A stretch of 33,587 nt of DNA. It comes from Bacteroidales bacterium (GTDB lineage Bacteria > Bacteroidota > Bacteroidia > Bacteroidales > VadinHA17). The notes below the pieces were generated by a model that did no database searches, was not told where the DNA came from, and saw only the letters and a list, made by a program, of their open reading frames with translations. How positions within the stretch are numbered: the first letter of the stretch is position 1; every line of letters starts with the position of its first letter. Shown here in pieces: positions 1-33,587 of the stretch. The DNA lies in the NCBI GenBank assembly GCA_022865305.1, contig JALHSP010000144.1, positions 1-33,587 of the forward strand, read 5' to 3'. A program made the position numbers and the translations under genes.

Positions 1-355
1 AAGAAATCTGGGACCTCCCTTATTACAATTAAGTTTAAATCTATAGGGGGTGAATAAAATTGATAAAAAATTGGATCCTGATAATCAGGATGTTAATAAA
101 TTAAAATTTGAATCTAAATTATTAGTCGGACAATAGTGATAATATTTGAATTTCTTAATAAAATATCATTTATAGTTCCTGTCAATCATCAGGAGTACAT
201 AGAAATCTTTTGTACAAAGTAGTTAAGGAGTTTTTTGGAGAATACAGACGGCCATACATGGCTCAGCCTGATAATAAAATGCCGAATCGGATTGTATTGG
301 ACATGGCGGATTAAATTCTGAAAATTTATTTTCAGCCTTTCAGGAAGCGAATAAA

Positions 356-404
356 CCCACCCCTGACCTCCCGCTGAAGCGGGACAAGCTCTCCAGGGAG
401 GGGA
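356..404. repeat. C/G-rich palindromic repeat remnant
   Basis: Contains CCCACCCCTGACC, then a perfect hairpin CCCGCT-GA-AGCGGG at 370-383, then CTCCAGGGAGGGG. The outer arms CCCCT and AGGGG can pair. It resembles the C-rich arm/hairpin organisation of the repeats at 4114-4160, 4630-4674 and 19501-19679 but lacks their CATGTACT end, so I read it as a related subfamily or a relic. No gene lies inside it. Confidence 0.5.
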
Positions 405-428
405 ACATTGTAGCACCATTTCACCTTT

Positions 429-444
429 GAGCCGTTGAGCCGTT
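429..444. repeat. Short tandem repeat GAGCCGTT x2
   Basis: Two perfect adjacent copies of GAGCCGTT, followed by GTACCATT. It lies 14 bp beyond the stop of the AraC/TPR gene (minus strand) and next to the C/G-rich repeat. Similar short AACGGCTC-type tandem units sit beside small mobile cassettes in other environmental genomes, as far as I recall. Here it is only a fragment. Confidence 0.35.
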
Positions 445-457
445 GTACCATTCCTAT

Positions 458-2469
458 TCATTTCTGCCCTGCAGCAGCCTTTTTTACCTCCTCAAGATGA
501 GAATTTATACTATACAAGGGGAAAGGTGCTGAATCCCAGGTTCTTTGAAGAATCTCCAATGCTTCGTTATACTTACCCTGTTTATATAGCCACCAGCCTT
601 TTGTATCCGAATAATTACAATAATCATATTTATTGGGAGCTAATTCCATTGCCTTATCTATAAGTTCCGAAACTTCATTAAGGTTTCTATTCTTATTAAT
701 AAGGAAACTGGCAAAATTATTCAATCCTGACGGATTCTCAGGTTCCAGTGAGAGTGCCTTACGATAATACTCCTCAGCTTTATCCGGGATACCTGCCATC
801 GAGTAAATCCAGGCCAGTCCTCCTGTAATAGCCGCTTCAGAGGATGATTTTTTTTAAGGACAGTTATGTATTTTTCAATATACCGGTTTGTCGCAATTGA
901 ATCCTTTTCAGCTAATGCCAGGATAGTCTGAAAGCGGATTATCCATGGATCATCAGGAATATACTTTTCTGCAATCTTATATAGCTTTTTCTCCTTTTTA
1001 TACTGACCGGTTTTATGATATGCATTTCCGAGTTCCAGGTAGACCGAATTACTCTTCATATACTCCTTACTCCATTTACGGGAGATCTCCAAAAACTTTT
1101 CCAGTTCGATGATTGCATTATCATATTGATCTATTCTGTTGTAAGTGTATCCTAAAAGATAAGGAATACTTGGGTCTTGATCATCAATTTGCTGAGCCTG
1201 TCTTAGATATTTAATTCCTTCTTCAGGTGGCTCAAAGCTGAAGGCATATGCCCAACTTGCCCCGAGCTGCTGGAAATAGGGCCACTGATTCTTTTGCAAG
1301 TTCTGCTCCATCATGCCCAGGTTTGCATAAACAGAGGAAAGTCTGATCATGGGTTCAAAAAAGTTTGAATCGACAGCTAATGCCTTTAAATACCAGGATA
1401 TTGCTGTCGGACTATCCCCTTTTTCATTAGCCTTATCCCCATAAATATAATATTTGAGCGCATCAGGATAGTTTGTGGAAAGTGGAGCACTTCCATAAAT
1501 GGGATTTTCCTTTATCAGTTTAGATATAATTAAAAAATCTGTCACTTTCTTTCGAAGGGAATCTGTAAGGTCAAAGATTATCTCTTGCTTATAAGGTCTT
1601 TTTTCCTCAAATGATTGCAGAACCTCTTTTGTTTTTGTATCAATTAATTGTGCATCTAAACGTATTTCAGTACCTGCCTGTTGCAGATAGCCACAGATAA
1701 ATAAATCTGCTTCGAGCTTTCTTGCAACTGCACCTGCTATAGCGGACGAGATTGCCGCATATTCAGACAGGCCCTGGGTCTGAAGTAGGGATTTAACTGA
1801 CTCCTTTTGTCTCACTTTAATTTCCCTGGTGTTTGCAAGCGAGGAGATCAGACTCTGCTGAATACAATCCTGCCATATATTCAAGGTGGTATCATTTACC
1901 ATGTTCTGAATTGGCATTACCGCGATTGATATTCTGGAGTCTGAAGATATCAACCTCTCTATCCTCTCTGATTTATTAATTTTCCTATACATAAGAAAAA
2001 CAACCGTTCCTAACAACAGGCCAATAAGCAGGATCCCGGGCAAGGTAAGAATATAAGTTCTCCACGCAGATTTTCTCAGTCTGCTTTCAGCAGCGCTTTG
2101 AGTCAGAATAATTAGTTCCGTATTATTTTTATCTCCTTTCATTACTTTACCGGGAGGATAACCATAATACTCGTGAAAACTCTTATTAAAATAAGTGGGA
2201 CTTCCGAAACCGACTTTGTATGCAACTTCAGAAGCAGTGCATACTCCTTCCTGAAGCATCTCAAATGCTTTCTGCAAGCGGACTTCACGAATAAACTGAT
2301 TGCTTGTTTTTTTGTTGATTGAATGAAGTTTTCGGTTTATGCGGTAAAGACTCATGCCTGATTCATGCGCAAGTTCCTTTTCCCCGAAGTTTTCATTTCC
2401 AAGGTTTTCAAGAATAATGTCAGTCAGCTTCCTGATGAATATCTGATCGTTGGTAAGAGGCTCTGTCAT
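458..2469 (-). CDS. AraC-type HTH / transmembrane / TPR regulator, interrupted by a frameshift
   Basis: A one-component membrane regulator. Residues about 13-110 form an AraC-family double HTH (second helix region around EVAYKVGFGSPTYFNKSFHE). A single TM helix lies at about 139-161. From about 180 comes a TolB/FlgO-like segment (SIAVMPIQNM), and from about 330 to the end are TPR repeats. The first frame runs from 2469 to 721 (582 aa), but its last 41 residues make no sense. The TPR reading continues in the neighbouring frame, open to the stop at 458. Adding one A to the A8 run (minus strand, 848-855) rejoins the frames into a protein of about 670 aa ending in a complete TPR (AEEYYRKALSLEPENPSGLN). 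It may be a pseudogene, a sequencing or assembly indel, or a gene using slippage. The promoter is well formed (2517-2548). The ligand and regulon are unknown. Confidence 0.8.
848..855 (-). other. A8 homopolymer at the frameshift (slippery site)
   Basis: On the minus strand the codons read GTC CTT AAA AAA AAT. After L538 the zero frame leaves the TPR reading. A -1 shift (or one extra A) continues as KKK-SSSEAAITGGLAWIYS and then MAGIPDKAEEYYRK. A run of eight A is a known type of site for -1 ribosomal slippage and for polymerase slippage. It is also the commonest place for a sequencing indel. Confidence 0.75.
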
Positions 2470-2516
2470 GAAATGTATTTACAAGTAACTGTTTTTCAAT
2501 CAACGGCACCTTGTAT

Positions 2517-2548
2517 CAAATTTACTAAACTACCCTCATTCCGGCAAA
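2517..2548 (-). promoter_or_regulatory. Bacteroidota promoter for the AraC/TPR gene
   Basis: On the minus strand, -33 TTTG (2545-2548), 20 nt, then -7 box TAAATTTG (2517-2524), matching TTTG-N19/20-TAnnTTTG. The start codon at 2469 lies 47 nt downstream. This is one of the best promoter matches in the window. Confidence 0.7.
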
Positions 2549-2598
2549 TGATTTTGACAAGCTATAAATTACCCTTAATAAACTCTGGAATTATATTT

Positions 2599-2641
2599 AT
2601 CAACGTATTAAAAGCCGGCTTTTAATACGTTGATTTTTTTT
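2599..2641. terminator. 36-bp perfect palindrome followed by a T tract
   Basis: Positions 2599-2634 are a perfect inverted repeat. The arms begin ATCAACGTATTAAAAGCC and meet at the centre GCCGGC. On the plus strand the palindrome is followed directly by T7 (2635-2641), so it has the form of a very strong intrinsic terminator. There is no recognised plus-strand gene upstream for it to terminate: the nearest gene, the AraC/TPR regulator, is transcribed away from it. It may end an unannotated short RNA from about 2470-2598, insulate hydF, or be a protein-binding or cruciform site. Confidence 0.6.
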
Positions 2642-2681
2642 AAAGCCATTTGCTTTGTTTATTATAGTTTCCAAACATAAA

Positions 2682-2752
2682 ATCTGCGATGATTTGCGTG
2701 ATCTGCTGGAGATGAAAACTTTCCCTCTGATTTCGCAGATTTTCGCGGATAT
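2682..2752. repeat. ATCTGCG-type dispersed repeat remnant
   Basis: Repeated related heptamers (ATCTGCG, ATTTGCG, ATCTGC) on the left are answered by inverted units on the right (TCGCAGAT, TCGCGGAT). The outer 8-mers at 2682-2689 and 2733-2740 are perfect inverted copies. Repeats with this wording occur around GxxExxY genes in many environmental genomes, from memory. No such gene is present here, so it would be a remnant or a solo repeat. Confidence 0.45.
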
Positions 2753-2769
2753 CGATGTACTTTTAATCT

Positions 2770-2783
2770 ATCTGATATCAGAT
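2770..2783. promoter_or_regulatory. 14-bp palindrome upstream of hydF (candidate operator)
   Basis: ATCTGATATCAGAT is a perfect palindrome whose right edge lies 47 bp before the hydF -7 box. Position and symmetry fit a dimeric regulator binding upstream of the promoter. I cannot assign the regulator: it is not the FNR/CRP half-site arrangement TTGAT-N4-ATCAA. Confidence 0.35.
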
Positions 2784-2830
2784 CCACGTTGTACAGGTCA
2801 GCTATAAAGAATATTAATGTAAATTATTGC

Positions 2831-2838
2831 TAATTTTG
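2831..2838 (+). promoter_or_regulatory. -7 box TAATTTTG of hydF
   Basis: Exact TAnnTTTG match, 18 nt before the ATG at 2857. A transcript from it starts downstream of the upstream in-frame TTG (2827), so it decides in favour of the ATG start. No clear -33 TTTG is seen at the usual distance. Confidence 0.6.
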
Positions 2839-2856
2839 CCCGATATTATTATAGAA

Positions 2857-4071
2857 ATGTCCAGGGGCAGGGAGTCAAAACCGCATATAGGTATTTACGG
2901 CCGTCGCAATAACGGCAAAAGCAGCCTTATCAACTGTCTTGCAGGCCAGGATATAGCTATTGTTTCAGCCCAGGCCGGAACAACTACCGACCCTGTAAAA
3001 AAATCATTTGAAATTACAGGCTTCGGTCCGGTTATTCTTGTCGATACTGCAGGTATAGACGATTCGGGTGATCTCGGATCCAAAAGAGTAGACAGGACAC
3101 TGAGAACTCTCGAAATTATTGATCTTGCACTCCTTGTAGTTACTGATAACCTGTGGGGAAAGTATGAAGACGATCTTGTTGCCAGGTTCCGGAACCATGA
3201 TATCCCTTTCATTATAATACACAATAAATCAGACCTTCAAAAGCCAACTTCCAGGTTTATGGAAAAGGTGCAGGGAAAAACCGGCACTGATCTTTTTGAA
3301 TTTTCCGCAGCAGATAAACGTAATTACGAGGAGCTGATCGAACTCATCCGTATCACTATCCCGGAGCATTCATTTAAGATCCCGACTCTTCTTGGGGACC
3401 TGATAAGCCACGGAGATATCGTTATTCTGATCACCCCGATCGATATCGAAGCTCCTGCCGGAAGAATGATCCTTCCCCAGGTACAGGCTATCCGCGACAT
3501 CCTGGATAATGACGCGGTTGCTGTCGTGCTGAAAGAGACAGAGGCAGCTCCTTTCCTTAAGAAAACCAGGATTATGCCGGCGCTTGCAATAACCGATTCC
3601 CAGGCCTTCGCAAAAGCCGATGCCTCAATACCACCTGAAATCCCGCTTACCAGCTTCAGCATCATGCTTGCCAGGTTTAAAGGTGACTTTGATAATTATC
3701 TTATAGGCACTCCGAAGATATCCGACCTTAAAGACGGTGACAGGGTCCTTCTGCTCGAGTCATGCTCTCATCATGTTGCCTGCGATGATATCGGCAGGGT
3801 AAAAATACCCCGGTGGATAACAAACTTTACCGGCAAAAAGATTGAGTATGATGTTGTTGCAGGACTTGATGTTCTACCCCGGCCTGTTACGGACTATTCC
3901 CTGGTCATTCAGTGTGGCGGATGCATGATAACAAGAAAGCAGCTTCATAACCGTCTTCAGCCGGCCATTAAAGCAGGTGTCCCTGTAACAAATTACGGGA
4001 TGGCAATTGCATATGTACAGGGAATTTACGAAAGAGCTATTGCCCCATTTGTGAAAGGCAATAAAAGATAG
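2857..4071 (+). CDS. hydF: [FeFe]-hydrogenase H-cluster maturation GTPase HydF
   Basis: HydF is the scaffold/carrier GTPase that, with the radical-SAM enzymes HydE and HydG, assembles the diiron subcluster of [FeFe] hydrogenase in the cytoplasm. The 404-aa protein starts at ATG 2857. It has the TrmE-like GTPase domain with G1 GRRNNGKS (15-22), G3 DTAG (63-66) and G4 NKSD (123-126), then dimerisation and FeS domains. The cluster ligands are C303 and H305 (CSH) and C353/C356 (CGGC). The residue before the last pair is Q352, where the published motif CxHx46-53HCxxC has His. Neither hydE, hydG nor the hydrogenase is in the window, so it is a stand-alone gene. The downstream hairpin at 4134-4160 could act as its terminator. 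Confidence 0.95.
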   Translation: MSRGRESKPHIGIYGRRNNGKSSLINCLAGQDIAIVSAQAGTTTDPVKKSFEITGFGPVILVDTAGIDDSGDLGSKRVDRTLRTLEIIDLALLVVTDNLWGKYEDDLVARFRNHDIPFIIIHNKSDLQKPTSRFMEKVQGKTGTDLFEFSAADKRNYEELIELIRITIPEHSFKIPTLLGDLISHGDIVILITPIDIEAPAGRMILPQVQAIRDILDNDAVAVVLKETEAAPFLKKTRIMPALAITDSQAFAKADASIPPEIPLTSFSIMLARFKGDFDNYLIGTPKISDLKDGDRVLLLESCSHHVACDDIGRVKIPRWITNFTGKKIEYDVVAGLDVLPRPVTDYSLVIQCGGCMITRKQLHNRLQPAIKAGVPVTNYGMAIAYVQGIYERAIAPFVKGNKR

Positions 4072-4113
4072 CTTGAATTCTCCGAGATAAAAATAATTCT
4101 TCTAATTAGACTT

Positions 4114-4160
4114 CACGTACTCACTCCCTTTTTCCCCCTCTCTACTCCGTAAAGAGGGGG
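4114..4160 (+). repeat. Left inverted repeat of the DUF559 cassette
   Basis: Begins CACGTACTCAC (4114-4124), then TCCCTTTTT, then a 27-bp block with stem CCCCCTCT (4134-4141) / AGAGGGGG (4153-4160). It differs from the right copy by one base in the terminal 11-mer and one base in the 27-bp block. Confidence 0.8.
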
Positions 4161-4168
4161 ATATTTTT
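4134..4168 (+). terminator. Hairpin plus T-rich tail, possible hydF terminator
   Basis: The 8-bp all-matched stem CCCCCTCT/AGAGGGGG with an 11-nt loop is followed by ATATTTTT on the plus strand, 62 bp past the hydF stop. It is part of the cassette's left repeat, so the insertion may have supplied hydF with its terminator. Confidence 0.5.
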
Positions 4169-4214
4169 GTAACAGATAAGTGAAATAATTAAATTTATAT
4201 AATGTTTATATCAT

Positions 4215-4604
4215 ATGGCTAAATCTAAAAATCTTGATTTTGGAAAAATCAAAAAACATAACCGTGAACTCAGACAAAATATGACAGAGTCTGAAAACTT
4301 GCTTTGGAAAGAAATTAAGAATCGAAAACTATCAGGATTTAAATTTTTACGTCAGCACCCTATAATCTACCAAGGTGATTTAACAAGGTTAAATTATTTT
4401 GTTGCAGATTTCTATTGTGATGAAAAAAAGGTAGTGATTGAGCTTGACGGACCAATCCATGAATCAAATAAAGAATATGATGACTTCAGAGATCCAGAGT
4501 TAAAGAATCGGGGGATTAATGTACTAAGGATTAAAAATGAAGAATTGATAAACATTAAAAACGTACTCGATAAAATAGAATTCTATCTTCTCACAACCTC
4601 TTAA
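4215..4604 (+). CDS. DUF559 (Vsr/PD-(D/E)XK-like) endonuclease-domain protein
   Basis: A 129-aa protein filling nearly the full length of the DUF559 family, which belongs to the very-short-patch-repair-like branch of restriction-type endonucleases. Visible landmarks: N-terminal helix with LRQNMTESENLLWKEIKNRK, then GFKFLRQHPI, then the core ADFYC...VVIELDG..H, whose Asp and the Glu/Asp of IELDG fit the PD-(D/E)XK metal site, then RGINVLRIKNEEL. There is no signal peptide or TM segment. The gene is AT-rich compared with its neighbours and lies alone between two inverted C/G-rich repeats, pointing to independent acquisition. Whether the nuclease acts on those repeats is unknown. Confidence 0.9.
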   Translation: MAKSKNLDFGKIKKHNRELRQNMTESENLLWKEIKNRKLSGFKFLRQHPIIYQGDLTRLNYFVADFYCDEKKVVIELDGPIHESNKEYDDFRDPELKNRGINVLRIKNEELINIKNVLDKIEFYLLTTS

Positions 4605-4629
4605 TATCTATTTGTCAGCAAATTTCTCA

Positions 4630-4674
4630 CCCCCTCTTTACGAAGTAGAGAGGGGGTCGGGGGGTGAGTACATG
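4630..4674 (-). repeat. Right inverted repeat of the DUF559 cassette
   Basis: On the minus strand it begins CATGTACTCAC at 4674 and ends with the 27-bp stem-loop block. Stem CCCCCTCT (4630-4637) / AGAGGGGG (4649-4656). An alternative longer-range pairing CTCACCCCC (4626-4634) / GGGGGTGAG (4660-4668) is possible. It abuts the stop codon of the minus-strand acyltransferase gene (TAG, 4675-4677). Confidence 0.8.
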
Positions 4675-7665
4675 CTAAAATCTGAAATATATAAACGGCA
4701 TAATCTCCGTGGTCCTCATCTGATATAGCAGAACAGCAACAAGTAAAATGATTGCCATCTGGGGAATTAAAGGGATTCTGATAAACAGGCCTCTGTAGGA
4801 TTCTTTGATCTTTTCCGGCAGAAAATGAATAATATAGCCAATAGCCATCAAAAGAAATATATTACTGTATGCCGGAATGACAGTTAAAAATGATCCGGGA
4901 GAGAAATTCTCCCATATCTGCTTAAGCATCATCTTTGCATCATTCATATCGGCAGCTCTGAAAAAAATCCAGCAGAAGCTTACAAACTGGAATGTTATAA
5001 AAACAGCCAATGCCCGTCCAAATCTGGTAGTTTTCTTAACACGACCTGCGAAAATTGATCTCCATATTTTATTGAATACAAGTCCGATACCATGCAGTCC
5101 TCCCCAGATCAAAAACTTCAGGGCAGCACCATGCCATAATCCTCCAAGCAACATGGTGATTAAAAGATTAATATAAGTCCTGATCTTCCCTTTCCTGTTC
5201 CCTCCAAGCGGGATGTAAAGATAATCCTTCAGCCACCTTGAAAGTGAGATGTGCCATCTCTTCCAGAAATCAGCAACACTGGCCGCTTTATATGGTGAAT
5301 TAAAATTGACCGGCAGCCTGAAGCCAAATATCAATCCCAATCCAATAGCTATGTCGGTGTATCCTGAAAAATCACAATATATCTGGAGGCCATATCCGTA
5401 GATTGCCATCAGGTTTTCAAATCCCGAGTAAACAGAAGGGAGATCAAAAACACGGTCAACAAAATTAACTGCAATAAAATCTGAAATAATTATCTTCTTG
5501 ATAAGCCCTTTTGAAATCAGGAACATCGCATGGCTGAATTCTCTTTTTGAGAGGTGAAAATCCTTATATAGCTGTGGAATAAATTCTGAAGCTCTGACAA
5601 TTGGTCCGGCAACAAGCTGAGGGAAGAACGAAACGTAAAATCCAAAATCAACTATATTTTTTACAGGTTTCATCTTCCCCCTGTAAACATCTATTGTATA
5701 GCTCAGCGACTGAAAAGTAAAAAAGGATATCCCCACCGGAAGTATTATACTACTGATATCAAAAGAGGTACCAAGATGTATATCTGAAAATGAGGCAAGA
5801 AAATCAAATACCTTGATGTCAGTACCAAAAAGATAATTTATTGTACTGATAATAAAGTCGGTGTATTTAAAATATGCTAGTATTCCGAGGTTGGATAATA
5901 AACTGATAAGGATAAAGAGACGCTTCAGATATTTCTTCCGTGATTCATGTATTAATAATCCGCAGGAAAAATCGATGACTGTTACCAATATTAAAAGGAA
6001 CAAAAATAAACCTCCCGATTTATAATAAAAGAACAGGCTTACCAGGAGCAGGTAGAGGTGCCTTAAAAACAATTTCCTGTAAACCAGGCTGTATCCGGCC
6101 AGTACAAGGAGAAAGAACAGCCAGAAGGCAGGTGTGGTGAAAATTAATGGCTTTTCAGAATCATAACTAAATATTTGTGAGACAAGAGATCCTGCCAGTC
6201 CCCTCTTATCAGTTCGTAACTCCTGTTTATTCCCCTGTACCGGCAGTATAGCTTTAACCGTATCGGAAGGTTCAGTAACCCGGGCCGTCTGAATAATTTT
6301 TTTTTCTTTCAGAGAAAACATTGCATCCACGAGCATCTTTGAAAATATATCCGCCCCGGCATCAGTAAAATGTACATAATCTTTTGTCGCAAGGGCAGGT
6401 TTTTTCTGCGCCCATTTAATAATTGAAGACTTGCCTCCCATGGCATTGTATGAATCCCAGAACGCTGCTCCAGCATCCCGGGCTGCCTCTCTCTGCGCTT
6501 TTATAATTGCAGGAATATTGCGATATGGTATTATACTATCACCATCAGCTTCAGCCATTGCAGTTACACTTATCACCAGTACCGGTGTTGCAGGAACCAC
6601 CTCTTTCAGAAGAGAGAGTTGCCGGTAAATCCCTTTTTTAAAATATGAATAATCATTCCTCACATTCTTTACGATATTCAGACCATAATGAAGAATAATA
6701 AGGTCGGGAGACAGCATTTTGTAAGCCTCTGCGAGATTATTCCTGTCGACCATTGTAAATTCAAGCCCTGCACTGCCCCGCTGGGGAATATTGTCAACGA
6801 TAATTCCATTTTTACTCTCAATGCTGATGCCGTATATTTCGGGGCTGACATTTCCTTCAAATTCAATCAGGATATCCTCTGCACCTTTCAGAGAGCACGA
6901 GGTCTCTTTAATTCCTGAGCCAGTTTTAAGAACTCCTGCAAATACCTGATCATCATCAGCTTTAACCTTAATGCTCACATTTTCGTCTGCATTACCATAA
7001 AAAATCCTCAGGTTTTCATACCAGGAGGCAGCACTGTCGGCAAGATTTGATGGATGAATCCTTACAAACGCTTTTTCAGGAACAGCTTTTCTTTCCCCTT
7101 CAGGCAAATAACTGCAAAAAGACATAAAAGGTCCCAGGTTCCTGTGCGTTATTTCACCTGTTCTGAAAGAAAGGTAATTATACCTTTTCCAGTTTGTGGA
7201 TGAACGAAGCCAGATTGATTTAGTATACATAACCGGCATGACCGGCAAAAATAATCCCGGTCCGTATCCTCCATGGTTTTTCCTCAATACTTGCCTGAGG
7301 TAGTTTGTAACACGGTCTCCTTCAATTTGTGAGTCACCGTAATACATTATTCTCAACTGGCTGTTTGATAATCCGAGGGAATCAAGGAAAGGCTGTAAAG
7401 GACTTAATGAATTAACTTCAGATATTGGATAAGATGTATCCGGCAGAAAAACAGAATCAGGTTTTTTAATTAAAAGAGTGTCAGGAAACTGATCAGGAAC
7501 AGCATTTTCAGGGATCGAATCCGCTGAAATAAGTTTTTGTACTATTTCCTCCGGGATAAATTCATCCAATGACGGGAACAGGTTTATACCCGGGAAAATA
7601 TAATTCATACCGGTAAAACAAGCCAGAAAGACCAGTAATAATAAAAACGACCTGAAAGGGCGCAT
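4675..7665 (-). CDS. SGNH hydrolase-MBOAT O-acyltransferase fusion
   Basis: A 996-aa envelope protein joining two activities that are often separate. After an N-terminal membrane helix (about 5-24) comes a periplasmic SGNH/GDSL-type domain (about 100-450). It carries GDSQIEGD at 110-117 (nucleophile S112), the HYGLN block near 326-330, and a catalytic D429-x-x-H432 pair (DYVHFT). From about 510 to the end is a multi-pass MBOAT domain of the AlgI/PatA type, with FWKRWHISLSRW (H805) and GGLWHGA (H845, the expected catalytic His). The arrangement suggests acyl transfer across the membrane by the MBOAT part and onto, or off, a periplasmic glycan by the SGNH part. The start codon lies 14 bp after the MltD stop, so the two are probably one transcript. 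The acceptor could be peptidoglycan or an exopolysaccharide. Confidence 0.9.
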   Translation of the reverse strand: MRPFRSFLLLLVFLACFTGMNYIFPGINLFPSLDEFIPEEIVQKLISADSIPENAVPDQFPDTLLIKKPDSVFLPDTSYPISEVNSLSPLQPFLDSLGLSNSQLRIMYYGDSQIEGDRVTNYLRQVLRKNHGGYGPGLFLPVMPVMYTKSIWLRSSTNWKRYNYLSFRTGEITHRNLGPFMSFCSYLPEGERKAVPEKAFVRIHPSNLADSAASWYENLRIFYGNADENVSIKVKADDDQVFAGVLKTGSGIKETSCSLKGAEDILIEFEGNVSPEIYGISIESKNGIIVDNIPQRGSAGLEFTMVDRNNLAEAYKMLSPDLIILHYGLNIVKNVRNDYSYFKKGIYRQLSLLKEVVPATPVLVISVTAMAEADGDSIIPYRNIPAIIKAQREAARDAGAAFWDSYNAMGGKSSIIKWAQKKPALATKDYVHFTDAGADIFSKMLVDAMFSLKEKKIIQTARVTEPSDTVKAILPVQGNKQELRTDKRGLAGSLVSQIFSYDSEKPLIFTTPAFWLFFLLVLAGYSLVYRKLFLRHLYLLLVSLFFYYKSGGLFLFLLILVTVIDFSCGLLIHESRKKYLKRLFILISLLSNLGILAYFKYTDFIISTINYLFGTDIKVFDFLASFSDIHLGTSFDISSIILPVGISFFTFQSLSYTIDVYRGKMKPVKNIVDFGFYVSFFPQLVAGPIVRASEFIPQLYKDFHLSKREFSHAMFLISKGLIKKIIISDFIAVNFVDRVFDLPSVYSGFENLMAIYGYGLQIYCDFSGYTDIAIGLGLIFGFRLPVNFNSPYKAASVADFWKRWHISLSRWLKDYLYIPLGGNRKGKIRTYINLLITMLLGGLWHGAALKFLIWGGLHGIGLVFNKIWRSIFAGRVKKTTRFGRALAVFITFQFVSFCWIFFRAADMNDAKMMLKQIWENFSPGSFLTVIPAYSNIFLLMAIGYIIHFLPEKIKESYRGLFIRIPLIPQMAIILLVAVLLYQMRTTEIMPFIYFRF

Positions 7666-7679
7666 ATTTCAGTAAGGAA

Positions 7680-9227
7680 TCAGCTTTTCTTCTTAATTTT
7701 AAGCTTCTGCCCGACCTGTATCTTCCCCGGATCAGAAATATTGTTTAATGTCAGTACATCAGTTGTTGTAACATTATCAAACATCTTTACAATATCCCAG
7801 ATCGTATCGCCATAACGAACAGTATAAGTTATATAATCTCCGTCTGCCTCTGTCGGAATAGTAGCCCGTGCTGTTGAAGAATTAACCTGTACAGTTTTTC
7901 CGATCATTTTCTGCTTGTCAGCAAATGACATTGAATTGACTTTTGAATAATATTCAGATTTGGCAGGATCGATATATACTACAAGCTGCTGGCCTATTCT
8001 TATTGTATTCCGGTATATATTATTCCAGTACCTGAGCTCTGACAATCCTACTCCGTACCATTCTGAAATGAAGCCAAGATTGTCGCCTTCTTTTACTTTG
8101 TAAAACAGTTTTGTTTTACCCTTAATATCGACCGGCGTATAGATAGTCCTTGATGGATCAGCTATCCTTGTTGTCTTGCTGAGATATATATCTGATTTAT
8201 AGCTTCGTATTGTATCATTAAGATCAATAAAATCTCCTAGGTGGCTCATCGGCAAGGTAAGTGCAAAAGGTTTTGAAGAACCAGGAACGAGACCTGTACG
8301 GTATTGCGGATTCAGCGCACGGAGTTCTCCCAGTGATATTCCCATAACCTCGGATATCTGTGTGAGGTGTATATCTTTATTAACCATTATAGTATCAGTT
8401 GCAATGGGAATATTGAGAGGCAGGGGCACGATATTATGTTCCGGATAAAAATTTATAGAATATGTTGCTGCAATATACTGTGGTATATATCCCCTGGTCT
8501 CCCTTGGAAGCCTGTAATATATCTCCCAGTAGTTTTTCTTATTGCCTGATCTCCTGATAGCCTTATTCACATTACCCGGACCACAGTTGTAAGCAGCAAT
8601 AACAAGTATCCAGTCCTTGTAAATATCATAAAGATCCTTAATATATTTTGCAGCAGCATGAGTTGCCTTCACAGGATCTCTCCGCTCATCAACCACTGAA
8701 TTGATTGTAAGTCCGTAAAATCTTCCGGTGCTGTACATAAACTGCCACAAACCGGTTGCTCCCATCTTTGAAACGGCGTTCGGATTCAGAGCTGACTCAA
8801 TAACCGCCATATATTTAAGTTCGGCAGGCAAGCCGTATGAGTCAAAAATATCCTCGATCATCGGGAAATAATAATCTTTCAGACCCAGAATTGCCATGAA
8901 CTTGTCTCTCTTTTTAATTGTATAGACATGGATATGGGCCCTGATTATGCTGTTAAAACGAAGCTGAATTATCGAATTTATTTTACTTAATCTGTTAATG
9001 TACACAGAATCTGAAAATTGCACTCCTGCTGTATCATTTGAAAATACATCCGGATTATTCCTGAGTGCCATTTTTACATACCATGTATTTACCAGGCTAT
9101 CCAGATCTCTGGTAATTTTTTCTGCATTTATGTCTGATCTAATGATGATTGTATCAGACTCAGAAGCCGCTCTGGCGGTAAGGATTGCAATGAGAAAGGT
9201 TACAAGTAAAGCTGTTAATCTAATCAT
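7680..9227 (-). CDS. mltD: MltD-like membrane-bound lytic transglycosylase with LysM domains
   Basis: Cleaves peptidoglycan between MurNAc and GlcNAc, forming 1,6-anhydroMurNAc, in the periplasm. 515 aa: signal peptide 1-20; goose-type/SLT catalytic domain about 115-265 with catalytic Glu in AVIESALNP (E144), GATGLWQFM (156-164) and AAYNCGPGNV (211-220); a degenerate LysM around 285-325; and two clear LysM domains at about 375-419 (YKVKEGDNL) and 467-511 (YTVRYGDTI) ending in a basic tail. It follows the DUF5683 gene by 12 bp and precedes the SGNH-MBOAT gene, continuing the parAB operon. The family and domain order are as in other Bacteroidota. Confidence 0.93.
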   Translation of the reverse strand: MIRLTALLVTFLIAILTARAASESDTIIIRSDINAEKITRDLDSLVNTWYVKMALRNNPDVFSNDTAGVQFSDSVYINRLSKINSIIQLRFNSIIRAHIHVYTIKKRDKFMAILGLKDYYFPMIEDIFDSYGLPAELKYMAVIESALNPNAVSKMGATGLWQFMYSTGRFYGLTINSVVDERRDPVKATHAAAKYIKDLYDIYKDWILVIAAYNCGPGNVNKAIRRSGNKKNYWEIYYRLPRETRGYIPQYIAATYSINFYPEHNIVPLPLNIPIATDTIMVNKDIHLTQISEVMGISLGELRALNPQYRTGLVPGSSKPFALTLPMSHLGDFIDLNDTIRSYKSDIYLSKTTRIADPSRTIYTPVDIKGKTKLFYKVKEGDNLGFISEWYGVGLSELRYWNNIYRNTIRIGQQLVVYIDPAKSEYYSKVNSMSFADKQKMIGKTVQVNSSTARATIPTEADGDYITYTVRYGDTIWDIVKMFDNVTTTDVLTLNNISDPGKIQVGQKLKIKKKS

Positions 9228-9239
9228 TCATTCTCTCTT

Positions 9240-9932
9240 TTAAAAAGTTACTTTAAGACTAAGGTTCAAACCCGGAACTGACTGGCTCATATCAGGAATT
9301 ATTATAGGTTCGACCTCAAGATCAAGGTTATCACTAATATCATAATTTAACAGACTGGCATCAACATTTGCATCGAGTATTGTAATAAGATACCATGCTG
9401 CGATGCCAATATACGAAAGATCACGGTATTTTTTATAATAATCAACCTTCCCCAAAATTCTTTCTGAATACCAGGAATAATCAGAAGGACGATATGTATC
9501 AGGATGCCGGACCGGATCATAATCCCTTGGATCTGCGTTTTTGAGCGCCTCGAGATCCAGGTAACTCGCTGTTTCCCAAATCTTATCCGTGAGATCCTGA
9601 TATGCTTTCAGGTACATGACATATTTTGAGGAATTGTAATTCACTGCATAAATTACTCCTGCAAAGCCTGCATAGACAAGAGGCACCTTCCAGTATTTTC
9701 TGTTATAGATCTGCCCCATACCGGGAAAAGCCATTGCAAGCATTGTTGCTTTGAGAGGTTCTGCTTTAAATGTATGCTTAGCGGGTTTTGATACAGACAA
9801 TGTATCCTGGGCAAATATGTTTTCCTGAAAACAAAACAATTGCAGGACAAGAAGAATCGATATCTTAAAATACGTCTTCAAAATAAAAATGAACCGGATA
9901 CAACTTCCGGTACCATTAGAACGGCGCGACAA
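9240..9932 (-). CDS. DUF5683 domain protein
   Basis: A conserved Bacteroidota envelope protein that habitually lies between parB and the LysM transglycosylase; its function is unknown. Sequence: a hydrophobic N-terminal segment ending FQENIFA|QDTLS (probable signal peptide), then PGMGQIYNRKYWKVPLVYAGF, typical of the family, with a short membrane helix, a Tyr-rich stretch, a second helix (IGIAAWYLITILDANVDA) and a beta-like C-terminus. No ATG precedes the signal peptide. The open frame begins at TTG 9932, but a promoter-like TATATTTG (9930-9937) overlaps that codon. A TTG at 9881 would give a cleaner signal peptide (MKTYFKISILLVLQ). The start is therefore uncertain. Confidence 0.85.
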   Translation of the reverse strand: MSRRSNGTGSCIRFIFILKTYFKISILLVLQLFCFQENIFAQDTLSVSKPAKHTFKAEPLKATMLAMAFPGMGQIYNRKYWKVPLVYAGFAGVIYAVNYNSSKYVMYLKAYQDLTDKIWETASYLDLEALKNADPRDYDPVRHPDTYRPSDYSWYSERILGKVDYYKKYRDLSYIGIAAWYLITILDANVDASLLNYDISDNLDLEVEPIIIPDMSQSVPGLNLSLKVTF

Positions 9933-9937
9933 ATATA
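9930..9937 (-). promoter_or_regulatory. -7 box TATATTTG before DUF5683
   Basis: Exact TAnnTTTG on the minus strand just after the parB stop. If active, its transcript begins near 9926, after the TTG at 9932, and so supports the downstream TTG start at 9881. It would give DUF5683-mltD-acyltransferase a promoter separate from parAB. No -33 match at the normal distance. Confidence 0.4.
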
Positions 9938-9944
9938 ATTATTT

Positions 9945-10862
9945 TCAGGAGTTCAGACGGTCAAACACTCCTAAAATGCGTTCCATCTCTTCAGGGTTCT
10001 CAAAAGGGATAACTATTTTTCCCTTACCCTGCTCGTTTATTTTGAAGTTCACTTTTGCTGAAAAGATCTTATTCAGGTGTTCAGACAGCTGGGCAAAATC
10101 CTGATTAAGCTTATTTTTTCTTTCAATTTTGGATGGATCTTTGATTTTTTCTGTCTGAAGTTGTCTGACAAGCTCTTCAGCCTGCCTTACAGATAGTTCA
10201 CCGTCTACAATTTTATAATAAACATTTATCTGTTTTTTCGGGTCTTCAATATTTACCAGGGTACGTGCATGGCCCATCATAAGGTTCTTGTTCTTTATTC
10301 CGAGCTGAATTTCGGCAGGTAATTTAAGCAGGCGAAGATAGTTTGCAACTGTAGACCTTTGTTTGCCAACCCTGTCGCTGAGCTGTTCCTGAGTCAGCTT
10401 ACATTCCTCAATAAGCCTCTGAAAGCTTATTGCAACCTCAATTGAATCGAGGTCTTCACGCTGTATATTTTCAACGAGCGCCAGTTCAAGCATAGCCTGA
10501 TCGTCCGCAGTCCTGATGTATGCCGGAACATGGGTAAGTCCCGCAAGTCGCGCTGCCCTGAGCCGTCTTTCCCCGGCAATAAGCTGGTATCTTCCTCCTC
10601 CTGTTTCCCTGAGAGTAAGTGGTTGCACGATACCAAGTTTTCTTATAGATGAGGCCAGTTCCTCAAGAGACTGTTCGTCAAAGCTGGTCCTGGGCTGAAA
10701 GGGATTGCCATCAATAGAATCAATTGCAATATCCTGATTTGCTTCAACCTTTCTCTCAAGGACTTCTTTTTCCACACCTTCGATCAGAGCTCCCAGACCT
10801 CTTCCCAGCACATTTTTTTTTGTCATTTCCATAACTTTTTCAGGTGAATGTAAAAGGTCCAT
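9945..10862 (-). CDS. parB: Chromosome-partitioning protein ParB
   Basis: Binds parS sites and spreads to form the partition complex; works with ParA. 305 aa: the conserved N-terminal ParA-interaction motif GRGLGALIEG (20-29), the ParB/Srx CTPase core with GERRLRAARLAG and ENIQREDLDSIE, a HTH region (LTQEQLSDRVGKQRSTVANY), and a C-terminal dimerisation domain. The start ATG overlaps the parA stop as TAATG, indicating translational coupling. An internal ATG at 'MTKKNVLGRG' is a plausible alternative start and would match the usual family N-terminus. I found no consensus parS (TGTTTCACGTGAAACA) in the window. Confidence 0.96.
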   Translation of the reverse strand: MDLLHSPEKVMEMTKKNVLGRGLGALIEGVEKEVLERKVEANQDIAIDSIDGNPFQPRTSFDEQSLEELASSIRKLGIVQPLTLRETGGGRYQLIAGERRLRAARLAGLTHVPAYIRTADDQAMLELALVENIQREDLDSIEVAISFQRLIEECKLTQEQLSDRVGKQRSTVANYLRLLKLPAEIQLGIKNKNLMMGHARTLVNIEDPKKQINVYYKIVDGELSVRQAEELVRQLQTEKIKDPSKIERKNKLNQDFAQLSEHLNKIFSAKVNFKINEQGKGKIVIPFENPEEMERILGVFDRLNS

Positions 10863-11644
10863 TAAAGTTGCTTAACTGTGACTTCATGCTTCTCCATCAG
10901 TTCTTTCGCAAGATTGAGGTAATTGACAGTTCCTCTGGAATCAGCGTCGTACAATATAGCTGGTTGTCCGAAGCTGGGTGCTTCAGAGAGTTTGACATTC
11001 CTCTGGATGATTGTTTTGAAGACCATCTGCTGAAAATGCTTATTTACCTCTTCAGCAACCTGGTTGGATAACCTGAGCCTTGAGTCGTACATAGTAAGCA
11101 GAAATCCTTCTATCTCCAGATCTTTATTCAGGTTATTCTGGATGATTTTAATAGTATTCAGCAGTTTACCAAGTCCTTCAAGTGCAAAATATTCACATTG
11201 CACAGGTATCATTACCGAGTGTGCTGCCGAAAGGGCATTAACAGTCAGAAGCCCTAACGATGGAGAACAATCAATCAGGATATAATCGTAATCGTTCTCG
11301 ATTTTTTTAAGCACTCCTTTAAGTATTTTTTCCCTTTCCGGTCTGTCAAGCATCTCGATCTCAGCTCCAACGAGGTCAATATTGGATGGCATTAATGAAA
11401 GGTTCTCCACTTCACAGCTGAGTATTGCTTCAGTTGGCTCCTTCCCGTCAATAAGGCAATCATAAACTGTGCATCTTATCTGGCGAGTGTCAATACCGAT
11501 CCCTGACGTTGCATTAGCCTGCGGATCAGCGTCGACAATCAGTACTTTTTTCTCAAGAGCTGCAAGACTCGCCGCAAGATTTATTACTGTTGTCGTCTTC
11601 CCAACTCCACCCTTTTGATTAGCAATTGCAATAATCCTTCCCAT
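10862..11644 (-). CDS. parA: Chromosome-partitioning ATPase ParA/Soj
   Basis: Walker-type ATPase that segregates chromosome origins with ParB-parS. 260 aa, normal for a chromosomal Soj. Deviant Walker A KGGVGKTT (11-18), the conserved VDADPQANAT, and a Walker B-like DYILIDCSPSLGLLTVNAL. It is the first gene of a five-gene minus-strand run (parA, parB, DUF5683, mltD, SGNH-MBOAT), divergent from the lipid-kinase gene. ParB follows with a one-base stop/start overlap. Confidence 0.97.
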   Translation of the reverse strand: MGRIIAIANQKGGVGKTTTVINLAASLAALEKKVLIVDADPQANATSGIGIDTRQIRCTVYDCLIDGKEPTEAILSCEVENLSLMPSNIDLVGAEIEMLDRPEREKILKGVLKKIENDYDYILIDCSPSLGLLTVNALSAAHSVMIPVQCEYFALEGLGKLLNTIKIIQNNLNKDLEIEGFLLTMYDSRLRLSNQVAEEVNKHFQQMVFKTIIQRNVKLSEAPSFGQPAILYDADSRGTVNYLNLAKELMEKHEVTVKQL

Positions 11645-11682
11645 CTCTTTTCCAGTATCAGTTATTTAAATATTTTGAGCTT

Positions 11683-11690
11683 CAAATTTA
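11683..11690 (-). promoter_or_regulatory. -7 box TAAATTTG of parA
   Basis: Exact TAnnTTTG on the minus strand, 38 nt upstream of the parA ATG in the 209-bp divergent region. No -33 TTTG at the usual spacing. Confidence 0.5.
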
Positions 11691-11853
11691 CAATTTATGC
11701 ACCCACTGCTGCGGAAAGTCCATACTGTAATTGTAAACATTTTTTTCGGGGTTTTCAACATTTTATTAACATCTGAAACAGAGATTTTGCCGGCTTTCTA
11801 TAAACTTATCTGATTTATTTACATCTTTACAGATTATATAAACCTTACTGTAT

Positions 11854-12807
11854 ATGGCAATTAATCCTGTTCGCAAAGAGTGGTTTACTATTGTCAATCC
11901 CAATGCCGGTAACGGAAAGGGGAAAAAGGACTGGGACAGAATTTCAGCCCTTCTTGAAAAAGAAAATATCCCCATCATAAATAAGTTCACTGAAAAAAAA
12001 GGGCATGCAATTGAATTCACCAGGGAAGCTGTCGGAGCAGGTTTCAGAAAATTTATCTCTGTCGGCGGTGATGGTACATTGAATGAGGTAGTAAACGGAG
12101 TATTTAAACAGGAGTATTGCCCGACAAAAGAAGTCATACTGGGAATGATACCGGTAGGAACAGGTAACGACTGGGGACGTATGTTCGGTATTCCTCTCGT
12201 ATATGAAGGAGCTGTTCAGGTAATCAAAGAGAACAAACAGATGGCTCATGATATAGGACTTGTCACTTATTATTGCGGAACAGAACAGGAGAAGAGATAT
12301 TTTATCAATATAGCAGGTCTCGGATTTGAAGCAACGGTTGTAAAAAAGACCAATAAACAGAAAGATAAAGGGAGAAGCAACAAAGCTATCTATTTTTATA
12401 ATCTTTTAACGAGTCTTATAACCCGCAGAAACATAAAAGCTGATATAATTATTGACGGTAAGAAAAATACCTGCAAAGTGTTTTCAATCAACATCGGTAA
12501 CGGCAGGTATTGCGGTGGCGGGATGAGACAAACCCCTGATGCGCTCCCTGATGATGGCCTTCTTGATATTACAGTTATCAAAGAGATGGGCAGGATTGAA
12601 ATAATACGAAGCCTGAAATTATTATATGACGGGACGATTCTCAGTCATCCAAAGGTTGACGGATACAGAAGCACTAATCTTCAGGTCAGTTCAGAATCGG
12701 TTTTATATGCTGAAGCAGACGGTGAATCACTGGGTCATACTCCTGCCGAATTCAGTATTATCCCTCAGGGAATTAATGTTGTTTATGGAACAAAGATCAT
12801 TCCGTAA
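11854..12807 (+). CDS. Diacylglycerol/lipid kinase family protein (DagK/YegS-like)
   Basis: Phosphorylates a lipid such as diacylglycerol to phosphatidate at the membrane surface. 317 aa with the DAGK catalytic domain: FTIVNPNAGNGKG (11-23), the nucleotide-binding GGDGTLNEVV (71-80), and IPVGTGNDWGRMFGIP, followed by the C-terminal beta domain with NIGNGRYCGGGM and PDDGLLDI. The length is typical. The stop overlaps the convergent cyclotransferase gene by 11 bp. In this window it could recycle diacylglycerol into the CdsA/PssA/Psd pathway. The exact substrate is not readable from sequence. Confidence 0.92.
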   Translation: MAINPVRKEWFTIVNPNAGNGKGKKDWDRISALLEKENIPIINKFTEKKGHAIEFTREAVGAGFRKFISVGGDGTLNEVVNGVFKQEYCPTKEVILGMIPVGTGNDWGRMFGIPLVYEGAVQVIKENKQMAHDIGLVTYYCGTEQEKRYFINIAGLGFEATVVKKTNKQKDKGRSNKAIYFYNLLTSLITRRNIKADIIIDGKKNTCKVFSINIGNGRYCGGGMRQTPDALPDDGLLDITVIKEMGRIEIIRSLKLLYDGTILSHPKVDGYRSTNLQVSSESVLYAEADGESLGHTPAEFSIIPQGINVVYGTKIIP

Positions 12808-13918
12808 GCTGAATCTCGAAGAGCTTTGGCCAGTTTTTGCCTGTAACAAATATCCTTTCCCCATCCGGATCAAATGCGATGCCATTCAATACATTAACAC
12901 TGGTATCTGTCTCCGGATCATTTAATATACCTTTAAGATCAATATAGGCAATCACTTTCCCGGTTACGGGATCGATCCTTGCAATAAGATCAGTCATCCA
13001 TATATTAGCCCATATTTCTCCATTTATATATTCAAGCTCATTCAACGAATCCACAAGGTGTTCATTGTCATATACTTCAATTCTGGATGTAACTGTAAAC
13101 ATCTCAGGTTCATAGAAATACAAAACATTTGTTCCATCACTCATCACAATCTGATCCTTCATTGTTGTCAATCCCCAGCCCTCGGTCTGATAGTATATCT
13201 TATTAATAACATTAAATGTGGATTTTTCATAAACAAACCCGACCTTAGAGGTATAGGTTACCTGATATATCCGGTCCTTATAAAGAGTGATACCTTCACC
13301 AAACAGAGTGGGATCAAGGCTAAGCTGCCTTAATACTTTTCCTGTCTCAGGTTCTATTGCCCTCAGGGTTGATCTGTTTTCCTGTCCGGTGCCCTCATAA
13401 AGAATACCTTTATCATAAAAAAGGCCCTGGGTAAACGCGTCCCTGTCATGAGGATAGCTATGTATAACTTTAAAACCGTTTCTTGCGGGAACAATATCCG
13501 AATAAATGAGCAGAAAATGTGTAATTATGGTTCTTACTTTTCCACCCTTATAAGCTGTGACTTTTAATGATTTCCTGCCTGTTGCCGTGGTAAAAGCTGA
13601 TGGTATTGTGCATTCCCACGGTGCTGACTTAATTGAAGAAACTGCTTTCCCGTCAAAATGAACCAGTACAGAATCGGGTAACTTATCTTTTTCTTCAGGA
13701 GCAAGTGAAACCTTAATCGGATTCCTGAGTTTAAACTCAGCATTCTCACCAGGGGTCAATATTTTTATCAGTTTGATTCTGAGTTCTTCTTCTGTACTCA
13801 ATATGTTGTTTTCCCCGTTTGCCGGTTCTTTTCCTGGTCTGCCGGAACAGGAAATAGTCCACGTTATAAGCAGGAGGGTAAAAAGTGAAATAATATATTT
13901 CAGATAATCAGTTCTCAA
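12797..13918 (-). CDS. Glutaminyl-peptide (glutamine) cyclotransferase, lipoprotein
   Basis: Plant-type/bacterial five-bladed beta-propeller cyclotransferase family, which converts N-terminal Gln to pyroglutamate. 373 aa: a type II signal peptide with lipobox (TWTISC, acyl Cys about 24), a linker domain, then from about 155 the family core: HSYPHDRDAFTQGLFYD, LYEGTGQENRS, FGEGITLYKDRIYQVTY, EGWGLTTMKDQIVMSDGT, ELEYINGEIWANIWMTD and LNGIAFDPDGERIFVTGKNW. Probably anchored in the outer or inner membrane and acting in the periplasm. It overlaps the upstream HAD gene by 11 bp (co-transcribed) and the convergent lipid-kinase gene by 11 bp. Confidence 0.92.
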   Translation of the reverse strand: MRTDYLKYIISLFTLLLITWTISCSGRPGKEPANGENNILSTEEELRIKLIKILTPGENAEFKLRNPIKVSLAPEEKDKLPDSVLVHFDGKAVSSIKSAPWECTIPSAFTTATGRKSLKVTAYKGGKVRTIITHFLLIYSDIVPARNGFKVIHSYPHDRDAFTQGLFYDKGILYEGTGQENRSTLRAIEPETGKVLRQLSLDPTLFGEGITLYKDRIYQVTYTSKVGFVYEKSTFNVINKIYYQTEGWGLTTMKDQIVMSDGTNVLYFYEPEMFTVTSRIEVYDNEHLVDSLNELEYINGEIWANIWMTDLIARIDPVTGKVIAYIDLKGILNDPETDTSVNVLNGIAFDPDGERIFVTGKNWPKLFEIQLTE

Positions 13919-14360
13919 TTGTGGTATTCTTCCTCATAAATAAACGTTTAATAATATTTTTTCGTTTAGAAGTTATCCGTTTTTCTGCCTCTTTCTGCTC
14001 CAGCTCGAAAGGATTTAGAATCTGCCATACCCCGCTCCATCCAGGAAATCCGCCCAGATTTTTATCATCAATATATATATCTACATCGATTTTTCTGCTT
14101 ACGGTATCATCAAATATCTCCTCAGGGTAGTTCTTATTAACAGCATAAAACTCAATACCGTTCTTTCTGCAATATTCAACAGCTTCTTCAAGCTCTTTAC
14201 CAGCCCGGAATGTCCAAAGAATGAGCCGCACGCCTCTTTTTTCAAGCTCTCTGAGGGTTTGAAAGGCAAACAGCTTCTCCTTACCTATTTCAGGATACTG
14301 ATGCTCAACAATAGTGCCATCAAAATCAATTGCGATCTTTATGCCTGTGAAATCAATCAT
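13908..14360 (-). CDS. Small HAD-superfamily hydrolase
   Basis: A 150-aa cytoplasmic HAD-fold protein: motif I IAIDFDGTIVEH (about 9-20), motif II LILWTFRAG, and motif IV as VDIYIDDKNLGG. There is almost no cap domain. It resembles small Bacteroides HAD phosphatases of unassigned substrate. The C-terminus is Lys/Arg-rich and runs 11 bp into the cyclotransferase gene, so the two probably form an operon from the promoter at 14381-14388. The substrate is unknown. Confidence 0.85.
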   Translation of the reverse strand: MIDFTGIKIAIDFDGTIVEHQYPEIGKEKLFAFQTLRELEKRGVRLILWTFRAGKELEEAVEYCRKNGIEFYAVNKNYPEEIFDDTVSRKIDVDIYIDDKNLGGFPGWSGVWQILNPFELEQKEAEKRITSKRKNIIKRLFMRKNTTIEN

Positions 14361-14380
14361 TTAAAACATATTACACTTTG

Positions 14381-14388
14381 CAAAACTA
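14381..14388 (-). promoter_or_regulatory. -7 box TAGTTTTG of the HAD gene
   Basis: Exact TAnnTTTG on the minus strand, 20 nt before the ATG at 14360. It sits back-to-back with the pssA box at 14405-14412, the two boxes being 16 bp apart. Confidence 0.6.
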
Positions 14389-14404
14389 ATAATAAAATTT
14401 ATCT

Positions 14405-14412
14405 TAATTTTG
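14405..14412 (+). promoter_or_regulatory. -7 box TAATTTTG of pssA
   Basis: Exact TAnnTTTG on the plus strand, 30 nt before the pssA ATG. It is divergent to and nearly overlapping the HAD promoter, so the two may compete for polymerase. Confidence 0.6.
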
Positions 14413-14442
14413 CTCTCCTTGTGAACATAACTTCCTCTTCAG

Positions 14443-15162
14443 ATGAAACATGTTCCTAACTTTATAACTTCTCTGAATCTTGCATCAGGTTTTATTGCAA
14501 TAGTTTTTGCAGCAAACGGAGAACTTGTTACTGCTTCCTGGTTAATACTGGCTGCGATGATATTCGACTTCCTCGACGGACTTTCAGCAAGACTATTAAA
14601 ATCTTACTCCGAAATCGGTAAAGAACTCGATTCTCTTGCCGACGTGGTAAGCTTTGGCGTTGCACCTGCTTTTATAATTTATCAGCTTATCAGCAGTTCA
14701 CTTTCAGTAACAGTGCCACTATTTACAAATGGACTGGTAATCAAAGCTTTAATTATCCAGTTAATTCCAGTAATAATGCCTGTGTGTGCCGGTCTGCGCC
14801 TTGCCAAATTCAATACAGATACATCACAAACCACTTCTTTCAGGGGACTTCCTACTCCTGCAAATGCGCTGGCTGTTATCTCTCTTGTTATTGCGGATCA
14901 TTATACCGGTTCAACAATTTACGACTGGTTTTCAGGATCTCCGACAGCCTTGATAATTTTTACTGTCATACTTTCTCTGCTTATGATAAGCCGCCTGCCC
15001 CTGCTCTCTTTGAAGTTTGCGAATCTGAAATTCAGTGGCAATGAAGGAAGATTTATTCTTGTTGCAATGGTAATAGTTTCCCTGATTGTTCTTGGCCTCG
15101 GGGCAGCACCTCTGATCATCCCGTTTTATCTAATAGCATCTTTCCTGTCACTGTTATTCTGA
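14443..15162 (+). CDS. pssA: CDP-diacylglycerol-serine O-phosphatidyltransferase
   Basis: Makes phosphatidylserine from CDP-diacylglycerol and serine in the inner membrane, the step before Psd. 239 aa with the full CDP-alcohol phosphotransferase signature D42..D45-G46..A49-R50...G59...D63...D67 within FDFLDGLSAR and EIGKELDSLADVVSFG. About 6-8 hydrophobic helices follow. The N-terminus (MKHVPNFITSLNLASGF) is typical, so the ATG is secure. The gene is monocistronic, with its own promoter. Its partner genes psd and cdsA lie 6-8 kb away on the other strand. Confidence 0.95.
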   Translation: MKHVPNFITSLNLASGFIAIVFAANGELVTASWLILAAMIFDFLDGLSARLLKSYSEIGKELDSLADVVSFGVAPAFIIYQLISSSLSVTVPLFTNGLVIKALIIQLIPVIMPVCAGLRLAKFNTDTSQTTSFRGLPTPANALAVISLVIADHYTGSTIYDWFSGSPTALIIFTVILSLLMISRLPLLSLKFANLKFSGNEGRFILVAMVIVSLIVLGLGAAPLIIPFYLIASFLSLLF

Positions 15163-15216
15163 GTTGTCTTGCGATCGTGCGGACCCTTATTCAAAGTAAT
15201 CCTGCACCTTGTACCT

Positions 15217-16347
15217 TTAATATACATGCCCCTCCTCTTTCATCTCCTCTTCTGTAATTTTCTTCTTATTTATTGCTTTCCATGCGTACCAGATATAACC
15301 TGCCACTAATGGAATAATAAATGAAATATACATCATTGTTTTCAGTGTAAAAAGACTTGAAGATGCATTCCGGATAGTTAAGGAGCTGTTGATATCATAT
15401 GCCGATGGATAAAAAGCAGTTCCGTTGAAACCTGAAACCAGGAATAACGAAAATACTGCAAGTACGGTTCCCTGACCGGTAAACCATATTCCTTTCCTGC
15501 TGCCTTTGAACAGTGTGGTTCCGATACCATATAAAATGGAAATGACTCCTGCCAGGAACAGGATCGATACGACAGGCATCTGGATGAAATTATACAGATA
15601 CTTGTATTTTTCCAGAGTCACTGATCCGGTTTGCTGATTTACTGCAAAACCTGAGGAAAGCAGGATTAAAATGATAAAAAACAGGAAGAAAACCAAAAAT
15701 GATATAGAATTCATTATCAGTTTTTTACCAGACTTCCTGATAAGGTCTTCATCTTCTATGGAATTAATAATATAAAGCAGTCCGTTTGTCCTGGTGAGGA
15801 AAAGAACAGCTAAACCAAGAGCCAGGTTCCTGCCATCAATGATAGCTTCAAGTCCATGCCAGGGCGTAGCCCACTCAACCTGATTCATATAATTGAGACT
15901 GAACATAGAACCTGTAAAGAAGGTTGCAACTGCAATACCGATAAGTAACGGACCTAAAGATCCATTCAGAAAAAGAAAAATGTCGAATGTCTTCTTCCCG
16001 AGCACGTTAGCCGGTTTGGATCTGTATTCATAAGCTATTGCCTGTATGATAAAACTGAACAGTATTGCCATCCAGACCCAGTATGCTCCACCGAAGCTTG
16101 TTGCATAAAAAAGCGGGAATGAAGCGAAAAATGCACCACCAAAAGTTACCAGTGTTGTAAACGTAAACTCCCATTTTCTACCCATTGCGTTGATTATCAT
16201 TGTTTTCTGAAGATCGTTGCCGGGAAGTGAAAAGATCATTGACTGTCCACCCTGGACAAACATCAGAAATACCAGCAGGCTTGCAAGAAAGGATATAATT
16301 ATCCACCAGTATTGCTGTAAAAACAAATATGATATTAATGTTGTCAT
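15217..16347 (-). CDS. cydB: Cytochrome bd ubiquinol oxidase subunit II
   Basis: Second core subunit of the high-affinity quinol:O2 oxidoreductase in the inner membrane. 376 aa with about 8-9 TM helices; recognisable CydB features are FVQGGQSMIFSLPG near the N-terminus, the GRKWEFTFTTLVTFGGAFFA segment and YEYRSKP. It follows cydA by 11 bp in the same operon. The charged C-terminal tail (KKKITEEEMKEEG) is cytoplasmic. No separate cydX was found. Confidence 0.95.
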   Translation of the reverse strand: MTTLISYLFLQQYWWIIISFLASLLVFLMFVQGGQSMIFSLPGNDLQKTMIINAMGRKWEFTFTTLVTFGGAFFASFPLFYATSFGGAYWVWMAILFSFIIQAIAYEYRSKPANVLGKKTFDIFLFLNGSLGPLLIGIAVATFFTGSMFSLNYMNQVEWATPWHGLEAIIDGRNLALGLAVLFLTRTNGLLYIINSIEDEDLIRKSGKKLIMNSISFLVFFLFFIILILLSSGFAVNQQTGSVTLEKYKYLYNFIQMPVVSILFLAGVISILYGIGTTLFKGSRKGIWFTGQGTVLAVFSLFLVSGFNGTAFYPSAYDINSSLTIRNASSSLFTLKTMMYISFIIPLVAGYIWYAWKAINKKKITEEEMKEEGHVY

Positions 16348-16358
16348 AGTTTATCCTC

Positions 16359-17918
16359 CTAATGATTTGGTCCTGTTTTGATCTGCTTCACCATAATTGA
16401 GACCTCAGCGATCAGCAAAGCTGTAAAAAGAACTGCAAAAAGAATGAAAGTTGTCATAACCGACCCTGCGCTGATCTGCGATACTGCTGCCGATACCGGC
16501 ATGAGGTCCTGGATTATCCATGGCTGGCGACCCATTTCTGCAAGCACCCATCCCGATTCACTTGCGATGTAAGCTAGCGGGATAGAAAACATGGCGATCC
16601 AGAGGAACCACCTGTTTTTCAGAAAAGTGTCCCTGAAGACAAAGATCAGAGCCAGAATGAAAATAAGGATGAACAGGAATCCAAGCATTACCATGAGGTG
16701 GAAAGTATAAAATGCGATGGATACATCCGGAACTGCATCCTCAGGCGATTTAAGAAATGCATACCCAAAATATCTGAAATACTCCTCCATGAATTCTTTA
16801 CTTCTCATGAAAACCAGAATATTTTCAACCTGCACTTTATCATCCATCATTCGCGCTCTTTTATAATCATTCAGGGTTTCTCTTGCAATCTTGCCTCTTC
16901 CCATTTTTTCTATAACTGATAAGATTTGCGCGCCCTGAAGATCACCATTAACAAGGTTTGTGATCCCTGGTACATATGTATCTTTATTCCCTCCTGTCAT
17001 TACCGAAAGAAAGCCAGGTATCTCAATCCGGAAGATAAATTCCTTTATTGTTTTATTTCCGATTTTTTCATCACTGTCCTTTAGAATGCCAAAAGCTGTA
17101 AGTCCAGCGTTCTGCTTTCCTTTATAGTGTGCCTCAAATGCAGCAAATTTCATTGGCTGCACATCTGCAAGTGTTCTGGCTGACATATCTCCCGTGAATG
17201 CAACTGTTAATGAAGACAACAGGCCAAAAACTGCAGCGATTAGAATGCTTCTTTTTGCAAACCATTCTTCCCTTTTCTTTAACAGGAACCAGGAGCTTAT
17301 ACCCAGAACAAACATTGATGCCAGTAAAAACCCTGATGTTATTGTGTGTAGAAACTTATCAACAGCAACCGGATTAAAAAGAACAGCCCAGAAATTAATC
17401 ATTTCATTTCGTGCTGTCTCGGGATTAAATGTCATCCCTACAGGATTCTGCATCCAAGCATTGGCTACAAGGATCCAGAGGGCAGACAGGTTGGCACCGA
17501 TTGCAACAAGCCATGTTGAAGTGAGATGGAATTTTTTGTTCACCTTATTCCAGCCAAAAAACATCACTGCGACAAAGGTTGATTCGAGGAAAAATGCCAG
17601 TATACCTTCTATTGCCAGCGGAGCTCCGAAAATATCTCCCACAAACCACGAGTAATTTGACCAGTTGGTTCCGAATTCAAACTCAAGGATTATACCTGTT
17701 GCCACACCGATGGCAAAGTTTATCCCGAAAAGTGTCATCCAGAACCTGGTAAGTCTTTTCCATTCTGCTTTACCGGTCCGTACATAAATGGTCTCCATAA
17801 TGGCGATAATAAATGACAGCCCAAGCGTAAGTGGCACGAAAATCCAGTGATACATTGCAGTCAGAGCAAACTGAGCTCTTGACCAGTCGACAAGAGCTAA
17901 ATCAACATTTTCAATCAT
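16359..17918 (-). CDS. cydA: Cytochrome bd ubiquinol oxidase subunit I
   Basis: Heme-bearing subunit of cytochrome bd, which reduces O2 to water with quinol and contributes to membrane potential without proton pumping. 519 aa: heme-ligand region QFALTAMYHWIFVPLTLG (H24), conserved GWxxxExGRQPW as GWVLAEMGRQPW near the C-terminal third, and many TM helices. The periplasmic quinol (Q-loop) region around 250-330 is of moderate length, as is usual for Bacteroidota. It overlaps the DUF4492 gene by 8 bp and is followed 11 bp later by cydB. Its role next to a flavodiiron protein gene 2 kb further on fits O2 scavenging in an anaerobe. Confidence 0.97.
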   Translation of the reverse strand: MIENVDLALVDWSRAQFALTAMYHWIFVPLTLGLSFIIAIMETIYVRTGKAEWKRLTRFWMTLFGINFAIGVATGIILEFEFGTNWSNYSWFVGDIFGAPLAIEGILAFFLESTFVAVMFFGWNKVNKKFHLTSTWLVAIGANLSALWILVANAWMQNPVGMTFNPETARNEMINFWAVLFNPVAVDKFLHTITSGFLLASMFVLGISSWFLLKKREEWFAKRSILIAAVFGLLSSLTVAFTGDMSARTLADVQPMKFAAFEAHYKGKQNAGLTAFGILKDSDEKIGNKTIKEFIFRIEIPGFLSVMTGGNKDTYVPGITNLVNGDLQGAQILSVIEKMGRGKIARETLNDYKRARMMDDKVQVENILVFMRSKEFMEEYFRYFGYAFLKSPEDAVPDVSIAFYTFHLMVMLGFLFILIFILALIFVFRDTFLKNRWFLWIAMFSIPLAYIASESGWVLAEMGRQPWIIQDLMPVSAAVSQISAGSVMTTFILFAVLFTALLIAEVSIMVKQIKTGPNH

Positions 17919-18150
17919 AGATATCAGGTGAGTTGGTTAATTGATTAAGTATATATTCACTTCTTTGTTTATCATTATTATAATTTTTCCTGAGAAAATC
18001 GGGGAAAAAGAAAACCTTAAGAACAACAAATATTATAATGAGCTTTATAATAATGATGATCCATACTTTTCTCCCCCATAATGACATATTCCTGAATCCA
18101 TCATAATAAAAGCGGATCACTCTGGCCGGAGCTGAAAGAAAATTATTCAT
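17911..18150 (-). CDS. DUF4492 small membrane protein of the cyd operon
   Basis: 79 aa, one TM helix (about 28-51, WIIIIIKLIIIFVVLKVFFF), preceded by RVIRFYYDGFRNMSLWGRKVW, the family signature. Genes of this family sit directly before cydA in Bacteroidota and Campylobacterota. The 8-bp overlap with cydA makes co-translation likely. By analogy with the single-helix CydX/CydS subunits it may be an accessory or assembly subunit of cytochrome bd. That is inference: there is no sequence similarity to CydX that I can see. Confidence 0.9.
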   Translation of the reverse strand: MNNFLSAPARVIRFYYDGFRNMSLWGRKVWIIIIIKLIIIFVVLKVFFFPDFLRKNYNNDKQRSEYILNQLTNSPDIYD

Positions 18151-18211
18151 CTGTAAAGCAGTTTATGCCAAATGATTCAATTTTAATAATGTTTGCATAA
18201 AGAGCAGGAGA

Positions 18212-19378
18212 TTATTTTTCTTTGTTTTTATCAGGGATGTCCGTTTTATTATGAGAAAAAGGATTTTTTTCTCCCATATTTTCGGGTGAGAGGCTTGATG
18301 TAATCTTCTGAACCGCTTTAAAATTATAAAAAAACTCCCTCGCAAAGACTCTGAGAACCGTATATGCAGGGATCCCCAAAATCATTCCCGGAATACCAGC
18401 CGCAAAGCCGGCAGCAAGTATCACTATAAAAATCTCCAGAGGATGCGCTCTTACACTGTTTGAAAAGATAACAGGTTGAAAAACAACATTATCAATAAAT
18501 TGTGTCACACCAACCACTATTATCATATAGAAAACCAGCGGGCTGAAATCCCCATTCATGTGAGAGGCGACACCCATAATTAATGTAATAAACAATCCGA
18601 GCCATGGACCTACATAGGGAATGACATTCAGAATTCCCACGATAAGACCCATTACCAGAGCCTGCTGAAAATCAATCCCTGCTATGGTCATTCCGATGTC
18701 TATGAGGATCATAACACAGGTACTCTGTATCAAAATTCCTATAAAATACCTGGTCAGGAGCTTCTGGATTGAATAAAGAGCCCTGGTTACGCTTTCGGTA
18801 TATTTATCGGGAACCCACATGAGGATTGATTCAAAAAACAGCCTCTGATCCTTCAGGAAGAAAAATGTAATAAATGATATTGAGAAAACAGCTACAATAA
18901 TATTACCAAGAATACTCATCAGGGAACCAAGAAAATTCTGTATCATATTAATATTCAGAACCCCTGCAATTTTTGAAGCTATATAATCCTTAATCGAAAA
19001 TTCATTGACAATATCTTTATTGAAAACATTGAAAAGGTTTTCAATATTTTTAATAGGACCTTCTATAATCTTAACAAGATTTTGGCTGTCAATAGTTGAT
19101 AAATAATTGATCTGCTTTGTTACAAGCGGTATAAAAATGATGAAAAACAATATAATGCCTCCCCATATAATAATCAGTGCAATAAGGGCACTGAGGGAAC
19201 GTGGGAACGACCATTTTTTGATCCTTATACTGCAAAAGAGATCTACGAGAGGCCGTCCCATAATCGACAAAACACCTGATACAAGTATATAGACTACGAT
19301 ATTGCGAAAGTACCAGGCACATGCCAGCAGGAGTAATACACCTAAAAAAAGAAGTACGTTCCTGAATGTCGTTTTCAT
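18212..19378 (-). CDS. AI-2E family transporter (PerM/YhhT-like permease)
   Basis: 388-aa polytopic membrane protein of the AI-2 exporter/PerM superfamily, with about 8 TM helices: paired N-terminal helices, a long amphipathic central region (about 90-150), and the conserved C-terminal half with GLIVGILNVIPYVGPWLG, FIDNVVFQPVIFSNSVRAHPLEIF and ILAAGFAAGIPGMILGIPAY. The tail is charged. Members move diverse substrates (autoinducer-2, ions, indole have been reported), so substrate cannot be assigned. It has its own promoter 20 nt upstream and ends 61 bp before DUF4492-cydAB, which could receive read-through. Confidence 0.9.
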   Translation of the reverse strand: MKTTFRNVLLFLGVLLLLACAWYFRNIVVYILVSGVLSIMGRPLVDLFCSIRIKKWSFPRSLSALIALIIIWGGIILFFIIFIPLVTKQINYLSTIDSQNLVKIIEGPIKNIENLFNVFNKDIVNEFSIKDYIASKIAGVLNINMIQNFLGSLMSILGNIIVAVFSISFITFFFLKDQRLFFESILMWVPDKYTESVTRALYSIQKLLTRYFIGILIQSTCVMILIDIGMTIAGIDFQQALVMGLIVGILNVIPYVGPWLGLFITLIMGVASHMNGDFSPLVFYMIIVVGVTQFIDNVVFQPVIFSNSVRAHPLEIFIVILAAGFAAGIPGMILGIPAYTVLRVFAREFFYNFKAVQKITSSLSPENMGEKNPFSHNKTDIPDKNKEK

Positions 19379-19398
19379 CTTACAGATTTTCCTTTTTA

Positions 19399-19406
19399 CA
19401 AACCTA
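19399..19406 (-). promoter_or_regulatory. -7 box TAGGTTTG of the AI-2E permease gene
   Basis: Exact TAnnTTTG on the minus strand, 20 nt before the ATG at 19378, the same spacing as in the HAD gene. No -33 TTTG seen. Confidence 0.55.
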
Positions 19407-19500
19407 ATTTAAATTTTTGGAATTACACAGATGAGATGAATTCTAACCAAGACGATTAAGATTTGCATAAACTCGCCTCAATATCACTTTCCGGTTAATA

Positions 19501-19679
19501 CATGTACTCGTCCAAAGCCCCTTTCTCCTTTATTTTTCACCTCATCCCCCTGTCCCCCTTCTCCTGAAAGAGAAGGGGGTAACATGCTGATTAATATTAT
19601 ATTATCCCCTCTCCTGAAGGAGAGGGGATGGGGTGAGGCAGAACAGTAGAGAGGGGGAACAAATGGGGGTAAGTACATG
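19501..19679. mobile_element. Gene-less palindromic element with DUF559-cassette ends
   Basis: 179 bp bounded by CATGTACT (19501-19508) and AGTACATG (19672-19679). Inside are two near-perfect hairpins: 10-bp stem CCCCCTTCTC/GAGAAGGGGG (19554-19579) and 10-bp stem CCCCTCTCCT/AGGAGAGGGG (19606-19627). An outer pair CCTCAT-CCCC / GGGGTGAGG flanks them. Read from the right end inward it runs CATGTACTTACCCCC, a short spacer, then CCCCCTCTCTACT, nearly matching the ends of the DUF559 cassette at 4114-4674. It contains no gene and looks like a non-autonomous (MITE-like) derivative. It occupies the 410-bp gap upstream of hsp20; the rest of that gap shows only promoters. Confidence 0.65.
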
Positions 19680-19808
19680 ACAGTTCTACTGCCATATTGT
19701 CCGTTTATTTTATATAAAATATGCCATTATGGCTGCTTTTATATTTTGGAACGGAACTTGAAACTAAAAGGGTATAAAGATTTAAAATATGTTTAACTTA
19801 AAAATAAT

Positions 19809-19813
19809 GGAGG
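19809..19813 (+). promoter_or_regulatory. Shine-Dalgarno GGAGG of hsp20
   Basis: GGAGG with an 8-nt spacer to ATG 19822. Genes in this phylum rarely use such sites, so it both fixes the start and suggests strong translation. Confidence 0.7.
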
Positions 19814-19821
19814 ACAAAACT

Positions 19822-20247
19822 ATGTTACCAACTATTGCAAAAAGGACTTTCAGCCCGTTCTACATGTCAAATCTTTTTGACGATGATTTTTTCCCTGTAG
19901 TATCAAACAGGACAAGTTCAATGCCGGCTGTAAACATCAAAGAGAATGAAAAAAGTTACACTCTTGAGCTTGCAATTCCCGGAATTGACAAGAAAGATCT
20001 GAAAATTGAAACTAATGAAGATGTTCTTACCATTTCATCTGAGACCAAAAATGAGGTTGAGGATAACAAGGATGGCTATAAAAGAAAAGAATTCAGCTAT
20101 TCTTCTTTCTGCAGAAGTTTTTATATACCTGAAAATGTAAACAGGGATAAAATAGGAGCTTCTTATAAAGATGGCATACTTACAGTGGAACTTCCTAAAC
20201 AGGAAGAAGAAAAGAGTAAGATCAGCCGCCAGGTAAAGATCTCATAA
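19822..20247 (+). CDS. Hsp20/alpha-crystallin small heat-shock protein
   Basis: ATP-independent holdase chaperone forming oligomers in the cytoplasm. The alpha-crystallin domain (about 35-130) starts MPAVNIKENEKSYTLELAIP and ends with the signature DGILTVELPK. The C-terminal V-K-I is the oligomerisation I/V-x-I type motif. I start it at ATG 19822 (141 aa): GGAGG at 19809-19813 stands 8 nt before it, a rare clear Shine-Dalgarno in this window. The upstream in-frame ATG at 19789 adds an unusual MFNLKIMEDKT. A bidirectional terminator follows. CTTGAAA at 19757-19763 equals the sigma-32 -35 element, but no -10 match accompanies it. Confidence 0.94.
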   Translation: MLPTIAKRTFSPFYMSNLFDDDFFPVVSNRTSSMPAVNIKENEKSYTLELAIPGIDKKDLKIETNEDVLTISSETKNEVEDNKDGYKRKEFSYSSFCRSFYIPENVNRDKIGASYKDGILTVELPKQEEEKSKISRQVKIS

Positions 20248-20261
20248 TTTAAGTAAAGAAG

Positions 20262-20285
20262 ATCCCGGTCAGTTGCCGGGATTTT
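20262..20285. terminator. Bidirectional terminator between hsp20 and the flavodiiron gene
   Basis: Perfect 7-bp stem ATCCCGG (20262-20268) / CCGGGAT (20276-20282), 7-nt loop, then TTT on the plus strand and a T-rich stretch on the minus strand. The stop codon of the minus-strand flavodiiron gene (20269-20271) lies in the loop, so both convergent transcripts can end here. Confidence 0.75.
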
Positions 20286-21513
20286 CTGTTTTATTACATC
20301 CCTCCTGTATTTTCTGAGCAAACTTTTTCCCATATTCCTTAAGCGCTTCCTGCTTAGAGCCACCGGGAGAGAATTTAAAAGATGCATTTTCTTCAAATAT
20401 CTTAAGTTTAAGATTCCTCAGGTTCTCGAGGATAATTTTTGCAGCCTCTCCGCTCCAGCCAAATGATCCGAATGCACCGGCCAGCTTACCTTTATCCCTT
20501 ATGGGATTAATAAGTGCAAACAATTTATAAACAGGCAGCAATGTATTTTGATTGATTGTCGGTGATCCTATGAGAATTGCGTTGGCTGAAATGATCCTGG
20601 ATTCCAGCTCTTCAAGGCTGATATTCTCTATATCAGCGATATCTATATCGAAATCCATTATTTCACGGATACCCGAGGCTACTTGTTCAGCTGCTATTTT
20701 CGTATATCCATAAGCTGAAACATAAGTTATAAGAATTCTGTTTTTTGATCCGGATCCTGTAATTTGCAGGTATTCGTTGGCATACTTCTCTGTCAGATCA
20801 ACAATCTTTTTCCAGTTATTCCTGAGCACCGGACCATGACCGGGACAGATGATCCTTATATCCAGTGGCTTTATTTTTTCGATAGCCTTTACCATGAACC
20901 TGCTGAAAGGTTTCAGAATAACATTGAAGTAATATTTAAAAGTATCAAGGTAATCTTCCGTAAGATCATCCTTCATTTCATAAGTGCAGTAATGTGCTCC
21001 GAAAGAATCGCATGTAAACAAAATCCTGTCCTCCACAAGCCAGGTATATATTGAATCGGGCCAGTGCAGGTTTGGAGCTGCGATAAATCTTAAAGTCTTA
21101 TTGCCAAGGTCAAGGGTATCCCCGTCTTTTACAACCAGCGAATTAAAGGGCATATTGATAATATCTTCAATATATCTTATGGCATTGCCGCTGCCAACAA
21201 CAGTCGCTGACGGAGCCATTTTCAGTAAATCCTTTAAGCTTCCGGAATGATCGGGTTCTGTATGGTCAAGGATTATATATTGTATCTCTTCAGGATTTGT
21301 TACTGACTGTAATTTATTAAAATAGGTTTCACTGAACTTTTCCTTGGCAACTTCTACCAGTGCTTTTTTTTCTGCATTTATAAAATATGAATTATAGGTT
21401 GTGCCATGATCAGTTTGCATTACAATATCAAATGTCCTGATATCGTAATCAAGTATTCCTATCCATTTCACACTGTCAGAAATATCGATTATTCTGTCGT
21501 CTTTTCTTTTCAT
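20269..21513 (-). CDS. fprA: Flavodiiron protein (FprA-type A flavoprotein)
   Basis: Reduces O2 to water and/or NO to N2O at a diiron site fed by FMN; cytoplasmic, found chiefly in anaerobes. 414 aa: a beta-lactamase-like domain (about 1-250) with the diiron ligands H84-x-E86-x-D88-H89 (DHTEPDHSG), H150 (APNLHWPDS), D169 (FTCDSFGAH) and H226 (CPGHGP), then a flavodoxin domain (about 258-400) with ILITYVSAYGYTKIAAEQ as FMN phosphate loop. There is no C-terminal rubredoxin, so the electron donor is separate. It lies 15 bp downstream of psd. All diiron ligands are intact. O2 versus NO preference cannot be told. Confidence 0.94.
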   Translation of the reverse strand: MKRKDDRIIDISDSVKWIGILDYDIRTFDIVMQTDHGTTYNSYFINAEKKALVEVAKEKFSETYFNKLQSVTNPEEIQYIILDHTEPDHSGSLKDLLKMAPSATVVGSGNAIRYIEDIINMPFNSLVVKDGDTLDLGNKTLRFIAAPNLHWPDSIYTWLVEDRILFTCDSFGAHYCTYEMKDDLTEDYLDTFKYYFNVILKPFSRFMVKAIEKIKPLDIRIICPGHGPVLRNNWKKIVDLTEKYANEYLQITGSGSKNRILITYVSAYGYTKIAAEQVASGIREIMDFDIDIADIENISLEELESRIISANAILIGSPTINQNTLLPVYKLFALINPIRDKGKLAGAFGSFGWSGEAAKIILENLRNLKLKIFEENASFKFSPGGSKQEALKEYGKKFAQKIQEGCNKTENPGN

Positions 21514-21528
21514 ATTATCTGACGGATT

Positions 21529-22185
21529 TCAGATTTTGGCAATTATGCTTTTGTTTGCCTTTACCTGTTGAAGAATAGGGATCTCTATTTCTGTCCCTAA
21601 TGGCAGAAAGATATCAACTCTTGATCCGAACTTTATAAAGCCAAGCTCATCCCCCTGCAGAACTTCCTGGTTTTCTTTTGCGTAAGTTACAATTCTCCGT
21701 GCAACAGCTCCAGCAATCTGTCTGACAAGAATTTCTTTGCCCTCCCTGGTTTCAATAACTATTGTGCTTCTCTCATTCAATTCAGAAGATTTGGGATGCC
21801 AGGCAACCTTATAATGCCCCGGATGATACCCTACATATTTAATGCGTCCCGATACGGGATACCTGTTACTATGCATATTGAAAGGCGACATAAAAATTGA
21901 AACCTGCAGGCGGAGGTCCTTAAAATATTCACTCTCCACGGATTCTTCAATTACAACCACCTTGCCATCAGCGGGTGCATATACCAGTCCCGGGTCAGGT
22001 TCAAGCGCCCTTGAAGGCAACCGGAAGAAGAAAAGAATAAAAACATAAAATATAAGCGAGCAGAAAAGGAAAGCCCATTTTAAAAGGGTTTCATCAGACC
22101 ATAAAATACCTACAATGATGTTAAGTACCACTAGGATCAAAAAACCCAGAATTAAAATCTTATATCCTTCCTTGTGAATGCTCAT
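21529..22185 (-). CDS. psd: Phosphatidylserine decarboxylase (short type)
   Basis: Decarboxylates phosphatidylserine to phosphatidylethanolamine in the inner membrane, following PssA. 218 aa, the short form common in Bacteroidota and archaea. Two N-terminal TM helices (about 9-28, 35-55), VYAPADGKVV (68-77), IFMSPFNMHSNRYPVSG (97-113), and the self-cleavage site GS at 187-188 in IKFGSRVDIF that generates the pyruvoyl group. It has its own -7 box (22202-22209) although it follows cdsA by only 39 bp. Confidence 0.95.
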   Translation of the reverse strand: MSIHKEGYKILILGFLILVVLNIIVGILWSDETLLKWAFLFCSLIFYVFILFFFRLPSRALEPDPGLVYAPADGKVVVIEESVESEYFKDLRLQVSIFMSPFNMHSNRYPVSGRIKYVGYHPGHYKVAWHPKSSELNERSTIVIETREGKEILVRQIAGAVARRIVTYAKENQEVLQGDELGFIKFGSRVDIFLPLGTEIEIPILQQVKANKSIIAKI

Positions 22186-22201
22186 TCATACAAAATTTGC
22201 A

Positions 22202-22209
22202 CAAAACTA
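22202..22209 (-). promoter_or_regulatory. -7 box TAGTTTTG of psd
   Basis: Exact TAnnTTTG on the minus strand in the cdsA-psd gap, 16 nt before the psd ATG. It suggests psd-fprA can be transcribed apart from ftsH-cdsA. Confidence 0.5.
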
Positions 22210-22224
22210 ATCAAGTCATATCAA

Positions 22225-23067
22225 TCAACCAAAAAGTAAAATAAAAAGATATACCAGGGGAAAGGATATAATTGCACTATCGAACCTGTCGAGAAATCCA
22301 CCGTGGCCTGGCATAATATTACCGGAATCCTTTACACCTGCGCTTCTCTTCAGCATCGATTCGATCAGATCTCCATATGTGCCTGCTATAGAGATTATTA
22401 CAGAAAGGATTATCCATTGAATTGTGTTAACTACCCCGAGCCAGCCCGAAAGCAGCCATGCAACAGCTGCTGAAAACAGCACTCCTCCGATAAATCCCTC
22501 CCATGACTTTTTTGGAGATATACGTTCCATCAGCCTGTGACGGCCAAAAGAAATTCCAATAAGGTATGCTCCCGTGTCGCCTGCCCATAGCAGGATGAAG
22601 AAACCAATTACAATCCCCGGTGAAAATGTGATCTGAGCATGTGGCAATAACGATTCAAGTCCGGTATGGGAAAAAGCTGAGAACGGAAATAATGAAAACG
22701 GGACTGCAATATAGAGCACTGAAAAAAAGGTATGAGCAAGGGAATCAAATGGTTTCTCTTGCTTTCTGTAGAGTTCGGCACCCATAATAATTAACATAAT
22801 GGGGATAAGAATCAGGAAAAAGCTGAAAGGCAGGATGCCTGATGCAATTAGTGTTGAAATGATGTAAGCTGTTATCCCTGTTAATATTCCGGGGATCATC
22901 TGCGGTTTCACACCTGTATTTTCAATCATACGATAATATTCATACAGAGTGCAGGTCAGTATAATCAGCCCGGTCAGCAGGAATGAAACCGGATGGAGCC
23001 AGAAGCCTCCCAATACGAATATTACAATCCATGCTCCTGTTAAGGTACGTCTGAAGAGGTTGTTCAA
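22225..23067 (-). CDS. cdsA: Phosphatidate cytidylyltransferase (CDP-diacylglycerol synthase)
   Basis: Makes CDP-diacylglycerol from phosphatidate and CTP, the substrate of PssA. 280 aa, about 8 TM helices, with the family C-terminal signature beginning SMLKRSAGVKDSGNIMPGHG and running into GGFLDRFDS, and SPKKSWEGFIGG in the middle. It starts 4 bp after the ftsH stop and is followed by psd, a frequent Bacteroidota arrangement. Confidence 0.96.
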   Translation of the reverse strand: MNNLFRRTLTGAWIVIFVLGGFWLHPVSFLLTGLIILTCTLYEYYRMIENTGVKPQMIPGILTGITAYIISTLIASGILPFSFFLILIPIMLIIMGAELYRKQEKPFDSLAHTFFSVLYIAVPFSLFPFSAFSHTGLESLLPHAQITFSPGIVIGFFILLWAGDTGAYLIGISFGRHRLMERISPKKSWEGFIGGVLFSAAVAWLLSGWLGVVNTIQWIILSVIISIAGTYGDLIESMLKRSAGVKDSGNIMPGHGGFLDRFDSAIISFPLVYLFILLFG

Positions 23068-23071
23068 GATT

Positions 23072-25186
23072 TCAGTTTATTGATTCTTTACCTTTTGATT
23101 TTTCCCCGGGATTTTTGGAAGTGGTACTGGTTGCAGGAATTTCTTTTTGCTTTAACTCTTTTTTCGTTTTACCGTTTGATTTTGCTGAAATAATTTGTTC
23201 ATCACCGGCCTTTTTATCTGCAATAGCTTTAGCTTCTGCCTCTTTTTTCAGGTCAACTTTCCTTTTCCCAAATATCCTTTCAAGATCTTCTGCGAATATC
23301 ACTTCTTTCTCAAGAAGCAATTCTGCCAGTTCAGTAAGGCCTTTCATATGATTTTTAAGAACTTCCTGAGCTCTCAGGTACGACTCCCCTATAATCTGCT
23401 TGACTTCCTGGTCGATGACCTCGGCAGTTTTTTCACTGTAAGGTTTTGTAAAACCAAAATCTGACTGCCCCGAAGAGTCATAGAAACTTACATTCCCGAC
23501 CTTTTCACTCATTCCGAAATACGACACCATAGCATATGCCTGTTTGGTAATTTTTTCAAGATCACTAAGAGCACCTGTTGAAATCTTGCCAAAAACGAGC
23601 TGCTCGGCAGCACGTCCGCCAAGGGCATAAGCCAATTCATCAAGAATCTGTTCACGGGTTGTAAGTTGTCTTTCTTCAGGGAGATACCATGCTGCTCCCA
23701 ATGCTCTCCCTCGCGGAATAATTGTTACTTTCAGCAGAGGACTGGCATACTCTAACATCCAGCTTACTGTAGCATGTCCGGCTTCATGGTACGCAATAGT
23801 CCTTTTCTCACCCATCGAAATGATCTTGCTTTTTCTTTCCAGTCCCCCCACAATTCTGTCGATGGCATCAAGAAAATCCTGTTTTTCGACGATAGTCTTG
23901 TTTTTCCTTGCTGCAATAAGGGCCGATTCGTTACAAACGTTAGCAATATCTGCTCCGGAAAAACCCGGAGTTTGCTTGGCAAGGAAACCTATGTCAAAAT
24001 TCTTTTGAAGTTTTATAGGCCGGAGATGAACCTTGAATATAGCTTCTCTTTCAATCAGATCAGGCAGTTCAACATGTATCTGGCGGTCAAACCGGCCGGC
24101 ACGCAATAATGCTCTGTCAAGAATATCTGCTCTGTTAGTGGCTGCCAGTATAATAACTCCCATGTTTGTCCCAAAACCGTCCATTTCCGTAAGCAGCTGA
24201 TTAAGTGTGTTTTCCCGCTCATCGTTTGAACCGAAATTAACATTTCTTCCACGTGCTCTTCCGACAGCATCAATTTCATCAATAAATACAATGCACGGAG
24301 CCTTTTCCTTTGCCTGTTTGAAGAGGTCCCTGACTCTTGAAGCGCCCACTCCAACAAACATTTCAACAAAATCGGATCCTGATATTGAAAAGAATGGCAC
24401 ATTTGCCTCCCCTGCAACAGCTTTCGCAAGAAGTGTTTTCCCGGTTCCGGGAGGACCAATAAGAAGCGCTCCTTTGGGTATTTTGCCTCCCAGTTGTGTA
24501 TATTTCTTTGGATTTTTAAGAAAATCAACTATTTCCATCACCTCGGTCTTGGCTTCCTCAAGGCCGGCAACATCGTTGAAATTTAATTTTACGTTTGTAT
24601 CCTTGTCAAAGATTTGCGCTCTCGACTTCCCGACACTAAAGATACCTCCTGCGCCACCGGCGCCTCCCCCTGACATCCGCCGCATAAAGAATAACCATAC
24701 TATAATTAATAATGCCGGAAAAAGCAACCACGAAAGTACGATGCTAAAATAGTCTTTCCGGGTATCATATTCAGGATATATAAGCTCCTTATCAGAATAT
24801 CCTGCGTTTTTCTGGGTCTCAATCAAACTCAGCTCAAAAGTGCTTACATCAGCGAAATCATAGGTATAGTTCGGTTTTGAAACCTGCAAACCTAGTCCTC
24901 CTCCAGGTCTGGATATCCCTGGATATCTGCCCGTTGTAACGGAATCATTTATAAGATAAATTTCAGCATACTCCTTATTAATCACGACCAGCTTTTTGAT
25001 GTCGTGATTTTCAATAATTTCATTGAGCATACCGGTAGTGGCCTTCGGAACTGGTTTCTTGTTGAAAAAAAGCTGAAATACAATTACCGAAACAGCCAGT
25101 ATAGCAAAAATCCAGTTACTGCTAAAACGCGGGCCGGTACTTTTACCGTTTTTTTTATCAGATGTCGTTTTATTATTATCTGTCAT
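23072..25186 (-). CDS. ftsH: ATP-dependent zinc metalloprotease FtsH
   Basis: Membrane-anchored hexameric AAA+ protease for misfolded and regulatory membrane proteins. 704 aa: TM1 about 24-41, periplasmic domain, TM2 about 148-168, a Gly-rich linker (173-181), AAA domain with Walker A GPPGTGKT (244-251), Walker B IVFIDEID (299-306) and the second region of homology around 347-369, then zinc site HEAGH (467-471). A low-complexity Lys/Glu-rich tail (about 655-704) ends the protein. The start ATG overlaps the rsfS stop by 4 bp (ATGA). Confidence 0.97.
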
Positions 25187-25572
25187 AAATCATTAACTTT
25201 CAATTTTCTGTCTTCCATGGCTTCAATGTCAGCATCAGCCCAAAGTGATTCAAGGGAATAAAAATGTCTGTACTCTTTAAGAAAGATATGTACTACCACG
25301 TTTCCGTAATCCAGAAGCACCCAGAAACAATTATCTAATCCCTCAACATGAATTGGCTTCTCACCGGGTTTTTTCCGCACACTGTCTTCCACCGAGTAAC
25401 AGATCGAATCGACCTGCGTCACAGAAGTACCATGACATATAACAAAATAATCGGTAATTCTGTTTTCAAGTTTTCTCAGATCAAGCTTCAGGACATCCTG
25501 CCCTTTCTTTTCAAAAATCCCTTTTACTACACTTTTTAAAAGAACTTCAGCTCCGTCAGATCTTTTCTTCAT
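25183..25572 (-). CDS. rsfS: Ribosomal silencing factor RsfS
   Basis: Binds uL14 on the 50S subunit and blocks subunit joining when nutrients are scarce. 129 aa from ATG 25572 (a TTG lies one codon earlier). The nucleotidyltransferase-like fold is recognisable by DYFVICHGTSVTQVDSI, WVLLDYGNVVVHIFLKEYRHFYSLESLWADA. It is the first gene of the rsfS-ftsH-cdsA run and is divergent from birA, an order conserved in the phylum. Confidence 0.95.
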   Translation of the reverse strand: MKKRSDGAEVLLKSVVKGIFEKKGQDVLKLDLRKLENRITDYFVICHGTSVTQVDSICYSVEDSVRKKPGEKPIHVEGLDNCFWVLLDYGNVVVHIFLKEYRHFYSLESLWADADIEAMEDRKLKVNDL

Positions 25573-25600
25573 CAATAATAATCACTTATATATCAACCTG

Positions 25601-25608
25601 CAAAAGTA
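25601..25608 (-). promoter_or_regulatory. -7 box TACTTTTG of rsfS-ftsH-cdsA
   Basis: Exact TAnnTTTG on the minus strand, 28 nt before the rsfS ATG at 25572. Confidence 0.55.
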
Positions 25609-25665
25609 CGAACTTTTATCTGTATTTTTGTCACAAAACTCCTCTTTTTGCAATTAAAGTGCCAA

Positions 25666-25692
25666 TCTCAGATTCAATGAAAGAATCTGAGA
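25666..25692. promoter_or_regulatory. 10-bp perfect inverted repeat between rsfS and birA
   Basis: TCTCAGATTC (25666-25675), 7-nt spacer, GAATCTGAGA (25683-25692). It lies between the divergent -7 boxes (25601-25608 and 25715-25722), ending 22 bp before the birA box. Geometry suits an operator for a dimeric regulator of one or both promoters. As RNA it could fold as a hairpin, but no T tract follows on the plus strand. Confidence 0.45.
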
Positions 25693-25714
25693 AGAATAAA
25701 GCTTAATTCATTAA

Positions 25715-25722
25715 TATTTTTG
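25715..25722 (+). promoter_or_regulatory. -7 box TATTTTTG immediately before birA
   Basis: TAnnTTTG match ending only 5 nt before the birA ATG at 25728. Since this box is centred near -7, transcription would begin at or within 1-2 nt of the start codon, predicting a leaderless mRNA. Position is accurate to about one base. Confidence 0.5.
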
Positions 25723-25727
25723 TATTT

Positions 25728-26468
25728 ATGATTATTGGATCGGATCTCATTTTTTATGAAAATCTGTCTTCAACCAATTCACAGGCATCTCTTTTACTGA
25801 AAAAAAAGGATATAAAAGAAGGCACTGTGGTATATTCTGATTTTCAGACAGCCGGCAGGGGGCAATCGGGCAACATATGGGAAAGTGAAGCTGGCAAAAA
25901 TTTATTAATCAGCATAATACTTTACCCGTCTTCGATAAATCCTGAAGAGCAGTTCCATATATCGATGGCGGTTTCACTCGGAATATGCGATTTCATTGAC
26001 AGATATATCCCCGGAAGTAAAATAAAATGGCCTAACGATATTTATATAAAAGATGGCAAAATATCAGGCATACTTATTGAAAATTCAATTATGGGTGAAA
26101 GTATTGAAAGTGCTGTCGCAGGAATCGGGCTTAATATAAACCAGGAAAAGTTTACCAGCCATTCATTAAATCCTGTTTCATTCCGGTTGATAACGGGCAG
26201 GAAATATGATCTCGGGATCTGTCTGAAGCAACTTCTTGCCGATCTTGATCTCAGATATAAACAGCTTTTGTACGGAAACAGGGAACTTCTTGCGAATGAG
26301 TATATTGCCCGCCTGCACAGGTTTATGGAATGGTGCACTTACAGGTCAGGAGATATCATTTTTACCGGAAAAATTCTGAATGTAACCTCTTCCGGCAGGC
26401 TACAGATCAGGAAAAAGAAAGGTAAAGTCATGGAATTTTCATTTAAAGAGGTAGATTTTATTCCTTAA
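25728..26468 (+). CDS. birA: Biotin-[acetyl-CoA carboxylase] ligase
   Basis: Attaches biotin to carrier proteins through biotinyl-AMP. 246 aa, single-function form without the N-terminal HTH repressor domain of E. coli BirA, as usual in Bacteroidota. Motifs: GRGQSGNIWES (the ATP/biotin loop, about 44-54), KWPNDIYI, GILIEN and AGIGLNIN, then the small SH3-like C-terminal domain. Its stop overlaps the convergent SRPBCC gene by 11 bp. Confidence 0.95.
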   Translation: MIIGSDLIFYENLSSTNSQASLLLKKKDIKEGTVVYSDFQTAGRGQSGNIWESEAGKNLLISIILYPSSINPEEQFHISMAVSLGICDFIDRYIPGSKIKWPNDIYIKDGKISGILIENSIMGESIESAVAGIGLNINQEKFTSHSLNPVSFRLITGRKYDLGICLKQLLADLDLRYKQLLYGNRELLANEYIARLHRFMEWCTYRSGDIIFTGKILNVTSSGRLQIRKKKGKVMEFSFKEVDFIP

Positions 26469-26889
26469 GATCATTCCATCTTTTAAACTTTTCCATTTCA
26501 TTTATGAGAGTATCAAGGAACTGCCTTACAGGACCGGCAGCGACCATTTTTAATACAGGATTCATTTCGGCACTTAGCAAAACCCTGACTTCTGCTGGCT
26601 GGTTTTCAATTCCGCTGATATTTATGATCAATGAAAAGTTATTTACCTGCAGGGCATTCCCTGAAAAAACCACTTTTTTGTTTACCACTTTCTCAGTCAG
26701 CCGGATATCAACATCACCCAGCGGGTTTACCCGGAAACTGCATGATTCCCTGTCAGATTTCCAGTTGCTGGCTGTTCCCGATGGAATGAACTGTTCCATG
26801 TTCCTTATATCAGTTAAAAAATTATAAACCTCTCCTGCATTACAGGTAAGTCTTCCTGTCCTGCTTTCAAATGTTGATGCTTCACTCAT
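26458..26889 (-). CDS. SRPBCC (START-like) family protein
   Basis: 143-aa protein of the SRPBCC/polyketide-cyclase-like fold: VYNFLTDIRNMEQFIPS near the N-terminus, alternating strands (RVNPLGDVDIRLTEKVVNKK, FSLIINISGI), and a long C-terminal helix (VRQFLDTLINEMEKFKRW). Such proteins bind hydrophobic ligands. No specific function is assigned. The start lies 10 bp after the pyrE stop, so it is probably co-transcribed with pyrE; its end overlaps birA. Confidence 0.8.
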   Translation of the reverse strand: MSEASTFESRTGRLTCNAGEVYNFLTDIRNMEQFIPSGTASNWKSDRESCSFRVNPLGDVDIRLTEKVVNKKVVFSGNALQVNNFSLIINISGIENQPAEVRVLLSAEMNPVLKMVAAGPVRQFLDTLINEMEKFKRWNDLKE

Positions 26890-26899
26890 GATAGATCTG

Positions 26900-27544
26900 T
26901 TATTTATTTCCCCATGAAGAGGGATCTGTTCTCCATTTTTTCAATGTTTCCACATTAGTTTCGGTTATGTATCCGCTTTTGACTGCTGTTTCAATAAGGA
27001 CTGTATAGTTACATAAGGTATGCAATGTACATTTTTCCGAAGTAAATGCGTCAGCTGCTTTATTAAACTCGTAGGTAAAAATTGCTACCATTCCAAGCAC
27101 ATTGCAACCTGCTTCCCGGAGAGCCTTTACAGCATTCAGGCTGCTGCTTCCTGTTGAAATAAGATCCTCGATAACAACTACTTTCTGTCCTTTTTCATAA
27201 TATCCTTCAATCTGGTTTCCCAGGCCATGGTCCTTTGCACCGGATCTTACATAGATAAAAGGTAATCCAAGCTTATCTGCTGCTATAGCCCCATGAGGAA
27301 TAGCACCGGTAGCGACTCCTGCAACCATATCAGCATGAGGATAGAGCTCCCTGATCAGGGAAACAAATGAATCACGGATATATGATCTTGCCTCCGGAAA
27401 TGAAAGGATTTTGCGATTGTCACAATAAATCGGAGATTTCCACCCCGAAGCCCATGTAAAAGGATTTGCCGGTTGTAATTTAATTGCTTTAATTTGTAAC
27501 AGATATTCAGCTATTCTTTTTGCACTATTCTCCATAGGAATCAT
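26900..27544 (-). CDS. pyrE: Orotate phosphoribosyltransferase
   Basis: Converts orotate plus PRPP to OMP in pyrimidine synthesis. 214 aa: FTWASGWKSPIYCDNRKILS (the substrate region), VRSGAKDHGLGNQIEG (flexible loop), and the PRPP motif VVVIEDLISTGSSSLNAV. The first ATG (27544) overlaps the NUDIX start on the opposite strand in a shared CATG. An ATG three codons later (27535, MENSAKR) is the likelier start by family length. Confidence 0.95.
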   Translation of the reverse strand: MIPMENSAKRIAEYLLQIKAIKLQPANPFTWASGWKSPIYCDNRKILSFPEARSYIRDSFVSLIRELYPHADMVAGVATGAIPHGAIAADKLGLPFIYVRSGAKDHGLGNQIEGYYEKGQKVVVIEDLISTGSSSLNAVKALREAGCNVLGMVAIFTYEFNKAADAFTSEKCTLHTLCNYTVLIETAVKSGYITETNVETLKKWRTDPSSWGNK

Positions 27545-28154
27545 GTATAAAGTTCATTTTGAAAACAGGTTTATCCTGATCAGTCCTGAACCAGACCGGG
27601 TACAAAAGTATAGCTTATTCCTTAAATTCCATGACACTAAAGAACTTTATAAGACTATATCAGATTTTCAGTCGGATCAGACAATTTCATCCATTAATGT
27701 TTACGGTCCGGACATTAAGCATATCTGGAAGATCTTCAGGATCTATTTTACTGAAGTGGATGCTGCTGGAGGTTTGGTGAGGCATTCATCGGGGAAATAC
27801 CTGTTTATAGAAAAGAGAGGGAAACTCGATCTGCCGAAAGGACATATTGAAACCGGTGAGGAACCTGAAACCTGTGCTTTGAGAGAGGTAAGCGAAGAGT
27901 GCGGTATTACAGGGCATTCAATTATTAAGCCCCTTTTACCAAGCTACCACACTTACAGCTGGGAAGGAATATCATACCTGAAGAAAACCAGCTGGTTCCT
28001 TATGCGGTATGACGGTACAATGGTTATAGAACCCCAGATAAAAGAGGGTATAACAAGGATTGAATGGCTGTACCCTGATGAGATCAGCAAGATAAAAGGT
28101 CAGGCATGGCTTTCGCTGATGGACATGATAAATATATCGATTTTTAAAACCTGA
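27543..28154 (+). CDS. NUDIX hydrolase
   Basis: 203-aa protein with an N-terminal domain of about 80 residues common to Bacteroidota homologues, then a NUDIX fold. The box is complete: G-x5-E-x7-REVSEECG in KGHIETGEEPETCALREVSE. The substrate (a nucleoside diphosphate derivative) cannot be told. It is head-to-head with pyrE with overlapping starts, and ends 16 bp before the convergent coaD stop. Confidence 0.9.
   Translation: MYKVHFENRFILISPEPDRVQKYSLFLKFHDTKELYKTISDFQSDQTISSINVYGPDIKHIWKIFRIYFTEVDAAGGLVRHSSGKYLFIEKRGKLDLPKGHIETGEEPETCALREVSEECGITGHSIIKPLLPSYHTYSWEGISYLKKTSWFLMRYDGTMVIEPQIKEGITRIEWLYPDEISKIKGQAWLSLMDMINISIFKT
27603..27610 (-). promoter_or_regulatory. Possible pyrE -7 box TACTTTTG inside the NUDIX gene
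   Basis: Exact TAnnTTTG on the minus strand within the first 25 codons of the NUDIX gene. Because the two genes start back-to-back with no gap, the pyrE promoter must lie in this coding region, and this is the only exact match near. Confidence 0.35.
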
Positions 28155-28170
28155 TATCCGGTTTCAGTAA

Positions 28171-28653
28171 TTAAATCTCCTCGCCCTTATAATCTTTAAG
28201 ATTAATCGCGGCTGGCACAAATTGTGAGGCATCTCCCCCGCTTCTTATTATATCACGCACAATTGTCGAATTTATGGGAGTATGTTCAGGGATTGTAAGA
28301 AGGAAAACCGACTCAACATCGGATGCCATTGCCCTGTTCACCTGAGCAATAGCTCTTTCAAATTCAAAGTCGGCAGCTGTTCTTAATCCGCGAAGGAGAT
28401 ATTTTGCCCCGTTCCTTTTGCAGTAATCAACAGTAAGCCCTTCATAATGATCAATCCTTACTTTTGGTTCATTACGAAATACTTTGGCTATCATCTCTTT
28501 TCTTGTATCAAGTGAATAATAGTTTTTTTTCAGAGCATTTGCTCCAACGGCTATAATTATTTCATCGAACAGGTTAAGCGCTCTTATGACAATTGCTTCA
28601 TGCCCTATCGTGAAAGGATCAAATGATCCGGGAAAAACTGCTATTTTCTTCAT
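28171..28653 (-). CDS. coaD: Phosphopantetheine adenylyltransferase
   Basis: Fourth step of coenzyme A synthesis (4'-phosphopantetheine plus ATP to dephospho-CoA). 160 aa, standard length: GSFDPFTIGHEAIVIRA with the TIGH nucleotidyltransferase motif, YLLRGLRTAADFEFE, and PINSTIVRDIIRSGG (ISSTxxR-type motif). The start overlaps the lon stop by 4 bp (ATGA), so lon-coaD is one transcript. Confidence 0.96.
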   Translation of the reverse strand: MKKIAVFPGSFDPFTIGHEAIVIRALNLFDEIIIAVGANALKKNYYSLDTRKEMIAKVFRNEPKVRIDHYEGLTVDYCKRNGAKYLLRGLRTAADFEFERAIAQVNRAMASDVESVFLLTIPEHTPINSTIVRDIIRSGGDASQFVPAAINLKDYKGEEI

Positions 28654-31112
28654 TTGAATGAGATTTTTCTGGGGTTCTTTACTTTTTGCTTCAGAAGCGA
28701 TATATCAAGGGCACTCATAATAGTTAAAACATAATGAAATTTCAATCCTTTTATATAGATCTCTTTAATATCCTCCACATCTTTCCTGTTCTCTTCCGAT
28801 AAAATTATTTCTTTTATGCTTGCCCGTTTGGCAGCAAGAATTTTCTCCTTAATACCTCCAACAGGCAGAACTTTTCCCCTCAGGGTGATTTCACCTGTCA
28901 TTGCCAGGTATTTCTTTACCTTTCGCTGTGTAAATGCTGATGCTATGGAAGCGGCCATGGTAATACCTGCCGAAGGCCCGTCTTTCGGGATTGCTCCTTC
29001 CGGGACATGGATATGAATATTCCAGTTTTCTGAGAAGTTATCAGGCAAATGGAGCATTGCACCATTTGATTTCAGGTATTCAAGGGCAATAATCGCTGAC
29101 TCTTTCATCACTTCGCCCAGGTTACCCGTAAGAGTCAGCTTGCCGGAGCCTTTGCTAAGGCTTGCTTCCACAAACAATATTTCGCCTCCCGCAGCTGTCC
29201 ATGCCAATCCTGTAACAACACCGGCCTGATCATTTCCGGAATAAAAATCACGGTTATATTTCGGTGGTCCCAGTATTTCTTCAAGCTCTGTTTCAGTAAG
29301 TGATGTATTGTAATCTGTTTCAGAAGCAATGTGTTTTGCAGTGACCCTGATAATCTTGGCGAGACGCTTATCAAGCTCCCTCACCCCTGTTTCCCTTGTG
29401 TATTTCTCAATAAGCGTTTCCAAGATACTTTTGCTTAAAGTTAACTGGTCGGATTTAACACCATGATTTTCCAGCTGTTTTGGGAGAAGATGCCTTCTTG
29501 CTATCTCAAGCTTCTCTTCAACCAGATATCCTGTTATCTCAATGAGTTCCATTCTGTCGCGGAGTGCCGGACTTATCGTTGAAAGAGTGTTTGCAGTAGC
29601 GATAAAGAGCACTTTTGACAGATCGTATTCCATTTCAAGGAAATTATCAAAAAAAGTACTGTTCTGTTCCGGATCAAGTACTTCGAGAAGAGCTGAAGAT
29701 GGATCGCCCCTGAAATCCTGTCCCACCTTGTCAACTTCATCCAGGATAAAAACAGGGTTTGAGGAGCCTGCCCTCTTGATATTCAGTACAATCCGACCTG
29801 GCATTGCACCTACATAAGTCTTTCTGTGCCCCCTGATTTCTGCTTCATCATGTAAACCGCCCAATGACATTCTGACATATTTTCTGCCAAGTGCTTTGGC
29901 AACAGATTTGCCAAGAGAGGTTTTTCCCACTCCCGGAGGTCCGTAAAGGCAAAGGATAGGAGATTTCAGGTCTCCTTTAAGTTTCAGAACAGCAAGGTGT
30001 TCCAGGATCCTTTCCTTTACTTCATCGAGGCCGAAGTGATCTAAATCAAGTACCCGTCTGGCATTATTAAGATCGAGGTTATCCTGCGTATATTCACCCC
30101 AGGGCAGATCGAGCAATGTCTGAATATAGTTTATCAGGACTGAGTATTCGGCAGCTGCAGGATTCATACGATGCAGTTTATCGAGTTCCTTTTCAAAGAT
30201 TTTTTTTACATCTGCAGACCATTTTTTTGTTTCAGATTTTTTTCTGTATTCTTCAATCTCTTTCTCAAGAGGGTTGCCTCCAAGCTCATTCTGGATAGTT
30301 TTCATCTGTTGATGCAACAGGAATTCCCGCTGCTGCTGATCGAGGTCGCTCTTAACCTTCGACTGCAGTTCGTTCTTTAGTTCCAGTACCTGTATCTCCT
30401 GAACAAGAAACTCCAGAAGTGTAAAACCCCTGTCGCGTAAACTGTTTATTTCCAAAAGCTTTTGCTTATCCTGAACTTTTATATCGGTGTTGGAGCAGAT
30501 AAAATTTATAAGGTAAGTGTTATTCTCAATATTTTTGATAGCAAATGAAGCTTCGGGGCTTATATTGGGATTTATCTTGATTATCTTAAGTGAGAGGTCT
30601 TTCAGTGAACCGACTATAGCATCAAAGTCCTTCGTCATTCCTTCCGGTTTGATTTCGGGTATTATCCTTACCCGGGCTATAAAATAGGGATTATCAGAAA
30701 CCATCTCATTAAGCACCATCCTTTTCCTTCCCTGAATAATTGCGGTTGTGGAGCCATCGGGCATTTCAAGAAGCCTCACAATCTGTCCTATCGTCCCTAC
30801 AGAATGAAGGTCACTGAAACCCGGATTTTCCATGTCAGGATCTTTCTGAGCAACAGTTCCGACAATTTTATCACTCCTGTAAGCATCTTTTATCAGCTGG
30901 ATGGATCTCGGCCGTGCAATGGATATAGGGAGAACCACACCGGGGAAGAGTACGGTATTCCTGAGCGAAAGTACCGGAATAGTCTCAGGAACTTCGACAT
31001 TTTCCATCTCTCCATCATCGCCATCAGCAATAATAGGGATTATATCTCCTTCACCATCAATTATATCCGGAAATAAAATCTCGTTAGCAGGTCTCCTGTA
31101 CTTTTTTTCCAT
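28650..31112 (-). CDS. lon: ATP-dependent protease Lon
   Basis: Cytoplasmic AAA+ serine protease for misfolded and regulatory proteins. An N-terminal substrate-binding domain ([18 protein letters not shown]) is followed by an AAA module with Walker [10 protein letters not shown] and [14 protein letters not shown], then a protease domain with catalytic Ser in [12 protein letters not shown] and Lys in [14 protein letters not shown] start at ATG 31112 ([10 protein letters not shown], 820 aa). The frame is open 22 codons further upstream, but a promoter-like box (31131-31138) lies inside that extension and the extra residues look non-coding. Confidence 0.96.
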
Positions 31113-31130
31113 GTAACATTTATAGCAAGC

Positions 31131-31138
31131 TAAAATTA
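31131..31138 (-). promoter_or_regulatory. -7 box TAATTTTA of lon
   Basis: One mismatch (final A for G) to TAnnTTTG, 18 nt before ATG 31112, matching the spacing of hydF, HAD and AI-2E permease promoters. It supports the shorter Lon start. Confidence 0.4.
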
Positions 31139-31198
31139 CATAATATTTTACACTAAATCCGAAAACAGATTTATGCAATCATTGTGCCAGAATACAGG

Positions 31199-31223
31199 CC
31201 CCCCATCCCCCCTCAAGGGGGGC
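31199..31223. repeat. C/G-rich palindromic repeat between lon and rpmE2
   Basis: CCCCCCAT then a perfect hairpin CCCCCC-TCAA-GGGGGG (31207-31222). It resembles the C-rich arm plus hairpin layout of the repeats at 356-404 and 19501-19679, without the CATGTACT ends. No T tract follows on either strand, so I do not call it a terminator. Confidence 0.5.
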
Positions 31224-31275
31224 TTATAACACACTTACTTTCAGTATATTTACAAAAACAGATAAGTATCCGTCA

Positions 31276-31299
31276 ATAAAAAAGGGCTTGTAAAAGCCC
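31276..31299 (-). terminator. Intrinsic terminator of rpmE2
   Basis: On the minus strand a 6-bp stem GGGCTT/AAGCCC (31284-31299, loop of 4) is followed by T6 and ATT (complement of 31276-31283), 22 bp after the rpmE2 stop. Confidence 0.75.
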
Positions 31300-31320
31300 C
31301 TTAATATAAAAACTTCGTGA

Positions 31321-31590
31321 TTATTTTTCTTTCTTTTTCCCTACATGGTTTTTGTAGCGGCTCATGTATTTATCGACCCTTCCAGCTGTATCAACAAGCT
31401 TCATCTTTCCTGTATAAAAAGGATGAGAAGTATTGGAGATTTCAAGTTTGAGAAGGGGATATTCGTTACCATCTTCCCACTTTATGTTCTCTTTTGAGGG
31501 AGCAGTTGACTTGCCGAGAAAAGAAAAACCATTAGACATATCCTGAAACACCACAAACCTGTAATTCTCCGGATGTATTCCCTGTTTCAT
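31321..31590 (-). CDS. rpmE2: Ribosomal protein bL31, type B
   Basis: 89-aa 50S subunit protein. [26 protein letters not shown] and [25 protein letters not shown] are family hallmarks. It has none of the CxxC zinc ligands, so it is the zinc-independent (B) type. The Lys-rich tail is normal. It has a well-formed promoter and its own terminator, so it is a single-gene unit. Confidence 0.97.
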
Positions 31591-31644
31591 TATTATTATT
31601 TTAAATTCCTTAAATATCTATAAAATACTCCTGTTTTGGGACTG

Positions 31645-31675
31645 CAAAAGTAATTAACAATATTTAAAATACAAA
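31645..31675 (-). promoter_or_regulatory. Promoter of rpmE2
   Basis: Minus strand: -33 TTTG (31672-31675), 19 nt, -7 box TACTTTTG (31645-31652). The full Bacteroidota consensus is present. The leader is about 50 nt to the ATG at 31590. Confidence 0.7.
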
Positions 31676-31740
31676 AGGAATTAACAAATAATTGAGAAAT
31701 GGCGTATAGAAAATCTTACTGCCTGGTATCCGATGGCTGG

Positions 31741-33135
31741 CTAATGAATATTTATTATACGGTGGTCGATCAGGATGAAAAGTACTGAAATAAGAACAGA
31801 ATAAATAAGAAATACTTTTACGGGAATGTATTCAGTTGGCTTAATTTTCATTTTCACCCAAACATATGCAGCCAGGTATATCTTGCTGAGAGTATAAACG
31901 ATAAATGTTGAAAGAGCAACACCAATGATATTATATCCCCATTTTATCATTAAAAGGCTTAAGGGGATATTTATTGCAAGTTCAAGAATAGCTGCAATAA
32001 GTGTAATATGAGTCTTTTTCCTGCCTACAATAATTGTCTGCGGAAAGATAAGCCTTGGAATTATAAGTAATGTATAAACAAGGAAAACACCGGAACTTTT
32101 CTCAAAATCAGGATTGAACAGACGGGGATAGAACCAGCGTGCAAAAAGCATGATAATCATTGTAGTTGGGAAAAGCAGGTGCATAAGTCTCTTTGACTTA
32201 AGCTTTATTTTTGCAAGGGACTCTTTCATCCTCGACCGGGTCGAAAATTCAGGAAGCATGGCATTACTGAGTCCATTAGCCAGTAAAACGACCAGAGGAA
32301 ATTCCTTTGCCCCGTAACGGAACCATGCAAAAATTGCCGGATCGTGGTAAACTGCCGAAATAATTACACCATCAGTATACTGAGCTGAACCACTTATCAA
32401 AGAAGTCAATATTAATGGTGTTCCCAGGTAAAGGTGCTCCTTCATAAACTGGAAAGAGACTTTCATTTCTGTGTACCGTTTCAACAAAATAAGCAGCCAT
32501 ATCCATCTTATGCCGGTTATTGCCAGCAATCCATATATCGACCAAATGATATCCTTTCCCAAAAGTACAGGTGTAATCACAAGTAAAAGCTGTGCACTAT
32601 AGGTGTAAATACCATACTGAAGAATACGGTGCGATCTGTTATTAAGGAGGTAGATATACTCAATCAGGCAAACCGGGCTGCTCAGCAGCAGGTACAATAA
32701 CAGCAAATTTATATAAGGAACATTGCCTGTAAAATGGAAAACTGAAATGTTATTCTTAATTGAATGTCCAAAAGCAAAAAAGAGGAGGCTGAAGAAACAT
32801 AATAAAAGGAATGCGTTAAATATTTCCGGTGATTTGGTTTTCCCGTTTTCACCAATTTTTCTGTAGGTTTTGTTGCGGTGATAAAGAGGCAGAAGGGATT
32901 GAATGATTCCTGTGACCCAGAAAAAGCTTAACAATCCGGCAATAAAAAGGAACATTTCCCATGATCCAATTTCAGCACGTGTCAGGTGGCTTTTCGTAAA
33001 AATAATGCTGATGATAAGAAAAACCGTAAATTTCATCAGCTGAAAGATCTGAAGTCCCGAAATATTGTCAATGAATTTAATCCGTTTCAATCCTTTAATG
33101 ACAATTTTAAAATCAATACGTATAACAATTTTCAA
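31741..33135 (-). CDS. Polysaccharide/oligosaccharide flippase (MATE-like, Wzx family)
   Basis: 464-aa integral membrane protein with about 12-14 hydrophobic helices in the layout of the MOP superfamily polysaccharide-export branch; such proteins flip undecaprenyl-linked oligosaccharides across the inner membrane. Supporting stretches: SAQYTDGVIISAVYHDPAIFAWFRYGAKEFP in the middle (cut here across helices) and LIIPRLIFPQTIIVGRKKTH near the end. No glycosyltransferase genes are beside it, so the exported polymer is unknown. The start could be the ATG at 33135 or a nearby internal codon; the first 25 residues are basic and not membrane-spanning. Confidence 0.82.
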   Translation of the reverse strand: MKIVIRIDFKIVIKGLKRIKFIDNISGLQIFQLMKFTVFLIISIIFTKSHLTRAEIGSWEMFLFIAGLLSFFWVTGIIQSLLPLYHRNKTYRKIGENGKTKSPEIFNAFLLLCFFSLLFFAFGHSIKNNISVFHFTGNVPYINLLLLYLLLSSPVCLIEYIYLLNNRSHRILQYGIYTYSAQLLLVITPVLLGKDIIWSIYGLLAITGIRWIWLLILLKRYTEMKVSFQFMKEHLYLGTPLILTSLISGSAQYTDGVIISAVYHDPAIFAWFRYGAKEFPLVVLLANGLSNAMLPEFSTRSRMKESLAKIKLKSKRLMHLLFPTTMIIMLFARWFYPRLFNPDFEKSSGVFLVYTLLIIPRLIFPQTIIVGRKKTHITLIAAILELAINIPLSLLMIKWGYNIIGVALSTFIVYTLSKIYLAAYVWVKMKIKPTEYIPVKVFLIYSVLISVLFILIDHRIINIH

Positions 33136-33177
33136 GCTGGAAAATTGTCAGGGAAGTTCATTTTTTTTTGAACCGCT

Positions 33178-33185
33178 CAAAGATA
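33178..33185 (-). promoter_or_regulatory. -7 box TATCTTTG of the flippase gene
   Basis: Exact TAnnTTTG on the minus strand, 42 nt before the ATG at 33135. No -33 TTTG at normal spacing. Confidence 0.45.
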
Positions 33186-33222
33186 GTAATTGAACTCAAG
33201 TGTCAGAAAATAAAATTAAAAT

Positions 33223-33253
33223 TTTGTGAATAATAATTTTGAGAGTAATTTTG
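33223..33253 (+). promoter_or_regulatory. Promoter of tRNA-His
   Basis: -33 TTTG (33223-33226), 19 nt, -7 box TAATTTTG (33246-33253), a full consensus match ending 12 nt before the tRNA. A second identical box TAATTTTG lies at 33234-33241, so there may be two start sites. Confidence 0.65.
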
Positions 33254-33265
33254 CACTTCAGAAAC

Positions 33266-33343
33266 GGTGGATGTAGTTCAGTTGGTTAGAACGTCGGATT
33301 GTGGTTCCGAAAGTCGTGGGTTCGAATCCCATCTTCCACCCCA
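33266..33343 (+). tRNA. tRNA-His (anticodon GTG)
   Basis: A complete cloverleaf with the extra 5' G (G-1, 33266) opposite C73 that marks tRNA-His. Acceptor GTGGATG (33267-33273) / CTTCCAC (33333-33339), D stem GTTC/GAAC, anticodon stem TCGGA/TCCGA with loop TTGTGGT (GTG at 33301-33303), T arm GTGGG-TTCGAAT-CCCAT. CCA is encoded (33341-33343). The acceptor stem has one T-T mismatch at pair 6:67 (33272/33334). A likely integrase gene begins 94 bp downstream, so the 3' end may be an attachment site. Confidence 0.95.
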
Positions 33344-33437
33344 CTACTCTTCAAGGTGATCATTATCAGACACTTGAGAATTTTGTTTTTGGCTCAGCAC
33401 CAAATTTGATCTCAAAAAGCTTCAACCCACTGAAGAC

Positions 33438-33587
33438 ATGTACCCGTTCAAAAAAGCAAAACTCAATGATTGTGGCGGAAACCTCTCCGGCAGATGGTAT
33501 ATTGAGTTTTCCGCCTGGGATGTCCAAAAATCTCTCCTGGTACGAAAACGATTTTACGAGGTAAATAACATCCCCTCGGAACAGGAT
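33438..33587 (+). CDS. Probable tyrosine recombinase (site-specific integrase), N-terminal part, runs off the window
   Basis: An open frame of 50 codons from ATG 33438 with no stop before the window end. The residues GRWYIEFSAWDVQKSLLVRK followed by RFYEVNNIPSEQD match the pattern of the N-terminal arm-binding region of Bacteroidota tyrosine integrases (W-x-I-E-[FY]...LVRKR). The catalytic R-H-R-Y part would lie outside. Its place just behind a tRNA gene, reading away from it, is the classical site of an integrated element. The call rests on a short stretch, so it is moderate. An overlapping frame 33301-33564 reads through the tRNA and is not a gene. Confidence 0.6.
   Translation, partial: MYPFKKAKLNDCGGNLSGRWYIEFSAWDVQKSLLVRKRFYEVNNIPSEQD

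What the first reader, a model, noticed from the sequence alone, without database searches (positions are those of the whole stretch)
4114..4674. DUF559 nuclease gene enclosed by inverted hairpin repeats: a candidate minimal mobile element
Both flanks of this single-gene unit carry the same sequence in opposite orientation: terminal CAyGTACTCAC, C-rich spacer, and a 27-bp stem-loop block with one difference. The only encoded protein is a DUF559 PD-(D/E)XK/Vsr-like nuclease. No transposase or recombinase is present. This is like REP/RAYT systems, in which a nuclease domesticates or spreads its own hairpin repeats, but with a different nuclease fold. The right end abuts the stop codon of the acyltransferase gene, as a neutral insertion would. 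I do not know of a described mobility mechanism for DUF559 genes.
Basis: partly seen in the sequence, partly recalled or inferred. Interest (0 to 1): 0.78.

Follow-up and report, generated by a model that had tools for sequence, protein, structure and literature searches.

The report
Nuclease gene inside mobile hairpin repeats
A tiny nuclease gene of a little-studied family sits between mirrored DNA hairpins that are also scattered, without the gene, around the same genome, and the same gene-with-hairpins unit turns up in several kinds of bacteria, so it looks like an unrecognised minimal mobile element whose only enzyme is this nuclease.

Summary
It is no one-off. One end matches 35 places in the host genome at E<=0.001 (53 at E<=10). 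Many form ~120-bp inverted pairs without a gene; the only two facing pairs with a long spacer enclose DUF559 genes. A second DUF559 lineage of the same genome has its own dispersed hairpin family. In 94 DUF559 loci of 38 congeneric genomes the hairpin ends follow protein kinship, not host genome (Mantel r 0.68, 0 of 999 shuffles). The pattern reaches Deinococcus, cyanobacteria and rhizobia, but not the E. coli gene. Past insertion is seen in an hpa operon (several positions, four species without), between hisA and hisF, and inside a methyltransferase gene where one relative has a gene-less pair and another nothing; at the window's site 15 of 15 congeneric loci lack the gene. I read it as a minimal mobile system that works like REPIN/RAYT with an unrelated nuclease. 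Association and past mobility are well supported; that DUF559 catalyses movement, and how, is inferred. No clean nucleotide-level empty site, target duplication or activity was shown.

The parts
4114..4674 (+). whole gene-bearing element, 561 bp
   Evidence: ends match the ends of the dispersed copies
4114..4128 (+). left terminal inverted repeat CACGTACTCACTCCC (long-spacer end)
4134..4160 (+). left hairpin CCCCCTCTCTACTCCGTAAAGAGGGGG
   Evidence: I1, I3
4215..4604 (+). DUF559 PD-(D/E)XK Vsr-like nuclease gene, 129 aa
   Evidence: model pLDDT 86.7; nearest solved structures 3hrl and 3r3p
4630..4656 (+). right hairpin CCCCCTCTTTACGAAGTAGAGAGGGGG
   Evidence: I1, I4
4660..4674 (+). right terminal inverted repeat GGGGGTGAGTACATG (short-spacer end), abutting the acyltransferase stop codon
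   Evidence: many genomic matches stop at this base
19501..19679 (.). degenerate gene-less relative of the element: CATGTACTC ... GGGGGTAAGTACATG, with a nested hairpin pair of another family (about 19539-19638, ACCTCATCCCC ... GGGGTGAGG)
   Evidence: read by eye; weak hit of the right end at 19645-19679 (E 1.8)

Best explanation
The unit is a minimal mobile element whose only protein is a DUF559 nuclease. SHOWN: one gene between two inverted ends, each a terminal tag (CAYGTACTCACC), a C-run spacer and a hairpin; the same ends occur around the genome as ~120-bp inverted pairs without a gene; each DUF559 lineage has its own cognate hairpin sequence; at one orthologous site in cyanobacteria the states empty, hairpin pair, and hairpin pair plus DUF559 gene all occur. 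INFERRED: the nuclease recognises its tag-plus-hairpin ends, probably as extruded or single-stranded DNA during replication, cuts at or near the terminal CAYG, and so moves or copies its own gene in cis and the gene-less pairs in trans, without target duplication. It would thus do for these repeats what the HUH enzyme RAYT is thought to do for REPINs. Which strand is cut, whether a covalent step exists, and whether insertion goes by ligation, replication or break repair (as with homing endonucleases) are open.
For: Dispersed ends: 53 matches at E<=10, 35 at E<=0.001; 11 facing pairs with 24-79 nt spacers and only two with long spacers (459, 467 nt), both holding DUF559. Twelve two-hairpin copies of 116-141 bp, all twelve with one long-spacer and one short-spacer end (by eye). 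Second DUF559 lineage of the same genome: 44 matches to its own end at E<=0.01. Cognate pairing: Mantel r 0.68, 0 of 999 shuffles; in 64 of 80 loci the arms resemble those of the nearest protein relative in another genome more than any DUF559 of the same genome. Inverted repeats 25 of 74 at score >=18 against 0 of 247 control windows. Co-occurrence over 58 genomes: the pair is found in 15 of 15 genomes with the window-like subfamily (>=55% identity), 21 of 28 with other DUF559 only, 5 of 15 with none (Fisher 5e-4 any against none). Mobility: 0 of 15 orthologous hydF loci have the gene; Deinococcus hpa operon; Pedobacter and relatives hisA-hisF; Synechocystis, Pseudanabaena and Planktothrix methyltransferase; only 18 of 219 protein pairs of 60-70% identity share any neighbour, hydF control 75 of 78. 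Selection: median dN/dS 0.116 over 32 non-independent pairs; residues D65, E76, D78 in 93-94 of 94 domains; hairpin closing pairs covary while a C-A mismatch is kept in 17 of 21 and 16 of 21 distinct hairpins. Structural kin include a homing endonuclease.
Against: No activity, excision or new insertion was observed. No clean nucleotide-level empty site or target duplication was found; two attempts in rhizobial plasmids failed because the intergenic flanks had diverged. Five of 15 genomes without DUF559 hold the pair, one with 28 matches. 34 of 74 broad loci score below 15, six of ten loci of the plasmid collection score below 18 and the two E. coli ones score 9-10. RAYT presence also correlates with the pair (38 of 49 against 3 of 9, p 0.014). 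Close relatives are often inherited in place. In Legionella a DUF559 gene lies in a repeated segment together with a transposase (passages of PMC12308824).
Confidence: 0.7

Rival explanations
1. DUF559 is a passenger: the ends are moved by another enzyme (a RAYT or an unrecognised transposase) and the nuclease gene is cargo or only a regulator.
For: Most genomes of the genus encode Y1_Tnp proteins (49 of 58), and the pair is commoner where they do (38 of 49 against 3 of 9). DUF559 has been seen in a repeated segment with a transposase in Legionella (passages).
Against: Three genomes with no Y1_Tnp match hold 26-27 pair matches each (G072, G564, G574), and several Y1_Tnp-bearing genomes hold none (e.g. 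G007 with 4). The host's own RAYT L027 is flanked by a different repeat (CTACAAACAG..., by eye), and inverted-repeat scores around its three Y1_Tnp loci are 10-12. Cargo would not need to match the end sequence, yet ends track the protein. In the host genome, no facing end pair with a long spacer holds anything but DUF559.
Confidence: 0.13
2. DUF559 is a homing-type or host nuclease: it spreads its own gene by cutting and break repair, or serves repair, and the hairpins are recognition or regulatory sites rather than transposon ends.
For: Sequence and fold kin of the EDxHD homing endonuclease I-Bth0305I (3r3p: E 6.2e-7; TM 0.59). A paper describes a DUF559 gene as EDxHD family (passage of PMC9403480). 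A DUF559 protein of Caulobacter is held to act as a Vsr-like repair nuclease (passages of PMC12907096).
Against: Homing does not predict terminal inverted hairpins or gene-less copies with the same ends at unrelated sites, nor two lineages each with their own dispersed ends in one genome. Sites differ even within one operon.
Confidence: 0.12
3. Ordinary: C/G-rich hairpins are terminators or generic intergenic palindromes, and the flanking of DUF559 is coincidence.
For: C/G-run hairpins are common in these genomes, and 14 of 247 control windows have a GC-rich hairpin in both flanks.
Against: 40 of 74 DUF559 loci have them on both sides; inverted-repeat score >=18 in 25 of 74 against 0 of 247; shared exact termini; protein-to-hairpin matching.
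Confidence: 0.02

Closest known systems
REPIN/RAYT (REPtron) systems
   Same: Short tagged hairpins, inverted pairs as the dispersed unit, one single-copy-like cognate nuclease gene flanked by the same hairpins, several lineages per genome with different hairpins, mismatch in the stem, alternative long-hairpin and clover folds (compare passages of PMC3116915, and PMC8266576).
   Different: The enzyme is DUF559 (PD-(D/E)XK), with no Y1_Tnp match; the tag is CTCACC/ACCC-like and followed by a C-run spacer, not GTAG; pairs have two end types.
CGTC-tagged REPs
   Same: Palindromic repeats forming dimers; passages of PMC3733652 say that they 'apparently lack a dedicated transposase'.
   Different: The tag differs; I did not find or test a DUF559 gene flanked by CGTC repeats.
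EDxHD / Vsr-like homing endonucleases (I-Bth0305I, 3r3p)
   Same: Same superfamily fold, selfish single-nuclease logic.
   Different: No intron or intein; terminal inverted hairpins and gene-less derivatives are present.
MITEs / IS elements
   Same: Terminal inverted repeats; gene-less miniatures share the ends of the gene-bearing copy.
   Different: No DDE, HUH or recombinase gene in the unit; no target duplication seen (by eye).
RIME elements of rhizobia (identity recalled, sequence not compared)
   Same: In two Sinorhizobium loci DUF559 lies between two ~120-130-bp double-palindrome repeats that match 260 records of the plasmid collection; a paper calls rhizobial RIMEs dozens of intergenic sequences of unknown function (passages of PMC2573895).
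   Different: Here whole pairs, not single ends, flank the gene; the naming as RIME is a lead only.

Membership tests
DUF559 (PF04480) | Pfam profile above the curated cut-off | tested here: met
   100.7 bits against cut-off 20.6
DUF559 (PF04480) | intact conserved nuclease residues | tested here: met
   D65, E76, D78, H82 present in the window and in 93-94 of 94 genus domains; that they are catalytic is inferred
RAYT / TnpA-REP | Y1 HUH transposase domain (PF01797) | tested here: not met
   the only Pfam family at E<=0.001 is DUF559
RAYT / TnpA-REP | GTAG tag next to the hairpin | tested here: not met
   terminal tag is CAYGTACTCAC with a C-run spacer, (by eye)
REPIN-like organisation (analogy) | inverted hairpin pairs dispersed and matched to a flanked cognate gene | tested here: met
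REPIN/RAYT | enzyme cleaves the tagged single-stranded hairpin | not testable with these tools
   needs biochemistry
DDE insertion sequence / MITE | target-site duplication | tested here: inconclusive
   none evident by eye in the flanks of 16 copies; no clean empty site for comparison
Homing endonuclease (EDxHD) | homology to I-Bth0305I | tested here: met
   E 6.2e-7 by profile; Foldseek E 2.8e-3, TM 0.59
Homing endonuclease (EDxHD) | copying into a cognate homing site by break repair | not testable with these tools
   needs experiment; varied sites argue against one fixed site
CGTC REP | CGTC tag | tested here: not met
   no CGTC at the ends

The most novel reading that the evidence does not exclude
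DUF559 elements are a class of minimal transposable elements, spread over several phyla, whose sole enzyme is a PD-(D/E)XK nuclease. They arose independently of RAYTs, and they are the movers of a large share of the orphan C/G-run palindromic repeats of bacteria, including double-palindrome repeats of rhizobia and cyanobacteria.
Probability: 0.55. Interest if true: 0.93.

Novelty: categorically new. Interest (0 to 1): 0.85.

Why it matters
If true, a small nuclease that databases list as unknown function or as a repair enzyme is the engine of an unrecognised kind of mobile element, reached convergently with RAYT/REPIN. It would give an owner to many palindromic repeats that have none (a gap stated in print for CGTC REPs, passages of PMC3733652), and would pose a concrete question: how a PD-(D/E)XK nuclease moves DNA with no recombinase. 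Hairpin pairs inside genes and the DUF559-HisF fusions show that it also remodels host proteins.

Tried and rejected
RAYT as mover: Y1_Tnp searched in the host and in 58 congeners; not needed in three pair-rich genomes and not sufficient in others, though positively correlated. RNA family: no Rfam match up to E 0.1 in 4000-4800. Defence gene: PADLOC hits weak (best E 1.7e-4, a homing endonuclease model). A strict pattern for the right end found nothing (the pattern mixed orientations badly). Exact empty sites in rhizobial plasmids: presence and absence exist, but flanks had diverged. The idea that DUF559 is the missing partner of CGTC REPs was not tested with a dedicated search. The 24 viral loci were not analysed for repeats. 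Foldseek's viral library and VIA-align were not run.

Limits of the statistics: the >=55% subfamily line was set after seeing the hits; loci are related and not independent, arms were taken from the best inverted match even where it was weak; 117 domains were found in 116 of 122 loci given, of which 94 entered after dropping duplicates, loci of other genera and those with short or masked flanks. In one search, 74 of 80 loci had enough flank; its swapped-flank control was not empty (32 of 434 at >=15), because related ends resemble each other. In one search the hairpin pattern favours near-consensus copies.

Full report
WHAT IS THERE. The unit runs from 4114 to 4674. From the outside in, each end has a terminal 15-mer (left CACGTACTCACTCCC, right GGGGGTGAGTACATG), a short spacer and a 27-nt hairpin; between them lies one ORF, 4215-4604, 129 aa. 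The protein is DUF559 (PF04480, E 5.5e-29). The model is good (mean pLDDT 86.7). Its nearest solved relatives are a gonococcal DUF559 protein (3hrl) and the catalytic domain of the homing endonuclease I-Bth0305I (3r3p). The right end touches the stop codon of the acyltransferase gene.

THE ENDS ARE DISPERSED REPEATS. The 64-nt right end hits 53 places in the host genome at E<=10, 35 of them at E<=0.001, and many matches stop exactly at the terminal CATG. Facing matches less than 5 kb apart fall into 11 pairs with 24-79 nt between them (one further overlapping pair is self-complementarity) and two with 459 and 467 nt; these two are the DUF559 genes on contigs C25 and C114, the latter being the window. 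Of the copies that I read, twelve are two-hairpin units of 116-141 bp, three are single-hairpin units of 69-85 bp, and one has no clear right end. All twelve two-hairpin units combine one long-spacer and one short-spacer end (by eye). As single-stranded DNA two of them fold far better than shuffles (z -10.1 and -7.6), one as a long hairpin and one as a clover. In the hairpins the closing pairs switch between A-C/G-T and G-C/G-C, while a C-A mismatch is kept in 17 of 21 distinct hairpins of the host and 16 of 21 of subfamily loci. E. coli REPs have a conserved mismatch that RAYT needs (passages of PMC8266576).

EACH DUF559 LINEAGE HAS ITS OWN HAIRPINS. The host has six DUF559 matches, three of them full length. 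L001, of another lineage, is bounded by a different hairpin (CCCCCCTGAAGGGGGG), whose end matches 44 places in the genome at E<=0.01. In the genus, 111 domains with enough flank have a median inverted-repeat score of 17; 85 reach 12, 70 reach 15 and 52 reach 18 (duplicates and some loci of other genera included, no control of its own). For 94 of these loci in 38 genomes, protein identity and similarity of the arms go together (Mantel r 0.68, none of 999 permutations as high). Mean arm similarity rises from 7.8 at 30-40% protein identity to 20.1 above 60% between different genomes. In 64 of 80 testable loci the arms are more like those of the nearest protein relative in another genome than like any other DUF559 of their own genome.

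CONTROLS AND BREADTH. A scan of named genomes kept the best 80 of 477 related loci, mostly Bacteroidota with some Balneolaceae, Calditrichia and its kin, Cloacimonadota, WOR-3, Gracilibacteria, Alphaproteobacteria, Desulfuromonads and others by record title. Of 74 with enough flank, 40 score 15 or more and 25 score 18 or more; of 247 windows of the same size elsewhere in the same loci, 1 and 0; of 434 left/right flanks swapped between loci, 32 and 12. GC-rich hairpins on both sides: 40 of 74 against 14 of 247. In the plasmid collection, four of ten fetched loci score above 18 (two Sinorhizobium, one Pseudanabaena, one Deinococcus); the E. coli, Azospirillum and gonococcal loci do not.

CO-OCCURRENCE. 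In 58 congeneric genomes the 121-nt pair is found in 41 and a DUF559 protein in 43. The pair is present in 15 of 15 genomes with the window-like subfamily (>=55% identity; median 11 matches), 21 of 28 with other DUF559 only (median 3) and 5 of 15 with none (median 0; one has 28). Y1_Tnp (RAYT) is found in 49 of 58 and also correlates (38 of 49 against 3 of 9, p 0.014), but three genomes without it hold 26-27 matches, and the host's RAYT L027 carries another repeat.

EVIDENCE OF MOVEMENT. (1) Window site: of 15 hydF orthologues of 77-83% identity none has a DUF559 gene nearby; 12 keep hydF beside the acyltransferase, ten of them with gaps of 18-205 nt and two with 546 and 624 nt, against 610 in the host. 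Some carry remnants or other hairpin repeats at that junction (by eye). (2) Deinococcus: in the hpa operon DUF559 lies between oxidoreductase and hpaE in strain NW-56, between hpaB and oxidoreductase in D. proteolyticus and (truncated) D. wulumuqiensis, and after a VOC gene in D. aetherius; D. deserti, D. ficus, D. radiophilus and D. radiodurans have none in the fetched stretch. (3) Between hisA and hisF in Pedobacter and a related genus: of 41 distinct loci, 22 carry a DUF559 element whose reading frame runs into HisF, whose own start codon is gone (...PPLGGGGGLSKRIIPCLDV); in five of these the nuclease part has a shortened frame. The other 19 have a normal HisF start, three with only 22-45 nt between the genes. 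This looks like one or a few old insertions, then inherited. (4) Cyanobacteria: in Synechocystis sp. B12 the element splits a pglX-like methyltransferase gene; at the same position Pseudanabaena galeata has an in-frame hairpin pair without the gene and Planktothrix has neither; P. galeata has another pair in the same gene that B12 lacks. (5) Of protein pairs with 60-70% identity in different genomes 18 of 219 share any neighbouring protein, of pairs above 70% 36 of 93, of hydF loci 75 of 78. So the genes move, but slowly enough for close relatives to be often in place.

FUNCTION OF THE PROTEIN. The gene is under purifying selection (median dN/dS 0.116, 32 of 42 pairs computable, not independent) and D65, E76, D78 and H82 are kept in 93-94 of 94 domains. 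That these are the nuclease centre follows from the PD-(D/E)XK fold and is not tested here.

HOW IT WORKS, MOST LIKELY. Shown: architecture, dispersal, cognate pairing, past insertion. Inferred: DUF559 recognises its tagged hairpin ends, cuts at or near the terminal CAYG, and thereby moves its gene and, in trans, the gene-less pairs. A homing-like copying route is a serious alternative for the chemistry, since the nearest characterised relative by structure is a homing endonuclease. Confidence is about 0.7 that DUF559 is the mover.

LITERATURE. Only 14 papers of the held library mention DUF559 and none holds it with 'inverted repeat'. I saw passages of four of the 14 and only the listing of the other ten. 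COG2852 is in four papers, seen as listing. Searches with REP, REPIN, Vsr and mobile-element terms gave no paper linking DUF559 to hairpin repeats by title or abstract. Subscription journals and preprints are mostly not in this library, so priority is not proven. PMC3733652 (passages) states that CGTC REPs seem to lack a dedicated transposase.

MEMBERSHIP AND NOVELTY. It is not a RAYT (no HUH domain, no GTAG tag), not shown to be a homing element, and carries no DDE enzyme or recombinase. It works like REPIN/RAYT. Because the sole enzyme belongs to an unrelated superfamily, I rate it categorically new as a mobile-element class, provided that the catalytic role is confirmed; if not, it falls back to a new kind of repeat-gene association.

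Noticed in passing
window 354-403: A C-rich arm AACCCACCCCTGACCTCCC...GGGAGGGG, like the ends of another DUF559 family of the genus (compare L306, L315, L322); read by eye.
   Followed up: no
window 19539-19638: A complete hairpin pair of a further family (ACCTCATCCCC ... GGGGTGAGG) nested in the degenerate window-family copy 19501-19679; a natural record of one family landing in another.
   Followed up: partly
L172, L204, L205, L209, L212-L228, L230: DUF559 element fused in frame to HisF, replacing its start codon, in many Pedobacter-group genomes; a mobile nuclease turned into the leader of a histidine enzyme.
   Followed up: partly
L201, L202, L208, L210 (hisA-hisF junction): At the same junction other genomes carry GTCATTGCGAG-type palindromes, which look like CGTC-tagged REPs (tag recalled from PMC3733652 passages).
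   Followed up: no
L186, L192 (Sinorhizobium): DUF559 between two whole double-palindrome repeats of ~120-130 bp that match 260 records of the plasmid collection; perhaps RIME elements (name recalled).
   Followed up: partly
L037, L041, L048 and others: DUF559 reading frames run into the end hairpin, giving C-termini such as SPPWGI or TPSKRGE.
   Followed up: no
L027 1200-2160: The host's RAYT gene is surrounded by several copies of a CTACAAACAG-headed GC palindrome, an ordinary-looking REP set.
   Followed up: no
L276 (G590 C51 19080-22050): Two DUF559 genes lie side by side about 0.5 kb apart; only the second shows a strong inverted pair (29.5 against 7.5).
   Followed up: no
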